From an uncultured Elusimicrobium sp. (lineage in GTDB: Bacteria > Elusimicrobiota > Elusimicrobia > Elusimicrobiales > Elusimicrobiaceae): DNA of 64,000 nt. This document shows positions 1-64,000 of the stretch, in pieces. A program made the position numbers and the translations under genes. The notes beneath the pieces were generated by a model. It saw only the letters and a program-made list of their open reading frames with translations. It searched no databases and was not told the origin of the DNA. The DNA lies in contig CADBRU010000008.1 of assembly GCA_902797165.1 (NCBI GenBank), positions 81,471 to 145,470 on the forward strand. Direction: 5' to 3'. Numbering within the stretch: position 1 is the first letter of the stretch; each line of letters opens with the position of its first letter.

Positions 1-1144
1 AGAAAGCGCGTTTGCCGGCTTGCAAAACATCTCCGTCTTTAAAAGTAAGCGGGCCGTCTTGCAAAATCTTTTCACCGTTTAGGCGGACGGCACCTTGCTC
101 AATCAGGCCGCGGGCTTTGTTTTTGCTGGCGGCGGCTTTTGCCTCAAACAAAATGGCGGATAAAAGCATTCCTTCTGCCGGTTTGAGTTGGGGCATTTCG
201 TCGGGATTTTCTTTTTTAGAAAATACTTTTTCAAAATTTTCACGGGCAGCCGCTGCGGCAGCCTCGTCATGGAAGCGTGCCGTCAAAAGCCCAGCTAATT
301 TCTTTTTGGCCTCCATGGGGTGCATGGCTTTAATGGCGTTTAGATCTTCACTGGTCAGCAGTTCATAGTAACTGAGCATTAGTTCATCACTAATAGACAT
401 TAATTTGCCAAACATGTCATTCGGAGCGTCATTAAGTCCCACATAATTTCCATATGATTTGGACATTTTTTTCACGCCGTCCGTGCCCACCAAAAGCGGT
501 ACGGTGATAGCCACTTGGGGTTCCTGTCCGTTTTGCTTTTGGAGTTGACGTCCGACGAGTAAATTGAAAATTTGGTCCGTTCCGCCCAGTTCGATATCGG
601 CTTTGAGAGCCACGGAATCTTGTCCCTGAAACAAACTGTACAAGACTTCCAGTAAACTAATTGGGCTGCCGGCGGCCATGCGTTTTTTAAAATCGTCACG
701 CTCTAACACTTGGGCCACGGTTACTTTTTGCAAGGTATGCATTAAATCTGCACCGTGTACAAAGGGGTCCAGCCACTCACTGTTAAATTTGATTTCCGTT
801 TTGGTGGGATCAAGTACTTTGAATGCTTGGTCGGTATAGGTTTTTGCATTTTCCAAAATCTTTTCGCGGGGTAAAACCGGGCGGGTGCTGTCGCGTCCGG
901 AAGGGTCTCCCACGGCAGCCGTAAAATCACCGATAACGAGCACCGCCGTATGTCCTAAATCTTGGAAACGGCGTAGTAAGGATAATGCCACGCTATGCCC
1001 TAAATGTAGGTCCGCACTTGTCGGGTCACAGCCGAGTTTTACTTTTAATTTTTTACCGCTTTCTAATTTTTTTTGCAGTCCTTCTTGATTTACTACATCC
1101 ACGCAACCACGTGTTAAAAATGCAATTTGTTCTTGAATGTTCAT
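1..1144 (-). CDS. tyrS: Tyrosyl-tRNA synthetase (3' end beyond window)
   Basis: Attaches tyrosine to tRNA-Tyr in the cytoplasm. I translated this strand directly: an open frame of 381 codons starts at ATG 1144 and runs off the left edge, so the C-terminus is missing. Class I synthetase signatures are present: HLGH (residues 47-50, the HIGH motif, after GCDPTSADL) and KMSKS (226-230). The GGTDQIFN segment near residue 187 fits the tyrosine/ATP pocket. A C-terminal S4 RNA-binding domain begins near residue 335 and is cut. This layout matches the longer TyrRS type (about 400 residues), so only some 15-25 residues should be lost. An AAGAGGTAA-type ribosome site precedes the start. It lies downstream of priA on the same strand with a 77-base gap, so it may have its own promoter. 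Confidence 0.95.
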   Translation of the reverse strand, partial: MNIQEQIAFLTRGCVDVVNQEGLQKKLESGKKLKVKLGCDPTSADLHLGHSVALSLLRRFQDLGHTAVLVIGDFTAAVGDPSGRDSTRPVLPREKILENAKTYTDQAFKVLDPTKTEIKFNSEWLDPFVHGADLMHTLQKVTVAQVLERDDFKKRMAAGSPISLLEVLYSLFQGQDSVALKADIELGGTDQIFNLLVGRQLQKQNGQEPQVAITVPLLVGTDGVKKMSKSYGNYVGLNDAPNDMFGKLMSISDELMLSYYELLTSEDLNAIKAMHPMEAKKKLAGLLTARFHDEAAAAAARENFEKVFSKKENPDEMPQLKPAEGMLLSAILFEAKAAASKNKARGLIEQGAVRLNGEKILQDGPLTFKDGDVLQAGKRAF

Positions 1145-1221
1145 AATTACCTCTTAAAGTATCCTGTTTCTATTGTAGCATAATGCGCGCGCGTAAGTAC
1201 GTACTTGGCGTATTATCTGAA

Positions 1222-3177
1222 TTAATAAAAATCGTATGGGTCTGCCAATAATTTAAATTCGGTTTTTTTAGAAGGTTTCAATTGGTCTAACGTCTTAACT
1301 AAAGAAGTATATTTTTCCGCGTTTGTTTTAAACAAAATATATTGTTTGAGTGTTTTGTCGGTTTTTTTGCCTGTCTTAACGGGTCCTAATACTTCCGTCG
1401 AAAAAGGCGCGGCCGCACTCATAATGCGCGCAATTTCCGCCTCGATTAAAACAGGGTCTTTTCCCTTAACTAGTACTTTGACTAATTTGATGAAGGGGGG
1501 GTAATTAAAACTTTTCCGTGCCAGTAATTCTTCTTCAGCGGCAGTTTGATAATCTATTTGTAAATTTTCAAATGGATAAATGTCAGACGAGGAAGCCTGC
1601 ACAAATAAAACACTTTGCGTGCGGCCGGCTAATTTATTTTTAAGTTTAAATAAAAGTTGTCCGAATTTTTCGGAAGCGCGAAAATCGGGCCCGTCTAATT
1701 CCAAATCAGCGTCCATAATAGCGGCCAATGTAATACGTTTGCAGTGAGCTATTTCCAGGGCTTGGCGTGTGCCTACCACGATATCTGCTTTGCCTTGCTC
1801 GACGGCTTGGCGGATTTGATACCCTTGCCCGTCTTTGTTTTTTAACGTGTCGGAATCTAAGCGCAGTACGTGCGCCGATGGGAATAACTTGTTTATTTCG
1901 GTAACTATTTTTTGAGTACCGCCGCCGCGTGATTTGAAAATTTTATTTTGGCATTTGGGACAAGTTTGGTCTAAGGATTCTCTGTGACCGCATTTTTTGC
2001 AGATTAAATAATCACCGTCTTGCTCGGTTTTCTCACGAGAGAGAATACTACCGCACTCTTTGCATTTGGCATAAGCGCCGCAATTAAAACAATAATAGGT
2101 ATTTGCATATCCGCGACGGTTCAAAATAAGTAGGGCGGCCTGTTTTTGTTCCAAATTTTGTTGCAAGGCGTGGAGTAACGGGTCTGATATAAGAGCAGAT
2201 TTGCTCCCTTTCTTTTCGGTAATGCGAATGGTTAAATTGGGTTGTTTTTCGGCTACGTAAACAGGTTCAAGGTGTTTCTGCTGCACACTATGTAATAATT
2301 CCAAAGAGGGGGTCTCCGAGGCGTAAATTAACATGGCTTCATGTTGTTTACAACGAAAAGCCATTAAATCGCGCAAGTGAAAATACGGCTTGTTTTCTTC
2401 TTGCTTGTAGTTGTCATGATCGGCCTCTAAAATAGCGGCCATGCGCAAGTTTTTAAAAGGCAAAAGCCCGCCGGAGCGGACGGATACCACAATGCCGGGC
2501 AGCCCGTTAGATATACGGGAAAAAATAACTTTCTTTTGGCTGAGTAGCATTTTGCTATGCCAGCAATATATGTTTTCCGTACCGAATAATTTTTGTAAAT
2601 AAAGGGTAAAATGTTGTGCGGCCAGCACGTCGGGAACGGTGAGTAATACTTGCCCGAAATTTTGCCAAACTTGCGCGGCTAAACGCACGATGATATCCGT
2701 CTGAGTTTGGCGGTTTGTTCCGCTTAATAGAATAGGTTGATATCCGTTTTGTAGTTTATCTTGCAATTGCGTCAGCGCTTCGGCCGCCGGACCGGAAAGC
2801 GGAGCAAACGCGGGCATGTTTAACGTTAGATTTTGTGTTTGATAGGGCAATAATTTAAAATAAGCCTGCGGCGGAATAAGTGCAAATAAAATTTGTCCGA
2901 TAGCGCCGCCCCACGTTTGTTTCATAAACTGGGCAAGCGGAAATAAATCAGAGCCAAATAGCGGTTTTTCGTCTAATACACACGCGATTTTTTTGATAAG
3001 GATATGGTTTTGTAAAGTAGTTTGTTGAGAAATGGAAACTACCAGTCCCGTAGTCAACATCCGTCCGAAAGGCGCGGTGACGCGCACGCCCGGCATGACC
3101 AGTGAGGCAAGTTCTTCCGGTACGGCATAATCAAAATCTCTGTCTAACGGAACATCAAAAACTACTTTGCAATACAT
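1222..3177 (-). CDS. priA: PriA-family primosomal protein, ATPase motifs degenerate
   Basis: PriA restarts collapsed replication forks by loading DnaB; canonical PriA is also a DEXH helicase. This 651-residue protein aligns end to end with PriA: N-terminal 3'-end-binding domain (about 1-105), helicase lobes, and a zinc module with eight cysteines at C363, C366, C372, C375, C393, C396, C406 and C409. The conserved HxRDL and YPPF segments are also seen. The ATPase motifs are gone: the Walker A position near residue 151 reads SGTNRQTQ instead of GxTGSGKT, the DEEH box reads EADH (251-254), and the QVAGRAGR motif reads KNKLAGR (about 513-519). Actinobacterial PriA shows comparable loss, so it is probably a structural restart factor rather than a helicase. 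It starts one base after the udg stop and belongs to the gmk-rpoZ-udg-priA run. Confidence 0.9.
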   Translation of the reverse strand: MYCKVVFDVPLDRDFDYAVPEELASLVMPGVRVTAPFGRMLTTGLVVSISQQTTLQNHILIKKIACVLDEKPLFGSDLFPLAQFMKQTWGGAIGQILFALIPPQAYFKLLPYQTQNLTLNMPAFAPLSGPAAEALTQLQDKLQNGYQPILLSGTNRQTQTDIIVRLAAQVWQNFGQVLLTVPDVLAAQHFTLYLQKLFGTENIYCWHSKMLLSQKKVIFSRISNGLPGIVVSVRSGGLLPFKNLRMAAILEADHDNYKQEENKPYFHLRDLMAFRCKQHEAMLIYASETPSLELLHSVQQKHLEPVYVAEKQPNLTIRITEKKGSKSALISDPLLHALQQNLEQKQAALLILNRRGYANTYYCFNCGAYAKCKECGSILSREKTEQDGDYLICKKCGHRESLDQTCPKCQNKIFKSRGGGTQKIVTEINKLFPSAHVLRLDSDTLKNKDGQGYQIRQAVEQGKADIVVGTRQALEIAHCKRITLAAIMDADLELDGPDFRASEKFGQLLFKLKNKLAGRTQSVLFVQASSSDIYPFENLQIDYQTAAEEELLARKSFNYPPFIKLVKVLVKGKDPVLIEAEIARIMSAAAPFSTEVLGPVKTGKKTDKTLKQYILFKTNAEKYTSLVKTLDQLKPSKKTEFKLLADPYDFY

Positions 3178-3178
3178 A

Positions 3179-4087
3179 TTATGCCTGAGGACGTTTGAGT
3201 CCCATTTCTTTCATAACCATTTGTAAATCGGCCCATGCATCTTTTTTCCAGTTTGGGTTACGCAATAAAGCGGCCGGGTGAAAAGTGGCAATGATCTTAA
3301 TCGGGGTTTTTAATTCGACGGTGTCTAAATGCAGAATATGAAATTTCCCGCGTAGCGCACCCAAAGAATCGGTATCACTGATTAGGGCCTTGGAGGCCAC
3401 TCCTCCCAAAGCCACGATATATTTGGGGGAAATGGCGGCAATTTGTTGCTCGAGAAATTTGCGGCAAACCGCAATTTCTCCGGCGTTGGGAGCGCGGTCA
3501 TTTCCGCGCGATTCGGGGGTTTCCGGATTGATCATGGGATGACATTTGGCAATATTTGCGATAAATACTTGCTCACGTTTAAGTCCCATAGCGGCAATCA
3601 TTTTGTCTAATAATTGCCCGGCGCGGCCGATAAACGGACGGCCTTGGTGGTCTTCATCAAACCCCGGGCCTTCGCCGATAAACATTAGTTTGGCGGCCGG
3701 GTTGCCCTCTCCGGGTACGGCATGCAAACGGGTGTTTCCTAACGGGCAACGGTGGCAATTGTGAATTTCTTGCGCTATTTGATCTAATAAAATTTGTTTT
3801 TCTTTGGCATTCATATCTTCGGTCTCCGGTTGGGGGGAAGGGATATCTTGCACTGCAGTGTTGGGCGTTGCATCCGCGCGCAGAGGTTGCACGGGAATTT
3901 TTACATGGGCCGGATGTTTCCCCGGCGGTACAAAGGCTACGGTTAAATGATTATCTTCTTGCTTTTGATTTTTAGACACAAACGACGCAGCGGCCTGAGA
4001 ACAGGCCGCCGGTATCAATTCGTCTTCTTCGCGGCTAGACAGAAATTGTTTGAAATCTGCTGCCAATTTGCGAACGTCGTCTTTCAT
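3179..4087 (-). CDS. udg: Family 4 uracil-DNA glycosylase (Fe-S)
   Basis: Removes uracil from DNA at the start of base excision repair. The catalytic domain covers residues about 100-302. The active-site loop is GEGPGFDED (139-147) and a second motif is HPAA near the C-terminus. Putative 4Fe-4S ligands are C111, C114, C182 and C208. The last pair is 26 residues apart instead of the roughly 16 usual in family 4 enzymes, because of an insertion rich in Pro, Asn and Glu. The first 100 residues form a low-complexity, probably disordered extension, which makes the protein longer (302 aa) than the usual 200-230. It sits between rpoZ and priA with spacings of 3 and 1 bases, so cotranscription is likely. 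Symbol usage varies in this family. Confidence 0.9.
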   Translation of the reverse strand: MKDDVRKLAADFKQFLSSREEDELIPAACSQAAASFVSKNQKQEDNHLTVAFVPPGKHPAHVKIPVQPLRADATPNTAVQDIPSPQPETEDMNAKEKQILLDQIAQEIHNCHRCPLGNTRLHAVPGEGNPAAKLMFIGEGPGFDEDHQGRPFIGRAGQLLDKMIAAMGLKREQVFIANIAKCHPMINPETPESRGNDRAPNAGEIAVCRKFLEQQIAAISPKYIVALGGVASKALISDTDSLGALRGKFHILHLDTVELKTPIKIIATFHPAALLRNPNWKKDAWADLQMVMKEMGLKRPQA

Positions 4088-4090
4088 AGA

Positions 4091-4390
4091 TTATAAGCGA
4101 AGCGGCTCTTTGGCTTTGCGTTCGGCTTCCAAACGGGCTTCTTCGGCTGCTTTTAATTCCGCTTCTAAATTTTGGCGGCGGATTTCTAACACAGCATCTT
4201 TGCTCATTTTGCCGGACAAAATATCGTCTAATGCTACTTTGATGACGGCTGCGTGCGGTTGGAATTTATATTCGGTTCTTTTTTTGAGTTCCTTGGCCCA
4301 AATAGAGGCAAGTACCACCACATCATAGCGGTCTCCGTCAAAGTTCATGAGTTCGGCTTCAATATTTTGTTTATTTTTGGTGTTCGCCAT
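4091..4390 (-). CDS. rpoZ: RNA polymerase omega subunit
   Basis: Small RNA polymerase subunit that helps assemble beta-prime. It has 99 residues. The segment RYDVVVLASIWAKELK followed by an AVIKVALDDILSGK stretch matches the omega fold (helices around residues 20-65). The C-terminal third is a charged, Ala/Glu/Lys-rich helix with no visible motif. Position supports the call: it starts 8 bases after gmk on the same strand, and gmk-rpoZ is one of the most conserved bacterial gene pairs. AGGAGTATAT just upstream provides a ribosome site. Omega proteins diverge strongly, so context carries part of the confidence. Confidence 0.85.
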   Translation of the reverse strand: MANTKNKQNIEAELMNFDGDRYDVVVLASIWAKELKKRTEYKFQPHAAVIKVALDDILSGKMSKDAVLEIRRQNLEAELKAAEEARLEAERKAKEPLRL

Positions 4391-4398
4391 ATATACTC

Positions 4399-4998
4399 CT
4401 ATTTTTTAATAAATTTTTTTAAATCTTTTTGGCAATGCAATGTTTTTAATTGTTCCGCGCGGATAATTGCCAACGTGTCCGCTACTGCGTCTTTGAGTTG
4501 ATCATTAATAACCAAATAATCATAATGCGGAATTTGTTTTATTTCCTTTTGGGCGGTTTTCAGACGTAATGCTACATCTTGCGTGTTGTCATTGCGCGCA
4601 AGTAAACGTTTTTTCAAAACGGCCATACTGGGCGGCATTAAGAAAATTTTAACCGCTTGCGGATATTTGCTTGCTACAGTTTGCGCGCCTTGCACATCAA
4701 TCACCAGTACCGGGCAAATGCCTTTTTTCAGTAGACCCTCTACCGAAGATTTGGGGATGCCGTAATAACTGGTATGTACGTGCGCCCATTCGAGCATTTT
4801 TCCTTTTTTGATAGCGGATAAAAATTGTTTTTCCGTCCAAAAATGATAATCTTTTCCGTTTTTCTCTCCGCTGCGCGGCATGCGAGTCGTGGCCGTAACC
4901 ACGCGCGCTAAAGTTTTATTTTGCTTTAACACGTTTTGTATGACGGTTGTTTTTCCGCCGCCTGACGGAGACGACATAATGATAGGAAAAGCTCTCAT
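4399..4998 (-). CDS. gmk: Guanylate kinase
   Basis: Phosphorylates GMP (and dGMP) to GDP in purine nucleotide synthesis. It has 199 residues, the normal family length. The P-loop SSPSGGGKTT lies at residues 9-18. The GMP-binding region follows with TTRMPRSGEKNGKDYHF (about 37-53), then the YYGIPK segment and the LVIDVQGA strand; the lid has RLLARNDNT. First gene of the gmk-rpoZ-udg-priA group. The 48 bases upstream to the convergent-side pilin gene hold no obvious terminator, so read-through from the pilin gene is possible. Confidence 0.95.
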   Translation of the reverse strand: MRAFPIIMSSPSGGGKTTVIQNVLKQNKTLARVVTATTRMPRSGEKNGKDYHFWTEKQFLSAIKKGKMLEWAHVHTSYYGIPKSSVEGLLKKGICPVLVIDVQGAQTVASKYPQAVKIFLMPPSMAVLKKRLLARNDNTQDVALRLKTAQKEIKQIPHYDYLVINDQLKDAVADTLAIIRAEQLKTLHCQKDLKKFIKK

Positions 4999-5046
4999 AC
5001 TGCTATTTTAGCAAATATGAGAGCCTAAATTAAAGGGGGTAAACTA

Positions 5047-5523
5047 TTAATAATCAAAGCCTTCTATAGCCTGATATCCCTGTGCAGCGGTACAAATAGC
5101 CTTTCCTCTATCATCAGGATAACCACATTTATGTATCCATGTACCATTGGTACTTCGTTCTGCAAATATTGTAACATAGTCATTTGTCGTGTAATAGTGA
5201 TATACGTATACATCTGCCATAGGACCAGCTAGGTCAAGACCTACTTTACCATTACCAACCCAACAAGAATCATCATCATCGTAGTCACAAGGAATATCTA
5301 TTGACAAACCGACATCATTTGGATCACCATTATAATTTCTTGCTGTAGGATTTTCTAATAATAATACTTCCGTTGCTCTTTCCAAACTACTAGCGATTTG
5401 TACAGATTGCGCCACTTTTGCTTTATCCACGGCTTTTTGATATTGCGGTAGTGCAATGGCTGACAAAATACCGATAATTAAGACTACTACTAACAGTTCA
5501 ATGAGCGTAAAACCTTTTTTCAT
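5047..5523 (-). CDS. Type IV prepilin (pilin paralogue 1)
   Basis: Secreted pilin or pseudopilin subunit of a type IV pilus or related machine. I place the start at ATG 5523 (MKKGFTLIELL), because an AAGGAG site precedes it and the class III prepilin signature requires it; a longer frame up to 5565 has no support. Residues 1-4 form the leader cut by prepilin peptidase after Gly4, with Phe5 as the methylated first residue and Glu9 conserved. The hydrophobic helix covers about 5-28. The remaining roughly 130 residues are a globular domain unlike the other paralogues, with DDDDSCWVG in the middle and four cysteines that could make disulfides. Total 158 aa. A copy of the second pilin gene's promoter region lies upstream. 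Confidence 0.9.
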   Translation of the reverse strand: MKKGFTLIELLVVVLIIGILSAIALPQYQKAVDKAKVAQSVQIASSLERATEVLLLENPTARNYNGDPNDVGLSIDIPCDYDDDDSCWVGNGKVGLDLAGPMADVYVYHYYTTNDYVTIFAERSTNGTWIHKCGYPDDRGKAICTAAQGYQAIEGFDY

Positions 5524-5593
5524 AGTTTTCTCCTTAAGGGGAATATCCCTTTGAAAATTATACAAAAAAACCCCTGCACAAAATAGGCAGGGG
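5521..5593 (-). repeat. 73-bp upstream cassette, copy A
   Basis: Identical, base for base, to 6131-6203. On the minus strand it contains a rho-independent terminator for the preceding gene, a TATAAT-like hexamer, a small dyad (AAGGG/CCCTT, 5536-5551) immediately before the AAGGAG ribosome site (5530-5535), and the ATG of the pilin gene. Confidence 0.95.
5564..5593 (-). terminator. Rho-independent terminator after pilin paralogue 2
   Basis: Seven-bp stem CCCCTGC/GCAGGGG (5571-5577 with 5587-5593), then seven T on the minus strand. It separates pilin 2 from pilin 1. Confidence 0.85.
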
Positions 5594-5611
5594 AAATTTA
5601 TCTTGGTAAAA

Positions 5612-6133
5612 TTAAATAGGAAGTTTGTAAGCCCGTCCGCCCTCGGCCCCTCCGAAGGTATCTTTGTCTACTCCTCCCATAGATTGGCAAGCTTTTTTAT
5701 ATACGTCACTTTTGCCAAAGCACCAATGACCGGAGCGCTCTGCTGTACTGTGTTGGTTAAAATAAAACATAATTCCTTCGAAATAACCATCGGGAAGTAA
5801 AATTTCTACACGGTCCGGAGGTCCTCCGTATCCGTTCAAGGCAATATTAATTTTAACCTTATTGGACAATTTGATTTTTATAAAATCTTCCACGTTAGAT
5901 TCTACTGTATAATTACCCAAAGAAATATCCAAAGCATCCAAATCGGTGGTATATTCTCCGGCCGCCAAATAGTTGCGTTCTTCGGCCTGTTGAATGGCTT
6001 GCGCCAAAATAAATCCTTGTGTGAGGCGGCTTTTGGCAACGGCTACTTGATATTGCGGCAAGGCAATAGCCGACAAGATACCGATGATTAATACGACTAC
6101 CAACAGTTCGATAAGTGTAAAACCTTTCTTCAT
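5612..6133 (-). CDS. Type IV prepilin (pilin paralogue 2)
   Basis: Second prepilin, 173 aa from ATG 6133 (MKKGFTLIELL), chosen by the AAGGAG site and the prepilin signature. Leader of four residues, then Phe5 and Glu9 and a hydrophobic helix to about residue 28, identical in protein sequence to paralogue 1 up to ALPQYQ. The globular part differs, with a Gly/Pro-rich GYGGPPDRVE stretch and two cysteines near the end. The N-terminal coding sequence differs from paralogue 1 by synonymous changes although the 73 bp upstream are identical. Probably a surface or machine subunit; major or minor role cannot be told. Confidence 0.9.
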   Translation of the reverse strand: MKKGFTLIELLVVVLIIGILSAIALPQYQVAVAKSRLTQGFILAQAIQQAEERNYLAAGEYTTDLDALDISLGNYTVESNVEDFIKIKLSNKVKINIALNGYGGPPDRVEILLPDGYFEGIMFYFNQHSTAERSGHWCFGKSDVYKKACQSMGGVDKDTFGGAEGGRAYKLPI

Positions 6134-6203
6134 AGTTTTCTCCTTAAGGGGAATATCCCTTTGAAAATTATACAAAAAAACCCCTGCACAAAATAGGCAG
6201 GGG
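6131..6203 (-). repeat. 73-bp upstream cassette, copy B
   Basis: Exact copy of 5521-5593, here upstream of pilin paralogue 2 and carrying the terminator of the lipoprotein gene. It contains the same hairpin (6146-6161), ribosome site and start codon. Confidence 0.95.
6174..6203 (-). terminator. Rho-independent terminator after TRL-like gene
   Basis: Same CCCCTGC/GCAGGGG stem (6181-6187 with 6197-6203) and T run on the minus strand as at 5564-5593. Confidence 0.85.
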
Positions 6204-6223
6204 TAAAAATGTAAAACAACAGA

Positions 6224-6526
6224 TTAACTTCCGGTTACAATTGTGCAGACTTCTGCATAAATGGCGTAACCTTTGACTTCTTTATCCACGGAGGCAACCT
6301 TGGTAATGTTTCCATTCTTTTTGGCGGCTTCTATGGACATATCACCTTGTACCAGTAAGCCCAGTACATTGGTGGCACACGCGCGGCCTACTTTTTTACC
6401 GGTGTTCCCGGTTACCATCATGGGTTGGGTGGTTTGCGCAAATAAAGCCATGCCGGCTTCGGTTGCGGGGGTAGCACACGCACCTAATAAAGTGCAGGCA
6501 AAAACTACGAATAATGCTTTTCTCAT
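6224..6526 (-). CDS. TRL-like lipoprotein
   Basis: Small exported lipoprotein of 100 residues. Signal peptide 1-15 ends in the lipobox LLGAC, with lipid-bearing Cys16. The mature part carries TGNTGKKVGRACATN and the SIEAAKKNGNITKVASVD motif, then a C-terminal CTIVTG, which together match the TRL-like family (named after a tRNA-associated locus; function unknown). AGGAGTGACT precedes the start. It is monocistronic, with terminators on both sides. The absence of Asp after the Cys suggests outer-membrane sorting if E. coli Lol rules apply, which is an assumption here. Confidence 0.8.
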   Translation of the reverse strand: MRKALFVVFACTLLGACATPATEAGMALFAQTTQPMMVTGNTGKKVGRACATNVLGLLVQGDMSIEAAKKNGNITKVASVDKEVKGYAIYAEVCTIVTGS

Positions 6527-6548
6527 AAGTCACTCCTCATATGTAAAA

Positions 6549-6576
6549 TAAAACCCCGGCAATTCACCGGGGTTTT
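6549..6576 (-). terminator. Rho-independent terminator after ppdK
   Basis: AACCCCGG/CCGGGGTT stem with a seven-base loop, flanked on the minus-strand 3' side by a T-rich run. It lies between the ppdK stop and the lipoprotein gene. Confidence 0.85.
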
Positions 6577-6585
6577 GAAAACTAC

Positions 6586-9381
6586 TTATTTATGTTTCTT
6601 TTTAGCCAAAATATCTTTGGCGGCGGCTTGCGCAGCGGCCAAGCGGGCTATAGGCACGCGGAAGGCAGAGCAAGAAACATAGGTGAAACCTTCGCGGTGG
6701 CAGAATTGCACACTTTCCGGATCACCGCCGTGTTCACCGCAGATACCGACTTTCAAGTTCGGTTTTACTTCGCGCCCTTCAATAACTGCGTGGGTAATTA
6801 AGCGGCCCACACCGTGTTGGTCCAAGGTTTGGAACGGATCGTGTTCCAAGATGCCTTGTTTCAAATATTCGGGCAAGAAAGAACCGATATCATCGCGGGA
6901 GAAACCAAAGGTCATTTGCGTTAAGTCATTGGTACCGAAAGAGAAGAAATCTGCTTCGGAAGCAATGTCTCCGGCCAAGACGGCCGCGCGCGGAATTTCA
7001 ATCATGGTACCGACGGAGAAATGTAATTTTTTCTGTTTGGTTTTGGCTACTACTTCTTCGTAGGCTTGACGAATGATTTTCTTTTGAGCAATGATTTCGT
7101 TTTTGTCACAGGTCAGCGGAATCATGACTTCCGGTGTAATTTTTACACCTTCTTTCATCAGTTCGGCTGCGGCTTCAAAAATAGCGCGAGATTGCATCAA
7201 AGTAATTTCCGGATAGGTAATACCCAAACGGATACCGCGGTGACCCATCATCGGGTTTACTTCGTGCAAACCGGCGGCACGTTCTTTGAAGGTTTCCATG
7301 GAAATCTTTAATGCTTTGGCCAATTCTTGTTGTTTGTTGGGCAAGGTAGGCACGAACTCATGCAAGGGGGGATCCATTAAACGTACGGTTACATTGTATC
7401 CCGCCATGGCTTTCATGGTTGCTTTGATTTCTGCTTTGACATACGGGAATAATTCTTCTACTGCGGCTTTGCGTTCGGCTTCGTTACCGGCCAAAATCAT
7501 TTTGCGCAAGATGAAGAGCGGTTTTTCGGAATTTTTACCGTAGAACATGTGTTCCACACGGAAAAGTCCGATACCTTCCGCACCGAATTTGCGGGCTTTT
7601 TCCGCATCTTCTTTGGTGTCGGCATTGGCGCGCACTTTCAAGACGCGCAGTTTGTCACACAAGCCTAAGAAATTAGCCAAGTTTTTATTGCCTTCGCCGG
7701 CGCCTAACATTTTTAAGCCGCCCGCATAGACTAAACCTTTGGTACCGTTTAAGGTAAGTTCATCACCTTCTTTAAAGGTTTTGCCACCCATTTTAACGGT
7801 TTTCTTGGCCATGTCTAATTCGAGTTCTCCGCAACCTACGATGCAGCATTTACCCCAACCGCGGGCAACTAAGGCCGCGTGAGAGGTCATACCGCCGCGT
7901 TGGGTCAAAATACCCGCCGCCGCGCGCATACCTTCAATGTCTTCGGGGTTGGTTTCTTCGCGCACTAAAATAGCGTTGACACCCTTGTTATTTAAAGCAA
8001 TTGCATCATTGGAGTTGAACACGATTTTACCGGAAGCACCGCCGGGGCCCGCAGGTAAACCTTGGGCAATGGCTTTGGCATCTTTTTCGGCTTTCGGGTC
8101 AATGGCGGGCAGTAAAAGTTCACCCAATTGAGCCGGGCTGACGCGCAGCACCGCTTCTTCTTTGGTAATGAGTTTTTCTTTTACCATGTCTAAAGCCATT
8201 TGTACGGCGGCAATACCGTTGCGTTTACCGACGCGGCATTGCAACATCCACAAAGTTTCGTGTTCAATAGTAAATTCAATATCCAACATATCATGGAAAT
8301 GTTTTTCCAAGCGTTTTTGGATTTGGTCCAATTCCTTATATACCTTCGGCATCACTTTTTCTAATGTCGGCAAGTGAGCAGAGTGGGCATTAGTGGACCA
8401 TTTGTTCATCGGGGAGGGGGTGCGAATACCGGCTACGACGTCTTCTCCTTGAGCATTGATTAAATATTCACCGTAGAAATGGCTGTCTCCGTTACCCGGG
8501 TTGCGAGTAAAGGCCACACCGGTAGCAGAGGTATTGCCCATGTTACCGAATACCATGGTTTGTACGTTGACAGCAGTACCCCAATCGTGCGGGATGTTTT
8601 CAATTTCGCGGTAAGCAATGGCGCGTTTACCGTTCCAAGAAGCAAATACCGCACCGATAGCGCCCCACAATTGTTCCATCGGGTCATCGGGGAATTCTTT
8701 GCCTAACACTTTCTTAACGGTTTCTTTAAATTTGGCGGCTAATTTTTTGAGTTCTTTGGCCGGAATTTGGGTATCGTCTTTGACGTGTAATTTCTTTTTC
8801 AAATCACCCATCATGCCGTCTAAGATTTTGCGGATGCCTTCACCGTCTTTGGGTTCGATGCCGGCTGCTTTTTCCATTACTACGTCGGAATACATCATAA
8901 TCAAGCGGCGGTAAGCATCATATACAAAGCGTTCATCTTTGGTTTTGGCAATCATGCCCGGAATAGTTTTTTCCGTCAAACCGATGTTCAAAATGGTTTC
9001 CATCATACCCGGCATGGAAGCACGCGCACCGGAACGGACAGACACTAAGAGCGGATTGGTTTCGGAGCCAAATTCTTTTTTGGCTAATTTTTCTACTTTT
9101 TTAAGGCTGGCTTCTACATCTGCCTTTAAGGTTTTAGGATAAGTTTTTTTATTGTTCCAATAGTAGGTACAAACTTCTGTGGTAATAGTAAATCCGGGAG
9201 GAACGGGCAATTTTAAGGTACCGGCCATTTCAGCCAAGTTGGCGCCTTTACCGCCCAACAATTCTTTCATCTTACCGTTTCCGTCGGCTTTTCCGCCGCC
9301 GAAAGAGTACACCATTTTATTTGTTTTTGCAGCCGCTTTCACAATTTTTTTAGCGGCTTTTTTTGTGGTTTTCTTTACCAT
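6586..9381 (-). CDS. ppdK: Pyruvate, phosphate dikinase
   Basis: Interconverts pyruvate + ATP + Pi with PEP + AMP + PPi, often replacing or supplementing pyruvate kinase in anaerobes that use PPi. It has 931 residues. The nucleotide-binding domain includes GGKGANLAEM (about 42-51) and VSVRSGA (114-120). The phosphohistidine domain has GGMTSHAALVARG with catalytic His501. The C-terminal PEP/pyruvate barrel has GTNDLTQMTFGFSRDD and CGEHGGDP. The first 20 residues are an unusual Lys/Ala-rich leader absent from typical PPDK; Met23 (MVYSFGGG) is an alternative start and would give a normal length. Single gene with its own terminator. The soluble pyrophosphatase at 23864 would pull the PPi balance. 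Confidence 0.95.
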   Translation of the reverse strand: MVKKTTKKAAKKIVKAAAKTNKMVYSFGGGKADGNGKMKELLGGKGANLAEMAGTLKLPVPPGFTITTEVCTYYWNNKKTYPKTLKADVEASLKKVEKLAKKEFGSETNPLLVSVRSGARASMPGMMETILNIGLTEKTIPGMIAKTKDERFVYDAYRRLIMMYSDVVMEKAAGIEPKDGEGIRKILDGMMGDLKKKLHVKDDTQIPAKELKKLAAKFKETVKKVLGKEFPDDPMEQLWGAIGAVFASWNGKRAIAYREIENIPHDWGTAVNVQTMVFGNMGNTSATGVAFTRNPGNGDSHFYGEYLINAQGEDVVAGIRTPSPMNKWSTNAHSAHLPTLEKVMPKVYKELDQIQKRLEKHFHDMLDIEFTIEHETLWMLQCRVGKRNGIAAVQMALDMVKEKLITKEEAVLRVSPAQLGELLLPAIDPKAEKDAKAIAQGLPAGPGGASGKIVFNSNDAIALNNKGVNAILVREETNPEDIEGMRAAAGILTQRGGMTSHAALVARGWGKCCIVGCGELELDMAKKTVKMGGKTFKEGDELTLNGTKGLVYAGGLKMLGAGEGNKNLANFLGLCDKLRVLKVRANADTKEDAEKARKFGAEGIGLFRVEHMFYGKNSEKPLFILRKMILAGNEAERKAAVEELFPYVKAEIKATMKAMAGYNVTVRLMDPPLHEFVPTLPNKQQELAKALKISMETFKERAAGLHEVNPMMGHRGIRLGITYPEITLMQSRAIFEAAAELMKEGVKITPEVMIPLTCDKNEIIAQKKIIRQAYEEVVAKTKQKKLHFSVGTMIEIPRAAVLAGDIASEADFFSFGTNDLTQMTFGFSRDDIGSFLPEYLKQGILEHDPFQTLDQHGVGRLITHAVIEGREVKPNLKVGICGEHGGDPESVQFCHREGFTYVSCSAFRVPIARLAAAQAAAKDILAKKKHK

Positions 9382-9635
9382 GTTATGTATTCTCCATTAC
9401 TATGTAGCAAAGTCAAAAGGGCAAAATACAGCACCCCATTTGAATAGGTTTCTAGACTCATATATTGTATTTAATTCGGTAGTGTGTTTGCAAGTGTGCC
9501 ACAAAGTCCTAGTTACATATAGGTCCTTGGGGAAAATTTTAAATAGGTCCAAAAAACCTTGTCATTTAGGTCCAAAGACTCTCGTATTTATCCACGCAGA
9601 AAGATATCCTATAAGTAAGCAAAGAGGAGTAAATT
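9382..9635. promoter_or_regulatory. Divergent intergenic region with three TAGGTCC repeats
   Basis: Separates ppdK (minus) from a small plus-strand gene. The heptamer TAGGTCC occurs three times in direct orientation at 9520-9526, 9544-9550 and 9567-9573, spaced by 24 and 23 bases, roughly two helical turns. A single DnaA-box-like TTATCCACG follows at about 9588. I see no coding frame here. Confidence 0.5.
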
Positions 9636-9797
9636 ATGCCGACTATTGTAGAAATTGAAAAAGTACAAACCATTAAAGAGCGCCGCTTGGAGCGTGAATT
9701 TGCGTGGTTAAAAGGAGAATTTGAAAATATTCATACGGTTAACGATGTGGAACTGTATAATACGGAACGCTACGCAAAATTGCATCTGAAGATCTAA
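9636..9797 (+). CDS. Small protein of 53 residues, unknown function
   Basis: An open frame of 53 codons from ATG 9636, preceded by a good AGAGGAG ribosome site six bases upstream. The product is charged and predicted to be mostly helical (MPTIVEIEKVQ..., with an ERRLEREF stretch), without signal peptide, membrane segment or cysteines. I do not recognise a family. Codon use resembles neighbouring genes. It is followed by an rpsO-proximal promoter and a terminator-like hairpin. Evidence for being real is the ribosome site and the regulatory repeats upstream; without homologues it stays tentative. Confidence 0.5.
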   Translation: MPTIVEIEKVQTIKERRLEREFAWLKGEFENIHTVNDVELYNTERYAKLHLKI

Positions 9798-9801
9798 TGG
9801 C

Positions 9802-9830
9802 TTGGTTACTCAAAACGAATCTGCTATAAT
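9802..9830 (+). promoter_or_regulatory. Sigma-70 type promoter upstream of rpsO
   Basis: TTGGTT (9802-9807), 17-base spacer, TATAAT (9825-9830). Predicted start near 9837, directly ahead of the hairpin at 9853. Confidence 0.65.
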
Positions 9831-9852
9831 ATATATAATAAAGGTACATATA

Positions 9853-9895
9853 AAAAGGTTTTCCAAAATACTATTTCGGAAAGCCTTTTATTTTG
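9853..9895 (+). terminator. Terminator-like hairpin in front of rpsO
   Basis: A 12-bp stem, AAAAGGTTTTCC (9853-9864) with GGAAAGCCTTTT (9878-9889), one G-U pair, 13-base loop, then ATTTT. It could end the small upstream gene or attenuate the transcript starting near 9837. Confidence 0.75.
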
Positions 9896-9925
9896 TATAA
9901 TAAGATGTACTCTAAATGTACAAAT

Positions 9926-10016
9926 TAAAAAAGGAGAAGGTTGGACTCCGGCTCGGTGTATCCTAAGGTGATGGAACACTTGGTCGTTACAGTTGTCAAC
10001 CTAAGTGTAGAAAAAC
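9926..10016 (+). promoter_or_regulatory. Structured rpsO leader, possible S15 autoregulation site
   Basis: The leader contains AAGGAGAAGG far upstream of the start codon, then sequence that can fold into a closed multi-branch structure: GGTTGGAC (9940-9947) pairs with GTCAACC (about 9995-10001) with one bulge, enclosing CCGgctCGG and CCTAAG...CTTGG hairpins. S15 represses its own mRNA through leader structures with three-way junctions in several phyla, so the same is plausible here. The rpsO ATG has no clear ribosome site of its own. Confidence 0.4.
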
Positions 10017-10286
10017 ATGGTATTATCAATGCAAGACAGAAAAGACATCATCAGCAAGTTTCAAACCAGTGCCAATGATACTGGTTCTGCTGCTGTACAG
10101 ATTGCGTTAATCACAGAACGCATTTCTTATATTTCCAATCACTTGAAAAGCAATCCGAAAGATTTTGCGGGTGAACGGGGACTGAATAAACTCGTCGGTC
10201 AGCGCAAACGCTTGTTGGCTTACTTGAAAAAATCTGATTTCGAAAAATATCAACAAGTAACCAAAGAACTCAAATTAAGGAAATAA
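10017..10286 (+). CDS. rpsO: 30S ribosomal protein S15
   Basis: Binds 16S rRNA early in assembly of the small-subunit platform. It has 89 residues, the typical S15 length. The hallmark NDTGSAAVQIALITERI (about 19-35) and the GQRKRLLAYLKK segment (about 61-72) carry the rRNA-contacting residues. ATG 10017 is the first possible start, since an in-frame stop lies just upstream at 10008; ATG 10029 would remove residues usually present. It is followed after 5 bases by pnp, the classical rpsO-pnp arrangement. The structured leader suggests translational control. Confidence 0.97.
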   Translation: MVLSMQDRKDIISKFQTSANDTGSAAVQIALITERISYISNHLKSNPKDFAGERGLNKLVGQRKRLLAYLKKSDFEKYQQVTKELKLRK

Positions 10287-10291
10287 TCGTA

Positions 10292-12403
10292 ATGGAAAAT
10301 TTTAACCACAAATTTGACATCCACTCCTTGGATGTGGAAATTGGCGGGCAAACGATTAATTTGCAAACCGGCTTGATTGCCAAGCAATCAGACGGAGCAG
10401 TGATGGTCACTTTAGGAGATACTAAAGTACTGGCCACTGCCGTTTGTACCAAAGAGCAAAAGCCGGGTTTGTCCGACTTTATGCCGTTAACCGTCAATTA
10501 TAAAGAGCGCGCCTATGCCGCCGGGAAAATTCCGGGCGGTTTTTTTAAACGTGAAGGCCGCGCCAGCAAGAAAGAAACCCTTTCTTCCCGTATTATTGAC
10601 CGTACCTTGCGCCCGATCTTTCCGGAAGGTTTTGCTTGCGAAACCAATGTAACCGCAATGGTACTTTCTTATGATGAAGAACACGGTGCAGATATTATCA
10701 GCGTGCTCGCCTCTTCTGCCGCACTGGTGATTTCTTCCATTCCTTTTAATGAACCGGTGGCCGCTGTACGCATTGGCCGCATTAACGGAGAGTATATTGT
10801 CAACCCGACAAAATCTCAAGAAGAACAATGCGATATGGATCTAGTCATTGCCGGTTCTGCACAAGGTTTGCTCATGGTGGAAGGTGGTGCTAAAGAAGTA
10901 GAAGAAGAAGCCATCATTAAAGCCATGGAAGTAGCCAAACCCGCTATCGATAAGATGTGCGAAGTGCAAAATAAACTACGAGAACTTTGCGGAAAAGCCA
11001 AATTTGAATATGCGGTAGAAAAATTGCCGCAAGAAGTAGCCGATTTGGCCAACGGTAAATTCCGCGAAGAAGCCAAAAAGATTTTACACGCGTTTTCCGA
11101 TAAGCAAACCCGTGATTTGCAAGTGGCACAACTGAAAGCCTCTTTCGCAGAAGAGTTAGCCGCTAATTACGGTGATAATGCCGCTACTTATGCCGCATTT
11201 GCTTTGGAAAACATTATGTACGAAGAATCCCGTGCGATGGTACTTAACGAAGGCGTGCGTGTAGACGGTCGCAAACCGGAAGAAATCCGCCCGCTCAGTT
11301 CTATGGTAGGTCTCTTGCCGCGTGCGCACGGTTCAGCCTTATTTACCCGCGGTCAAACTCAATCTTTAGCGGTTGCTACTTTGGGTACGGGTGATGACCA
11401 ACAAATGGTAGAAGGTTTAGATGAAACTTCGTATGAACGCTTTATGTTGCATTATAACTTCCCGGGTTTTGCTACGGGAGAATGCAAACCGGACCGCAGC
11501 CCCGGCCGCCGCGAAATCGGCCATGGTGAATTGGCCCGCCGCGCTTTAATGCCGCTTATCCCCAGTGAAGCGGAATTCCCGTACACGATTCGTGTCGTGT
11601 CCGACATTATGGAATCTAACGGTTCTTCTTCTATGGCAAGCGTTTGCGGTGGTTCTTTAGCCCTGTTTGATGCCGGCGTACCGATGAAAGGTGCTTGCTC
11701 CGGTATTGCCATGGGTGCTATTTCCGGTAACGGTAAATTTGTAGTCTTGTCCGATATTATGGGACTGGAAGATCACCTCGGTGATATGGACTTTAAACTT
11801 ACCGGTTCTCGCAAAGGTATTACGGCCTTCCAAATGGACGTAAAACTTAAAACCGGTATTCCTTTAGATGTTTTGCGCCAAGCCATTGCGCAAGCAACCC
11901 GCGGCCGCATGCATATCATGGAACATATGGAAAAAACCATTGCCGAACCGAACAAACAAGTATCCCGTTATGCTCCGGTAATTTTCAAAATGAAAATCCC
12001 CGTGGACAAAATCGGTGCTTTAATCGGCCCGGGCGGTAAAAATATCAAACGTATTACCGAAACAACGGGTACGAAAATTGATATTGATGAAGACGGTACC
12101 GTGTCCATTGCCGCCGCTAACGGTGATAAGTTAGACGCCGCCAAAGCGGAAATCGAAATGATGACTGCCGAAGCGGAAGTCGGTAAGATTTACAAAGGCA
12201 AAGTGGTTTCTATTCAACCGTTTGGTGCCTTTGTGGAAATCTTGCCGGGCAAAGATGGCCTGTTGCACATTTCGCACATTGCCAAAGAACGCATCAACAA
12301 GGTAGAAGATGTTCTTCACATTGGAGATGAAGTAGAAGTCAAATGTATTGAAATTGACAACAGCGGCAAAGTGCGTTTGTCTCGCAAAGTCTTACTCAAA
12401 TAG
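10292..12403 (+). CDS. pnp: Polyribonucleotide nucleotidyltransferase
   Basis: Degrades RNA 3' to 5' by phosphorolysis and can add tails in reverse; core of the RNA degradosome. It has 703 residues, the normal length. Order: first RNase PH domain with FKREGRASKKETL..RIIDR, helical linker, second (catalytic) RNase PH domain containing GECKPDRSPGRREIGHGELARR region with SDIMESNGSSSMA, then KH domain with IGPGGKNIKRI (about 573-583) and a C-terminal S1 domain (about 625-695). An AAGGAAATAATCGT ribosome site lies in the 5-base gap after rpsO. Terminator follows directly. Confidence 0.97.
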   Translation: MENFNHKFDIHSLDVEIGGQTINLQTGLIAKQSDGAVMVTLGDTKVLATAVCTKEQKPGLSDFMPLTVNYKERAYAAGKIPGGFFKREGRASKKETLSSRIIDRTLRPIFPEGFACETNVTAMVLSYDEEHGADIISVLASSAALVISSIPFNEPVAAVRIGRINGEYIVNPTKSQEEQCDMDLVIAGSAQGLLMVEGGAKEVEEEAIIKAMEVAKPAIDKMCEVQNKLRELCGKAKFEYAVEKLPQEVADLANGKFREEAKKILHAFSDKQTRDLQVAQLKASFAEELAANYGDNAATYAAFALENIMYEESRAMVLNEGVRVDGRKPEEIRPLSSMVGLLPRAHGSALFTRGQTQSLAVATLGTGDDQQMVEGLDETSYERFMLHYNFPGFATGECKPDRSPGRREIGHGELARRALMPLIPSEAEFPYTIRVVSDIMESNGSSSMASVCGGSLALFDAGVPMKGACSGIAMGAISGNGKFVVLSDIMGLEDHLGDMDFKLTGSRKGITAFQMDVKLKTGIPLDVLRQAIAQATRGRMHIMEHMEKTIAEPNKQVSRYAPVIFKMKIPVDKIGALIGPGGKNIKRITETTGTKIDIDEDGTVSIAAANGDKLDAAKAEIEMMTAEAEVGKIYKGKVVSIQPFGAFVEILPGKDGLLHISHIAKERINKVEDVLHIGDEVEVKCIEIDNSGKVRLSRKVLLK

Positions 12404-12423
12404 TCTTATTGAATGACTGATTA

Positions 12424-12453
12424 AACCCCGGGGTTTATACTCCGGGGTTTTTT
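12424..12453 (+). terminator. Rho-independent terminator after pnp
   Basis: AACCCCGG stem pairing with CCGGGGTT across an AT-rich loop, followed by six T. Confidence 0.9.
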
Positions 12454-12490
12454 GCAAATGCATTTGCCTATAATTAAGTACAATATAAAT

Positions 12491-13930
12491 ATGAAGAAAT
12501 ACTTGATTCAAACTTTTTGTTTGTTTTTATGCTTTGCGCTACTGCTGCAAGGTTGTACTTACAACGGTAAACTTAAACATGATGTCTATCATCACCAAGA
12601 TTATTCCGATAAAATTGATGCGCGGGTGCTGGTGATTTCGGATAAATATTATAATTCTACCGTTTGGCTTGACCAAGATTTAATATATTCTTATAACCTT
12701 AATGACGGCCTTCCTACGGAAGTGGCAGATGCTTTATCTACCTTATTTACGGATGTGAAAGTGGGGGAGTATAAAGACCGTAAAAATTATGATTTTGTAA
12801 CGGAAATTGAGTATGAGGCACATATCCATACCGGGCCGATGGCCATTGATTATGAAGATTTATTGCTTCCTTATTATACGGATAAACCTATTTTAATTAC
12901 GACGTTAAAATTAACAATTCGTAACCCGAAAACCGGCTATGCGGTAGCACGGTACAGTCATTCCAGTTATCATATTGTGCCTACTTTTATGAGAGATCCC
13001 GGTTTGTTTGCGGCGGGATTGGTTTCGGTGCTGAGTTTGGGGTTATTATCTCCTTTATATATTCAAGTGCGCGGCAGTAAACTAAGACGTACTTTAGAGC
13101 GCGGAATAGAATATGCCTTGTATAAAAATATCATGGCGGAAATGAATGAAGACCGTGTAAACTTTGACAAAAATAAATTAATAGAAAATACAAATACACG
13201 GGTGGACGACAAATATCTTTCTCTTATGAAAGCAACCGTTTACATCACAACCGGAGAGGGAATCGGCTCCGGTTTTTTTATTAGTCCGGACGGATATATT
13301 GTAACCAATGCCCATGTGCCCGGTAGAAACAGAGATGTAGGAGTCGTTTTATACGATGAACGTAACATATTGGATAAAACGGAGCCTGCTGATGAGCCGG
13401 ATCCGGATGCTATTCGCAACAAAATGCGTTTTGCCCGCGTGATTAAACGCAATGTCCGACGTGATTTGGCTTTGCTGAAAATGGAAGGGAATAACTTTCC
13501 TTATTTGACGTTGGAAACCAATCATAATAACTATATGACAGGCAATAAAGTAGTGGCTATCGGCGCCCCCAGAGCCATTGAATGGACCGCTACGGAAGGT
13601 ATTATTAGTGCGGTGCGAAATGATAACGGACGAGAAGTCATCCAAACCGATACCGCCATTAATAACGGCAATAGCGGAGGACCGCTGATTGATTTAAAAA
13701 CCAAAAAAGTCATAGGTGTAAATAGTTACGGCCGACGGCCTGAAGCCGAATTAGAAGACCTCAGTAGAGGAGTGGAAGGGTTAAATTTTGCCATATCCTC
13801 ACTGGAAGTCATGCGTACATTAGGGGTCAAACAACCTTTTAATAAACAAGATTTTGCAGATACGGCAGACGTAGAATTGCCCAATGTCCCACAATGGCAG
13901 CGAAATTATGTAAAATATAATGAAGATTGA
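12491..13930 (+). CDS. Lipoprotein with trypsin-like serine protease domain
   Basis: Envelope-anchored protease of 479 residues. I start it at ATG 12491, which gives a clean lipoprotein signal (MKKYLIQTF..., lipobox LLLQGC, Cys22); the frame upstream to 12452 would bury it. Residues 23-245 are an unknown domain with one hydrophobic stretch (about 171-193). The protease domain has the full triad: His275 in TNAHV, Asp325 in RRDLALL, Ser395 in NNGNSGGPL. This matches HtrA/DegP-type trypsin folds, but there is no PDZ domain after it. Substrate unknown; periplasmic quality control or cleavage of surface proteins is plausible. No strong ribosome site is visible before the chosen start. Monocistronic between pnp and accB. 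Confidence 0.85.
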   Translation: MKKYLIQTFCLFLCFALLLQGCTYNGKLKHDVYHHQDYSDKIDARVLVISDKYYNSTVWLDQDLIYSYNLNDGLPTEVADALSTLFTDVKVGEYKDRKNYDFVTEIEYEAHIHTGPMAIDYEDLLLPYYTDKPILITTLKLTIRNPKTGYAVARYSHSSYHIVPTFMRDPGLFAAGLVSVLSLGLLSPLYIQVRGSKLRRTLERGIEYALYKNIMAEMNEDRVNFDKNKLIENTNTRVDDKYLSLMKATVYITTGEGIGSGFFISPDGYIVTNAHVPGRNRDVGVVLYDERNILDKTEPADEPDPDAIRNKMRFARVIKRNVRRDLALLKMEGNNFPYLTLETNHNNYMTGNKVVAIGAPRAIEWTATEGIISAVRNDNGREVIQTDTAINNGNSGGPLIDLKTKKVIGVNSYGRRPEAELEDLSRGVEGLNFAISSLEVMRTLGVKQPFNKQDFADTADVELPNVPQWQRNYVKYNED

Positions 13931-13967
13931 AACTGTTTAAATATATCAAAATGAGGTTACTTCTTAT

Positions 13968-14477
13968 ATGAAAAAAACAGTCAAAAAAGTAACAACCAAA
14001 AAAGCCGTCCCTACCAAAAAGACGACGGAGAAAGAATCCCCGATTTTGAAAGATGTTAAACAATTGTATGCTTTCATGCAAGACAATGCAATTGATACCA
14101 TTGAATATGACCAAAACGGTTTGTATTTGCGTTTAGTTAAGTCTAAACCCGCCGTTGTGCCGGTGCCGGTAACTAACGGAACTATGGCTTCCGCCAATGG
14201 TATGCCGACTGCCACGGTGGCTTCAAATGAACAATATAAAGAAGTAATTAAATCTCCTTTGATGGGTATTTTCTTCCGCGGCTCTACACCGAGCGCTCCT
14301 CCGTTTGTCAAAGAGGGTGCGGAAGTAAAAAAAGGGGAAGTCATTTGCTTAATTGAAGCCATGAAGGTATTTAATGAGGTCCGCGCAGAGTTTGATTGCA
14401 TCATTCAAAAAGTATTAGTGGAAAACGGCAAACCCATTAAACAAGGGGATGCTTTGTTTGCAATAGAGAGGATTTAA
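13968..14477 (+). CDS. accB: Biotin carboxyl carrier protein
   Basis: Carries biotin for acetyl-CoA carboxylase or a related biotin-dependent enzyme. It has 169 residues. The C-terminal biotinyl domain (about 92-169) contains EAMKV with the biotinylated Lys133, preceded by SPLMGIFFRGS. The linker (60-90) is Ala/Pro/Val-rich, as usual. The first 25 residues are Lys/Thr-rich. N-terminal residues about 27-60 resemble the AccB dimerisation segment. The partner biotin carboxylase is not adjacent; the next gene encodes a small winged-helix protein two bases downstream. The role in fatty acid synthesis is inferred from family; a decarboxylase carrier is an alternative. Confidence 0.88.
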   Translation: MKKTVKKVTTKKAVPTKKTTEKESPILKDVKQLYAFMQDNAIDTIEYDQNGLYLRLVKSKPAVVPVPVTNGTMASANGMPTATVASNEQYKEVIKSPLMGIFFRGSTPSAPPFVKEGAEVKKGEVICLIEAMKVFNEVRAEFDCIIQKVLVENGKPIKQGDALFAIERI

Positions 14478-14479
14478 TT

Positions 14480-14716
14480 ATGACCCCTTGGCAAGAAATG
14501 ATACAAGCCTGTTGCGGGCGTATTTTGGAATATTTGCAAGATAAAAAAGAGGCTACTTCGTGGCAACTCAAACTGGCATTACATTTGTCCAGTTCCGTGT
14601 TATATATTTGTTTAGGTATCTTGCATAATCAAGGTAAAATCAATTTAGAGGCCGACGGTATTAATTACAAAGTGTCACTGCCTAATCCGGATATACAGCA
14701 ACAAAATCCTTTCTAA
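14480..14716 (+). CDS. Small winged-helix protein (DUF2582-like)
   Basis: A 78-residue protein that reads as one winged helix-turn-helix: helix 1 with CCGRILEYLQ, then SWQLKLALHLSSSVLYICLGILHNQGKI as recognition region, then the wing. The pattern matches the DUF2582 family of small wHTH proteins of unknown target. It begins two bases after accB and is followed by a terminator, so the two genes are cotranscribed. Whether it regulates accB or fatty acid synthesis is speculation from position. Confidence 0.65.
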   Translation: MTPWQEMIQACCGRILEYLQDKKEATSWQLKLALHLSSSVLYICLGILHNQGKINLEADGINYKVSLPNPDIQQQNPF

Positions 14717-14730
14717 ATTGATGTGATTTT

Positions 14731-14760
14731 AAAACCCCACAATGTGCTTGTGGGGTTTTT
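14731..14760 (+). terminator. Rho-independent terminator after the accB operon
   Basis: AAAACCCCACA (14731-14741) pairs with TGTGGGGTTTTT (14750-14760), an 11-bp stem ending in a T run. Confidence 0.9.
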
Positions 14761-14879
14761 CATTTGGCAAATTAAGCAGATGACTGGGTGAACTTGTGAT
14801 TTTTACAAAAAGTAGGAATATGTAAATTTTGTCCGATCTGCTGAGATATTTCCCCGTAAAATTAGTAAAATATACATAT

Positions 14880-17219
14880 ATGGCTAGATCTAGATATTCA
14901 TATACATATAAAAGATCAAAAAAGAAAACCAAAAAACAATCTTCGGTGCGGTGGCTGAGTTCTGCGCTCTACATTTTAGGGTTTGCTATAGACGCATGGC
15001 TGTTTGCCATTTTGTGGTTTAACTTTTCCAAGGGAAACGCCGGAGATATCGTTTGCCAATACCTCTACCAAATATTTGGCCAAAGTGCGGCTTTAATTCC
15101 ACTGTTAATGACGTATTGGCTGATTCGCAGTGTTATTAAAAAGACGGGGGCCTTTTTCTTTTTCTTAATCGGTGCCGTAATTACATTATCTGCTTTTTCC
15201 GGTGTACTTACGATGTTAAAATTAATTTTCACCGATTCCCAAATCAATGGGGGACTGGTAGGGGAGAAATTATTTTATTTCTTTGAGGGAATCGTCGGTA
15301 AAGTAGGGGCTTCTTTATTCTCTATTGCTTTGTTGCTGGTGGGGGGAAATCTATTAATCTCTATTCCGTGGAAAGTAGTGATTGAAAAAACAGTAGAGTT
15401 TTTGCACAATGATTTCCAAAATTGGATTGAAGCCCGAGCGGAATTGAAAGAAAAAGTGAAAGAAGCCAAGCAAGAGATGAAACAATCCAAGGGTGCTAAA
15501 GAAGAAACGGAAAGTGAAACTACGCAAGAAACGGAAGATGATTCTTCTCCTCGTAAACCCACTATTTATCGTCCGAACACTCAAATAAAAGCCCCGGTGG
15601 CGGGACTGGTCAAAGAAGTCCCTCACGCCAAAAAAGCAGCCCCGGCCGAAGAGTCCAAACCGGCGGAAGAAGAACCGCAAGATACGCCCGAGCGCAAACC
15701 GTTTGATCCGGCTACTTTTCAGTTGCCGTCTTTAGATTTGTTAACAGATCCTTCTAATAACGGTATCGTAGGCCCCTCCGACGAAGAAATCGAAAGAGCC
15801 ACGCAACATTTGGAAAGAACGTTGCAAAATTTCGGTGTGGGGGCGCATGTAACCGGTGTTTCACCCGGTCCGGTAGTTACCCGTTATGAAATTTTGCCCG
15901 ATGCCGGTGTCAAAATGTCCACCATTACAGCTTTGACGCAGGATATTCAAGCCAGTATGCAAGCGCGCTCTATCCGCGTGCAAGCCCCTATCCCGGGTAA
16001 AAATACCATGGGTTTTGAAATACCCAATGCTAACTCCGTAACGGTTACGATGAAAGAAATTTTACAATCTCCCGTTTATGCCTCCTCTAAGGCAATTTTA
16101 CCGATTGCGCTTGGACGCCATGCCAACGGGGATCCGGCTGCTACCGTTGCCGAAAAATGGCCGCATATTTTAATTGCCGGCGCTACCAACAGCGGTAAAT
16201 CTATTTGTTTACATACAATCATCATGTCCTTGCTGTTTAAGCATAAACCCGACGAAGTTAAATTCTTGATGATTGACCCCAAACGGGTGGAATTGACTTT
16301 ATACGAAGGTATCCCGTATTTATACGATCCGAAAACTTCTTGTGATGATGCAGATATTATTACCCAGCCGGCAGATGCCGCTAAGTCACTGCAAATGCTT
16401 GTTAAAGTCATGGAAAAACGCTTAGATATGTGTCAGTTAGCCAAGGTTAAAAATATCGAAGGGTATAACGCTTGGGCTAAGAAAAATAATGAAGAAAAAA
16501 TGTTCTACGTCTTTGTTATTATCGACGAAATGGCTGATTTGATGTTACAAACCAAAGCCTCTGTAGAAGATTCCATTCAGCGTTTGGCACAAATGGGCCG
16601 CGCTATGGGTATCCACTTGATTTTATGTACGCAGCGCCCGTCCGTAAAAGTAGTAACGGGTATCATTAAAGCCAATATGCCTTCACGTATTGCTTTGCAA
16701 GTGGCATCCGGTATTGATTCCAAGGTTATTTTGGACTCAGTCGGTGCGGAAAACTTGCTCGGTCGCGGAGATATGTTGCTATTAGATTCTTCCAGTCAAA
16801 CGCCGCTTCGTATCCAAGGAGCGTATGTGTCGCCGGAAGAAATACAATCGGTGGCCGATTTCTTACGCGCGCAAGGCGGTCCGGATTATCCGGTGCAAAT
16901 TATGGAAGACCACAGCGCCACCCTACGCCCGCAAGACGGACTGGGTACTTCTCCGGAAGAATTATTACAGGCTTTACGTTTGATTATGGAGCGCAAGCGT
17001 GTATCGCAAGATTTACTGAAAGCCAATTTCGGTTCGTCTGCCCGTGCTACAAATATCTTGAGTGTGCTTGAAATGAAAGGTTTTATTTCCAAACCGGAAG
17101 GTTCAAACCGTTGGGAAATTCATTATGAGATGATTCAAGAACAAATCACGGCTTTGGAAAACCGGGAACTGGATAAATATGCCGAAGAGGATACGGAATA
17201 TGAAACCGTTTATAAATAG
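14880..17219 (+). CDS. ftsK: FtsK/SpoIIIE-type DNA translocase
   Basis: Septum-bound motor that pumps chromosome ends and aids dimer resolution at division. It has 779 residues from ATG 14880; a TTG start at 14829 with a weak AGGA site would add 17 residues. N-terminus: Lys/Arg/Tyr-rich head, then four membrane helices (about 26-49, 71-86, 90-115, 142-164). A charged linker (180-300) is rich in Glu, Lys and Pro. Motor domain: Walker A AGATNSGKS (433-441), the DPKRVEL motif and Walker B VIIDEMADL. The C-terminal gamma winged-helix domain (about 715-770) should read KOPS-like sequences. It overlaps lolA by 20 bases, so the two are translationally linked. Confidence 0.95.
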   Translation: MARSRYSYTYKRSKKKTKKQSSVRWLSSALYILGFAIDAWLFAILWFNFSKGNAGDIVCQYLYQIFGQSAALIPLLMTYWLIRSVIKKTGAFFFFLIGAVITLSAFSGVLTMLKLIFTDSQINGGLVGEKLFYFFEGIVGKVGASLFSIALLLVGGNLLISIPWKVVIEKTVEFLHNDFQNWIEARAELKEKVKEAKQEMKQSKGAKEETESETTQETEDDSSPRKPTIYRPNTQIKAPVAGLVKEVPHAKKAAPAEESKPAEEEPQDTPERKPFDPATFQLPSLDLLTDPSNNGIVGPSDEEIERATQHLERTLQNFGVGAHVTGVSPGPVVTRYEILPDAGVKMSTITALTQDIQASMQARSIRVQAPIPGKNTMGFEIPNANSVTVTMKEILQSPVYASSKAILPIALGRHANGDPAATVAEKWPHILIAGATNSGKSICLHTIIMSLLFKHKPDEVKFLMIDPKRVELTLYEGIPYLYDPKTSCDDADIITQPADAAKSLQMLVKVMEKRLDMCQLAKVKNIEGYNAWAKKNNEEKMFYVFVIIDEMADLMLQTKASVEDSIQRLAQMGRAMGIHLILCTQRPSVKVVTGIIKANMPSRIALQVASGIDSKVILDSVGAENLLGRGDMLLLDSSSQTPLRIQGAYVSPEEIQSVADFLRAQGGPDYPVQIMEDHSATLRPQDGLGTSPEELLQALRLIMERKRVSQDLLKANFGSSARATNILSVLEMKGFISKPEGSNRWEIHYEMIQEQITALENRELDKYAEEDTEYETVYK

Positions 17220-17844
17220 TTTGATTGGTATTGCTTTGGTGGGCTTATCGGTAGCAGTGTATGCAGATGAGCCGGTGGCTTCGGCCCCGCAAAATACCAA
17301 AGATTATGTGGCTTGTTTCGGGGAATGGGATACGCATTTACATACCTTGCAAACCTATTTTGTGCAAACCACCGAATATGACGGCACGCCTATCAGCACC
17401 TCGGAAGGTCGTATTTATTACCAGCAAAACGGTCCGAAATTGCGTTTAGACACGTTAGAAAACAAAGTGCCTACGCAAACCGCTTTAACGGATAAAAAAC
17501 AAATCTACGTTTTAGATGAAAAAGGCAAAGAAATAACCAAAGTTTCTTGGAATGAATGGCTACTGGGGCAACCCAATCAGGCTTTGTTTGACTTCGGAAA
17601 TTATACGCAACTTTTGCAGAAGCACACCGTTTTGGTACAAGAAATCGGCACAAAAACAGTTACGCTGCGTTTATCTCCGAAACAAACCGGTGATAATTAC
17701 ACGTTGTATGTCCGCATAGATAAGGAAACTTGTTTTCCGCAGAGCATTACCATTGAATCGGACTTAATGCAGACAAAGGCCACTTTATCGAATACAAAAG
17801 TAAATGCCGCTTTACCAAAAGATTTATTCAAAGGACTCAAATAA
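17200..17844 (+). CDS. lolA: LolA-type periplasmic lipoprotein carrier
   Basis: Shuttles lipoproteins across the periplasm to the outer membrane. It has 214 residues from ATG 17200, which sits inside the end of ftsK. The signal peptide (MKPFINSLIGIALVGLSVAVYA) ends near residue 22. The mature domain shows the LolA pattern of an early amphipathic helix (LHTLQTYFVQTT) and then alternating beta strands (SEGRIYYQQNGPKLRLD, QIYVLDEKGKEI). The ftsK-lolA order is common in bacteria. No lolB or lolCDE is in the window. Divergent family, so assignment rests on fold pattern plus position. Confidence 0.8.
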   Translation: MKPFINSLIGIALVGLSVAVYADEPVASAPQNTKDYVACFGEWDTHLHTLQTYFVQTTEYDGTPISTSEGRIYYQQNGPKLRLDTLENKVPTQTALTDKKQIYVLDEKGKEITKVSWNEWLLGQPNQALFDFGNYTQLLQKHTVLVQEIGTKTVTLRLSPKQTGDNYTLYVRIDKETCFPQSITIESDLMQTKATLSNTKVNAALPKDLFKGLK

Positions 17845-17845
17845 T

Positions 17846-18472
17846 ATGATGACATTGGCTAATAAAATTACTTTAACCCGCGCAGCCCTTTCCATTGTAA
17901 TGTTTATTTTTATTCTGCTACCTTTCGGGTGGTCGCGTTTTACCGCTACGGTAATTTTTATTGTGGCGGCTTCTACCGACTGGGTAGATGGCAAAATTGC
18001 CCGTGAAACAAATACCATTACTCCGTTTGGGGCTATTGTAGATCCGTTTGTAGATAAAATTTTGGTGGCGGCTGCTTTGTTTGCTTTTGTGGGTATTAAA
18101 GAATTAGATGTGCCTATTTGGGCCGTTTTCTTTATTTTGCTGCGTGAACTAATGATTTCTACCTTGCGTGTCATTGCGGCCTTGGAAGGCAAGGTTATGG
18201 CGGCGGAACGGTGGGGGAAATTTAAAACCGTGATTCAAATGGTAGCGGTAGGCACGATTTTCTTTGTACTGGATGTATATCATTTGTCCCATTTATTAAG
18301 CGGAATGCCGCAGAAAGTATGTCAAATTATTTTCTTAACGTTGCAGCAGGTCCCGTATGCGATTACGGCCATTGCGGCGGTAATTACGTGGCTGAGTGCT
18401 ATTTCGTATTTAAAGAATAATTGGGAACTACTCAAGAAATCGTGGAGTTTGCCGTATGCAACGCATCATTAA
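17846..18472 (+). CDS. pgsA: Phosphatidylglycerophosphate synthase
   Basis: Inner-membrane CDP-alcohol phosphotransferase making phosphatidylglycerophosphate from CDP-diacylglycerol and glycerol-3-phosphate. It has 208 residues. The CDP-OH-P signature is complete: DWVDGKIAR followed eight residues later by FGAIVDPFVDK, supplying the DGxxAR...GxxxDxxxD metal ligands (about 47-73). Several membrane helices follow. ATG 17846 comes one base after the lolA stop; a second ATG immediately follows and could also be used. It overlaps pgpA, which carries the next step of the same pathway. Confidence 0.93.
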   Translation: MMTLANKITLTRAALSIVMFIFILLPFGWSRFTATVIFIVAASTDWVDGKIARETNTITPFGAIVDPFVDKILVAAALFAFVGIKELDVPIWAVFFILLRELMISTLRVIAALEGKVMAAERWGKFKTVIQMVAVGTIFFVLDVYHLSHLLSGMPQKVCQIIFLTLQQVPYAITAIAAVITWLSAISYLKNNWELLKKSWSLPYATHH

Positions 18473-18944
18473 TGCACTTGCCAGCGGACTATACATCAGT
18501 TATTTACCGGCGCTCATTATTCCGTTCAAAAAAAACACAGGTGCCGGGTTTTTAGGAACTTTACTTGCGGTTCCTTTTGTATTTTTATTGCCGACGGATT
18601 TTATTTTATATTTGGTCTTTTTATTAGTTTTTTGGGTGGCAAGCGTGTGGATATGCGCCAAGGCCAAATTGCCGGGGAAATATCAGGGCCACGATAACCC
18701 TAAAATCGTATTGGATGAAATGGCCGGTTATTTTACGGCTATGATGTTTTTGCCGCATACATGGCCGTTTATAATAGCGGCTTTTGTATTGTTTAGAACC
18801 TTTGATACATTGAAACCTTGGCCTGTGAGTCACTTTGACCGCATCCCGAATGCTTTTGGGGTCGTGTTTGACGACGTGGCAGCCGGCTTGATGGTCAATA
18901 TCTTGATACAGATTTTTATCATTGTAACTCGCGCAGGAATGTAA
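18456..18944 (+). CDS. pgpA: Phosphatidylglycerophosphatase A
   Basis: Removes the phosphate from phosphatidylglycerophosphate to give phosphatidylglycerol. It has 162 residues, the normal PgpA length, with three to four membrane helices. Family motifs are present: an N-terminal SGLYISYLP segment, VLDEMAGYF (about 87-95), FRTFDTLKPWP (about 110-120) and VVFDDVAAG (about 132-140), whose acidic residues should bind Mg. The start lies 17 bases inside pgsA, so synthase and phosphatase are translationally coupled. Confidence 0.92.
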   Translation: MQRIINALASGLYISYLPALIIPFKKNTGAGFLGTLLAVPFVFLLPTDFILYLVFLLVFWVASVWICAKAKLPGKYQGHDNPKIVLDEMAGYFTAMMFLPHTWPFIIAAFVLFRTFDTLKPWPVSHFDRIPNAFGVVFDDVAAGLMVNILIQIFIIVTRAGM

Positions 18945-19016
18945 ATAGCATTGTTGCGCTTGCGGTAAAATATTACCGCCGAATAAAATTTAAAAATTAA
19001 TTAAGGAGACAAACTT

Positions 19017-19655
19017 ATGGAATTTAGCAGTATGACAAATATAAAGGAATTAATTGCCGCCGGTGGGCCGGTATTGATTCTACTCATGATATTATCCGTC
19101 TATTCGTTAGCGGTTATTTTAGAACGTTTTTTCAAATTTCGTCACAGTATCGGGGTTTCCCGCAAATTGATTTCTTTTTGCTTGCATCCTATTCATTCCG
19201 ACAATTATGATAAAGTAAAAGATGCTTGTTTACGTCCTATGACCAAAGATACACCGGCTTCCAATGTAATTTTGGCATTACTGGCCAAAATGGACCGCAG
19301 TAAAGCCGAACAAAAAGAAATTGCCGATTCTATAATTGATTGGGAAATTACCAAATTACAACGCAAATTGACAATCTTGGGTACATTGGGCAGTATTACT
19401 CCGTTTATCGGTTTGTTTGGAACAGTTATCGGCGTTATTCACGCGTTTAAAGACTTGGCCGGAGCAACGGCTTCTGCCGGCGGGGCCTCTATTGTGGCGG
19501 CCGGTATTGCAGAGGCCTTGATTAACACAGCAGCCGGTTTGTTTGTGGCTATTCCGGCAGTTATTGCGTACAACTATTTTCTGTCTAAAACCAATTATTT
19601 TAGTAAAGAGTTAGAAACGATTGCTAACGAGATAATTTTCCAACAACGTGGGTAA
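19017..19655 (+). CDS. exbB: MotA/TolQ/ExbB proton channel protein
   Basis: Inner-membrane proton channel subunit that energises TonB or TolA. It has 212 residues. Helix 1 lies at about 17-34; the large cytoplasmic region follows; helices 2 and 3 lie at about 120-150 and 165-190, with the conserved LGTLGSITPFIGLFGTVIG and the AAGIAEALINTAAGLFVAIPAV block. AAGGAGACAAACTT precedes the start. First gene of an operon with exbD- and tonB-like genes. TolQ versus ExbB cannot be settled by eye: no tolB or pal is adjacent, and the third gene looks TonB-like. Confidence 0.9.
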   Translation: MEFSSMTNIKELIAAGGPVLILLMILSVYSLAVILERFFKFRHSIGVSRKLISFCLHPIHSDNYDKVKDACLRPMTKDTPASNVILALLAKMDRSKAEQKEIADSIIDWEITKLQRKLTILGTLGSITPFIGLFGTVIGVIHAFKDLAGATASAGGASIVAAGIAEALINTAAGLFVAIPAVIAYNYFLSKTNYFSKELETIANEIIFQQRG

Positions 19656-19657
19656 TT

Positions 19658-20059
19658 ATGGCGCATAAACAAAGAACAGTCATGGCTGATATTAACATGG
19701 TGCCGTTTATCGACATCACGTTGATTTTATTGATTATCTTTATGGTGATGAGTCCTTTGCTGGTACAAATGCAAATGAACGTAGATTTGCCCAAATCAAA
19801 CGCTATTAATACAACGGCAGAGGATGATGTAATTCGTATCGAAGTACAAAAAGACGGTACGATCCGTATTGAAACGCAAACCTATACCCTGAAAAATTTA
19901 GAAAAAGAGTTAGTCTTGCGTATGGGAAAGGCTAATAAAAAAACCATTTTGGTAGAGGCGGATAAATCCGTCCCTATACAAACCGTAGTAGATGTTTTTG
20001 ATATAGCCAAAAAATTAGGAGCAGCCAAATTAGGTATTGGTGTTCTTTCTAAAAACTAA
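19658..20059 (+). CDS. exbD: ExbD/TolR family protein
   Basis: Partner of the ExbB/TolQ channel. It has 133 residues: a cytoplasmic N-terminus with the DINMVPFIDITLILLIIFMV helix (about 10-30), which carries the essential Asp (D17) of the proton path, then a periplasmic domain ending in a VDVFDIAKKLGAAKLGI segment, where family proteins have the VMD..K..G pattern. It starts two bases after exbB and its stop overlaps the tonB-like start in a TAATG junction. Confidence 0.9.
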   Translation: MAHKQRTVMADINMVPFIDITLILLIIFMVMSPLLVQMQMNVDLPKSNAINTTAEDDVIRIEVQKDGTIRIETQTYTLKNLEKELVLRMGKANKKTILVEADKSVPIQTVVDVFDIAKKLGAAKLGIGVLSKN

Positions 20060-20790
20060 TGAACCGATATTTTGCTTTATCTTGTATTTTGCATTTGGTG
20101 CTGGCCTTAACTGTAGTGTTTGTGATGGATTCTGCCAAAAAAGAGTCCAAAACCACCTACACCATTGATTTTATAGGCAGCAGCAAAGTCGTGGCTATGC
20201 AAAATCAAGCCGTCGCCGCTCAACCGGAAACTCCGCCGGCCGCACCTAAAGAAGAGGCTCCGAAGGAAGAACCTAAACCGGTTAAGAAGGCAGAAACAAA
20301 AAAAGCCCCCAAAGTGTATGATTCCAAATCGGAGATTTCCGCCGAAAAACAAAAGAAGAAAAAAGAGACCCCCAAACCTGAGCCGTTGGCGGCGCCCAGT
20401 GTTCTGGATGAAGCGGAAAATAATGCCTCTAAAGATACCGCGGCAAGCACTCCGATGGATGACGGAGAAGGTGCTTTTGAAGGGGGAAATATTCAAACCG
20501 ATTTTGCCACTTTTCCATATCCGTGGTATATCACACAAGTACGTAATAGTTTGTGGAGCGAGTGGGAAAAACGTCGACCGGCCGGAGTAACCTTGCGGGC
20601 TTTGATTAGTTTTGCAATTGACCGGGAAGGAAAAATTAAAAATTTGAAAATAGAAAACTCTTCCAACGACGATAGTTTCGATTTTTCTGCGAAATCAGCC
20701 GTTATTAATGCAGGGCCGTTTCCGCCGCTTCCGATGTTGTATGAAAAGGATGAACTGACGGTAACGGTAGAATTTAAACAGGAGAAATAA
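20059..20790 (+). CDS. TonB/TolA-like energy transducer
   Basis: Periplasm-spanning protein that couples the ExbB/ExbD channel to outer-membrane partners. It has 243 residues: a short N-terminal membrane anchor (about 5-23), a long Pro/Lys/Glu-rich spacer (50-135) typical of TonB and TolA, and a C-terminal domain (about 155-243) with WYITQVRNSLWSEW and a strand pattern ISFAIDREGKI, ending in VTVEFKQ. The C-terminal fold reads more like the TonB domain than TolA. It overlaps exbD by one base. Confidence 0.8.
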   Translation: MNRYFALSCILHLVLALTVVFVMDSAKKESKTTYTIDFIGSSKVVAMQNQAVAAQPETPPAAPKEEAPKEEPKPVKKAETKKAPKVYDSKSEISAEKQKKKKETPKPEPLAAPSVLDEAENNASKDTAASTPMDDGEGAFEGGNIQTDFATFPYPWYITQVRNSLWSEWEKRRPAGVTLRALISFAIDREGKIKNLKIENSSNDDSFDFSAKSAVINAGPFPPLPMLYEKDELTVTVEFKQEK

Positions 20791-20791
20791 T

Positions 20792-21304
20792 ATGACAGGA
20801 TGGCAACGATTCTTTTTGTTGTTTTTGATGTCCATAGCGCTTTTAATTTGCTTTCCGCAATACGGAGATGACGGAAAAATATTCTTGGCTTTGGCTTTTA
20901 TTTTATGGACCAGTATTATTATATTCTTTACCGTTATTATGAATTTGCTGGCTATTGTAAAAGTAGATTTCTTACATCGTTTGTTTAGTTTAATGTTACT
21001 GATTGTGATGGCCGCGTCGTTACTATATTATTTCCCGTTAGAAGGAGACGAAACCCCTTACATTCGTCTGAAAAATAAAGAGTGGCCCACCAAAGAAGAC
21101 ATGCAACGGGGTGCCAAACGATTAACTTTCTCATATGATTTTGTAAACAAAGGTACAAAACAAAACCACCCGTTAAAGGACCAAATGGATACAGTTTCTA
21201 AAATTAAAAAGCGGGTAGAAGATAAAGTACAAGAACAAATCGATAGTTTCAACATTGTCATCGAAGATGAGGAAGAAGAAGAAAATACCGAGGAAAAAGA
21301 ATGA
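20792..21304 (+). CDS. Membrane protein with acidic tail, unknown
   Basis: I do not recognise a family. It has 170 residues: three hydrophobic helices (about 5-22, 29-52 and 62-81), then a soluble region of about 90 residues ending in a very acidic tail with runs of Glu and Asp. It begins one base after the tonB-like gene and overlaps the next gene by an ATGA junction, so it is part of the transporter operon. Its location suggests an accessory to the ExbBD-TonB complex or simply a cotranscribed envelope protein. Confidence 0.6.
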   Translation: MTGWQRFFLLFLMSIALLICFPQYGDDGKIFLALAFILWTSIIIFFTVIMNLLAIVKVDFLHRLFSLMLLIVMAASLLYYFPLEGDETPYIRLKNKEWPTKEDMQRGAKRLTFSYDFVNKGTKQNHPLKDQMDTVSKIKKRVEDKVQEQIDSFNIVIEDEEEEENTEEKE

Positions 21305-22266
21305 AAAAAACAGTATTAGTTACGGGAGGAAATGGGTTTATCGGCAAGCGTTTAACAGATGCCTTGCTGCAAGCCGGATATAAAGTTAGAATTGTTTCTC
21401 GTCATGCTCCTCGTATCCAGCCGGTTAATCCGGATGTTTCTATTGTACAAGCCGATTATCAAAGTGTAGACTCTCTTAAAAAAGCCATGCAAGGCTGCAG
21501 TATGGTATATCACTTAGCGGCGGCCATTTTTGGCTTTAAATACGAAGATTTCTATAAAGCCAATGCCCAGGCTACCCACAACATGGTAGCGGCCGCTAAT
21601 GCCACAAGCAGCGTTGAGCGGTTTATTTATATGTCTTCCTTGGCGGCCAGCGGTTTTGCTGACAAGGCGGACAAACCCCGTTTGGAAAGTGAGGATCCAA
21701 AACCCATTTCCGATTACGGCGCTACAAAACTGGAAGGGGAAAAAGCCCTTAGTGAGTTAAATCCGAATATTACGTGGACGATTTTCCGCGCGCCGATTGT
21801 GTATGGCGGCAGTGAATCGGGCGTATCCAAAATAGCCGCGTGGGTCAAACGCGGTTTAATGGTCAATACGTCGGGAAACGGTTTGTTTAGTTTTGTATAT
21901 GTGGGAGATTTGGTATCTGCACTGGCCGCAGTTCCCACGACAGCCGGCACGGAAAAACAAATATTCTTCGTGTGCGAAGAGCAAAATTATCCGTGGCCTG
22001 TATTTATTGAGCAAATGGCACAGGCTATGGGCGTGCGCAAGCCTTTTATGCCGCAAGCGCCGTCTTGGATGTTACATGTTGCGGCGGCCGCTTATTCAAT
22101 GATCGCGCGCCTTACAGGTGCGCAACCAGCCTTAAATTACGATAAAATCAAAGAAGCCATGATTCCCGGGCATTGGATATGTGACGGTAGTAAATGGCGT
22201 AATTTAAGCGGGCAACAGTTTACTCCGTTAAAAGAAGGTTTAACTAAAAGTTTTAGTAAAAAGTAA
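21301..22266 (+). CDS. NAD-dependent epimerase/dehydratase (extended SDR)
   Basis: Nucleotide-sugar or steroid-type oxidoreductase of the extended short-chain dehydrogenase family, 321 residues. The NAD-binding TGGNGFIGKRL (8-18) gives the GxxGxxG fingerprint. The catalytic pair is YGATKLEGE (Tyr about 140, Lys about 144), with a preceding serine in YMSSLAAS. The substrate cannot be told; the C-terminal half has no recognised signature. It overlaps the preceding membrane protein by ATGA and is followed 18 bases later by a nuclease-like gene. Confidence 0.8.
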   Translation: MKKTVLVTGGNGFIGKRLTDALLQAGYKVRIVSRHAPRIQPVNPDVSIVQADYQSVDSLKKAMQGCSMVYHLAAAIFGFKYEDFYKANAQATHNMVAAANATSSVERFIYMSSLAASGFADKADKPRLESEDPKPISDYGATKLEGEKALSELNPNITWTIFRAPIVYGGSESGVSKIAAWVKRGLMVNTSGNGLFSFVYVGDLVSALAAVPTTAGTEKQIFFVCEEQNYPWPVFIEQMAQAMGVRKPFMPQAPSWMLHVAAAAYSMIARLTGAQPALNYDKIKEAMIPGHWICDGSKWRNLSGQQFTPLKEGLTKSFSKK

Positions 22267-22284
22267 TGTTAAGGAGGCCGAAAT

Positions 22285-23511
22285 ATGCCGCCCGATACCG
22301 AAGAAATTCAGCAACTTTTAACGCAAGCCTTACCGCCCATTGAAAAATATTACGAATATATCGCACAACATCCTTCTTGGAATATATTTTACGCACTGGG
22401 TAAAACAAAGTATTTGGATGAATTGATTCATTCTTATTTTTTGGCTACGGTTCTGCGCACCAAAATAGACGGAAAATTTATATTTTTGCAATTGTTTTTA
22501 GATTTGCTGCGTCAAAAATTTTCATACGAATATAATGCGGCAGATTTGCATCAAACCCCGCATATAGAAACGGAATATAGTATCGGCCCTATCACACAAG
22601 ACTACATGAGTGGGGGGCGTATTGATCTGCTTGTTAAAATATCCGACAAAATCCTTGTAATAGAAAATAAAATCGGCGCCGACGATCAGCCCAAACAATT
22701 ATATCGCTATTTTAAGAAATTTCCCGAGGCACAACTTCTCTATCTTACTCTGACGGGGTACGAGCCGTCCAAAGAATCTCTCTATAAGTTGGAAGAAGAA
22801 GGCGGTACTTACGAATGTTTGTCTTATAAAAAAGACATTTTGTCTTGGCTGAAATCTTGCGCGGCAGAGTTGGATAAACCCAATAATATGCCTTGCTTTT
22901 GGATAGAGCAATTGCAAACAAATTTAAGCCAATACCAAAAAATTTTAGAGGATCTTACCGACGAAGGAGCCAAAAAAAGTATGAATGAAGAAATTATCAA
23001 AATTGCCAATGTAAATAAAAATAATTTTATGAGTGCTTTACATATCGGCCGTAATTACACTGAAATTTTTAATCAAACCATACGGGAAAAATTGATTCAT
23101 CCTTTGCGTCAGTTTGTAGGTCCGGATTTTAAGATTGAAGAAACAGGTACGCCGGATAAAATTGCGGGCATTTTAATTTATAAAGAATCTTGGAAACATA
23201 TAGCCCTTCGTTTTAACAGTGAGCATTGGGAGGGTTTAACCGCTTTGTACGGCCTTTCTAAGATAAATAAAAAAGTAACATTCTCTGAAACCTTAAAAGA
23301 TTATTTTAATGAGAAACATTTCCCTTCCTACCGCAGAACGCAGTATTGGCCGCTCATTGGGGAATTGGCTTATTCTGTTAATGAAGACGATACCGCCGTT
23401 AAACTATGGGACGAAGAAGAAAGTGCCAAGATTTTGGAGCATTTTAAAGACAAGATTGCTGAACTTATGAAAATCGTGCAGCAAGCCGAGAAAGACGGGA
23501 TAGAATTATAA
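22285..23511 (+). CDS. PD-(D/E)XK nuclease superfamily protein
   Basis: A 408-residue protein with the nuclease core at about residues 105-150: GGRIDLLVKI gives the Asp, VIENKIGADDQ gives the E-x-K pair, and QLYRY follows. This arrangement matches the PDDEXK_4 group, often found in defence islands and mobile DNA. The C-terminal 220 residues resemble no domain I know and may bind DNA or a partner. A strong AAGGAGG site precedes ATG 22285. No methyltransferase or other restriction partner is adjacent. It lies just upstream of tRNA-Ser, a common insertion point, but I see no integrase or att duplication. Function unproven. Confidence 0.7.
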   Translation: MPPDTEEIQQLLTQALPPIEKYYEYIAQHPSWNIFYALGKTKYLDELIHSYFLATVLRTKIDGKFIFLQLFLDLLRQKFSYEYNAADLHQTPHIETEYSIGPITQDYMSGGRIDLLVKISDKILVIENKIGADDQPKQLYRYFKKFPEAQLLYLTLTGYEPSKESLYKLEEEGGTYECLSYKKDILSWLKSCAAELDKPNNMPCFWIEQLQTNLSQYQKILEDLTDEGAKKSMNEEIIKIANVNKNNFMSALHIGRNYTEIFNQTIREKLIHPLRQFVGPDFKIEETGTPDKIAGILIYKESWKHIALRFNSEHWEGLTALYGLSKINKKVTFSETLKDYFNEKHFPSYRRTQYWPLIGELAYSVNEDDTAVKLWDEEESAKILEHFKDKIAELMKIVQQAEKDGIEL

Positions 23512-23552
23512 TTTTATCTCAATAGGTTTGCCTAATTTGATATAATATAAAG

Positions 23553-23578
23553 GCCGTCTGCTATTAATCTACGACGGC
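23553..23578 (+). promoter_or_regulatory. Hairpin in the tRNA-Ser leader
   Basis: GCCGTC (23553-23558) pairs with GACGGC (23573-23578) over a 14-base loop, just after a TATAAT hexamer at 23541-23546. It would be in the 5' leader of the tRNA precursor. Confidence 0.4.
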
Positions 23579-23590
23579 TCTACGGATTTA

Positions 23591-23681
23591 GGAGAGGTGG
23601 CCGAGTGGCTGAAGGCAGCGGTTTGCTAAACCGCCATACAGGTTAATTCCTGTATCGAGGGTTCAAATCCCTCCCTCTCCG
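23591..23681 (+). tRNA. tRNA-Ser (anticodon GCU)
   Basis: 91 nucleotides. Acceptor stem GGAGAGG with CCTCTCC and discriminator G; D arm with GGCCGAGTGGCTGAAGGC; anticodon stem-loop CGGTTTGCTAAACCG with anticodon GCT; long variable arm (CCATACAGG...CCTGTATCG) as expected for class II serine tRNA; T loop GGTTCAAATCC. The CCA end is not encoded. Reads AGC/AGU serine codons. Confidence 0.97.
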
Positions 23682-23817
23682 AAATTTTTTTGCCTATTTT
23701 CTTTTATCACTTTGTTCTCGTTCCCTCGGGTACTTCGGGCTCCGCCCTTTTACAGTACACACTCGGTCACTGCGGCCTCGTGCTAAAAGAAAAATACTTT
23801 ATGTAGAATTTATGAAA
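23682..23817. other. Unexplained intergenic stretch after tRNA-Ser
   Basis: About 135 bases between the tRNA and a terminator. The middle holds a GC-rich, repetitive-looking part with short CTCGG/CGGGC runs and a GGGctccgCCC hairpin, unlike the AT-rich flanks. No coding frame, no att duplication seen. Confidence 0.4.
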
Positions 23818-23818
23818 T

Positions 23819-23848
23819 AAAAAACCCCGGATTTATTCCGGGGTTTTT
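23819..23848. terminator. Bidirectional rho-independent terminator
   Basis: AAAACCCCGG (23821-23830), seven-base loop, CCGGGGTTTTT. A-run and T-run on opposite sides serve ppa (minus) and the tRNA side (plus). Confidence 0.88.
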
Positions 23849-23863
23849 GGTGTGTTAAGACCT

Positions 23864-24424
23864 TTAGAAATTACTGAATTTTACGAATTTATTTTCATAG
23901 GCTTCAAAGGCCTCTTGTAAAATCTTGGCGGCCACATCTTTATCGAAAATCTTTTCGACGACTACGGTTTTATTTTCCAATTTTTTGTAATCTTCAAAGA
24001 AACTCATGATTTCCGATACTAAATGTTCGGGCAGTTCGGTGATATTGCGGTAATGGCTGACATTGGGGTCCCCTTGGGCCACGGCCACAATTTTATCGTC
24101 TGCCTCTCCGTTATCCAACATGCGCATAACGCCGATAATACGCGCCGGCACAATGCACAAAGGCACTACTTCGGCTTGCGATAAAATCAAAATATCCAGC
24201 GGGTCTTTATCGGCCCCATAGGTGCGGGGAATAAATCCGTAATTGGCCGGATAATAGACGGAAGAATACAATACACGGTCCATACGCAAAAGGCCGCTTT
24301 CTTTATCCAGTTCATATTTGGCGCGGGTGCCTTTGGGAATTTCGATAATTCCGTTGACGATATCCGGCAAGGTTTCTTTATTGCCGGGGGAAACGTGATG
24401 CCACGGGTTAAAATTAGTGAACAT
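23864..24424 (-). CDS. ppa: Inorganic pyrophosphatase (family I)
   Basis: Hydrolyses PPi to two phosphates, pulling biosynthetic reactions forward. It has 186 residues. Family I signature at [13 protein letters not shown] (about 69-81) with three metal-binding Asp; earlier EIPKG and [11 protein letters not shown] carry substrate-contacting residues. An AGAGGATTTTT ribosome site precedes ATG 24424. Single gene with its own terminator. Its presence beside a PPi-linked pyruvate phosphate dikinase in the same genome means PPi is also removed hydrolytically. Confidence 0.96.
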
Positions 24425-24524
24425 AAAAATCCTCTCTTGGTTAATTTACACTATGATTATAGCAATTTCGCATTTGCCGAGATAATGAAATTTAACGCAA
24501 GAGAGGACTTATTTGGATATTCTT

Positions 24525-24995
24525 TTATAGCGTACAACCATCACCGCCACAAACTAATTTGCAGTAGTCTTTACTATCAATATCTCCATTGTCATAACAA
24601 GATATAGTCCCATCATTCTCCAAAAACAAATCATATACATATTCTGTTCTATCATTACCAATAATACGATTAGCATATATGTCACTTATACTCTCAAATC
24701 CATATTGCCAATCTTTTGTATCTATACAATTTGAATCCACACAATTTGTTTGTCGCCACTCACCCGGTAATTCAATAGTTAGATGCTCAAGTAAATTGTT
24801 ACATTCTGTACTATCTTCTCCAAATTCCAAAAAACACAATTGTTTATTTTGATGAATTGCTTTTAACATAATTCTTGCTTCGGCAACGCGGCTTTTTTCT
24901 ACTGCTTTTTCATATTGCGGCAGCGCAATTGCCGACAAAATGCCGATGATTAATACGACTACCAATAGTTCAATTAACGTAAAACCTTTTTTCAT
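24525..24995 (-). CDS. Type IV prepilin (pilin paralogue 3)
   Basis: Prepilin of 156 residues starting MKKGFTLIELL with Gly4/Phe5 cleavage site and Glu9. The hydrophobic helix is the same as in the other copies. The globular domain is closest to paralogue 5 (35919): both share AVEKSRVAEARI after the helix, a KDW segment, a Tyr-Ala-Asp/Asn-Arg-Met/Ile-Ile-Gly stretch, and an end of the form CK(L/M)(L/V)CGxxGCTL. Several cysteines probably form disulfides. Its leader has a GGGG/TTTAT/CCC dyad before the AAGGAG site, reminiscent of the leaders of paralogues 1 and 2. Confidence 0.9.
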   Translation of the reverse strand: MKKGFTLIELLVVVLIIGILSAIALPQYEKAVEKSRVAEARIMLKAIHQNKQLCFLEFGEDSTECNNLLEHLTIELPGEWRQTNCVDSNCIDTKDWQYGFESISDIYANRIIGNDRTEYVYDLFLENDGTISCYDNGDIDSKDYCKLVCGGDGCTL

Positions 24996-25066
24996 CTTTT
25001 TCTCCTTAGGGATAAACCCCTCATAAAACTATACCAAAAAATGATTTGTTAAGTTTAATAAAGTTT

Positions 25067-25681
25067 TTACCGGATAAAATGGGTCGGTTTCCATTCTTCC
25101 GCTTCGGGAGGCGTGACTTTATCTGCGTGAATTTTTTTAAGTAACCAGGCCATATTTCGGCCCAAGGTGCGCATGGTTTGCATGCCTTCTTCGTCCTGTT
25201 TGGCTTCACCGGGGGTACGCCCGTGCACGCTGTTCCAATATTGAGACGATACCACCGGCATATTGTTAATGGTAAAGTATTTATTCAAACGGTCAAAGGT
25301 AGCACTCGCTCCGCCGCGCCGGCAGACCGCTACGGCCGCACCGGGTTTATAGCGCAGTTTGCGCCCGCATGAGTGAAATAAGCGGTCTAATAGGGCACAC
25401 AAAGATCCGTTCGGCCCGGCATAATAGGTGGGGGAGCCGATTACAATTCCGTCAATATTATCCAATTCTGCGGTAATTTGTTTGTACAAATCGTCTTCAA
25501 ACACACAATGGCCGATTTCTTTACATTTTCCGCACGCTATACAACCGCGTACCGCTTGCGCACCGAGTGAAATGATTTGAGTTTTTACGCCCTCTTTTTC
25601 TAAAGCACCGGCTACTTCGCTCAGCGCCAAAAATGTGTTTCCTTGCGTGTGGGGGCTTCCGTTAATTAATAATACTTTCAT
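25067..25681 (-). CDS. Flavodoxin-fold NADPH-dependent FMN reductase/Fe-S flavoprotein
   Basis: Soluble flavoprotein of 204 residues from ATG 25681, preceded by AGGAGACTAT; the longer frame to 25804 overlaps dxs and has no support. FMN phosphate loop NGSPHTQGNT (6-15) and a second flavin loop GSPTYYAGPNGSL. A cysteine cluster CIACGKCKEIGHC (about 46-58) resembles iron-sulfur flavoprotein/NADPH-dependent reductase members. The electron donor and acceptor are unknown. It follows dxs by 8 bases on the same strand; a redox role for isoprenoid synthesis is only a positional guess. Confidence 0.75.
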   Translation of the reverse strand: MKVLLINGSPHTQGNTFLALSEVAGALEKEGVKTQIISLGAQAVRGCIACGKCKEIGHCVFEDDLYKQITAELDNIDGIVIGSPTYYAGPNGSLCALLDRLFHSCGRKLRYKPGAAVAVCRRGGASATFDRLNKYFTINNMPVVSSQYWNSVHGRTPGEAKQDEEGMQTMRTLGRNMAWLLKKIHADKVTPPEAEEWKPTHFIR

Positions 25682-25689
25682 ATAGTCTC

Positions 25690-27432
25690 CTATTTTAAGA
25701 GTTTTTTCACGTCGGCGGTAATGAGTTGCGGGGTTAAGTGATAGCGCGCATATAATTCCTCCAACGGCACGCGGTCGGCAAATACTTTGTCCGCACCATA
25801 GCAAAGCACTTTGACATTGCTGGGGCCGAAATAGCGCGCAATTTTTTCACCGAAACCGCCGTCAATCACTCCGTCTTCCAAAGTAAGTACGATTTGATGA
25901 TCTTTTTTCAGTTCATTAAGTAAGTCACTATCCACACCGGTTAAATAGCGCGGATTGATTAAAGTGGGGGAGATACCCAATGTTTTTTCCATTTCCGCAC
26001 AAACTGCTTCCCCAAGTCCAAAGAAATTACCCGCGGCAATAATAGCCACTTGTTTTCCGTGGCGGACCGCTTCGTATTTATTCAAATCGGAATAATCGGT
26101 TTGTACAGGTTTTTCGGCGTGGCGCATTTCCGTAAACGGTACACGAATTGCCACCGGATGGGCGGTTTGTTTGAGTGACCATTCTAACATAGCAATATAT
26201 TCCTCGGCGTTGGTCGGTGCCAAATAAATCATGTTGGGAATGTTGCAAATCAGCGGAATATCATAAAGCCCGGCGTGGGTTACGTTATCGGGCCCGATGG
26301 CCCCATAGTGAATGAGTAATGTGGCGGGGGAATTATTCAACGCCAAATCTTGCGATAATTGGTCATAGGTGCGTTGAATAAAAGAACTGAGTACATTGAG
26401 TACCGGTTTGGCTCCCGCACGCGCTAAAGCCGATGCATAGGCCACCGCGTGTTCTTCTGCAATGCCTACATCGGTATAATTTTTGCCCAATTTGGCGCGC
26501 ACGTCCGGAGTTAGTCCGTATGCGCCCGGTGTTCCCGGGGAAATAACGCATAAAGTCGGCTCGGTTTGTTGTTTTTTAAGTAGATAATCTACGGTTAAAG
26601 AAATATAAGAGGGAGCATACTCCGTGGGTTTATTATCCAGTGCACCGGGGCCCATATAGTGGAAAAATTCTTTATTTTCTTCGGCCGGTTTGCAACCTTT
26701 TCCTTTTAATGTGTGAATATGTAATACGACGGGGTGCTTACTGTCTTTTACCTTCTTAAAAGCGTCAATTAAGGCGGCTATGTCGTTGCCTTGTTCCAAA
26801 TACATATACTCAAAACCCATGGCTTTGAAAATATTATTTTCCGCTTGTCCGCGGGTTTGGCGCAGCAGTGCTAAATTTTTATAAATACCGCCGTAATTGG
26901 GGGCAATGCTCATTTCATTATCGTTAAGAATTAAAATGTAATTGCTGTCCAGTTCCGCGGCATTGTCTAAGCCTTCCAAAGCCTCACCGCCGCTTAAAGA
27001 GCCGTCTCCCAAAATGGCAACTACATTATATTTTTCACCTTTCAAATCGCGTGCTTTGGCAAGCCCCACGGCCAAACTGGGTGCGGTGGAAGTATGCCCG
27101 ATAAAAAAGGTATCGTGTTTACTCTCTGCGGGATTGGTAAACCCGGAAAATGTGTGGTATTTATCCGGATCGGTAAAAGCGGCTTTGCGTCCGGTCAGCA
27201 TTTTATGCGGGTAGCATTGATGAGAAACGTCAAATACAAATTTATCCGTCGGAGAATTAAACACATAATGCAGCGCAATAGTGGGCTCAATAAAGCCCAA
27301 ATTCGGCCCTAAATGCCCGCCGGTGGTGTTTACGCGTTTAATAATGGCCGCGCGCATTTCTTCGGCAAGGGTTTGCATTTCTTCAATGGATAAATGTTTT
27401 AAATCTTTCGGTTCATTGATTTTTTCTAACAT
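25690..27432 (-). CDS. dxs: 1-Deoxy-D-xylulose-5-phosphate synthase family
   Basis: Thiamine-diphosphate enzyme condensing pyruvate and glyceraldehyde-3-phosphate, first step of the MEP isoprenoid route. It has 580 residues, about 40 shorter than E. coli Dxs. ThDP motif GDGSLSGGEALEG (about 140-152) with NDNEMSI; VSHQCYPHKMLTGR; the pyrimidine-domain glutamate region GIAEEHAVAYASALA. The GHTSTAPSLAVGLAKARDLKG stretch and short central part resemble the compact Dxs-like subgroup of Firmicutes, some of which may have another role. AGGAGACACA precedes the start. Dxs function is likely but should be tested against other MEP genes, which are not in the window. Confidence 0.8.
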   Translation of the reverse strand: MLEKINEPKDLKHLSIEEMQTLAEEMRAAIIKRVNTTGGHLGPNLGFIEPTIALHYVFNSPTDKFVFDVSHQCYPHKMLTGRKAAFTDPDKYHTFSGFTNPAESKHDTFFIGHTSTAPSLAVGLAKARDLKGEKYNVVAILGDGSLSGGEALEGLDNAAELDSNYILILNDNEMSIAPNYGGIYKNLALLRQTRGQAENNIFKAMGFEYMYLEQGNDIAALIDAFKKVKDSKHPVVLHIHTLKGKGCKPAEENKEFFHYMGPGALDNKPTEYAPSYISLTVDYLLKKQQTEPTLCVISPGTPGAYGLTPDVRAKLGKNYTDVGIAEEHAVAYASALARAGAKPVLNVLSSFIQRTYDQLSQDLALNNSPATLLIHYGAIGPDNVTHAGLYDIPLICNIPNMIYLAPTNAEEYIAMLEWSLKQTAHPVAIRVPFTEMRHAEKPVQTDYSDLNKYEAVRHGKQVAIIAAGNFFGLGEAVCAEMEKTLGISPTLINPRYLTGVDSDLLNELKKDHQIVLTLEDGVIDGGFGEKIARYFGPSNVKVLCYGADKVFADRVPLEELYARYHLTPQLITADVKKLLK

Positions 27433-27560
27433 TGTGTCTCCTAGAGGATAAAGATATACATATCATTGGTCATGCGATGGGTAATATCCTTATATAAATT
27501 GTACGATATAGGAGCCGTTTTTTGGTAAAATATTTTCTAATAATTAGAAAGGAGAAATTT

Positions 27561-28031
27561 ATGAAGAAAGGATTTACATTGATTGAACTGCTGGTAGTAG
27601 TCTTAATTATCGGTATTTTGTCTGCTATTGCCTTGCCGCAATATACCAAAGCCGTGGAAAAAGCCCGCGCCAGTGAAGCCATGATTATAATGCGATCTAT
27701 TGCCGATGCTAACAAACGTTATCATATGGCTAATGGAACTTATGCCACTTTGCTTTCCGATTTAGATATTGATGTGCCGGGAAGTGAAGTGGGGGATGAA
27801 TTGCAGCGTAGAGCAACAAAGTATTTTGAATATGGGTGTAAAAGTTATTCTACAGAAAATCAAATTGCGGTTGCGCAACGTTTACCATCAGACACAAATT
27901 ATGCTTTAGCCATCGACTGGGATGGGCTTTGGTGGTGTAAAGGATATAGTGCGGAAGGGGTAAAAAACTGCAAAATGTTAGGCGCTACGAATGCTACGGC
28001 AACTGATGTGTTGTACGAGATAAAACACTAG
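27561..28031 (+). CDS. Type IV prepilin (pilin paralogue 4)
   Basis: The only plus-strand prepilin here, 156 residues from ATG 27561, preceded by AGAAAGGAG. MKKGFTLIELL leader, Phe5, Glu9, helix to ALPQYTKAVEKARASEA. The globular domain has YHMANGTYATLLSDLDIDVPG, a pattern common in PilE/pseudopilin-like proteins, and three cysteines (about residues 98-134). It sits convergent with the acyltransferase gene (9 bases apart) and divergent from dxs, so it seems to be an individually inserted unit. Confidence 0.9.
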   Translation: MKKGFTLIELLVVVLIIGILSAIALPQYTKAVEKARASEAMIIMRSIADANKRYHMANGTYATLLSDLDIDVPGSEVGDELQRRATKYFEYGCKSYSTENQIAVAQRLPSDTNYALAIDWDGLWWCKGYSAEGVKNCKMLGATNATATDVLYEIKH

Positions 28032-28039
28032 AGATTAAT

Positions 28040-28741
28040 TCAGCCCTTTGTATTATCGAAATGCTTTTGGTTAATAAACATTTCAGACGCTTCCGTTACA
28101 CGGTCTAATTCGTGTTTGAGTTCTTCTTTGGCGGCGGCTAAATCGGTTTCAGACGTGATATAAAAGGCTTTACCGTATGTAAGCGCGGTTTTGCCAAAAG
28201 GCAGCGGAATACGCATTTTATCCCACGAATTAACGGTAAATTTATGGCTTAGCGCTGTACCCACCGGAATAATCGGCAGACCTGTTTTAAGTGCTAAATA
28301 TAAAGTACCCGGATGCACCTGATAGATCGGTCCCTTGGGCCCGTCGGGCGTCAGCATGGGGTGATATCCTTCTTTAACCGCGTGCATTAATTCAATTAAA
28401 GCCCTTGCTCCGCCGCGTGTAGAACTTCCGCGTACGGCTTTCATACCAAAGCGCGGCAATACCCGCGCAATATATTCTCCGTCTTTACTTTGGCTGATTA
28501 GCGCGGCTATTTTTTGTCCGCGGTAGGGATATAATAAGAAAAGTTGCTGGTTGTGCCAAATACAGTAAATGTAATTTTTGCCCTGTTTTTCCAGTTCTAA
28601 AAATTCATTTGTTTTAAACCAATAAATCCTTGTAGTCCAGCCTAAAAACACACTGTACACATAGGCAAACCAAGATACCAGTTTGTGCGAAAAGGAAACT
28701 TTGTTTTCCGTCGATTTAGATTTAGTTTTTGCTTTAGTCAT
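28040..28741 (-). CDS. Lysophospholipid acyltransferase family (DUF374)
   Basis: Membrane-associated acyltransferase of 233 residues. I start at ATG 28741, which overlaps the upstream stop (TAATG), rather than at 28774 within that gene. The acyltransferase core has IWHNQQLFLLYPY (His for the HX4D-like motif), ISQSKDGEYIARVL, the RGSSTRGGARAL block, and TPDGPKGP with the conserved DGP. This is the DUF374 pattern, seen in lipid A-related or phospholipid acyltransferases of diderms. Acyl acceptor unknown. Probably cotranscribed with the gene upstream. Confidence 0.82.
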   Translation of the reverse strand: MTKAKTKSKSTENKVSFSHKLVSWFAYVYSVFLGWTTRIYWFKTNEFLELEKQGKNYIYCIWHNQQLFLLYPYRGQKIAALISQSKDGEYIARVLPRFGMKAVRGSSTRGGARALIELMHAVKEGYHPMLTPDGPKGPIYQVHPGTLYLALKTGLPIIPVGTALSHKFTVNSWDKMRIPLPFGKTALTYGKAFYITSETDLAAAKEELKHELDRVTEASEMFINQKHFDNTKG

Positions 28742-29370
28742 TATTTTTTCCCTTTTCGTTTTTTCTTTTGCCACGGAACCGTAAACAGTACGGTGGCTTG
28801 CGGAATAATTTGTCCGTCTTTTATAGATACATCAATTTTATCACAGTGTATTTGCTTCAAAATTTCGGGCAAAATCTTTTGGGCCGTAGTATCGTCTAAG
28901 CGGGGGGAATCTTTGAATAGTTTCGGCTCCGGCGCAAGACCGATTTTAGGCACGTAAATAAATTGCGGATCTAACGCCTCATATTCTTCTTTTTCCGCTT
29001 GTTCTTTGACAAGGTCGAGCACAAAGAGCGTAGCCGTGCGTAAAAATTCAAATAAAACGGTTTGTGCGGCTAATTGTTCCGGTCCTTGCAACGTGTTTGC
29101 GTGATCGGTACAGGCCGCGCCCAAAGTAACCGCGCACGCGCTAAACATACCTTGCGCGGCAATGGTGTGCTCCGGCAAATCCCAAAGTACATTTTCATTA
29201 AGTTCATAGACGGTGCCGGGGTCTAATTTTTGAGAGAGATCAATAATAAAACGTGTCAGCGCAATTTCATCAGTCAGTCCGGCGGCAGACAAATCAAGCC
29301 CTAACCGTTGCACTTTACGCAAGATTTCTTTTTGACGGGTGCTGATTTTGAAGCGTTTTATTTTGCGCAT
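28741..29370 (-). CDS. Unknown soluble protein, 209 aa
   Basis: No family recognised with confidence. Soluble, 209 residues, basic at both ends (KKKRKGKK tail). A central stretch with ACAVTLGAACTDHANTL then a long helix (AQTVLFEFLRTATLFVLDLV) vaguely recalls the activation domain of B12-dependent methionine synthase proteins, where a T-L-G-hydrophobic pattern precedes helices, but I would not assign it. AAAAAGGAAAACAT precedes the start. It is coupled to the DUF374 acyltransferase gene through a TAATG junction and lies downstream of secF with an 85-base gap. Confidence 0.5.
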   Translation of the reverse strand: MRKIKRFKISTRQKEILRKVQRLGLDLSAAGLTDEIALTRFIIDLSQKLDPGTVYELNENVLWDLPEHTIAAQGMFSACAVTLGAACTDHANTLQGPEQLAAQTVLFEFLRTATLFVLDLVKEQAEKEEYEALDPQFIYVPKIGLAPEPKLFKDSPRLDDTTAQKILPEILKQIHCDKIDVSIKDGQIIPQATVLFTVPWQKKKRKGKK

Positions 29371-29455
29371 ATGTTTTCCTTTTTATAAACACTCCGTAAA
29401 GTGCTTGTAAAAAGGCCGGGCACACATAATGCGCACCCGGCTTATTAAGTAAATA

Positions 29456-30484
29456 CTATCTTCTGTTACGGCGGCTCTTGCGGGTTGCTTTATGAGCATG
29501 CGCTTGAGCCGGTTGCTCTGCAGAAGCAGTGGGAGCGGCTACCGGTTTGGCAACGGCTTTTTTCTCTGCTCTGCGGGCCACTTGTTCGGCTTGTGCGGCG
29601 TCGGCACGGTCTCCTTTGCTCCACACATACACGAGCGGGGTTGTTAAAGCAATGGTGGTATAGAAACCACAAATACAACCCACCAGCATCGCAAATGAGA
29701 AGGAGTTCAAGGCTTCTCCGCCGATGAAATACAGCACAAATAACGCACCCACTACCGTTACGGAAGTAATGACCGTACGAGACAAGGTTTCATTAATAGA
29801 TTGATTAATGAGTTGTCCTAAAGTAGCGCGCGGGTTTAAGCGCATATTTTCACGGATACGGTCGAAAATAACAATCGTATCGTTAATAGAGAAACCGGCT
29901 ACCGTTAAGAAAGCCGCCACTACCACGAGGTCAATTTCGCGTTGCGTAATGGCAAAAGCAACGGCCATTACAAACAAGTCGTGGAATAAGGCTACTACGC
30001 CCGAAGTACCCCACAAAATGTTATTGAAGCGGAAAGCCACGTAAATAATGATGAGAACCAAAGACAAGATGATGGCCCATGCGGCACGTTCTGTCATATT
30101 TTGTCCGACGGTAGGTCCGACAAAGTTGGTTTGTTGTACCACATACGGTACGTTTAAGGTATCTAAGGCTTTTTCAATGCGGGCTTGCACTTCGCCTACA
30201 TTGGCTTCGGAACCTTTTTCACGTACGGCATAGGTATTTTCACCGTAACTTTGTAAATCGGAACTTTGACCCGTTTGTACTAAGGCAGAACGGATTTGTG
30301 CCATATCTACTTTTTGTTCGAATTTTACCTGTACCATGGTACCGCCGGTAAAATCAATACCCATATTCAAACCTTTGGTTGCAAATAAGAAAATACCTAA
30401 TGCAAAGATACAGGCCGAAATGGTGAAATACACTTTCCTATACTTAAGGAAATCAATGTGTGTTTTGGGGAAAAATGTCATCAT
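29456..30484 (-). CDS. secF: Protein translocase subunit SecF
   Basis: Inner-membrane RND-like subunit that, with SecD, uses the proton gradient to assist Sec export. It has 342 residues. Helix 1 (about 18-36), then GMDFTGGTMVQVKF (43-56, the D-FTGG motif), a small periplasmic region, and five further helices with SINDTIVIFDRIRENMR (about 201-217), the conserved SecF signature. A 45-residue Ala/Lys/Arg-rich tail follows the last helix. It overlaps secD by ATGA. Confidence 0.96.
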   Translation of the reverse strand: MMTFFPKTHIDFLKYRKVYFTISACIFALGIFLFATKGLNMGIDFTGGTMVQVKFEQKVDMAQIRSALVQTGQSSDLQSYGENTYAVREKGSEANVGEVQARIEKALDTLNVPYVVQQTNFVGPTVGQNMTERAAWAIILSLVLIIIYVAFRFNNILWGTSGVVALFHDLFVMAVAFAITQREIDLVVVAAFLTVAGFSINDTIVIFDRIRENMRLNPRATLGQLINQSINETLSRTVITSVTVVGALFVLYFIGGEALNSFSFAMLVGCICGFYTTIALTTPLVYVWSKGDRADAAQAEQVARRAEKKAVAKPVAAPTASAEQPAQAHAHKATRKSRRNRR

Positions 30485-31896
30485 AAACTGATCTCCTTGG
30501 GATTAGAAGTTAAGACCAGTTCGTAAATCGCACGAGTTACAAACACGGCGGTAAACAAACTGACTGTCAAACCGATAATTAAGGTCACCGCAAACCCTTT
30601 GACCGGACCGGTACCGAATTGCAACAAACAGCAACCTACGATAATGGTCGTAATGTTAGAGTCAAAGATAGCGGACCATGCTTTTTCATAGCCCAGTTGG
30701 ATAATGGTTTGAATGGGTTGGCCCAAGAGTTTTTCTTCGCGCATACGTTCAATGATCAGTACGTTTGCGTCAATGGCCATGGCTAAAGACAGGATGATAC
30801 CTGCGATACCCGGCACAGTTAACGTAGCGGAGAAATAACTCATGATAGCTACCATTAATACTAAGTTTAATACTAAGGCAATATCGGCGATAAAACCGGC
30901 CCATTTGTAGTAAATAATCATAAAGACTAAAATACCCAAGAGTGCATATAAAGAAGCACCTAAACCGGATTTAATGGAGTCTTCACCCAAGGTAGGTCCG
31001 ATGGTTTTCTTTTCGATTACATGCACCGGAGCCGGTAAAGCACCGGCTTTCAAAACAATGGTTAATTGTTTGGCTTCTTCTAAGGTGAAAGTACCGGAAA
31101 TGCGTCCGTCTTTGGTAATGCGGCTTTGTACCACGGGAGCCGATTGAATGGTGTTATCTAATACAATGGCTAATTGTTTACCGAGGTTAGCACCGGTTAA
31201 TTGTCCGAATTTTTTGGCACCTTCCGCGTTGAAGGAGAAAGCAACTTCCGGATAACCGTTGTCACCGTACATGGTCAGGCGCGCATTTTCCAAATCGGCA
31301 CCGGTTACTTTAGCGGTCTTATCCGCCACATAATAACCGCCGTCTTTGGTGCGGAAAATGGTATATCCTTCCGGCAGTAACTGAGCAATTTCGGGTTTTA
31401 ACACACCGTCTTGATCATACGGCTCTTCCATGCTTTCCAATTTTTCAATGGCTTTTTCTGCGCCGGTAGTATCGTTTTTAACGATGTGAAATTCCAGCAT
31501 AGCCGTTTTACCGATTAACGCTTCTGCGGCGGCGGGATTGGCCACACCGGGCAATTGGACTAAAATCCATTTGTCGCCTTGGCGGGTAATTTGCGTTTCA
31601 CCTACGCCGTATTGGTCAATACGGTTGCGGATGATTTCAATGGCACGCGCCATGGCTTCATTAAGCGGCTCTTTGGTGCTTAATTTGGACACGTCAAGTT
31701 CCAGTAGCAAACTGCTGCCGCCGCGCAAGTCTAACCCTAAGTTTAACATGCGGGCCGGACGTTCGCCGAGTGCTTCTAGTTTGACGCGTTCGTCATTGGG
31801 CTTGGAATACCAGCGGTAATTAGGGTAAATCAGCGCCAGAGAACCCAAAAGTACAACGATGATTACGATCCATTTAATGGCCAGTGATTTGGACAT
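30481..31896 (-). CDS. secD: Protein translocase subunit SecD
   Basis: Partner of SecF. It has 471 residues, the short form of the family (E. coli has 615). N-terminal helix (about 9-26), GLDLRGGSSLLLELD (53-67, the D-LRGG motif), RIDQYGV, periplasmic domains P1 and head, and a C-terminal six-helix block with LAMAIDANVLIIERMREE, the SecD RND signature. Order yajC-secD-secF is conserved and the three genes overlap by 1 to 4 bases. Confidence 0.96.
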   Translation of the reverse strand: MSKSLAIKWIVIIVVLLGSLALIYPNYRWYSKPNDERVKLEALGERPARMLNLGLDLRGGSSLLLELDVSKLSTKEPLNEAMARAIEIIRNRIDQYGVGETQITRQGDKWILVQLPGVANPAAAEALIGKTAMLEFHIVKNDTTGAEKAIEKLESMEEPYDQDGVLKPEIAQLLPEGYTIFRTKDGGYYVADKTAKVTGADLENARLTMYGDNGYPEVAFSFNAEGAKKFGQLTGANLGKQLAIVLDNTIQSAPVVQSRITKDGRISGTFTLEEAKQLTIVLKAGALPAPVHVIEKKTIGPTLGEDSIKSGLGASLYALLGILVFMIIYYKWAGFIADIALVLNLVLMVAIMSYFSATLTVPGIAGIILSLAMAIDANVLIIERMREEKLLGQPIQTIIQLGYEKAWSAIFDSNITTIIVGCCLLQFGTGPVKGFAVTLIIGLTVSLFTAVFVTRAIYELVLTSNPKEISL

Positions 31897-32207
31897 TAGT
31901 TGGCTCCTCCTTTTTGATTAGATCCGTTTGAGATGGTATCTAGGATACTTGATTTCAAAACAGTAATTTTTACACCTTCTGCAATTTTTACTTCCAGTGT
32001 GTGATCTTTGAAACCGACTACACTGCCGATAATTCCACCCTGAAGAATAACCTGATCACCTTTTTGCAGAGCGGTAATTTTGGCTTGTCTTTGTTGTTCA
32101 CGTTTTTTTTGTGAGTGTCCGGACATCAGAATGAAAATGAATAATCCGGCGAAGATCAGCATCATAAATAAATTGGCTGCTCCTCCGCCTTGTGCTGCTG
32201 TGTTCAT
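31896..32207 (-). CDS. yajC: Preprotein translocase subunit YajC
   Basis: Small membrane protein associated with SecDF. It has 103 residues: helix about 13-30, then SQKKREQQRQAKITALQKGDQVILQGGIIGSV, with the KGDxVxxxGGIxGxV pattern of YajC, and a beta-rich end. CGGAGGATGT precedes the start. First gene of the yajC-secD-secF operon. The last 15 residues are Asn/Gln/Gly-rich. Confidence 0.93.
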   Translation of the reverse strand: MNTAAQGGGAANLFMMLIFAGLFIFILMSGHSQKKREQQRQAKITALQKGDQVILQGGIIGSVVGFKDHTLEVKIAEGVKITVLKSSILDTISNGSNQKGGAN

Positions 32208-32292
32208 ACATCCTCCGTAAATAAGATATACTGATACTATTTAATTTTAGCATATTTATCGCGCGTAAGGCGGGGGAGTTTGCGGGCAATAC

Positions 32293-34029
32293 TTAATCCA
32301 CCCAAAAAGTGGTCATTAAATCAATGAGTTTTTTATCGGACGGGCGGGTGGAGTTTAAGGAAAACACCTGCCTGTCTTTTTGGGTAGTTACTACCGCATA
32401 ATCTTCTTTGATGTCAAACACGCTGCGCGGCGTATTTTGCTCAAATAAACTATGCCCGAAGAATCCTTTCGGTTGCGGTAAATTAAGTAAATCTAAGACG
32501 GTAGGTGCAATGTCTAATTGGCTGGCCAGTGTGTCGGTTACCAGCGGTTTATTAATTGCCGGCACAGTAACAATGGCAAAGGGGATGCGGTCAAACACCG
32601 GGTCAAACGGTTTGAATAAACCGGGTGTGATCATATTGGAAAAAGACGGATGATCCGCAGTTACCAAAATCAATGTGTTTTCATCCAGTAAATTTTTAGT
32701 ACGTAAGTTTTCGATAAATCGTTCAATATCTTGTCCCACACGGGCAAAGGCACGCGGCAAGGTCGGCCGGTCATAAAATTGCGCGTCAATTTCTTCATAT
32801 TCTTCACCCAAATAATCAAGACGGCCTAAAGGCACGTGCGTATCTACCGTCAGCAAAGTCAAAAAAGTTTTTTCGTTGCGGTGTTCATCCAAATAATCGG
32901 CGGCATAGTCAAATAATTTGCGGTCCAGTAAACCCCACCAATCCAAATAATCTTTATAGGCCGTCTCCTGCTCAAAGAAATTCCACCCGCGCACCGTTTC
33001 AAAACCCGCTTGATGAAAGAGTTCGTTTTCATGCATATAATCTTCATGTGCACCGCGTACAAAAGCGGTATGAAATCCGTTTTTTTGAAGTTCCTTCACA
33101 AAAGAAATCGGATAAGCATTGGAAAAACTGAGTTCCGCATACGGATGTGAGGAAAAAATAACCGTTAAACCGTATAAGGTAGAGAGTGTGACTGTTTGCA
33201 AGGTGTCGGAGGGATACTTATCAAATAAAGCATCATATCCGCGCCCGGCGGCGACGGGGATATTCACATTAAAGCGGTGCATATATTTGGCTGATAAAGA
33301 TTCGGTAGCAATCAAAATCACGCGCGTGTAATTTTTGCCGATGCCCGTATTTTTGGCAGTAAATACATTATATTGTTGTGCCGTGGCAGCAATATCGGCG
33401 GGCAAATTGTCGGTAATTAAGGCCTTTTGGGGCGTGGCCGTCAGTGCATTAAATAAATATACGGGAAGCGGGGGGAGAAAATATCGTGCAAAAAAGTCAT
33501 TGGGTTTTTCAAGTACCACAAACGGATTTACAAAAATAAAAAAGAGTAAAATGCACGCATAAAAACCCGTTTGTTTAAGTGCCTGTTTGTAAGGAACCGC
33601 TTTGAACCCTTTATATAATAAGGTAGCGCAAAAGAGCCCCAGCGCCGCAAAATAAGACAGCAGTCTCCAGTCGGTCATAAAATCATAATCGCCGCCTTGC
33701 AACGTGTCAAAATACTTCGCACCGAAGCGTTCCTTAAAATAAATAAGCAGTGTTAAATCTGCGGTGGTGACAAAATAATAAAGAAATAAAAGAATACCCA
33801 AAAACCATTTATTTTTAAGGTGCAACGCATTTAATAAAGAAAGACAAAAACCAAGAAATGCAAATTCCACCATAAACCGCACCGTTAAGGTCACGATCCA
33901 CGCAAACGGATCGGTTACTTGCACTTGCACAAGCCCAAAAGCGCTCACCGCTACCGCCGGCAAAGATGCCACCAATAACAATTTATAATTGGCAAACAGG
34001 GGGGATAAAAAATGTAAAAAACGTTTCAT
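32293..34029 (-). CDS. Membrane sulfatase-fold enzyme (LTA synthase/phosphoethanolamine transferase type)
   Basis: Integral membrane enzyme of 578 residues. Five membrane helices (about 11-30, 42-65, 72-94, 110-135 and 150-170) precede an extracytoplasmic alkaline-phosphatase-like domain (about 230-545). Metal-site motifs: ATESLSAKY (about 240), the TVTLSTLYG segment whose Thr could be the nucleophile, and TADHPS near residue 464. This architecture is shared by LtaS, OpgB/MdoB and EptA enzymes that move phospho-head groups onto glycans or lipid A. Substrate undefined; no companion gene nearby. ATG 34029 is chosen; a TTG at 34041 is possible, and neither has a clear ribosome site. Confidence 0.8.
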   Translation of the reverse strand: MKRFLHFLSPLFANYKLLLVASLPAVAVSAFGLVQVQVTDPFAWIVTLTVRFMVEFAFLGFCLSLLNALHLKNKWFLGILLFLYYFVTTADLTLLIYFKERFGAKYFDTLQGGDYDFMTDWRLLSYFAALGLFCATLLYKGFKAVPYKQALKQTGFYACILLFFIFVNPFVVLEKPNDFFARYFLPPLPVYLFNALTATPQKALITDNLPADIAATAQQYNVFTAKNTGIGKNYTRVILIATESLSAKYMHRFNVNIPVAAGRGYDALFDKYPSDTLQTVTLSTLYGLTVIFSSHPYAELSFSNAYPISFVKELQKNGFHTAFVRGAHEDYMHENELFHQAGFETVRGWNFFEQETAYKDYLDWWGLLDRKLFDYAADYLDEHRNEKTFLTLLTVDTHVPLGRLDYLGEEYEEIDAQFYDRPTLPRAFARVGQDIERFIENLRTKNLLDENTLILVTADHPSFSNMITPGLFKPFDPVFDRIPFAIVTVPAINKPLVTDTLASQLDIAPTVLDLLNLPQPKGFFGHSLFEQNTPRSVFDIKEDYAVVTTQKDRQVFSLNSTRPSDKKLIDLMTTFWVD

Positions 34030-34078
34030 ATCATTCGGCAATATACGTGCTAATTTGATATACTTATTATATAAATTT

Positions 34079-34096
34079 AAGCGGTCCGTCCGCTTG
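34079..34096 (+). promoter_or_regulatory. Leader hairpin before thrS
   Basis: AAGCGG and CCGCTT form a six-bp stem over TCCGT, immediately before GAGG, the only ribosome-site-like sequence ahead of ATG 34107. Its position next to the ribosome site could affect initiation. Confidence 0.4.
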
Positions 34097-34106
34097 AGGT
34101 TGATTT

Positions 34107-35858
34107 ATGGAAAATAATGAATTAGAGACGAAACGTCATTCGTGCGCGCACATTATGGCTGCCGCCGTACAACAATTATTCCCCGGTACGAAACTCGGTA
34201 TCGGTCCCGCCATTGAAAATGGCTTTTATTACGATTTTGATTGTCCGCATGCTTTCACGCCGGAAGATTTGAAAACTATTGAAACTAAGATGAAAGAAAT
34301 CATCAAAGCGCGTGTTCCCTTTGAGCGCAAAGAGATGAGCAAAGCCGATGCCAAGAAATTTTTTGAAGAGCGCGGCGAAAAATATAAATTGGAACTCTTG
34401 GAAGAATTGGAAGACGGCCAAATTTCCGTTTATCTCACGGGTGACTATGCCGATTTATGCCGCGGACCTCACGTAGAGCATACGGGCAAAATTAATAATT
34501 TCAAACTTTCTGCCATTGCCGGTGCATATTGGCGCGGGGATGAAAAACGCCCGATGTTACAGCGCATTTACGGACTCAGTTTTAACACCAAAGATGAACT
34601 TAATGCCTATGTGAAACAACAGGAAGAAGCCGCCAAACGCGACCACCGCAAATTAGGCCCGGAACTGGATTTATTTAGCATTAATGACCACGTCGGTCCG
34701 GGACTTATTTTAATGCATCCCAAAGGTGGTATGCTGCGCAAAGTTTTAGAAGATTGGATCAAAGACCAAAACTTGAAACGCGGTTATGATCTCGTCGTAA
34801 GTCCGCATATTGCGCGCCTACATTTATTTGAAATCAGCGGGCATGCCGGCTTTTACAAAGACAGTATGTTCCACCCCATGGAAGTAGACAATGAGGCCTA
34901 TCAAATTAAGCCGATGAACTGCCCCTTCCACGTGGAAATTTATAAAACTCACTTGCGTTCGTATCGTGATTTGCCATTGCGCTTTTCCGAATTAGGTACG
35001 GTATATCGTTACGAACGGTCCGGTGCTTTGCACGGGATGCTCCGTGTGCGCGGTTTTACGCAAGATGATGCACACATTTTCTGCACGCCCGAACAAGTAG
35101 AAAGCGAAGTGAAAGCGTGTTTTGAATATGCTATGCACATTTTTAAGACCTTTGGTTTTGAAAAATATGCAGTGGAACTTTCCACGCGTGATCCGGAACA
35201 TCCGGAGCATTTTACCGGAGAAGTAAAAGATTGGGAACGCGCCGAAAATGCACTCAAACACGTGCTGGAAGAAAATCATATTGAATATACCACTCACGCC
35301 GGAGAAGCGGCTTTCTACGGACCGAAAATTGATATCAAAGTAATGGACGCCATTGGCCGTTTGTGGCAGTTATCTACGATTCAGTTTGATTTCAATTTGC
35401 CGCAACGTTTTGATTTGGAATATGTCGCACCGGAAGGACGTGAGCGCCCTATCATGGTACACCGTGCTATGTTTGGCAGTATTGAACGCTTTACGGGTGT
35501 ATTAATTGAACACTATGCGGGGTGGTTCCCGCTTTGGTTAGCACCGGTGCAAATCAAACTTTTGACACTGACGGATGACCAAATTCCGTTTGCCAAAGAA
35601 GTAGCCGCCAAAATGCGTGAAGCGGGTTTACGCCCGGAACTGGATATCCGTCCGGAAAAATTGGGGCTGAAGATTCGCGAAGCGCACATGCAACGTATCC
35701 CGTATACGGGCATTATTGGGGCCAAAGAAGCAGCGGAAGGCAAAATGACCATCCGCTTGCGCGACGGTAAAAATACTGAAGCCCTGCCGGTAGATGAAAT
35801 CATCAAACAAATGAAGCAAGAAGTAGAATCGTTTAGTTTGACTAATCTACTCAAATAG
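34107..35858 (+). CDS. thrS: Threonyl-tRNA synthetase lacking TGS domain
   Basis: Attaches threonine to tRNA-Thr. It has 583 residues against about 640 in E. coli: the N-terminal TGS domain (about 60 residues) is absent and the protein begins at the N2 editing domain. Editing motifs HSCAH (about 11-15) and CRGPH are kept. Catalytic core has zinc ligands Cys in MNCPFH, His in DDAHIF and His in VHRAMFGS; anticodon-binding domain from about residue 480. No in-frame ATG lies upstream that would restore TGS. A short hairpin lies in the leader. Monocistronic with a bidirectional terminator. Confidence 0.96.
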   Translation: MENNELETKRHSCAHIMAAAVQQLFPGTKLGIGPAIENGFYYDFDCPHAFTPEDLKTIETKMKEIIKARVPFERKEMSKADAKKFFEERGEKYKLELLEELEDGQISVYLTGDYADLCRGPHVEHTGKINNFKLSAIAGAYWRGDEKRPMLQRIYGLSFNTKDELNAYVKQQEEAAKRDHRKLGPELDLFSINDHVGPGLILMHPKGGMLRKVLEDWIKDQNLKRGYDLVVSPHIARLHLFEISGHAGFYKDSMFHPMEVDNEAYQIKPMNCPFHVEIYKTHLRSYRDLPLRFSELGTVYRYERSGALHGMLRVRGFTQDDAHIFCTPEQVESEVKACFEYAMHIFKTFGFEKYAVELSTRDPEHPEHFTGEVKDWERAENALKHVLEENHIEYTTHAGEAAFYGPKIDIKVMDAIGRLWQLSTIQFDFNLPQRFDLEYVAPEGRERPIMVHRAMFGSIERFTGVLIEHYAGWFPLWLAPVQIKLLTLTDDQIPFAKEVAAKMREAGLRPELDIRPEKLGLKIREAHMQRIPYTGIIGAKEAAEGKMTIRLRDGKNTEALPVDEIIKQMKQEVESFSLTNLLK

Positions 35859-35871
35859 AAATTCTCAAATT

Positions 35872-35904
35872 AAAAAGGGGCGGCCTTATCAGCCGCCCTT
35901 TTTA
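35872..35904. terminator. Bidirectional terminator between thrS and pilin 5
   Basis: GGGCGGC (35878-35884) pairs with GCCGCCC (35892-35898), seven-base loop, A-run before and T-run after, so it works for both convergent genes. Confidence 0.92.
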
Positions 35905-35918
35905 TTAGTGATAGATAC

Positions 35919-36407
35919 TTATAAAGTACAACCGTTAGCACCGCATAACATTTTGCAGTAGTCTTTAGCATTGTTTGATGTCTTGTAACAGGTAATAGTA
36001 CCATTGGAAGATTGAATTTCCAACCAATAGGGATTGCTATCCCCTATCATACGATCAGCATAAAATACTCCTCCTCCTTCTGCTTCATAAACCCAATCTT
36101 TTGTTTTGAAGCAAGGACTTGTTCCCGATATACAATTATCAATGTCAGATTCAAATTCTCCAGACAGAGGAATAGTTAAGCGGTCTACTATCATGTCCGT
36201 GGCGGAATTACAGTCACTATTATCATCGTCACCGAATTCTAACACACATAACTGGTAATTTTTTTGCAAAGTATTTAGTGCAATCCTTGCCTCAGCCACG
36301 CGACTTTTTTCTACCGCTTTTTCATATTGCGGCAAAGCAATGGCGGAAAGTATGCCGATAATCAAGACAACTACTAATAATTCTATTAACGTAAAACCTC
36401 TTTTCAT
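35919..36407 (-). CDS. Type IV prepilin (pilin paralogue 5)
   Basis: Prepilin of 162 residues, MKRGFTLIELL leader (Arg3 instead of Lys3), Phe5, Glu9. Paralogue of the gene at 24525: shared AVEKSRVAEARI, CVLEFGDD versus CFLEFGED, KTKDWVYE versus DTKDWQYG, and the CKMLCGANGCTL end. Six or more cysteines are conserved between them, so the fold is probably disulfide-braced. AGGAGGT precedes the start. It stands alone next to thrS with its own terminator. Confidence 0.9.
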   Translation of the reverse strand: MKRGFTLIELLVVVLIIGILSAIALPQYEKAVEKSRVAEARIALNTLQKNYQLCVLEFGDDDNSDCNSATDMIVDRLTIPLSGEFESDIDNCISGTSPCFKTKDWVYEAEGGGVFYADRMIGDSNPYWLEIQSSNGTITCYKTSNNAKDYCKMLCGANGCTL

Positions 36408-36501
36408 AAAAATACCTCCTATATACTCCTATATAAAGTATAGTCTTTTTTCTATAGATTTTCTACTCCTTTTTTAATTTGCTTCCGTACGTGATATTTT
36501 T

Positions 36502-36531
36502 TTGACAAAGTTTTGACGTATTTTATATATT
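36502..36531 (+). promoter_or_regulatory. Promoter of outer-membrane protein gene
   Basis: TTGACA (36502-36507), 18-base spacer, TATATT (36526-36531). The gene starts 38 bases further on. Confidence 0.65.
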
Positions 36532-36568
36532 GCTAGTGTAGGTAAATTTATAAGTAGGGGAAATCAGC

Positions 36569-37483
36569 ATGAAGAAAATAGGTCTCTTAGTGGGTTTGTT
36601 GTTTGTGGGAGTGTTTGCTTTTGCACAAGATAAAGTGCACAATTTTTCTATTTCCTATGAAATAGAAGATTATCAGTACAGAGAACCGGGGCTCATGAAA
36701 GTAAAGTCTCAACCGAAACAAGGTGCGAGTATTGTTTATACCCGCCGCGGGCTGAGATCTTTAGACGGTGATGTGAGTGATGACAACACTTTTGCCTCTA
36801 TCGAATTTCGTTATATGACCGGCTCCGGTAAATATATCGGCGGTACGGTATCTTATGATTATGAGACTCATGTTGAAACGGTTACGCCCTTTACTTATGA
36901 CGGCATAGACGATTATTATATGGAACTGGGCTTACGCTTAGGTAAAGTCTATAATTTAGGTCAAGAGTGGGATATTTGGCCGTATTTCGGCGGAGCGTGG
37001 AGACATTTAACCAACCACTTGGAGCAATCCGGCCCGGGTGGATATAAACGTGAATCTACCTACTGGACCTTACCGCTCGGTTTTAATGTTCGCTACCACC
37101 AAGATCCTTTTGACCACGAATATGGATGGAATGTTACTTTAAACGCGGAATTTGATTGGTTACTTAAAGGTATTCAATACAGCGGTCCTATGCCAAATGC
37201 CGTTACAGATATTTACGATAATACTTACAATTTGTCCGGAAACAGCAACCGCCAAAATGAAGGTTACGGCGTGCGCGGCAGTATTAAAGTGGAAAAGAGC
37301 CTTGGCAAAGTAGGTGTCTTTATAGAGCCGTTTGCCCGCTATTGGCATATTCAAAACTCTACTATCGGATATAAATTGATTGAAAATCCGGATGGAACAC
37401 CTACGCCTTATTATATAGACGGTTATTATGAACCGACGAATCGCACCTACGAATACGGCTGCAAAGTAGGTATTACGTTCTAA
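36569..37483 (+). CDS. Outer-membrane beta-barrel protein, unknown role
   Basis: Exported protein of 304 residues. Signal peptide MKKIGLLVGLLFVGVFAFAQ ends near residue 20. The mature part is a run of amphipathic strands rich in Tyr, Gly and Trp (FSISYEIEDYQYREPG, IGGTVSYDYETHVE, VYNLGQEWDIWPYFGG) and ends in a C-terminal strand with Phe as last residue (CKVGITF), the usual signal for barrel insertion by BAM. It resembles opacity/OmpW-like small barrels, but no family is certain. Own promoter and terminator, so probably a separately controlled surface protein. Confidence 0.75.
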   Translation: MKKIGLLVGLLFVGVFAFAQDKVHNFSISYEIEDYQYREPGLMKVKSQPKQGASIVYTRRGLRSLDGDVSDDNTFASIEFRYMTGSGKYIGGTVSYDYETHVETVTPFTYDGIDDYYMELGLRLGKVYNLGQEWDIWPYFGGAWRHLTNHLEQSGPGGYKRESTYWTLPLGFNVRYHQDPFDHEYGWNVTLNAEFDWLLKGIQYSGPMPNAVTDIYDNTYNLSGNSNRQNEGYGVRGSIKVEKSLGKVGVFIEPFARYWHIQNSTIGYKLIENPDGTPTPYYIDGYYEPTNRTYEYGCKVGITF

Positions 37484-37496
37484 GCAGTATTTTTTC

Positions 37497-37527
37497 AAAA
37501 CCCTCACACATTTGGTGTGGGGGTTTT
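37497..37527 (+). terminator. Terminator after the barrel gene
   Basis: AAAACCCTCACAC pairs with GTGTGGGGGTTTT over ATTTG, then a run of T. Confidence 0.88.
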
Positions 37528-37547
37528 TTTATGTGATTTGCGGTACA

Positions 37548-37578
37548 AAAAGGAACCCCGCCCTAGTAAAGGGCGGGG
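37548..37578 (-). terminator. Terminator after yggU
   Basis: Perfect eight-bp stem CCCCGCCC/GGGCGGGG (37556-37563 with 37571-37578) with T-rich sequence on the minus-strand 3' side. Confidence 0.85.
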
Positions 37579-37600
37579 ATAGGAGGGTCTTATATAGTGA

Positions 37601-37870
37601 TTAAGGGATGGAATCCATCACTTGGCGGAGTTCTTCTTCACTTTTATCGCGTACTTCTACGGTCTTTTCTTTGCCCTTTTCACCTTTAATAATAACAATT
37701 TGACTTTCTTTTACGGCAAAGAAATCAGCCAAAAATGTTTTCATAATAGCATTAGCCGGGCCATCATCTACTTTTTTGTTTTTGATTTTCATACGTAATA
37801 CACTGCCAATCCGGCTGATAATTTCATTGGGACCCGTAGAACTGGCAATGACTCTAACCTTAATAATCAT
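37601..37870 (-). CDS. yggU: DUF167/YggU family protein
   Basis: Small conserved protein of unknown function, 89 residues. The family pattern is clear: VRVIASSTGPNEI at the start, the KNKKVDDGPANAIMKTFLA segment (usual form vkaPPvdGkANealI..LA) and VIIKGEKGKEKTVEV (usual form I.sG..sr.K.v.i). It lies 14 bases after yggS on the same strand, a pairing seen in many bacteria. No catalytic residue is evident. Confidence 0.85.
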   Translation of the reverse strand: MIIKVRVIASSTGPNEIISRIGSVLRMKIKNKKVDDGPANAIMKTFLADFFAVKESQIVIIKGEKGKEKTVEVRDKSEEELRQVMDSIP

Positions 37871-37884
37871 AACTCCTCCAAATG

Positions 37885-38574
37885 TTAGGCAAACAGTTTA
37901 CTGCCTACCCGCGGCAAGGTAGCCCCTTCGGCTACGGCTGCCTCAAAATCGTTACTCATTCCAAGTGACAAATAGCGCTCTTGTTGTGTGGCAAAGTCCC
38001 GTTCAAAAGCAAGTCTTATTTGCTTAAATATGGGCCGTAATTCGTTTCCGTTGGTGGTTTGCGGGGCAATGGCCATATACCCGCAAGGCCGCAAATAAGG
38101 CAACTTTTGCAACTCTTTTACCAAAGTAGGTGCAAGTGCTAAAGAAATGCCGGATTGTGTTTCCCGGTCGGTTAGTTTAATTTGCACCATTACACGCAAG
38201 GTTTTATTAAGTTTATGAGCGTGCTCACTAAGCAGTTGCGCGATTTGTAAATTGTCAATTGAATCAATAAAATCAAAAAATCGGGCGGCTTGTGCCGCTT
38301 TGTTTTTCTGCAAATGACCGATAAAATGTTTTTGTACCGGATATTTTGCAAAATCAGGCCGCTGCCAACGTGCAAGTGCTTGCTGCACGCGGCTTTCACC
38401 AATATGTCTGATCGGAGTGTTGTCTAACAAAGTGCGTACGTCTTCATCTGCAGCATACTTGGTTACAGCCATTAGGTTTACTTCACAAAAAGGTCGGTTT
38501 GTGCTTTGACAGGCTGCCTCAATGGCAGTTTCAATTGCGGTGAAATTTTGTTTAAGTTGCAACGACCTATCCAT
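37885..38574 (-). CDS. yggS: YggS/PROSC family PLP homeostasis protein
   Basis: Binds pyridoxal 5'-phosphate and buffers its cellular level; no enzymatic activity is known. It has 229 residues, a single alanine-racemase-like barrel. AVTKYA (about 36-41) carries the PLP-binding lysine, HFIGHLQKNK (about 84-93) and LSLGMSNDFEAAVAEGAT (about 201-218) are family signatures, followed by the phosphate-binding RVGS. The leader AAGGGTTATTT is a weak ribosome site. Operon yggS-yggU. Confidence 0.93.
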   Translation of the reverse strand: MDRSLQLKQNFTAIETAIEAACQSTNRPFCEVNLMAVTKYAADEDVRTLLDNTPIRHIGESRVQQALARWQRPDFAKYPVQKHFIGHLQKNKAAQAARFFDFIDSIDNLQIAQLLSEHAHKLNKTLRVMVQIKLTDRETQSGISLALAPTLVKELQKLPYLRPCGYMAIAPQTTNGNELRPIFKQIRLAFERDFATQQERYLSLGMSNDFEAAVAEGATLPRVGSKLFA

Positions 38575-38640
38575 AAATAACCCTTGACATATTATATCAA
38601 AATTTACTTAAATGATGCAATTTTTTACGTCGGCATAGAT

Positions 38641-38679
38641 GAAAAAAGAGCCCTCTGCGTTATTCACACAGAGGACTCT
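38641..38679 (-). terminator. Terminator of the minus-strand structured RNA
   Basis: AGAGcCCTCTG and CAGAGGaCTCT pair across an 11-base loop with one mismatch, and six T follow on the minus strand (38642-38647). Confidence 0.85.
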
Positions 38680-39023
38680 ATACTGACGCTTTCATCTTTC
38701 TTCCTTTCCTAATGGATACAATGGTCACAATACAGTGAATATTTTCGTCTGTTTACTGTGCAAACCGTTCAAGTTCTCGGCACACACTCTCCTACTCAAA
38801 GGAAAGACCCGAGACGGGAAAACGGACTAATATGCACACCTCACAACCACAAGAAAATATTTTTTTCTGTCTCCAAACCGTACACTTACGTTTCGCCACT
38901 CTTCGTGGTTCCCACCGGTACGATCCGATCAGTTTTATATACGCCGCGCTGCCTTGCATCTCTTGGCAAAACTAACGCAACCTATACATTTTCTGTCTTG
39001 CATCCCACTATTCCATCTAGGAT
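38642..39023 (-). ncRNA. Predicted structured RNA of about 380 nt, class unknown
   Basis: No protein frame fits this interval. It has a promoter (39030-39057) and a strong terminator (38641-38679) on the minus strand, and its ends pair: CCTAGATGG (39021-39013) with CCATTAGG (38715-38708), eight bp with one bulge. Internal helices are also clear, e.g. CCGTT/AACGG enclosing CTCGG/CCGAG enclosing CTTTCCT/AGGAGAG, and GTTGCG/CGCGGC enclosing TGCC/GGCA. Size would suit RNase P RNA or tmRNA, but I find neither the GAGGAAAGTC block of RNase P nor a tRNA-like end or tag frame of tmRNA, nor the SRP RNA tetraloop motif. It starts right behind the repressor-like gene. Confidence 0.6.
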
Positions 39024-39029
39024 ACTATT

Positions 39030-39057
39030 AGTATAAGGGTTTTTGCCAAAAAATCAA
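39030..39057 (-). promoter_or_regulatory. Promoter of the minus-strand structured RNA
   Basis: On the minus strand TTGATT (39057-39052), 16-base spacer, TATACT (39035-39030). Start predicted near 39023. Confidence 0.65.
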
Positions 39058-39063
39058 GGGCTG

Positions 39064-39732
39064 TTAAAACGGTTTTATGCGTTTAAGCAAAATACCGATT
39101 GGTTGCCAATTTGATTTTTTATTTTTGAATTTCGGCGTTTTAATTTGGTATTGAATTTTGCCGTTTTTATAATTCGATTGCGCCACGCAAAAATCCCCTT
39201 GTTTATCGGTGAGTACCACCCAGTGCGCAGCGGTGATTTTGCTGCAGGGTTTTATGAAGGACAAATCACTTTCGCAAACGGCATCCGGCAAACCGATTTC
39301 TTGACTGCGTACAATATATTTGGCACCTTGTGCATAGCGGCGGGGGATGCTCCACCATTCCAAAATATTTTCTTCGGGATATTGTGAGAAATCTGCCGGT
39401 ACATTGGATAAAAACGGTAATTTAACCGTATTTTCAATTAAATTATCCGAATAATTAAGAGTAGGTTCGTGTAATGCTTTGTTGTTTTTAGCATTCGGCA
39501 AGGGGTAAGAGGTGCCGGAAATATTGTCAAATAATTTCAAAACGCCGTAAATATCTAACTTAAATAAGGCGGCCATTTGTTCAATATATCCTTTGGAAGG
39601 ATGCCTTTTGCCGGTGGCCCATAAGGCGGTGGTGGCGGTGGATACTTTTAATGTTTTTGCTAACTTGGCCTGTGCGCCTCTTAAGGTGCCGTGATTCCAT
39701 TCTTTGAGTTGTTTGTCAAATTTGCTTATCAT
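39064..39732 (-). CDS. XRE-type regulator with S24/LexA-like C-terminal part
   Basis: DNA-binding regulator of 222 residues from ATG 39732, chosen for its AGGAGAAACAAGC ribosome site; the frame extends upstream to 39798 without support. N-terminus (about 15-65) is a helix-turn-helix of the repressor type: AQAKLAKTLKVSTATTALWATGKRHPS. The C-terminal half (about 105-222) resembles the CI/LexA peptidase fold by length and by its late VVLTDKQGDFCVAQ strands, but the place of the Ser-Met motif reads SQEIGLPDAV, so self-cleavage is doubtful. No phage genes lie nearby; it is bracketed by two predicted RNAs. Confidence 0.7.
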   Translation of the reverse strand: MISKFDKQLKEWNHGTLRGAQAKLAKTLKVSTATTALWATGKRHPSKGYIEQMAALFKLDIYGVLKLFDNISGTSYPLPNAKNNKALHEPTLNYSDNLIENTVKLPFLSNVPADFSQYPEENILEWWSIPRRYAQGAKYIVRSQEIGLPDAVCESDLSFIKPCSKITAAHWVVLTDKQGDFCVAQSNYKNGKIQYQIKTPKFKNKKSNWQPIGILLKRIKPF

Positions 39733-39791
39733 GCTTGTTTCTCCTATATAATATGTTGTATAGACAGAAATAAGAGGAAAACAAAAATAAT

Positions 39792-39821
39792 TTGACAAAT
39801 ACTAACAAAACTTACTATACT
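39792..39821 (+). promoter_or_regulatory. Strong promoter with ACTAAC direct repeats
   Basis: TTGACA (39792-39797), 18-base spacer, TATACT (39816-39821). ACTAAC occurs at 39801-39806 and 39819-39824, inside the spacer and over the -10, and could be repressor half-sites. The opposite strand runs toward the regulator gene. Confidence 0.7.
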
Positions 39822-39827
39822 AACATT

Positions 39828-40000
39828 GTTGTAAGTTCTACCGAAGTTCGAATTGTTTTCCTACGGACGGAAAGTGTAACCTAAACACGTTTGGAGAGGG
39901 GCCGGCTCTCGGTCCTGCATCATACCCTAGTGATGTGTTGCTCTCCACTGTCCCGACCGCATATTTCTTGCTCATCTATGCGGTCTTATTCTACCAAAAT
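39828..40000 (+). ncRNA. Predicted structured RNA of about 170 nt, class unknown
   Basis: Follows the consensus-like promoter at 39792. No coding frame. Successive helices can be drawn: TTTCC/GGAAA, GTGT/ACAC, a longer arm TGGAGAG/CTCTCCA containing CATCA/TGATG, and a final GACCGCAT/ATGCGGTC hairpin ending near 39987 and followed by TTATTC, which may act as a weak terminator. The length is like 6S RNA, but I cannot draw the 6S end-to-end closing stem or central bubble. It could also be a long 5' leader of the genes beyond. Confidence 0.5.
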
Positions 40001-40011
40001 TAGAGGCACTT

Positions 40012-40103
40012 GAGTTAGTAAAGTTATAAATATCCTTTTTGAAATAAGCCGATCTATAAGGGGGATTACTTATTTTTTCGGATAAAAATAACTTTACTAA
40101 CTC
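40012..40103. repeat. 92-nt imperfect inverted repeat
   Basis: GAGTTAGTAAAGTTAT (40012-40027) is exactly complementary to 40088-40103. After an AAA/AAA internal loop TATCC/GGATA pairs again, and after a T-rich loop AAATAAG/CTTATTT pairs, leaving a 20-base apex. The right end overlaps another dyad, ACTAACtctGTTAGT. It could be a MITE-like or REP-like unit or a regulatory structure; I saw no second copy in the window. Confidence 0.8.
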
Positions 40104-40119
40104 TGTTAGTTTTAATACG

Positions 40120-40200
40120 ATGGATATTTGGCTACGAATTTGCATATCTATATTTTTGTTTGTGGGTTTTTACATTACGTGGCAGGAGTGGAATCAATAA
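40120..40200 (+). CDS. Possible 26-residue hydrophobic peptide
   Basis: ATG 40120 opens a frame encoding [17 protein letters not shown] and nine more residues, ending in TAA at 40198. It is a single membrane-helix peptide with a short polar tail, like many small membrane peptides and type I toxins. There is no convincing ribosome site. The structured region just upstream is the only contextual support. I list it as tentative. Confidence 0.25.
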
Positions 40201-40273
40201 GTCTATCCGTAAAATCTGCGCACCCTGTAAATTTTTTCGTATAATAAAACAAATTACTAATCAGGGAGTGTGT

Positions 40274-40864
40274 ATGATTGTACCTACTATTATTGAAAAG
40301 AATGTCGGCTATGATATTTTTTCACGCCTGCTCAAAGACCGCATTATCTTTGTAGGCGGACGGGAAGGGGAAGTAGACACCGCCAGTGCCAATATGATTA
40401 TTGCGCAACTCTTGTATTTGGACGCGGAAGATTCCCAACGCGAAATTAATTTGTATATCAATTCTCCGGGCGGTATGGTAACTGCCGGATTGGCTATTTA
40501 CGATACCATGCAGTTTATCAAAGCCCCCATTACCACCATTTGTATGGGACAAGCCATGAGTTTCGGCGCAGTTTTATTGGCCGCCGGCTCCAAAGGTCGC
40601 CGCTATGCATTACCCCATGCGCGCATTATGATTCACCAACCGTTAATTTGGGGAGGTGGCATTTCCGGTCAAGTAACGGATATTGAAATCGAAACACGCG
40701 AATTGCGTGATAATAAAGAGCATTTATTAGACATCTTGGCCAAACATACCGGTCAACCGAAAGAAAAAATCCGCCAAGATAGCGAACGTAACTATTACTT
40801 GTCTGCCGAAGAAGCCAAAGCCTACGGTATTATTGATGAAGTATTAACCTTGCGTGATAAATAA
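40274..40864 (+). CDS. clpP: ATP-dependent Clp protease proteolytic subunit
   Basis: Serine protease of the ClpXP/ClpAP complexes, degrading unfolded and tagged proteins. It has 196 residues from ATG 40274, preceded by CAGGGAGTGTGT; the frame upstream to 40160 is not needed. Catalytic Ser96 in GQAMSFGA, His121 in ARIMIHQP and Asp169 in RQDSER. The NSPGG oxyanion turn (63-67) is intact. No tig, clpX or lon is adjacent, unlike the common order. Terminator follows. Confidence 0.96.
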
Positions 40865-40880
40865 GATAGTTAAAACATTT

Positions 40881-40910
40881 AAAACCCCGGGCATTTACCC
40901 GGGGTTTTTT
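40881..40910 (+). terminator. Terminator after clpP
   Basis: AAAACCCCGGG pairs with CCCGGGGTTTTTT over CATTTA, ending in a T run. Confidence 0.9.
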
Positions 40911-40982
40911 GCGTGGTAGTCCCAGTACCCTAAATGGTATAATTTATAAAGAGTATTATTCTTTAAATAGTGTTGTCAAAAA

Positions 40983-42884
40983 ATGCATTATTCTTACGAT
41001 ATTTTTGATACGGTTATTTACCGTACGGTTCCTTCTCCGTCCGATATTTTTTATATTATGGAAAAACTACCGGAGATCGAAGCGTTGCGGGCGTTTTCCC
41101 ACAAATCATTTGCTATTTGCAGAAAACGTATCGAATTTTGGTTGCGCCGGACACGAGGAAAAGAAATAACTATCGAAGATATTTATTCAACATTGCAGAA
41201 AAAATTTCATCTTACCCAGCAAGAAACTGCAAAATTGCAAGAGATTGAGTTGAATGTTGAACGTGAACATTCTTTCTTAAATAAGTCTATTCTTGAGGAT
41301 ATTAAACGCCATATTCAATCAGGTGAAGAAGTTATCTTAATTTCAGATATGTATTGGCATGCAGAACAAATTCGTGCATGGTTAACCGGTAAGGATGAAA
41401 TCTTTAACCAAATCCCTATTTTTGTAAGTTGCGATTGGAATGCCAGCAAGGCAAACGGTAAATTGTTTAATCTTGTGAAACAGCAAAAAAAATGGGAATT
41501 TGCGAACTGGACTCATACGGGGGATCACAAAAACGCTGACGTAGAAATCCCAACTAAATTAGGGATTCGTGCCATACAAGTGCCTAAATGTCAAAAATAT
41601 GATTTTGAAGGGAAGATAGACCATAGAAATTTAGAGATGTTGGAAACATATGGTTTGATTGCATGCGTGCGCAATGCCGAAGATAGTGCCGCTTTTTGTT
41701 TGGGAGTATCTGTGGCTGCTCCTTTGGTATATCAGTATGTGGAATGGGTTATTACGCAGGCCGTTTCACGGGGGATTTCTGCTTTGTATTTTGTTATGCG
41801 CGATGGGTATATTTTGAAACAAGTGGCTGATATAATCATTCAAAAACGACAATTACCTATCAAAACCTCGTATATCTTCGGTTCTCGGGTAGCATGGCGA
41901 TTACCGGAAATGTCAGTAGCCAAATTGGAAGGATTATCCGTGTGGGATAAATCAAATTGGATTTTCAGAGATCCGGCAGTGGCTTATGTTCCCTTTGAAA
42001 GATTAGGATTTTCTAGAAAAGAAATAGATGAATTATTAGGGCCAAATGTAGGGAAACAACCCTTATATTCGTTTAAAGATTTTAAGTCTGTATTAGCCCA
42101 ATCTTTGTCCAATTCTGAGTTTAAAACCAAATTAGAGCATCATATTAAAGCAGCTGGAGATAATTTAGACGCTTATTTGCATCAAACAGTCAACTTTTCA
42201 GAGTCTTTTGCCTTTGTAGACACAAATAGTACCGGTAAAACTCAGAAAGATTTATCTCAATTCTTACAGAAACGTCAATCAAATCAAGTGGAAATACCAT
42301 TTTTTTATCATACTTATTTGGCAGATACCCCTGCCGACAAATCTTGTCAGTTCGTGTTTACGAATAAATCAGCAGATGATAAACGCTTTCCGGAGGCTTT
42401 TTATCGTGCCCCTTATAATCCATGTTTGGGCTATATGAAGACGAAATCAGGCACGATTGAACCTAAATTCCATGAAAGCACACATTGTGCATGGAACGAG
42501 TCTTTTGATTATGACTCTTATTTAAGAGGGATTTTATCTTTTGCATCGACCAAAGAAACGACACCATATCGGCAGTTACCTTTGTCTTTATATGTAGATT
42601 TTTTACAAAAAGTTGTTAACTTTAAGATATGTTCACGCGATTTAGTCTGTCAGATAGCGGAGTTGCCTTTTCAGCCGGATATGTACGGAGACGAATTATT
42701 GGATTTTTATCCACAAATCCGGTGGATGGACTTATTCCACCCTTTTTCACAATTGATTTATTATCCGAAAGGTTCCTATTATCGTGCGGGTGGAATATGG
42801 ATAATGATTTATCAGTGTCTTTTCTTTTTAACAAGACTAAAACGTATGAGTAGAAACAGACGAAATAAAAGATATAGCAATTAA
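40983..42884 (+). CDS. HAD-like hydrolase of polysaccharide loci
   Basis: A 633-residue protein opening the surface polysaccharide locus. The N-terminal third is HAD-fold: motif I YDIFDTVIYR (Asp6, Asp9), motif II VILISDMYWH near residue 119 and motif III HTGDHKNAD near residue 185. Proteins starting with this DIFDTxxxR motif recur in capsule and O-antigen clusters, fused to a long C-terminal part of unknown role, as here (about 230-633). It may process a sugar phosphate or be a regulator of assembly. No clear ribosome site. It precedes the first glycosyltransferase by 21 bases. Confidence 0.65.
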   Translation: MHYSYDIFDTVIYRTVPSPSDIFYIMEKLPEIEALRAFSHKSFAICRKRIEFWLRRTRGKEITIEDIYSTLQKKFHLTQQETAKLQEIELNVEREHSFLNKSILEDIKRHIQSGEEVILISDMYWHAEQIRAWLTGKDEIFNQIPIFVSCDWNASKANGKLFNLVKQQKKWEFANWTHTGDHKNADVEIPTKLGIRAIQVPKCQKYDFEGKIDHRNLEMLETYGLIACVRNAEDSAAFCLGVSVAAPLVYQYVEWVITQAVSRGISALYFVMRDGYILKQVADIIIQKRQLPIKTSYIFGSRVAWRLPEMSVAKLEGLSVWDKSNWIFRDPAVAYVPFERLGFSRKEIDELLGPNVGKQPLYSFKDFKSVLAQSLSNSEFKTKLEHHIKAAGDNLDAYLHQTVNFSESFAFVDTNSTGKTQKDLSQFLQKRQSNQVEIPFFYHTYLADTPADKSCQFVFTNKSADDKRFPEAFYRAPYNPCLGYMKTKSGTIEPKFHESTHCAWNESFDYDSYLRGILSFASTKETTPYRQLPLSLYVDFLQKVVNFKICSRDLVCQIAELPFQPDMYGDELLDFYPQIRWMDLFHPFSQLIYYPKGSYYRAGGIWIMIYQCLFFLTRLKRMSRNRRNKRYSN

Positions 42885-42905
42885 AACACTAAGAGCAGAG
42901 ATTAT

Positions 42906-44135
42906 ATGAAGGGATTATTTTTTGTGCCTTATTTTCCACCGGAAAAGTGTTCCGGATTGAATATTTTGACGGATCTACTGGAAGGCTTTGCCGCAAAAGG
43001 CTGGGACATAGATGTGTTTGTTCCTACGCCTACAAGAGGGGTTTCTGACCAAATACGGCACGAATATGCACAAAAACGGATTGAAATTTGTTTTGATGGA
43101 AAAATAACAATTCATCGGATGCATTTGTACAGAGAAGGAAAAGGTTTTTTATCACGTGCGTTGCGTTATGTGATCTTTAGTATAGAATGTTTGTGGAAAG
43201 CACTTACTGTCCCGGCTGATTTTATCTTTTCTACAAGTGGTCCACCCACGCAAGGTGTAGTATTGGGAGTTGCTAGGATACTATCACACAAAAAGTTTAT
43301 TTATAATTTGCAAGATATTTTTCCGGATTCGCTTGTCACGTCCGGTATTTGCAAAGAGACCTCTTTTTTAATGAAAATAGGACGGGAGATGGAAAACTTT
43401 ACTTATCGGCATGCGGATATTATTATCACCATTACGGAAGATATGAGGAAAAATGTACTGGGCAAAGGCGTAAATCCCGATAAAGTGCAAGTAGTACGTA
43501 ATTGGATGGATGTTAATCAGGTGAAACCCGTACCTCGAGTACAAAATAAATTGTTTGACGAATTGGGTTTGCCGCGTGATAAATTTTATGTAGTATATGC
43601 GGGTAATTTGGGAAAAGTTCAAGGCGTAGAGGTAATTGTTGCGGCCGCTGAAAAATTACAAGAAAATTCGCATATTCATTTTGTTATTTTCGGTAATGGC
43701 AGCGAGGAAGAGAATATTAAACATCAGATTGCGGATAAACAATTAACCAATATGTCCTTGTTCCCGCTGCAATCTATGGACCGAGTCCCTGAGGTGTATA
43801 GTTTGGGAGATGTGGCAATTATATCATGCCGCGCCGGAACCGGAGGCAGCGCTATGCCCAGCAAAACATGGACAATTATGGCTACGGGAACACCTATTGT
43901 TGCTTCCTTCGATTTAGGCGGGGAAATGGAAAACATTATTCGAACGGCCGATTGCGGCGTGTGTGTGCAGGCCGGGGATGCTCAAATTCTTTCAAATACG
44001 CTGGAGCGGTTATATAGAAATCTACTGCAAGTAGAACAGTGGGGAAAAAATGCGCGTGTCTATGCTGAAAAATATGTCAGCAAAGAAAAATCGGTTGATC
44101 AATATATTCATTATATCATCGGAGGGCAAAAGTGA
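42906..44135 (+). CDS. Glycosyltransferase, GT4 (WbuB-like)
   Basis: Retaining GT-B glycosyltransferase of 409 residues. N-terminal lobe opens VPYFPPEKCSGLN, the usual WbuB-like start (PyfpPe.gg..r). The donor lobe has VYAGNLGKVQGVE (about 222-234) and the EX7E-type region around MPSKTWTIMATGTPIVAS. WbuB-type enzymes add FucNAc-like sugars in O-antigen synthesis, which would fit the UDP-L-FucNAc genes at 54-58 kb, but the donor is not proven. It overlaps the next gene through a GTGA junction. Confidence 0.85.
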   Translation: MKGLFFVPYFPPEKCSGLNILTDLLEGFAAKGWDIDVFVPTPTRGVSDQIRHEYAQKRIEICFDGKITIHRMHLYREGKGFLSRALRYVIFSIECLWKALTVPADFIFSTSGPPTQGVVLGVARILSHKKFIYNLQDIFPDSLVTSGICKETSFLMKIGREMENFTYRHADIIITITEDMRKNVLGKGVNPDKVQVVRNWMDVNQVKPVPRVQNKLFDELGLPRDKFYVVYAGNLGKVQGVEVIVAAAEKLQENSHIHFVIFGNGSEEENIKHQIADKQLTNMSLFPLQSMDRVPEVYSLGDVAIISCRAGTGGSAMPSKTWTIMATGTPIVASFDLGGEMENIIRTADCGVCVQAGDAQILSNTLERLYRNLLQVEQWGKNARVYAEKYVSKEKSVDQYIHYIIGGQK

Positions 44136-45166
44136 AGATCTTATTGGTTTCTCCGTTGCCGCCTCCATCGGGTGGAATGGCTCGGTGGACACAAATGTAT
44201 TTAGATAAATGTCAGCAAATGGGCATAACGGTTGAACTAGTTAATAGTTGTGTTAGTGTCGCGCGTGCAAATCGTATTTCACGCTCATTTTCTTGGTTTG
44301 ATGAAATTAAACGCACGTGGAATATTATACAAGAACTGCGCCGTGCGCGTAAGCGCTTCAAACCGGATATTATACACTTATGTTCACCTTGCACCAAATG
44401 GGGACTTATGAGAGATTATTTGTGTGTCCAAGTTGCAGGTGATACACCGCTGGTGTTTCATTGTCATTGTAATATTGTAGATCAGGCTACTACCCGTCTT
44501 AGCCAATGGATATTAAAGCGGATTGTCGCAAAAAGTCAATCTTTTTGGCTGTTAAATAGTTTTTCTTATAAGTGGGCAGAAAAATTTATTCCTTCAAAAA
44601 TAAAATTGGTTCCTAATTTTATTACGCTAGAACGGGAATATAATGCAGAAATACGCAAGCAGCTGAAACGGATTATTTATGTCGGGCATGTGCGCTATTC
44701 CAAAGGGATACAAGAAATCTATAAAGTGGCCGAGGCTTGTGCCGGCATTGAATTCCAAGTGGTGGGGCCCGCACAACAACTTCCTTCCGAACCAAAACCG
44801 GACAATGTAGTATTGCTTGGCGAAGTGCCGCATGTCCAAGTATCTGAGTTGTTAAGAAAAGCAGATGTGTTTTTCTTTCCCAGCCATACGGAAGGATTTG
44901 CTAATGTAATGTTAGAAGCAATGGCCGCCGGATTGCCGATTATTGCCACTGATGTGGGGGCCAACCGAGATATGATAGAAAATAAGGGTGGAATTATCGT
45001 GCCGGTAGGAAACTATGCGGAAATGATTGCGGCTATTGAAAAATTACAAGACGCAGCGCTGCGCCAACAAATGTCTGCTTGGAATATTCAAAAGGTACAC
45101 AATAATTATATGACAGAAAAAGTCATGCAACAAATGAAAACATATTATGAGGAAATACTTCTATGA
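44132..45166 (+). CDS. Glycosyltransferase, GT4
   Basis: GT-B glycosyltransferase of 344 residues with a GTG start at 44132 inside the previous stop, preceded by GGAGGGC. N-lobe opening SPLPPPSGGMARWT; donor lobe YVGHVRYSKGIQEI (about 188-201) and the strong PSHTEGFANVMLEAMAAG-type block near residue 250, ending in GANRDMIE. Acceptor and donor unknown. The stop codon lies within a tandem 18-bp duplication. Confidence 0.88.
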   Translation: MKILLVSPLPPPSGGMARWTQMYLDKCQQMGITVELVNSCVSVARANRISRSFSWFDEIKRTWNIIQELRRARKRFKPDIIHLCSPCTKWGLMRDYLCVQVAGDTPLVFHCHCNIVDQATTRLSQWILKRIVAKSQSFWLLNSFSYKWAEKFIPSKIKLVPNFITLEREYNAEIRKQLKRIIYVGHVRYSKGIQEIYKVAEACAGIEFQVVGPAQQLPSEPKPDNVVLLGEVPHVQVSELLRKADVFFFPSHTEGFANVMLEAMAAGLPIIATDVGANRDMIENKGGIIVPVGNYAEMIAAIEKLQDAALRQQMSAWNIQKVHNNYMTEKVMQQMKTYYEEILL

Positions 45167-45197
45167 ATATAACTGGGTTTATGAATATAACTGGGTT
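45162..45197 (+). repeat. Tandem 18-bp duplication
   Basis: TATGAATATAACTGGGTT is present twice back to back (45162-45179 and 45180-45197). The first copy contains the stop of the preceding glycosyltransferase gene. Confidence 0.95.
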
Positions 45198-45245
45198 GAT
45201 TCATTTTAGCTTTACAAATAGGGATATTTCGGGAGAGAAAAATAC

Positions 45246-46421
45246 ATGCGTGCATTACTGGTGACATTAGATAAATACCCAGATATAGATGCGGGAGCTT
45301 TAAGGGTGCATATGTTCGGAAAAATCCTTTTGGAATCCGGATATGAGGTGCACGTCGTGTCTATGGGTCCTACGACTCATTATAAACAAACGGTAGAGCC
45401 GGACGGTATTTGGCACTTATCTTTGCGCGGTACATCTGCTAAGATGTACTTTAAAGCAATGTATTATGCCTTGTTTCCCGTGCGTTTATGGCGTTTGTTG
45501 CAAAAAAACAAGTATGATGTCATTTTTCATACCCAACTGGACGAGTTAAGTATAAAGATCTTGCAGGCTTATGCTAACAAACATCATGTGCCGGTGGTGT
45601 ATGATGCGGTGGAGTGGTTCTCGGAAAGTCAATTTGTTAACGGGAAAAAAGCACGGGGATTTAGACTCAATGATAATTATAATCGTAAATGGATTGCAGC
45701 TCCTTCCTCTGTAGTTGCCATCAGTTCGTTTTTAGAGAAACATTTTATAAATCGGCATATTAAAACGATTCGTATTCCTGTTATATTAGATACGTCGGTT
45801 ACACGGGTTGTTAAACAGCCAACCGAGGGGAAAGTAGTTCTGTTATATGCCGGTTCCCCCGGGAAAAAAGATTATTTGGCAACGCTGATAGAAGCCTTGG
45901 ATTTGTTGGATAAAAAAGAACAGGAGAAAATTAAATTAATGATTTTGGGTTGTTCAACGGAACAATTAATTTCTTTGTGTGGAGTTAGTGAAACTTTATT
46001 GCGTCGAGTACAACATATGTTGGATGTTAGGGGCCACGTTCCCAGAAAAGAAGTATTAGAGGCGTATAGTTATGCTGATTTTTCGGTTCTTATTCGTCCT
46101 ACAAACCAACGCTATGCCCAGGCCGGATTTCCTACTAAATTCGTGGAAAGTTTGTGTTGTAGTACTCCCGTAATATGCAATTTGACATCCGATTTGGGAT
46201 TATATGCACAAGACAACGAAAATTGTGTTGTTTTGGAAGGTATTTCTGCTCAAGAAATTGCCGCTGCTTTGCGGCGTGTTATTCAAATGAGTAAAGATGA
46301 AAAGAATCAAATGCAGTTGGCTGCCAGAAAAACGGCAGAAATTTACTTTGATTATAAAAATTTCAAGCAGGCGTTTATTCAATTTAGCCGTCCGTTAGAA
46401 ATGACAGGAACTAATTTATGA
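45246..46421 (+). CDS. Glycosyltransferase, GT4-like
   Basis: GT-B type protein of 391 residues. N-lobe with LRVHMFGKILLESGYEVHVVS; donor lobe LLYAGSPGKKDYLATLIEA (about 200-218) and GFPTKFVESLCCSTPVIC around residue 295, an EX7E-like region (FVESLCCSTPV). It is a more divergent family member than the two preceding ones. AGAGAAAAATAC precedes the start. It overlaps the following membrane protein by ATGA. Confidence 0.78.
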   Translation: MRALLVTLDKYPDIDAGALRVHMFGKILLESGYEVHVVSMGPTTHYKQTVEPDGIWHLSLRGTSAKMYFKAMYYALFPVRLWRLLQKNKYDVIFHTQLDELSIKILQAYANKHHVPVVYDAVEWFSESQFVNGKKARGFRLNDNYNRKWIAAPSSVVAISSFLEKHFINRHIKTIRIPVILDTSVTRVVKQPTEGKVVLLYAGSPGKKDYLATLIEALDLLDKKEQEKIKLMILGCSTEQLISLCGVSETLLRRVQHMLDVRGHVPRKEVLEAYSYADFSVLIRPTNQRYAQAGFPTKFVESLCCSTPVICNLTSDLGLYAQDNENCVVLEGISAQEIAAALRRVIQMSKDEKNQMQLAARKTAEIYFDYKNFKQAFIQFSRPLEMTGTNL

Positions 46422-47629
46422 AAATAGAAAGGACAACTATTATTTATATACTGCTTTTTATCTTTTGTCTGAACCTATTTAATTTAGAGGGCAGATGGCT
46501 AGTTCTTTCGTTTTTTGCTCTTTTGGTTTTGCAAAAATCCAAAGGAAAAATCATTCTCACAAAAACCAGTTTTGTATTAGGGTGTTTTTGTGGTGTGTTT
46601 TATTTGTTGTCTGCGGTGTATGACTTATCTTTTGCCACTTTTTATATTCTGCCGTATCTGTTAGGCCCATTTTTAGGTTATACCATCGGGTTGGGCGTTA
46701 TGAAAATGAGCAATCCGCAAACTTTGGACAAACACTTCAAAAATTTAATCTATGTAATTGCATTTGGTCGATTTAGTCACGGATTATTAAATTATCTCGT
46801 TTCCGGCGGCTATGTGGGGGGGAGAAACGGAATTGATTTCTGGACCAATTCAATTCTTTCGGCCACCTTACAAGGGGGATTTATGACGCTATCTATTTCT
46901 CTCTTGTTTTATGCCCTGTTTTGTGTAAGTAAATATCACTTGTTGGAAAAGATTGTTTTATTGGGGGCAGTTAGTTTATCTATTCTTAATAACATTCAAT
47001 CTGCTTCGAGAACGGCCCTAGTTGCTATGATCCTTGTTTTTGTTGCTTGTGTTTTATACACACTTTATACGTCGGGTGTATCTAAAGGTAAGAAATTTAT
47101 GATGTTGTTCGGAGTCGTCTTGTTCGTTGTATTGGGAGGAATTGCTTTTCAACAAAATTGGTTTGGCGTTCAAACGCGCTGGCAACTATCTGCTATGTAT
47201 GATAGGATACATAATTATGAAGATTTCCAGACTAGTGATATGGGGCGTAAGGAAAAAATTGCTTCCGCTATTGCCAGTGGATTGCATCATCCGTTCGGGG
47301 AGGGCTCTTTGGGAAATGCACATAATTTATGGTTTGATACGTTAGTGCAGACGGGTTGGGTTCCGTTTTTCCTTTTGTTTTTGTTTTTTGTACAAATAAG
47401 CATAAATTGCTGGAAATTTATTCGACGACGCAGTATTCCAATGAATCTAAGGTATCTGTTGTTGTCGGTTTTTCTGGCTTGTGTGTTAAATTTTTCCGTA
47501 GAACCCGTCATGCAAGGTATGCCTTACTTTTTTGCGGCATTTTGTATGATAATGGGAGCAGTAGAGCAATATTTGAGAATGATAGAGCGAAATTCATTAC
47601 TTGAGAGTGAATCCAATGCAGCAAGATAA
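46418..47629 (+). CDS. O-antigen polymerase/ligase-like membrane protein
   Basis: Integral membrane protein of 403 residues with about ten to eleven hydrophobic helices. The long external loop contains GEGSLGNAHNLWFDTLVQTG (about 289-308), matching the Wzy_C/O-antigen ligase pattern in which a histidine precedes an amphipathic segment. In this locus with a Wzx flippase it is most likely the Wzy polymerase, though WaaL-type ligase activity cannot be ruled out. ATGA overlap with the preceding glycosyltransferase. Confidence 0.75.
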   Translation: MKIERTTIIYILLFIFCLNLFNLEGRWLVLSFFALLVLQKSKGKIILTKTSFVLGCFCGVFYLLSAVYDLSFATFYILPYLLGPFLGYTIGLGVMKMSNPQTLDKHFKNLIYVIAFGRFSHGLLNYLVSGGYVGGRNGIDFWTNSILSATLQGGFMTLSISLLFYALFCVSKYHLLEKIVLLGAVSLSILNNIQSASRTALVAMILVFVACVLYTLYTSGVSKGKKFMMLFGVVLFVVLGGIAFQQNWFGVQTRWQLSAMYDRIHNYEDFQTSDMGRKEKIASAIASGLHHPFGEGSLGNAHNLWFDTLVQTGWVPFFLLFLFFVQISINCWKFIRRRSIPMNLRYLLLSVFLACVLNFSVEPVMQGMPYFFAAFCMIMGAVEQYLRMIERNSLLESESNAAR

Positions 47630-48632
47630 AGTTTCTATTATTATTCCCGTCTATAACACTGAAAAGTATCTGGAAAGATGCATTCTAAGTGTAGAAAATC
47701 AAACGTACACAAATATAGAAATTATCATTGTGGATGACGCTTCACCGGATAATTCGGCCCAAGTGTATGAAAAATTACAAAAACAATACAGTAATATTGC
47801 AGTAGTAAAGCACGCAACGAATCAAAAGCAGGTTGCCTCTCGTAATAGCGGATTGCTTGTGGCAACGGGGGAATGGATATTGTTTTTAGATTCGGATGAT
47901 ATTTTATATCCAACTGCCATTGAACAATTGGTCGCGCAGGGAAAGAAAGATAATACATCTATTGTTTTGGCTACTTATACTAAAAACATTAATGATCATA
48001 GGCACATTGTATTTTCAGGGAGATTACCTACTGGGAAATATCCATTGCCAAAATTCCTTGCTCAACTGTTCAATTGTGTGCCATTGGATGTAGTCTCTTG
48101 TATTGGAACGAAATTGTATAAATTATCTTTTTTGCGGGAGCATAGTATTTGTTTTAGGCAAGAAAGCAAATATAATGAAGATTTGATGATAGTTTTGAAT
48201 GTGCTGTCTCATACAGAAGAAATATCGTACCTGGATGAGGCTGTCTATGAATATGATATCCGCCAACAGGGATCGACACAGAGTAGTTATCGGCCAAATT
48301 TATTTTCTTATTTGTACATAACTCGTATGCGACTTGAAGATTTGCTTAAAAAATATGGTGTATGGGAACAGAAACGTCCGTTTTTGGACGATATGTGGTT
48401 AAACATTATTACCATTAGTTTATTGCAAGAAATGCAATATTTCGGGAAATTGGAACCGGCTTATCAAGAGGTCATGGAAAAGACAGATGTGCTGGCACGT
48501 GTAAAGTCGTTAAAATGTGATTCTTGGAAACAGGAAGTGTTTAAGTGGGTGTTATTATCCAAGTGCAAAATGTGTATGGCATTATTAATTAGGGCGTGGC
48601 TGCTGATGCACAAAATAAAAAAGGGTTTTTAG
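47616..48632 (+). CDS. Glycosyltransferase, GT2
   Basis: GT-A inverting glycosyltransferase of 338 residues from ATG 47616 (a TTG at 47601 is an alternative). VSIIIPVYNTEKYLERCI (6-23), VDDASPDNS (about 35-43), then LDSDDILYP with the DxD-type motif near residue 91. The C-terminal half resembles the variable acceptor part of WcaA-like enzymes. It lies within the 3' end of the polymerase gene. Donor unknown. Confidence 0.87.
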   Translation: MQQDKVSIIIPVYNTEKYLERCILSVENQTYTNIEIIIVDDASPDNSAQVYEKLQKQYSNIAVVKHATNQKQVASRNSGLLVATGEWILFLDSDDILYPTAIEQLVAQGKKDNTSIVLATYTKNINDHRHIVFSGRLPTGKYPLPKFLAQLFNCVPLDVVSCIGTKLYKLSFLREHSICFRQESKYNEDLMIVLNVLSHTEEISYLDEAVYEYDIRQQGSTQSSYRPNLFSYLYITRMRLEDLLKKYGVWEQKRPFLDDMWLNIITISLLQEMQYFGKLEPAYQEVMEKTDVLARVKSLKCDSWKQEVFKWVLLSKCKMCMALLIRAWLLMHKIKKGF

Positions 48633-48641
48633 TGAAATAAA

Positions 48642-49388
48642 ATGGATAAAATAAACTACATCAAAATGCGTCTGACGGATAAAATATGCGCTTTGTTAAG
48701 TAAAACAGTGCTACGTGACAAAGGCATTTCCTATGTTGCCATGTTTCATAAAATTACGCCGGATGAAGTAGTGGCACAAGAGCCGTTTGCCTGTTCCCAG
48801 AGACAATTTGAAAGTTATTTGACGGGACTAAAGCGGGCGGGTATGAATGTGATTAGTGTGGATGATTTATTGACACATCCTGTGGATGAGGTATTAAAAA
48901 AGAAAGTAGTACTGACATTTGATGACGGATTTGCCGATATTGATTCTTTTGTGGCTCCTCTACTTACTCGTCACGGGGTGCCGTTTACCGTGTTTATTAC
49001 TACTTCTTTACTTAATACAGAGGGATATTTGACTACAGAACAATTAAAAGTACTTGCTCAAAATCCTTTATGCACAATTGGGATGCACGCACACCGCCAT
49101 TTGCAATTTCGCAGTAGCAGTAAAGAGGAATTATTAGCCGATTTTTGCCGGTGTAAGGAAGAACTTTGCCGGTTAACTGGGAAAGAACCGCTTTATTACG
49201 CGTTTCCCTACGGTAGTGTATATGCTTGTTCCTGGCAAAATAGCCGCGTAGTACGGGGGGCCGGAGTAAAGGCGGTATTTATGACTTTGCCGTTAAAACT
49301 AACAGCGGGCTTGCTCCGTTATCGTTATTATTTACCGAGAATAGATGTCCCGACTTTACTAAAACAAGGAAAAATGCGTTATGATTAA
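48642..49388 (+). CDS. Polysaccharide deacetylase (NodB-like)
   Basis: Carbohydrate esterase family 4 type protein, 248 residues. TFDDGFADIDSF (about 89-100) carries the catalytic and metal Asp pair; MHAHRHLQF (about 149-157) gives the two metal-binding His; YAFPYGS (about 187-193) is motif 3. It would remove N- or O-acetyl groups from the locus polysaccharide or its lipid-linked intermediate. No signal peptide is visible, so a cytoplasmic or membrane-surface substrate is likely. It overlaps the next gene by eight bases. Confidence 0.87.
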   Translation: MDKINYIKMRLTDKICALLSKTVLRDKGISYVAMFHKITPDEVVAQEPFACSQRQFESYLTGLKRAGMNVISVDDLLTHPVDEVLKKKVVLTFDDGFADIDSFVAPLLTRHGVPFTVFITTSLLNTEGYLTTEQLKVLAQNPLCTIGMHAHRHLQFRSSSKEELLADFCRCKEELCRLTGKEPLYYAFPYGSVYACSWQNSRVVRGAGVKAVFMTLPLKLTAGLLRYRYYLPRIDVPTLLKQGKMRYD

Positions 49389-50550
49389 ACCAGCTATAGT
49401 TGTTGTCGGATACAATCGTCCGGGGGCCCTGAAGCGTTTGCTGCAATCTATACAAGCCGCTTCTTACCCGCAAGATAATATCCCTTTAATTATCAGTATC
49501 GATAAAAGTGATAAAAGTGATGAGGTGTACCAAGTCGCCGAAGAAATAAATTGGAAATATGGAGAAAAAACTGTCATTAAGTATGAAGAACGACAGGGCT
49601 TGCGAAAACATATTTTACAGTGCGGTGATTTGTCTAATAAATACGGTGCGGTAATTATCTTAGAAGATGATTTGCTGGTCAGTCCATCTTTTTACCAATA
49701 TGCTTATCAAGCATTAAATTTCTATGAACAGGATGAAAAGGTGGCCGGAATTGCTCTTTATTCCCATCGGTGGAACGGGTATGCCTCGGTAGAGTTTTTA
49801 CCGGAACAGAATGGCTATGACGTCTATTTCGGGCAGTTTAGTATTACATGGGGACAATGTTGGACGGCCAGCCAGTGGAATCAGTTTAAAGCGTGGTATT
49901 TGGCTCATCAGCAATTACCGGACAGAAACGATAAATTGCCGGCTGCCATATTAAGTTGGGGGAAACAATCATGGGGTAAATATTTTGTTTCTTTCATTGT
50001 CGAAACAGACAAGTATTATGTAATTCCCTATGTGGCAATGAGCACAAACTTCAGTGAAATCGGACAACATAATGAGATGATAGATTCATCGCACCAAGTG
50101 CCGTTATTAAGCGCAAGCAAAGAGAATTATTGTTTTTGTAAGTACGTGGATGCCATAAAATATGACGTGTTTTTTGAACGGATTTTCAATCCGGAAATGA
50201 AGATTGCGGGTATTGCCGCCAAAGATGTTTGCGTGAACTTAAACGGGATTAAAACTACTACAGGACCCTGCAAGTATGTGCTGGCGGAACGGACGTTGCC
50301 TTTTGCGGTGCTTGCCACATTCGGTTTAAGGATGCGCCCTATTGATGCAAATATCTCTAATGCAGTCAAAGGGACAGAGTTAAAGTTATATCAATGCCCT
50401 TCTGCCAATACTAAGTTGCCGGGATACTCTAAAATTTTATCCGTTCAGCGCGGTAATTTTGCGTTATATGGATATACGTGGCGTTCTTTAGCAAGAATTG
50501 CCTTGAATAGATTTTGTCAGGGTATTAGGCGAAGGATTGGTAAATACTAA
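49381..50550 (+). CDS. Glycosyltransferase, GT-A/GT2-like
   Basis: A 389-residue protein. It begins PAIVVVGYNRPGALKRLL and has an ILEDDLLVSPSFYQYA segment (about 96-111), where EDD is the metal-binding motif. This order resembles GT2 and eukaryote-like GNT-I (GT13) folds. The middle has FSITWGQCW and NFSEIGQHNEM. The C-terminal 120 residues are unassigned. Donor and acceptor unknown. Confidence 0.75.
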   Translation: MIKPAIVVVGYNRPGALKRLLQSIQAASYPQDNIPLIISIDKSDKSDEVYQVAEEINWKYGEKTVIKYEERQGLRKHILQCGDLSNKYGAVIILEDDLLVSPSFYQYAYQALNFYEQDEKVAGIALYSHRWNGYASVEFLPEQNGYDVYFGQFSITWGQCWTASQWNQFKAWYLAHQQLPDRNDKLPAAILSWGKQSWGKYFVSFIVETDKYYVIPYVAMSTNFSEIGQHNEMIDSSHQVPLLSASKENYCFCKYVDAIKYDVFFERIFNPEMKIAGIAAKDVCVNLNGIKTTTGPCKYVLAERTLPFAVLATFGLRMRPIDANISNAVKGTELKLYQCPSANTKLPGYSKILSVQRGNFALYGYTWRSLARIALNRFCQGIRRRIGKY

Positions 50551-50558
50551 GTGAATTT

Positions 50559-51863
50559 ATGCGCGATAAAATTCTACATTTTCTAAAACACCCTTTTATT
50601 CTGAATACCAATTGGCTCGTTGCTGAGCGTGTATTTCAGATGGCCATATCGCTTGTTGTGGGTTTATGGGTGGCTCGGTATTTAGGGCCGTCCGATTACG
50701 GTATTATTAACTACGTAGCCGCATTTATTTCATTTGCACTGCCTATTTGTTCTTTAGGATTGGAAGGAGTACTCGTTAAAAGATTTGTAGATACACCACA
50801 AGATACCGGCAAAATTATTGGTACAGCGGTTTTGTTCGAGTTTGTGACAGCAGTTATATTATCTATTGCCATTTGCGTGGTCGTGAATTTAACTAACGCC
50901 GGAGATAAAGTAAAAACGGCAGTTGCTTTTTGGTCATCTATCAATCTACTATTTAAAAGTTTTGAAGTTATTGAGTTCTGGTATCAGTCTAAGTTGCGAT
51001 CGAAAATATCGTCAATCGTAAAGATGATTGGCTATTTATGTATGTCCGCTTATAGGGTGATATTGCTGCTGCTGGGAAAATCGGTAGTGTGGTTTGCTTT
51101 TGCTACTTCATTGGATGCTATCATTATTGCTGTGCTTCTGCTAGTGCTATATAGAAAACATTCTGCTCAACGTATGCAAATCGATTGGGACTGCGGACTT
51201 GGCATGCTGAAAGAAAGTTATCACTTTATTTTATCGGGACTAATGGTGGTAATTTATTCTCAAATGGATAAAATAATGATTCAGTATATGTTAGATGACG
51301 CGCAAGTCGGTTTGTATTCAGCCGCATATGCAATATGTAATTTGTGGCTATTTATTCCTGGGGCATTGATTAAGTCTGCGCAGCCGATTATTATGAAGCA
51401 TAAAAACCAAAATGAAGAATTATATTTGTTGCGTCTAAAACAACTTTACGCGGGTATTTTTGTACTGGGAATAGGCGTCAGTTTATTTGTATCTGTGCTG
51501 GCAAAACCGATAATCGCTCTTCTTTACGGAGCCGCATATGCCGGAGCGGCTGTGCCATTAGCAATTGGGATTTGGTATGGTACTTTTGCACAACTGGGAA
51601 GTGCGCGCGGGATATGGATCCTGTGTGAAAAAAAGAACCGCTTTACCAAATATTATGTTGCTTGGGGAGCGGTGGTGAATTTGATATTAAACTGGTTTTT
51701 TATCAGAGCGTGGGGTATTGAGGGTGCGGCTATTGCGACGCTTATTACCCAAATTTTTGTGAGTTTCTTTGCTCCGTTATTCTTCAAAGAAACTAGAGAA
51801 CATACACGAATTTTATGGAACGCAGTCACGTTTACATGGTTAAAAAAGGAAAAGAAAATATGA
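50559..51863 (+). CDS. Wzx-type polysaccharide flippase
   Basis: Membrane protein of 434 residues with about twelve helices, opening with an ERVFQMAISLVVGLWVARYLG block as in the polysaccharide-transport (PST) branch of the MOP exporters. It moves lipid-linked repeat units across the inner membrane, together with the Wzy-like protein at 46418. The C-terminal LGPLY/RGIWILCEKKNR region also fits. ATGA overlap with the downstream ATP-grasp gene. Confidence 0.88.
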   Translation: MRDKILHFLKHPFILNTNWLVAERVFQMAISLVVGLWVARYLGPSDYGIINYVAAFISFALPICSLGLEGVLVKRFVDTPQDTGKIIGTAVLFEFVTAVILSIAICVVVNLTNAGDKVKTAVAFWSSINLLFKSFEVIEFWYQSKLRSKISSIVKMIGYLCMSAYRVILLLLGKSVVWFAFATSLDAIIIAVLLLVLYRKHSAQRMQIDWDCGLGMLKESYHFILSGLMVVIYSQMDKIMIQYMLDDAQVGLYSAAYAICNLWLFIPGALIKSAQPIIMKHKNQNEELYLLRLKQLYAGIFVLGIGVSLFVSVLAKPIIALLYGAAYAGAAVPLAIGIWYGTFAQLGSARGIWILCEKKNRFTKYYVAWGAVVNLILNWFFIRAWGIEGAAIATLITQIFVSFFAPLFFKETREHTRILWNAVTFTWLKKEKKI

Positions 51864-52786
51864 AGAGTATAAAAAATATAATTAAGAAAATTCCCGGCGT
51901 ACTTTCTTTGCATGGGTGGGCAATGCACCAACTTTCAATATATTGGCCGGCGCAAGCAACTCGGATTTTATACCGTCACTGTATGGGGCGCCCCTTAAAT
52001 TTGCGAAACCCACAGGCTTTTACTGAAAAAATCCAATGGCTAAAACTAAATAAATATTGGAGAAATCTGCAAGTTGCCCAGTGTGCCGATAAGTTTGCCG
52101 TGCGTAAGTACATAGAAGAAAAAGATTGTGCGGAATTATTAACTAAACTATACGGTGCATGGGATAGTGTTTCCGATATTAATTGGGACGTGTTGCCTGA
52201 GCAATTTGTCTTTAAGTGCAACCACGGAAGCGGTTATAATATTGTGATAACAGACAAGAAGAACGCCGATAAAAAAGTTATTATGAAACAATTAGACCAA
52301 TGGATGCACGAACGTTATGGAGTGGGTTCGGTGGAACAAGGAATTTATGATAATATCAAACGAAAGATCATTGCGGAAGAATTTATTCAAACAGCCGATG
52401 GACAACCTCCGAAAGATTTTAAGTTTTTTTGTGCAGATGGAAAAGTAAAACTGTTGTTTGTGGCATCCGACCGAAAAGATGGCCAAACAAAATTTGATTA
52501 TTATTATCCGAATTGGGAACATATTGCTGTTAGAAGAGTTTTTTCCTCTAACGCTGGTCCTATTTCAAAACCTGCCGATTTGGAAAGAATGATTGCTTAT
52601 GCTGAAAAGTTATCGAAGGGTATTCCGTTGGTGCGAGTAGATTTTTATAATGAAAAAGGTCGTATCTATTTCGGTGAATTGACTTTTACCCATGCCGGCG
52701 GTCTTAACGGATTTGAACCCGATTCTTACGATTTTACCTTTGGTAAATTGTTGCCGGATGTACAAGTATGGAAAAGGATGAAATGA
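51860..52786 (+). CDS. TupA-like ATP-grasp protein
   Basis: A 308-residue protein from ATG 51860, which overlaps the flippase stop. The sequence follows the TupA-like ATP-grasp family: [18 protein letters not shown] near residue 47, [15 protein letters not shown] near residue 119, [12 protein letters not shown] near 185 and [12 protein letters not shown] near 276. Members attach an amino acid or related group to cell-surface polymers (first described for teichuronopeptide). Here it may decorate the locus polysaccharide, a position-based inference. Confidence 0.85.
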
Positions 52787-52803
52787 TAAACGATGGAGAC
52801 AAT

Positions 52804-54054
52804 ATGATTAAACAATACAAAATAGCCGTAGCAGGAACCGGATATGTAGGGCTTTCACTGGCCACTTTACTTGCGCAATATAATGATGTGGTGGCGGTAG
52901 ATATTTTATCGGAAAAAGTAGATTTGATTAACAATAAAAAATCGCCGATTGCCGACAAAGAGATTGAAGATTTTTTGGCCAATAAACACTTGCACTTAAC
53001 GGCTACCACGGATGCTAAATCTGCCTATTCAAACGCCGATTTTGTTATTATCGCTACGCCCACTAACTACGATCCGCAACAAAACTATTTTAATACCTCT
53101 GCGGTGGAAGCGGTTATTGAATTGGTTAAGAAATATAATCCGAATGCAACAATGGTGATAAAATCTACTGTTCCTGTAGGATATACGCGGCATATTCGCG
53201 AAAAAATGGGCATTAAAAATATTTTATTTAGTCCCGAGTTTTTGCGTGAAGGTCATGCTTTATATGATAATTTATATCCTTCCCGTATTGTGGTAGGAAC
53301 GGATTTTACGGATGAAGCACTCACGGAAAAAGCCCACGTGTTTGCCCAACTTTTGCAACAGGGGGCCATGAAACAGGATGTCCCCGCGCTTTTTATGGGT
53401 TATACGGAAGCCGAAGCCGTAAAACTGTTTGCCAATACGTATTTGGCCTTGCGGGTCAGTTATTTTAATGAATTGGATACTTACGCCGAACTCAAAGGTT
53501 TAAATACACAGCAAATTATTGAAGGAGTTTGTTTGGACCCGCGTATCGGTAATCAATATAATAACCCCTCTTTCGGTTATGGGGGATATTGTTTGCCCAA
53601 GGATTCCAAGCAACTTTTGGCTAATTATACCGATGTACCGCAAAACTTGATTAAAGCCATTGTGGAGTCTAACCGTACGCGCAAAGATTTTATTGCAGAT
53701 CGTGTGTTGCGAAAAGCCGGGTACTATGACTACGAGACCGATAATCAATTTGAGCCTACCAAAGAGCGTACGGCGGTGATTGGTATATATCGTTTAACTA
53801 TGAAAACCGGGAGTGATAATTTCCGCCAGAGTTCTATCCAAGGAATCATGAAACGTATTAAAGCAAAAGGAGCCATCATTATCGTATATGAACCTACCTT
53901 GCCTGACGGTAGTACTTTCTTTGGTAGTGAGGTAGTAAATGATTTGGCGGAGTTTAAGAAACGTTCTAAGGCCATTATTGCCAATCGTTATGATTCAGCG
54001 CTAGATGATGTGAAAGATAAGGTTTATACAAGAGATTTATTCAAACGAGATTAG
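52804..54054 (+). CDS. ugd: UDP-glucose/UDP-sugar 6-dehydrogenase
   Basis: Oxidises C6 of a UDP-hexose to a uronic acid with two NAD. It has 416 residues from ATG 52804, preceded by GGAGACAAT. NAD fold [12 protein letters not shown] (8-19); STVPVGYT (about 122-129); [10 protein letters not shown]; catalytic Cys in GGYCLPKDS (about 258-266). UDP-glucose is the likely substrate, but related UDP-HexNAc dehydrogenases look alike. It would supply a uronic acid to the polysaccharide. Confidence 0.92.
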
Positions 54055-54092
54055 TTATAATAGTTATATGGCAAAATAAGGAGTAAATATTT

Positions 54093-55136
54093 ATGTCCGC
54101 ATTTAATAACGCAACATTAATGATTACCGGAGGTACCGGTTCTTTCGGCAATACCGTCTTAAAACATTTTTTGAAAAGTGACATTGGGCAAATCCGCATT
54201 TTCTCGCGCGATGAGAAAAAACAGGACGATATGCGCCATGATTTGCAACTGCGCTACCCCGAACAGGCCAAAAAGGTCAAATTCTATTTGGGGGACGTGC
54301 GCAACGCCCAAGCCATCAAAGATGCCATGCAAGGTGTAGATTATGTTTTCCACGCCGCCGCACTAAAACAAGTGCCCTCTTGTGAATTTTTCCCGATGGA
54401 AGCGGTACGCACCAATGTAATGGGCACCGATAACATGCTCCATGCCGCTATGGAGGCTAAAGTAAAACGCGTGGTGTGTTTATCTACCGATAAAGCCGCC
54501 TATCCGATTAATGCCATGGGTATTTCCAAAGCCATGATGGAGCGCGTGGTGTATGCCAATGCGCGTGTAGCGGCCGAGCAAGGCCATACCACCATTTGTT
54601 GCACCCGCTACGGAAACGTAATGTGCAGCCGCGGAAGCGTTATTCCGTTGTTTATTGACCAAATCAAGGCCGGCCAAGCACTTACCATTACCGACCCGAA
54701 TATGACCCGTTTTTTAATGAATTTGGACGAAGCGGTTAAACTGGTGGAATTTGCTTTTGAGCATGCCAACCCGGGTGATTTATTTATCCAAAAGGCCGAT
54801 GCCTCCACCATTGCCGATTTGGCAAAAGCCGTGCAACAACTCTTTGGGGATACGGGCATTCACGTCATCGGTACGCGCCACGGTGAAAAACTCTTTGAAA
54901 CCTTGATGACGCGCGAAGAGCGTTTAAGAAGTGAAGATATGGGTCAATATTTCCGCGTAGCCACGGATAGCCGCGATTTGAACTATGATAAGTTTATCGT
55001 AAAAGGCCAAGTCAAAACCATGGCGGAAGAAGCGTATACTTCGCACAATACCACGCGTCTGGACGTAGCAGGCACGGTTAAAAAACTGCTCACCACGGAC
55101 TACGTACAGGAAGAACTCAAAAAGGCAGGAAAATAA
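54093..55136 (+). CDS. capE: UDP-GlcNAc inverting 4,6-dehydratase (CapE/FnlA-like)
   Basis: First enzyme of UDP-L-FucNAc synthesis from UDP-GlcNAc. It has 347 residues. NAD motif TGGTGSFGNT (11-20), FSRDEKKQDDMR, the STDKAAYP strand, and MGISKAMME (about 141-149), where Met stands in the place of the usual Tyr of YxxxK, as in CapE/FnlA enzymes. AAGGAGTAAATATTT precedes the start. With the two downstream genes it forms the CapE-CapF-CapG set of L-FucNAc loci. A PseB-type or QuiNAc-type activity is the main alternative. Confidence 0.88.
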   Translation: MSAFNNATLMITGGTGSFGNTVLKHFLKSDIGQIRIFSRDEKKQDDMRHDLQLRYPEQAKKVKFYLGDVRNAQAIKDAMQGVDYVFHAAALKQVPSCEFFPMEAVRTNVMGTDNMLHAAMEAKVKRVVCLSTDKAAYPINAMGISKAMMERVVYANARVAAEQGHTTICCTRYGNVMCSRGSVIPLFIDQIKAGQALTITDPNMTRFLMNLDEAVKLVEFAFEHANPGDLFIQKADASTIADLAKAVQQLFGDTGIHVIGTRHGEKLFETLMTREERLRSEDMGQYFRVATDSRDLNYDKFIVKGQVKTMAEEAYTSHNTTRLDVAGTVKKLLTTDYVQEELKKAGK

Positions 55137-56311
55137 TGAACATTTTAATCACCGGAGCAAAAGGATTTGTCGGGCGTAATTTAGTGGCTAATTTACAGAC
55201 CATTAAAGAGGGGAAAAACCGCACATGCCCGAATTTGTCTGTCGGTGAAATTTTTGAGTTTGATGTAGATACTCCGCTTGAAAAATTAGACGAATTTTGC
55301 CAAAAAGCGGACTTTGTATTTAATTTAGCCGGCGTAAATCGTCCGCAAAATCCGCAAGAATTTATGGCGGGCAATTTCGGCTTTGCCTCCTCCTTGCTTG
55401 ATACGCTTAAAAAACATCACAATAAATGTCCCGTTATGTTATCTTCTTCCATACAGGCTACGCTGGAGGGGCGTTTTGCGGGTTCGCAGTACGGCAAATC
55501 TAAACTGGCGGGGGAAGAACTGTTTTTTAAATATGCTCAAGAAACCGGCGCGCCCGTATATGTGTATCGCTTCCCTAACTTATTTGGCAAGTGGTGCCGC
55601 CCCAATTATAATTCCGCCGTGGCTACTTTCTGCCACAATATTGCGCGCGGGCTGCCTATTCAAGTCAATGACCGTAAAACGGAATTGGAATTACTCTATA
55701 TTGATGATTTATTAGATGAAATGTATTTGGCTTTGCAAGGCAAACCGCACCGCTGCGAAAACGGCCCATACTGTTACGTCCCCGTTACGCATCACACCAC
55801 TTTAGGGGAAATTGTAGATTTATTACAAACCTTTGCCGCGCAACCCAAAACCTTGGTTATGCCTGAAATACCGGCCGGCTCGTTTGCACAAAAATTATAC
55901 GCTACCTATCTTTCGTATTTGCCCAAAGAAGCGGTGTGTTTTGATCTGAAACAAAACACGGACGCGCGCGGCAGTTTTACCGAACTGTTAAAAACGGTCA
56001 ATTGCGGGCAATTTTCCGTCAATATTTCTAAACCGGGCATTACCAAAGGGCAGCATTGGCACAATACCAAATGGGAATTTTTTATCGTGGTATCCGGGCG
56101 CGCACGCATTGAACAGCGCCAAATCGGCACGGACGAAATATGGACTTTTGATGTCTGCGGGGGAAACCCCCAAGCCGTGCATATGCTGCCGGGCTTTACC
56201 CATAACATTATCAATTTATCTCAAACTGAACCATTGATTACGCTCATGTGGGCCAGTGAAAATTTCAATCCGCTTAGACCGGACACTTTTGCCGAGGAGG
56301 TAGTAAAATGA
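55136..56311 (+). CDS. capF: CapF-like bifunctional reductase with cupin domain
   Basis: Second step of UDP-L-FucNAc synthesis. It has 391 residues. Residues 1-265 are an SDR domain starting MNILITGAKGFVGRN, with YGKSKLAGE as the YxxxK motif. Residues about 275-391 are a cupin: GQHWHNTKWEFF supplies zinc-binding His, His and Glu, and LPGFTHNI a further His. The SDR-cupin fusion is diagnostic of CapF/FnlB. It overlaps capE by one base (TAATG) and the next gene by ATGA. Confidence 0.92.
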   Translation: MNILITGAKGFVGRNLVANLQTIKEGKNRTCPNLSVGEIFEFDVDTPLEKLDEFCQKADFVFNLAGVNRPQNPQEFMAGNFGFASSLLDTLKKHHNKCPVMLSSSIQATLEGRFAGSQYGKSKLAGEELFFKYAQETGAPVYVYRFPNLFGKWCRPNYNSAVATFCHNIARGLPIQVNDRKTELELLYIDDLLDEMYLALQGKPHRCENGPYCYVPVTHHTTLGEIVDLLQTFAAQPKTLVMPEIPAGSFAQKLYATYLSYLPKEAVCFDLKQNTDARGSFTELLKTVNCGQFSVNISKPGITKGQHWHNTKWEFFIVVSGRARIEQRQIGTDEIWTFDVCGGNPQAVHMLPGFTHNIINLSQTEPLITLMWASENFNPLRPDTFAEEVVK

Positions 56312-56823
56312 AACGACTTGTTTTGCTCGGTGCCGGCGGATACGCGCAAACATTGGCAGATTTAGTAGCGCAAATACAGGCCTATGAAGAAGTAGTTTTT
56401 TTAGACGATAATCCGTCTGCCAAAAATGCGCGCGGCGTGTGCGCTGACTATGTGAAATTTAAAGATAATAATACTGCCTTTTATCCGGCATTTGGCAATA
56501 ATGCCGTGCGGATGAAATGGCTGAAACAGTTGCAATCTGAGGGACTAACCGTTCCTACTTTAATTCATCCGCGTGCTTATATCAGCCCGACGGCAAAATT
56601 GGAAACGGGTGTGGTTGTGCTGCCGCTTGCGGTAGTCAATACCAATTGCCACATCAAAAGCGGTTGTATCATTAATTGCGGCGCGATAGTGGACCACGAT
56701 TGTATTTTGGAAGAAGGTGTGCATTTGTCTATCGGCGCACTGGTCAAGGCAGAAAATCACCTGCCTGCTGAACTAAAAGTAGAAGCCGGAGAAGTCATTT
56801 TAAATCGTGTTTATCCGCGGTAA
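56308..56823 (+). CDS. NeuD/PglD-like sugar O- or N-acyltransferase
   Basis: A 171-residue protein. A Rossmann-like N-terminus (LVLLGAGGYAQTLADLV, 4-20) is followed by left-handed-beta-helix hexapeptides (about 88-150, e.g. YISPTAKLE, IVDHDCILEEGVHL) with the likely catalytic His in VDHD. This is the NeuD/PglD layout; such enzymes acetylate amino sugars. It sits inside the FucNAc pathway genes, between capF and capG, so it may acetylate an intermediate or the final residue. That is unusual and needs testing. Confidence 0.82.
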   Translation: MKRLVLLGAGGYAQTLADLVAQIQAYEEVVFLDDNPSAKNARGVCADYVKFKDNNTAFYPAFGNNAVRMKWLKQLQSEGLTVPTLIHPRAYISPTAKLETGVVVLPLAVVNTNCHIKSGCIINCGAIVDHDCILEEGVHLSIGALVKAENHLPAELKVEAGEVILNRVYPR

Positions 56824-56832
56824 GGAGTTTAT

Positions 56833-57990
56833 ATGAAACAATTTAAAAATAACGGAAAACTAAAACTTTTAATTATTGTAGGTACGCGGCCCGAGATTAT
56901 CCGCTTGGCGGCCGTTATCAAAAAATGCCGCAAATACTTTGATGTGCTGCTTGCGCACACCGGTCAAAATTACGATTACAATTTAAACGGTGTATTCTTT
57001 AAAGATCTGCAACTGGGTGAACCGGAAATTTACTTAGATGCCGTCGGTAAAGACTTGGGTGAAACTATGGGGAACATTATTGCCAAATCATATGAACTGA
57101 TGGTAAATGTAAAGCCCGATGCAGTGCTGGTGCTGGGGGATACAAACAGTTGTTTGTCTGTGATCGGAGCCAAACGCTTGCACATTCCTATATTTCATAT
57201 GGAAGCCGGAAACCGCTGCAAAGATGAGTGTTTGCCCGAAGAAACCAACCGCCGCATTGTGGATATCATTAGCGACGTGAATTTGTGCTACAGTGAGCAC
57301 GCCCGCCGGTATTTGGCAGAAAACGGACTTCCCAAAGAGCGCACCTATGTAACGGGCAGCCCTATGGCGGAAGTACTACGCGCCAATTTGCCGCAAATTG
57401 AAAAGAGTGATGTATTAAAGAAATTAGGACTTACCAAAGGAAAATATATTTTACTTTCCGCACACCGCGAAGAAAACATTGATACGGAAGAAAATTTCCG
57501 CTCACTTTTTACCGCAATTAATAAACTGGCAGAAAAGTACGATATGCCTATTTTATATTCGTGCCACCCGCGCAGTAAAAAACGCTTGGAAGAGTCCGGC
57601 TTTAAATTAGACAAACGCGTGATTGCCCATGAGCCGCTTGGCTTTCATGATTATAACTGCCTGCAAATGAATGCTTTTGCCGTCGTGTCCGATAGCGGCA
57701 CTTTACCGGAAGAAAGCAGTTTCTATCTCTCTATAGGCAAACCGTTCCCGGCGGTATGTATCCGCACTTCTACAGAGCGCCCCGAGGCATTAGATAAAGG
57801 CTGTTTTGTGCTGGCGGGCATTCGCACTCAGTCACTGCTGCAAGCCGTAGAAACAGCCGTAGAAATGGCAAAGAACGGGGACAACGGACTTCCCGTACCT
57901 GATTACGCAGATGAGAATGTATCTACTAAAGTAGTTAAAATTATTCAGAGTTATGTGGAAGTTGTCAACCGTATGGTTTGGCGGAAATAA
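56833..57990 (+). CDS. capG: UDP-HexNAc 2-epimerase (CapG/FnlC/WecB family)
   Basis: Inverts C2 of a UDP-HexNAc; in this context it completes UDP-L-FucNAc. It has 385 residues. Family motifs: VGTRPEIIRLAAVI (15-28), THTGQNYD-type AHTGQNYD (about 43-50), HMEAGNR, EETNRRIVD, SAHREENID (about 216-224) and SDSGTLPEES (about 281-290). AAGGAGTTTAT precedes the start. Last gene of the polysaccharide locus. WecB (UDP-GlcNAc to UDP-ManNAc) is the alternative, but capE and capF upstream favour CapG. Confidence 0.9.
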   Translation: MKQFKNNGKLKLLIIVGTRPEIIRLAAVIKKCRKYFDVLLAHTGQNYDYNLNGVFFKDLQLGEPEIYLDAVGKDLGETMGNIIAKSYELMVNVKPDAVLVLGDTNSCLSVIGAKRLHIPIFHMEAGNRCKDECLPEETNRRIVDIISDVNLCYSEHARRYLAENGLPKERTYVTGSPMAEVLRANLPQIEKSDVLKKLGLTKGKYILLSAHREENIDTEENFRSLFTAINKLAEKYDMPILYSCHPRSKKRLEESGFKLDKRVIAHEPLGFHDYNCLQMNAFAVVSDSGTLPEESSFYLSIGKPFPAVCIRTSTERPEALDKGCFVLAGIRTQSLLQAVETAVEMAKNGDNGLPVPDYADENVSTKVVKIIQSYVEVVNRMVWRK

Positions 57991-58158
57991 GCGTTGTGAC
58001 TTTTATAATATAGTATATAGTTTTCTATATAATTACGTTTTATCCGCGTGTATTAAAATATTTTTGTAATAAAAAAATTACAAATTAATAATCTATTTTT
58101 CCGTCGGTGAAAAATAGATTCTTCCTTGACCTTGAAAAAATATTTTTAAAAAAGTCCC

Positions 58159-58186
58159 TTGAAAATTCACGAATATTTACTATAAT
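58159..58186 (+). promoter_or_regulatory. Promoter of DUF4402 subunit gene
   Basis: TTGAAA (58159-58164), 16-base spacer, TATAAT (58181-58186), in a 240-base AT-rich gap after capG. A strong AGGAGGAAATT ribosome site follows, suggesting high expression. Confidence 0.65.
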
Positions 58187-58231
58187 ATTCTTATATCCGT
58201 TAGTTCATGACGGAATATACAGGAGGAAATT

Positions 58232-58720
58232 ATGAAAAAGATTATTGTTTTGTTAGGGTTGTTTGCTTTTTCCGCTGTATTAGCGTCCGCTGCTCAAACA
58301 AGCGCGAACGGTACAGCCAGAGCCAAAATCATTTCTGCGGCTACTATCACAAACGTTAGAGATTTGAATTTTGGTACTATTATCCCGGGAACAAGCCAAG
58401 GTACGGTGACCATCGCAAATGCGGATGCTTCTTCTGCTACCGATTCTGCTGAAATCGGCGGAAGAGCGGCCGGTACAGTGTCTTCGGCTCAGTTTGACTT
58501 AGCCAACTTAGATACTGCGTTGCACTACACTGTTGCGGTGGATTCGAACGTAACGCTTACCTCCGCAGACAACAGTATGACGGCAACTTTGGGATTGTCT
58601 GATAACGATGTTACCGGTGTAACCTCTAAGTCCGTTTACGTGGGTGGTGTGCTGACTGTTCCTGCCGGACAAGCAGCAGGTGAATACAGTGGTACCTTCA
58701 CCGTAACGGTAACTTACTAA
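58232..58720 (+). CDS. DUF4402-like fimbrial subunit, single domain
   Basis: Exported protein of 162 residues. Signal peptide to about residue 20 (MKKIIVLLGLFAFSAVLASA). The mature part is one beta-sandwich domain with the DUF4402 hallmarks: ATITNVRDLNFGTI near residue 38, then a G-T-V-T-I strand, VGGVLTVPAGQAAGEYSGTF near the end and the terminal VTVTY. It has no cysteine and is Ala/Thr/Ser-rich, like abundant surface subunits. Next come a PapD-like chaperone and an usher-like gene, so it is probably the major pilin of a chaperone-usher fibre. Own promoter and terminator suggest it is made in excess over the assembly proteins. Confidence 0.8.
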   Translation: MKKIIVLLGLFAFSAVLASAAQTSANGTARAKIISAATITNVRDLNFGTIIPGTSQGTVTIANADASSATDSAEIGGRAAGTVSSAQFDLANLDTALHYTVAVDSNVTLTSADNSMTATLGLSDNDVTGVTSKSVYVGGVLTVPAGQAAGEYSGTFTVTVTY

Positions 58721-58737
58721 CAAAAACAAGTTTTAAA

Positions 58738-58767
58738 AAACACCTCCGCAAGGGGGTGTTTTTTTGT
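58738..58767 (+). terminator. Terminator after the DUF4402 subunit
   Basis: AACACCTCC pairs with GGGGGTGTT over GCAA with one mismatch, then seven T. Partial read-through would explain lower chaperone and usher levels. Confidence 0.88.
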
Positions 58768-58791
58768 GGTCAAAAATCTTAAAATTTTACG

Positions 58792-58819
58792 GTGAAAACT
58801 CTATTTATTTTGTTATACT
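58792..58819 (+). promoter_or_regulatory. Possible promoter of the chaperone-usher pair
   Basis: TATACT at 58814-58819 with a weak GTGAAA -35 at 58792-58797 (16-base spacer). It lies between the subunit terminator and the chaperone gene. Confidence 0.45.
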
Positions 58820-58886
58820 GTAAATTAGGAGTATTTGTATGAGGAAAATCGTACACTACTCTAACTTACTGACACAAGGAGAACAC

Positions 58887-59747
58887 ATGAGAAAATTAGT
58901 TGCATGTTGTGTTTTATGTAGTATGGCTCTATCGGCCTCGGCCGGGATTATGATTTATCCGAAAGCCTTATCTTTTGATGATAAAACAAAATCTGCCGAA
59001 GTGACACTTGTTAACTCCAGTGAACTGGAAAGTGCCAATTACCGGGTGACAATCTCGTATAAAAAGCAAAACCCGGATGGCTCTTATACCGAAGTTGCCG
59101 AAGAAGAAGTTCCCGCAGACAGCGCCACTAAACTGCTGCGCTACAGTCCGCGCGCGGTTATGCTTAAGCCTTCCCAAAGCCAAACGGTTCGTTTCTTAAA
59201 ACGTTTACCGTCCGGTTTACAACCCGGTGAATATGTGGCTTATGCAACCTTTACCGAAGTACCATTGGAAAAAGCAGTTACCAAACAAGATTTACAACCC
59301 GGTGCCTTTAGTGTTAAGATTACTCCGATTCCGGCATTTTCTATCCCGGTTTTTGTGCGTTATAAAGTAAAAGAAAGCGCTCCCGTCACTTTAGCCACCA
59401 ACGGACTGGAAACAAAAGACGGAGTCGTTTCCTTGCGTGTAGTAATGAGCCGGCAAGAGCAAGAGCCCCGCACTTCCGCCCGTGGTGATATCAGCGTATG
59501 GGACGGAGATAAAATGATCGGCTATGTACGCGGACGCTATATGTTGCCCGCTACGGATACCTTAGAAACCCGCGTTCCGCTTCGTATTGCCAATGCGGTA
59601 GTCAAAGAAGATGGTAAGATGGAAGATAAATACTTAACGTCTGCAAATCTAAAAGGGAAAACCTTAACCGTACTTTTTACCGAAACGAACGATTACGTAG
59701 TCCAAAAAGACAAAGTATTTGCTCAAACCACAGTATCCTTTAAATAA
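58887..59747 (+). CDS. PapD-like periplasmic pilus chaperone
   Basis: Periplasmic chaperone that caps fimbrial subunits. It has 286 residues from ATG 58887 (ACAAGGAGAACAC site); an in-frame start at 58839 is less likely because the signal peptide begins at MRKLVACCVL. Signal to about residue 21. The first domain (about 22-150) has IMIYPKALSFDDKTKSAEVTLVNSS-type strands and the G1-like block PRAVMLKPSQSQTVRFLKR, where PapD chaperones have PxxxxLxPGxxQ.R. The second domain starts near residue 155 with FSIPVFVRYK, typical of archaic or alternative chaperones. It lies 12 bases before the usher. Confidence 0.82.
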   Translation: MRKLVACCVLCSMALSASAGIMIYPKALSFDDKTKSAEVTLVNSSELESANYRVTISYKKQNPDGSYTEVAEEEVPADSATKLLRYSPRAVMLKPSQSQTVRFLKRLPSGLQPGEYVAYATFTEVPLEKAVTKQDLQPGAFSVKITPIPAFSIPVFVRYKVKESAPVTLATNGLETKDGVVSLRVVMSRQEQEPRTSARGDISVWDGDKMIGYVRGRYMLPATDTLETRVPLRIANAVVKEDGKMEDKYLTSANLKGKTLTVLFTETNDYVVQKDKVFAQTTVSFK

Positions 59748-59759
59748 GGAGAAATCTTC

Positions 59760-62732
59760 TTGTTGTTACGTAAGTTTTTATTAGGTATATGTGTCGTGCT
59801 TCTGGCGTTAACGCTGGGAGCACGGCTTGCGTATGCCCAAGAACAACAAGACAACATTGTAATTATTCATGCCTATTCCGGTCCGGTAATTATCAACTCC
59901 GCACTGGAGGCCATGTACCAAGATAACCGCTTGTTTTTGCCCGTTTCTTACCTTTCCGAAGATGTAGAAGTACCTATCACCTATGATAAAGAATCGCACC
60001 GTTTAACCGGTTGGCTGGAAAATGAAAGTAATACCGTGGTGGTAGATTTCAAAAACGGTACAGGCCGCACCGGCAAAAATATGTTTGATTTTACTGCGGA
60101 TGATTATTTGTACTACGAAGATGAACTTTATTTATCCGTCGAATTAGTCGATAAAATTTTAAACACCATCAGTCAGTTTGATTTTTCCGATCAATCGTTA
60201 AGTGTAATTACCGCCGGGAATTTGCCTTTTGATAAACAACTCTCCCGTCTTAAAAAACAGCAACGTTTTGACCAAGTAACTCGGCAGAAAGAAGCAGAGC
60301 GGTTAGCTGCACAAAACAAAGATGTTTGGACGCAAAAAAATTGGCTGCAAATGCCGTTTGTAGATTTGTCGGCCAGATACTCCCTTTCTAAAAGCAAGCA
60401 TACGGACTGGACCGATAACTTGGTTTATTCTGCCAATGCTGCCTTTTTAACCGGTGGGTTTGACTCGGAATTTAATGCGTATGCTTCGTCCGTACATGAA
60501 GATCCGATCTTTTCTTTCAAAACCGCGCGCGAAGATGAAACCGGCCATATTTTAGGCCTGTTCAAACATTTAGAATTGGGTGATACCTACGCCTATTCCA
60601 ATGCGGAAAACAATTCATCTGTGGTCGGACGCGGTATTAAAATGTCTACCGATTCTCTTTTGTCACCGGATGATAAAACATATACTTTCCGCGATGCCTT
60701 GCCTTTGGGGTGGGAAGTGGAATTGTACCGCAACGGGGAATTGCTCGGTTATCAAAATAGAACTGATGACGGATATTTTGAATTTGCCGATATTCCGCTT
60801 CTATTGGGTAAAAATAAATTTAAACTGGTCTTCTACGGTCCGCAAGGACAAGTCAAAGAAAAAGAGCAAATTATTTTCTTTAACGGTAATGTCCTAAACC
60901 GGGGTAAAGGGCGCTTGCGCTTGGACTATATTGACAAAAACCGGCCGCTAATTCCTACAAACAATAAAATACGTGATGTCGCTTTGGGGCATAGCGCTTA
61001 TATAGAGGCCGGCTATGGCTTGACGGATAGTTTGACTTTAAGCGTGGCCGCCATGGCCGAGTCATTGGAGTTATACTACGATTGGCCGCCGCAGGCCTCA
61101 TACCGCAAAGATCAAGAGTATGTGTCCGGTAATTTATCCCTTTTTGCGTATGGTATTTTTTCCAGCCTCGGTACAGTAGTAGATTTGGAAAATTCCGTGG
61201 CTACGGTGGATTATTACGGACAAACCTCTTTATGGGACTGGGATATTACTTTTCAAAATATTTATTACGGCAAAGCCGTAACCGGACGTAATTTATTCCA
61301 AAACACTACCATGGAAAATGAAACCTCTTTGCGTTTGAATAAAATGCTGTCTGTTGTCCCGTGGTTTAGAATACCTCTTTCTTATACATTCCGTCATTTT
61401 ACCGTAACGCGTGATTCCGGTTCGCAGACGGAGCATACAGTGTCTCTTTCTCAAACTTTACCGTTTAATATTTTTACCAATTTGCAATATCAAGATTATC
61501 ATTATTACGGCGGCCTTCGTGATGACAGTTTAAGTTTAACGGCTAACCATGTGAAAGGCAAATGGACCATGCGCGGCGGTGTTTCGTATGATTTTACCTA
61601 TGACCGCTTATATAGCACCGATTTTTCCGTTTATCGCTCTATTACCGATCGTATTAAAGCCGGTGCACGTTATGCTTATCAATCGCGTAGTTTAACTTTT
61701 CACTCCTATGAAAGTTTATACTCGGCCAATTTAAGTTATTTAACCAAATACGGTTATATTTCACTGGAAGCCGGCACGTCTAACTGGCACAACACATACG
61801 GATTTATCGGATACAATATGTCCTTCTTACCCGATGTGCGCAATCATCGACTTTATGCCACCGGTACTAAATTACAAGGCACAGGAGCCCTTTCCGCTTT
61901 TGCGTATATGGATGCCAACAACAACGGTACCTTTGACGAAGGGGATACCCCGTTGCCTGATGCCGATGTAAACATTAAACCCGGTGTAAACGTGTATGAT
62001 TCTCATAAGAAAAACAGTCAGGGAACGGTTCTGCTCTCTCACATTCCGGCTTATCGTACCTTTGACGTAGATGCGGACATTACAGGGATAGAAGATACCC
62101 TGTCATTACTTAATACTGCCGGTTCCCGCACAATTAAACTACGCCCGGCACAGGTGGCCTATTTGACGTTCCCCATTGTAGGTACGGGGGATATTGAAGG
62201 TACCGTATACAAAGAAGAAGGCGGCCGTCAGAAACCGTTTAAAGGGGCCATGGTAAACTTGTATAAAGACGGGCAATTAATCGGCAATAAAGTATCTGAA
62301 TTTGACGGATATTATTCTTTCAGTCAGGTACCGCTGGGTATTTATACCATATCGATAGACCCGGACCAATCGGAAGATTTAGAGTTAAAACAACGACAAG
62401 AAATTACGGTTTTGTTAAACCAAATCGAACAATTGGAAGTGCGCGATATTACCTTACAATCGACGGCTTCTTCGCAAGTGCAACCCGAACCGCAACAAGT
62501 TGCCAAGCCGAAAGCGGTGCCGGCAAAATCAAATAATCAAGTTAAGAAACAAAAGTCCGCTACCGCCAAACGAAAAACTATTTCCCGGCCAGTGCAAGCA
62601 CAACCGGAGCAGCCGGCTGTTACTTCCTGTAATGATAAGGAAACCATGACTGAAAAGGTAGCGTGTTGGTTAGGCCAGTTCAAACAATATTGCAAGGATG
62701 TTTGGCACAAACTGCAAGAAATGAGAAAGTAA
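59760..62732 (+). CDS. Usher-like outer-membrane protein with extended C-terminus
   Basis: A 990-residue protein, TTG start at 59760 after AAGGAGAAATCTTC; no nearby ATG keeps the signal peptide (MLLRKFLLGICVVLLALTLG..., cut near residue 26). Residues about 50-130 are a beta domain reminiscent of TcfC/CFA-type usher N-domains. A plug-like domain has LGWEVELYRNGELLGYQ (about 318-334) and DGYFEFADIPLL. A long barrel of Tyr-rich strands covers about 380-700. Then come SdrB-like (AFAYMDANNNGTFDEGD) and carboxypeptidase-regulatory-like (GTVYKEEGG...YYSFSQVPLG) domains and a Lys/Pro-rich, Cys-containing tail of about 90 residues. Its role is likely to be secreting and assembling DUF4402 fibres. Confidence 0.75.
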   Translation: MLLRKFLLGICVVLLALTLGARLAYAQEQQDNIVIIHAYSGPVIINSALEAMYQDNRLFLPVSYLSEDVEVPITYDKESHRLTGWLENESNTVVVDFKNGTGRTGKNMFDFTADDYLYYEDELYLSVELVDKILNTISQFDFSDQSLSVITAGNLPFDKQLSRLKKQQRFDQVTRQKEAERLAAQNKDVWTQKNWLQMPFVDLSARYSLSKSKHTDWTDNLVYSANAAFLTGGFDSEFNAYASSVHEDPIFSFKTAREDETGHILGLFKHLELGDTYAYSNAENNSSVVGRGIKMSTDSLLSPDDKTYTFRDALPLGWEVELYRNGELLGYQNRTDDGYFEFADIPLLLGKNKFKLVFYGPQGQVKEKEQIIFFNGNVLNRGKGRLRLDYIDKNRPLIPTNNKIRDVALGHSAYIEAGYGLTDSLTLSVAAMAESLELYYDWPPQASYRKDQEYVSGNLSLFAYGIFSSLGTVVDLENSVATVDYYGQTSLWDWDITFQNIYYGKAVTGRNLFQNTTMENETSLRLNKMLSVVPWFRIPLSYTFRHFTVTRDSGSQTEHTVSLSQTLPFNIFTNLQYQDYHYYGGLRDDSLSLTANHVKGKWTMRGGVSYDFTYDRLYSTDFSVYRSITDRIKAGARYAYQSRSLTFHSYESLYSANLSYLTKYGYISLEAGTSNWHNTYGFIGYNMSFLPDVRNHRLYATGTKLQGTGALSAFAYMDANNNGTFDEGDTPLPDADVNIKPGVNVYDSHKKNSQGTVLLSHIPAYRTFDVDADITGIEDTLSLLNTAGSRTIKLRPAQVAYLTFPIVGTGDIEGTVYKEEGGRQKPFKGAMVNLYKDGQLIGNKVSEFDGYYSFSQVPLGIYTISIDPDQSEDLELKQRQEITVLLNQIEQLEVRDITLQSTASSQVQPEPQQVAKPKAVPAKSNNQVKKQKSATAKRKTISRPVQAQPEQPAVTSCNDKETMTEKVACWLGQFKQYCKDVWHKLQEMRK

Positions 62733-62816
62733 TATAGTAGCAGTTTTCTAGGCAAAGAAATAATCCCTGCCTCTTTAGTTGCAAAATTTCATATAATACG
62801 AAAGGATACTACTAAG

Positions 62817-63746
62817 TTAGTAAGTAACGGTGACCTGATATGATCCGGTATAATCACCGATTGAAATGTTGGGCGGAATTGTTAAAGTGCCGCCCACCGT
62901 TAAGGTTGCACTTGTACCTGCCATGGTGCAGGAAGTACAGGAGGGGGTAAATGCACTTACGGTGAGGGTATCAATTCCGTTACTTATATCTGCAGAGTTT
63001 GGCACACTCACGTTGTAAACCAGTCCGGTAGGAGCCACAATATTAAATTGATCGGCTGAAGTATGCCCAAGGTCTAAACAACGTAAATTAGTGTACGTTA
63101 CGGTGCCGGCAGGAGAAATTGTAACCGTTTGTTGTTGATTGGAGAGACAAATTTGGCCAAAATCCAGTGCTTGTCCGTCCGCATGTGACAATTTGGCAAC
63201 GGGGACTATTTGTGCGGTAATATTGACGTTTAATGCGGTGTCTCTGCCGAAGGTGCCTACCTTGTAAGTAAGTAAATCGGAAATGGTACCGGAAAGCGTG
63301 CAAGGGGCATCCGTGCCGGTAATTTGCGAAAAAGAACTAACTACCAAATCCGCACCTATGTTAAAACTAGCAGAGAGAGACCAACGTCCTCCGCTTGCGC
63401 TCGTGGCACCTCCGGTGGTGGTCGTATTTTTAATTGTGACAGTCCCGCCGCAACCGCTTACGGTTTTTGAAGTTTTCTTGGTAGTGACTGTGGCCTCTGA
63501 AGCAAGTTCAAGGATGTTCTTTTCTATTTCCACCGTCCCGGCAGCACCACCGGTTTGATTTGTGATGTTTCCGCTTCCGGTATGAGTAACCGAACTAGCA
63601 TCGGAAACGGCTACGGTGCTAAAGCCGGAGCCGTCCGGACAAAAGTAAATCGTTCCGAAATCAATAGTGGGCTCAGTGGCACTGGCCGCCCATGCTAGTT
63701 CGGATAAACCTAAAAGAATGAATAAATAAAATAAATTTCTCTTCAT
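62817..63746 (-). CDS. Two-domain DUF4402-like protein, putative tip adhesin
   Basis: Exported protein of 309 residues, convergent with the usher gene. Signal peptide MKRNLFYLFILLGLSELAWA. Two domains of similar pattern: TIDFGTIYFCPDG...STVAV (about 27-185) and ALDFGQICLSNQQQTVTISPAG (from about 190), the second ending YTGSYQVTVTY, close to the YSGTFTVTVTY end of the subunit at 58232. Unlike that subunit it has several cysteine pairs. In chaperone-usher fibres the two-domain subunit is the tip adhesin, with a lectin domain first and a pilin domain second; that is the likeliest reading, but binding specificity is unknown. Confidence 0.7.
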   Translation of the reverse strand: MKRNLFYLFILLGLSELAWAASATEPTIDFGTIYFCPDGSGFSTVAVSDASSVTHTGSGNITNQTGGAAGTVEIEKNILELASEATVTTKKTSKTVSGCGGTVTIKNTTTTGGATSASGGRWSLSASFNIGADLVVSSFSQITGTDAPCTLSGTISDLLTYKVGTFGRDTALNVNITAQIVPVAKLSHADGQALDFGQICLSNQQQTVTISPAGTVTYTNLRCLDLGHTSADQFNIVAPTGLVYNVSVPNSADISNGIDTLTVSAFTPSCTSCTMAGTSATLTVGGTLTIPPNISIGDYTGSYQVTVTY

Positions 63747-63814
63747 ATTTGCGTGAAAATTGCCCGGTTGTTCTATAGTAATTATTATACAACAAAAGAC
63801 TCTATCTTATGTTG

Positions 63815-63827
63815 CGACATAATGTCG
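63815..63827. promoter_or_regulatory. Palindrome CGACATaATGTCG
   Basis: Perfect six-bp dyad around one central base, between the tip-protein gene (minus) and the gene at 63893 (plus). It extends imperfectly to TGCG/CGCA. A regulator site is plausible. Confidence 0.45.
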
Positions 63828-63892
63828 TCGCACAGGTTTATTATCCTATAAGAGTAGTAGAAATATGTGGTATCATAAATGAAGAGGATCTT

Positions 63893-64000
63893 ATGAATTT
63901 ATCAAAATCACAGTACACAAAATACCGCAGTTGCCCTAAACGCTTGTGGCTGTACCGCAATAAAAAAGAAGTGCTTACGCCGCCAAGTCCTGCTTTGCAA
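63893..64000 (+). CDS. DUF2779-like protein, 5' end only
   Basis: The first 36 codons of a gene cut by the window edge, with AAGAGGATCTT before ATG 63893. The start MNLSKSQYTKYRSCPKRLWLY with its SK-YTKY-CPKRLWL pattern is the usual beginning of DUF2779-type proteins (PD-(D/E)XK/Cas4-related nuclease fold, with a cysteine that may join an Fe-S site). Function unknown and not deducible from this fragment. Confidence 0.6.
   Translation, partial: MNLSKSQYTKYRSCPKRLWLYRNKKEVLTPPSPALQ

Follow-up and report, generated by a model that had tools for sequence, protein, structure and literature searches.

A predicted chaperone-usher locus with DUF4402 pilins in an uncultured Elusimicrobium sp. and a usher clade outside the three known classes

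The locus at positions 58159–63746 of the 64,000-nt stretch analysed (the window), from an uncultured Elusimicrobium sp., very probably encodes a chaperone-usher system with predicted DUF4402 pilins, a PapD-type chaperone, a usher of predicted FimD/PapC-like fold that the present tree places outside the classical, alternative, and archaic classes, and a likely two-domain tip. It comprises a promoter, a subunit gene, a chaperone gene, a usher gene, and a gene for a two-domain protein. The initial annotation had described a chaperone-usher-type locus of four clustered genes for exported proteins in what looked like Elusimicrobiota, and the phylum is indeed that one. The window forms the end of a contig of a 1.31 Mb assembly. 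All four genes are present there, each product has a signal-peptide-like N-terminus as judged by eye, and the assignment agrees with the predicted usher fold, the usher and chaperone profiles, and the pilin-like fold of the two-domain protein. The HMM check suggested along with it was positive for the DUF4402 family (PF14352), which matches both the subunit (82.4 bits) and the two-domain protein (99 bits), and negative for the other two families: PapD_N stayed under its cut-off, and Usher (PF00577) gave no match with the window usher. The gene directly upstream of the locus (56833–57990, + strand) matches UDP-N-acetylglucosamine 2-epimerase (E 1.5e-78), and the gene preceding it, by eye, looks like sugar or polysaccharide synthesis too.

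The subunit gene (58232–58720, +) encodes a single-domain DUF4402 protein of 162 aa, the predicted major pilin, which has a signal peptide by eye and matches PF14352 with an E value of 5.7e-23. Both DUF4402 proteins exceed the curated cut-off of 25.2 bits. Three stretches above this cut-off occur in the whole genome, all within this locus; a weak fourth match is located on a different contig. A profile search with DUF4402 found no clear relative. The strong promoter and terminator ascribed to the subunit gene are both borne out. The promoter-like site TTGAAA-16-TATAAT (58159–58186, +) has 11 of 12 consensus matches; sites with 9 of 12 mean little, since 21 promoter-like sites were observed in the stretch versus 13.9 expected. 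The intrinsic terminator hairpin behind the gene (58735–58764, +) has 13 pairs and a folding energy of −17.9 kcal/mol (z −3.7), and none of 200 shuffles folds as well; it was found by folding energy and is not listed by the terminator pattern scan. In the mature subunit, residues 21–37 (58292–58342, +) constitute an N-terminal extension that would serve as the donor strand; the DUF4402 match begins after it, at residue 38. Single-domain DUF4402 proteins have a longer stretch ahead of the LxFG motif than two-domain ones.

The second DUF4402 gene (62817–63746, −) is convergent with the usher gene, as annotated, and encodes a protein of 309 aa with two stretches matching PF14352 (E 4.3e-28). Each domain by itself exceeds the family cut-off (80.5 and 30.1 bits). 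Its sequence ends in VTVTY, as does that of the subunit, which confirms the common C-terminal sequence noted earlier. The predicted structure (pLDDT 89.7) has CfaB pilins as its best fold match, with CsuE and CsuA/B also among the matches, and the protein is pilin-like in this model. Self-complemented pilins align with residues 18–20 to 182–184 of the predicted fold. The linker between the two domains (residues 170–182; 63201–63239, −) is a strand in the model and may act as the internal donor strand of domain 1. The two-domain protein likely forms the fibre tip.

The chaperone ORF opens at 58839 and ends at 59747 (+). Its likely start is the ATG at 58887, which is preceded by AAGGAG and yields a protein of 286 aa (58887–59747), a length in agreement with most relatives. 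PapD_N matches at 18.2 bits, below the cut-off of 23. Comparison of family profiles with hhalign gives probabilities of 98.6, 97.8, and 95.5 with archaic, alternative, and classical chaperones, respectively, and reversed-profile controls give 0.4 for alternative and 0.2 for classical; the PapD-like chaperone of the initial annotation is upheld by this comparison, and the protein is, as predicted from its profile, a PapD-type periplasmic chaperone. A profile search gave marginal matches to FimC (E 0.056) and PapD (E 0.56) behind two WxLIP chains (about 0.04), and single-sequence PDB searches with either chaperone or usher gave nothing useful. Among 54 chaperone members, PapD_N is found in 32 and the unrelated-sounding fn3_5 in 33 (E ≤ 0.01 for PapD_N). 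The position aligned with the anchor lysine of the classical chaperone FimC is a proline in all 54, and the position aligned with the anchor arginine is an arginine in 44 and an alanine in the chaperone of the window. In classical systems, this lysine and arginine anchor the subunit.

The usher gene (59760–62732, +) starts with TTG, as does its relative at locus L006, and encodes a predicted outer-membrane protein of 990 aa. The AlphaFold model has a pLDDT of 84.1 and a pTM of 0.64. Its best fold matches are FimD and PapC, with TM-scores of only 0.3–0.6 for the whole model. The N-terminal domain (approximately residues 28–151; 59841–60212, +) would be the chaperone dock by analogy. The barrel (residues 196–692; 60345–61835, +) has 6 + 18 long strands, as counted by eye from the model, and encloses a plug region (approximately residues 307–374; 60678–60881, +). 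Two β-sandwich domains follow (residues 706–902; 61875–62465, +), as delineated by the model, the VIA-align span to 899–902, and the SdrD_B and CarboxypepD_reg matches. This predicted arrangement of barrel, plug, and two C-terminal domains is that of classical ushers, e.g., of type 1 (Fim) and P (Pap) pili. The tail (residues 903–990; 62466–62729) is rich in Lys, Pro, and Gln and terminates in a predicted helix; model confidence is low over most of its length.

The whole usher gives hhalign probabilities of 99.3 with archaic (over 685 columns), 98.6 with alternative, and 95.8 with classical ushers, and the reversed-profile controls give 6.5, 23.6, and 2.1, respectively. The initial annotation's usher-like barrel is therefore retained, in the absence of PF00577, on predicted fold and profile comparison. 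Taken in parts, the barrel with plug scores lower than the whole usher (97.1 archaic, 91.6 alternative, 84.6 classical), followed by the C-terminal domains (82.7, 31.9, and 59.9) and the plug alone (10.2 alternative, 0.8 classical). The N-terminal domain has no match to the N-domain profiles of the three classes (4.0, 0.3, and 1.5), and the fold comparison barely tests it because VIA-align covers model residues 189–899 in most rows. In Pfam, SdrD_B and CarboxypepD_reg are just below cut-off in the window usher, with weaker TcfC, SpaA, and Cu_amine_oxidN1 matches, and the usher profile search found mainly SdrD-type domains. Family profiles were required because hhalign against single K-12 proteins was weak, with EcpE at 92.9, EcpC at 57.2, EcpB at 35.6, FimC at 20.0, FimD at 1.5, FimA at 0.3, and EcpA at 0.1. 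A kinship to the alternative class, suggested by this single-protein comparison, was dropped as archaic profiles scored higher. Among 38 DUF4402-linked ushers, SPOR occurs in three and AMIN in two, in relatives from other phyla, and SPOR also occurs in 10 of 120 listed usher relatives. SPOR and AMIN domains bind peptidoglycan; such ushers are perhaps anchored to the wall. One usher relative of 630 aa (P0038) has DUF4402 as its precomputed domain and might be a fusion of a usher part with a subunit.

Two papers (PMC9452303, PMC10104325) distinguish classical, alternative, and archaic systems within the chaperone-usher pathway and describe archaic systems as spread across many phyla. Our usher tree has 45 rows, namely 21 DUF4402-linked, 8 archaic, 9 alternative, 5 classical, and 2 other ushers. 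In this tree, which is unrooted and built from very divergent rows, many with uneven letter make-up, every group forms one clade, and the DUF4402-linked ushers are a clade outside the three known classes. The branch that separates them from the other 24 has a length of 1.43 and 100/100 support, and the archaic clade has 100/99 support. Identity among the DUF4402-linked ushers alone goes down to about 20%. Two ushers with weak PF00577 matches, L146 from the order of the window (29.2 bits) and L147 (42.5 bits), group in another small clade close to the archaic and classical ushers.

It is unlikely that the system represents a fast-evolving branch of the archaic (sigma) class, e.g., Csu and CupE, rather than a class of its own. 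Archaic profiles are the nearest for both usher and chaperone, the spread over many phyla is common to both, CsuE and CsuA/B are among the fold matches, and the archaic tip CupE6/CsuE is described as consisting of two Ig-like folds, of which the C-terminal one is incomplete (PMC10104325), a likeness to the two-domain tip predicted here; the tree that opposes this reading also has the limits given above. Against it, the usher clades are separate, and the profile score between DUF4402-linked and archaic ushers (187) is about that between archaic and alternative ushers (188) and half that between archaic and classical ushers (385). The remaining scores are 147 for DUF4402–alternative, 139 for alternative–classical, and 85 for DUF4402–classical; all are rough because the profiles are of unequal depth. 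PF00577 and PapC_C are found in all five archaic ushers scanned, whereas PF00577 is found in none of the 38 DUF4402-linked ushers (E ≤ 0.01; FimD by comparison scores 761 bits) and PapC_C is not among their listed families. Archaic subunits are SCPU proteins, but those of the present system match DUF4402 in 45 of 47 cases, with SCPU (PF05229) absent from the five families listed. Both kinds of system reside in Novosphingobium sp. PhB165.

The features of the other two classes do not apply either. Alternative (alpha) systems, e.g., ECP and CFA/I, include EcpC, which likewise lacks PF00577 and has a CarboxypepD_reg-like C-terminus, and supply, with the CfaB pilins, the best match to the fold predicted for the two-domain protein. 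Their ushers differ in clade and their subunits in family; CooC_C is absent from the 13 families listed for the 38 DUF4402-linked ushers, TcfC is weak in one of the 38 and not at the plug, and no TcfC was found in 11 genomes of the window's order. Classical systems share the predicted usher architecture but are the most distant of the three by profile. The present ushers lack their PF00577 match and lie outside their clade, the chaperones lack their anchor lysine, and PapC_N, PapC_C, and Fimbrial subunits, as known from the Fim system, were not found. Since it is homologous to the chaperone-usher pathway and would operate in the same manner, yet lacks the tested features of each described class, the DUF4402 system is likely a new class of that pathway. 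We favour, with some reserve, a fuller picture in which DUF4402 is a pilin family marking a fourth chaperone-usher class, whose usher diverged ahead of the split among the classical, alternative, and archaic ones. It would have a new N-terminal docking domain, a different chaperone anchor, and, in Elusimicrobiota, a tip of two pilin domains with an internal donor strand, and it would occur in Elusimicrobiota, Proteobacteria, Desulfobacterota, Nitrospinota, Zixibacteria, and other phyla, as well as on conjugative plasmids.

In the proposed working of the system, each DUF4402 protein would be an incomplete sandwich that borrows a strand from the chaperone and is handed over to the usher. At the usher, the N-terminal extension of the incoming subunit would take the place that the chaperone strand occupies in the preceding subunit. 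Such an extension is missing from the two-domain protein, whose first domain appears to be filled by the linker strand; hence, it would only accept a strand and would leave first. Subunits of incomplete Ig-like fold with an N-terminal donor strand would fit both the extension lengths and the fold predicted for the two-domain protein. With a promoter and terminator of its own, the subunit gene would yield many subunits per few chaperones and ushers. The resulting fibre may serve in adhesion. Alternatively, the DUF4402 proteins might be exported without forming a long fibre, to make up a capsule-like coat or a short adhesin or to stay on the surface as single proteins, which we regard as improbable. 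No fibre is known for such loci, and many proteobacterial loci have a single DUF4402 gene and no two-domain gene; but the N-terminal extensions and the presumably open second domain fit polymers, and the separate strong promoter and terminator suggest a high copy number. Afimbrial coats such as Caf1 are linear strand-exchange polymers too, so fibre and coat differ in degree rather than in kind. Five type IV prepilin-like N-termini with nearly identical leader and helix are confirmed elsewhere in the window, at 27570 (+) and at 6124, 5514, 36398, and 24986 (−). Given these, the cell may display two unrelated kinds of fibre.

The gene set was then followed across genomes. Relatives of the usher came from a scan of species genomes, in which the best 80 of 554 stretches were inspected. 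The chaperone is present in 74 of the 80, DUF4402 in 71, and the two together in 71; in the nine without the full set, the usher ORF starts at most 1,050 bases from a contig end. The chaperone is directly upstream of the usher in 61 pairs. The taxa among the best 80 are Elusimicrobia, Alpha- and Gammaproteobacteria, Desulfobacterales, other Deltaproteobacteria, Nitrospinaceae, Zixibacteria, and Lujinxingia. The gene set is also on conjugative plasmids, Polaromonas sp. JS666 plasmid 2, where IS6 transposases flank it, and Sphingopyxis pMC4; three plasmid records label the products DUF4402, chaperone or hypothetical protein, and ‘carboxypeptidase (regulatory-)like’ protein. Hence, the system is not peculiar to Elusimicrobiota, and the similar neighbourhoods that the initial annotation had allowed for in other phyla do exist. 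All four genes were found together in the eight Elusimicrobiota loci (the window and L010–L016), as its co-occurrence check asked, with the two-domain gene convergent in the window only. The nearest named usher relative, from ‘Elusimicrobia bacterium UBA1202’, is 68% identical. Micavibrio sp. UBA1672 has two complete DUF4402-chaperone-usher sets inside 12 kb.

Among 61 related genomes, usher and chaperone are present or absent together and occur in the same five, which leaves most genomes of the genus without the system. DUF4402 is found in those five and, as fragments without chaperone or usher, in two more of the same genus (L094 and L095), as if the locus had decayed there. PF00577 is found in one of the 61 and in two of 18 other system-carrying genomes. 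In 142 genomes of one class, family matches regardless of a usher neighbour place DUF4402 in 5 and SCPU in 12, both counts including the centre genome, which was picked as a carrier. That the four genes are chance neighbours and the barrel an unrelated porin or carboxypeptidase-regulatory protein, as might be thought since Pfam alone detects no usher and public records call the protein ‘carboxypeptidase regulatory-like’, is hardly credible against the linkage in 71 of the best 80 loci (of 554) and on plasmids, the predicted usher fold, and the joint presence or absence of usher and chaperone.

A literature search leaving out most subscription papers found none on DUF4402/PF14352, which does not prove absence from print, and nothing on chaperone-usher systems in Elusimicrobiota. 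If the present reading is true, it would give a function to DUF4402, a Pfam domain of unknown function, and to ushers publicly named ‘carboxypeptidase regulatory-like’ or ‘SdrD B-like’, and would place chaperone-usher pili in Elusimicrobiota. A fourth deep usher branch would also make it possible to test which parts of usher and chaperone are essential, a question that becomes approachable because neither the known usher N-domain nor the classical chaperone anchor can be recognised in this system.
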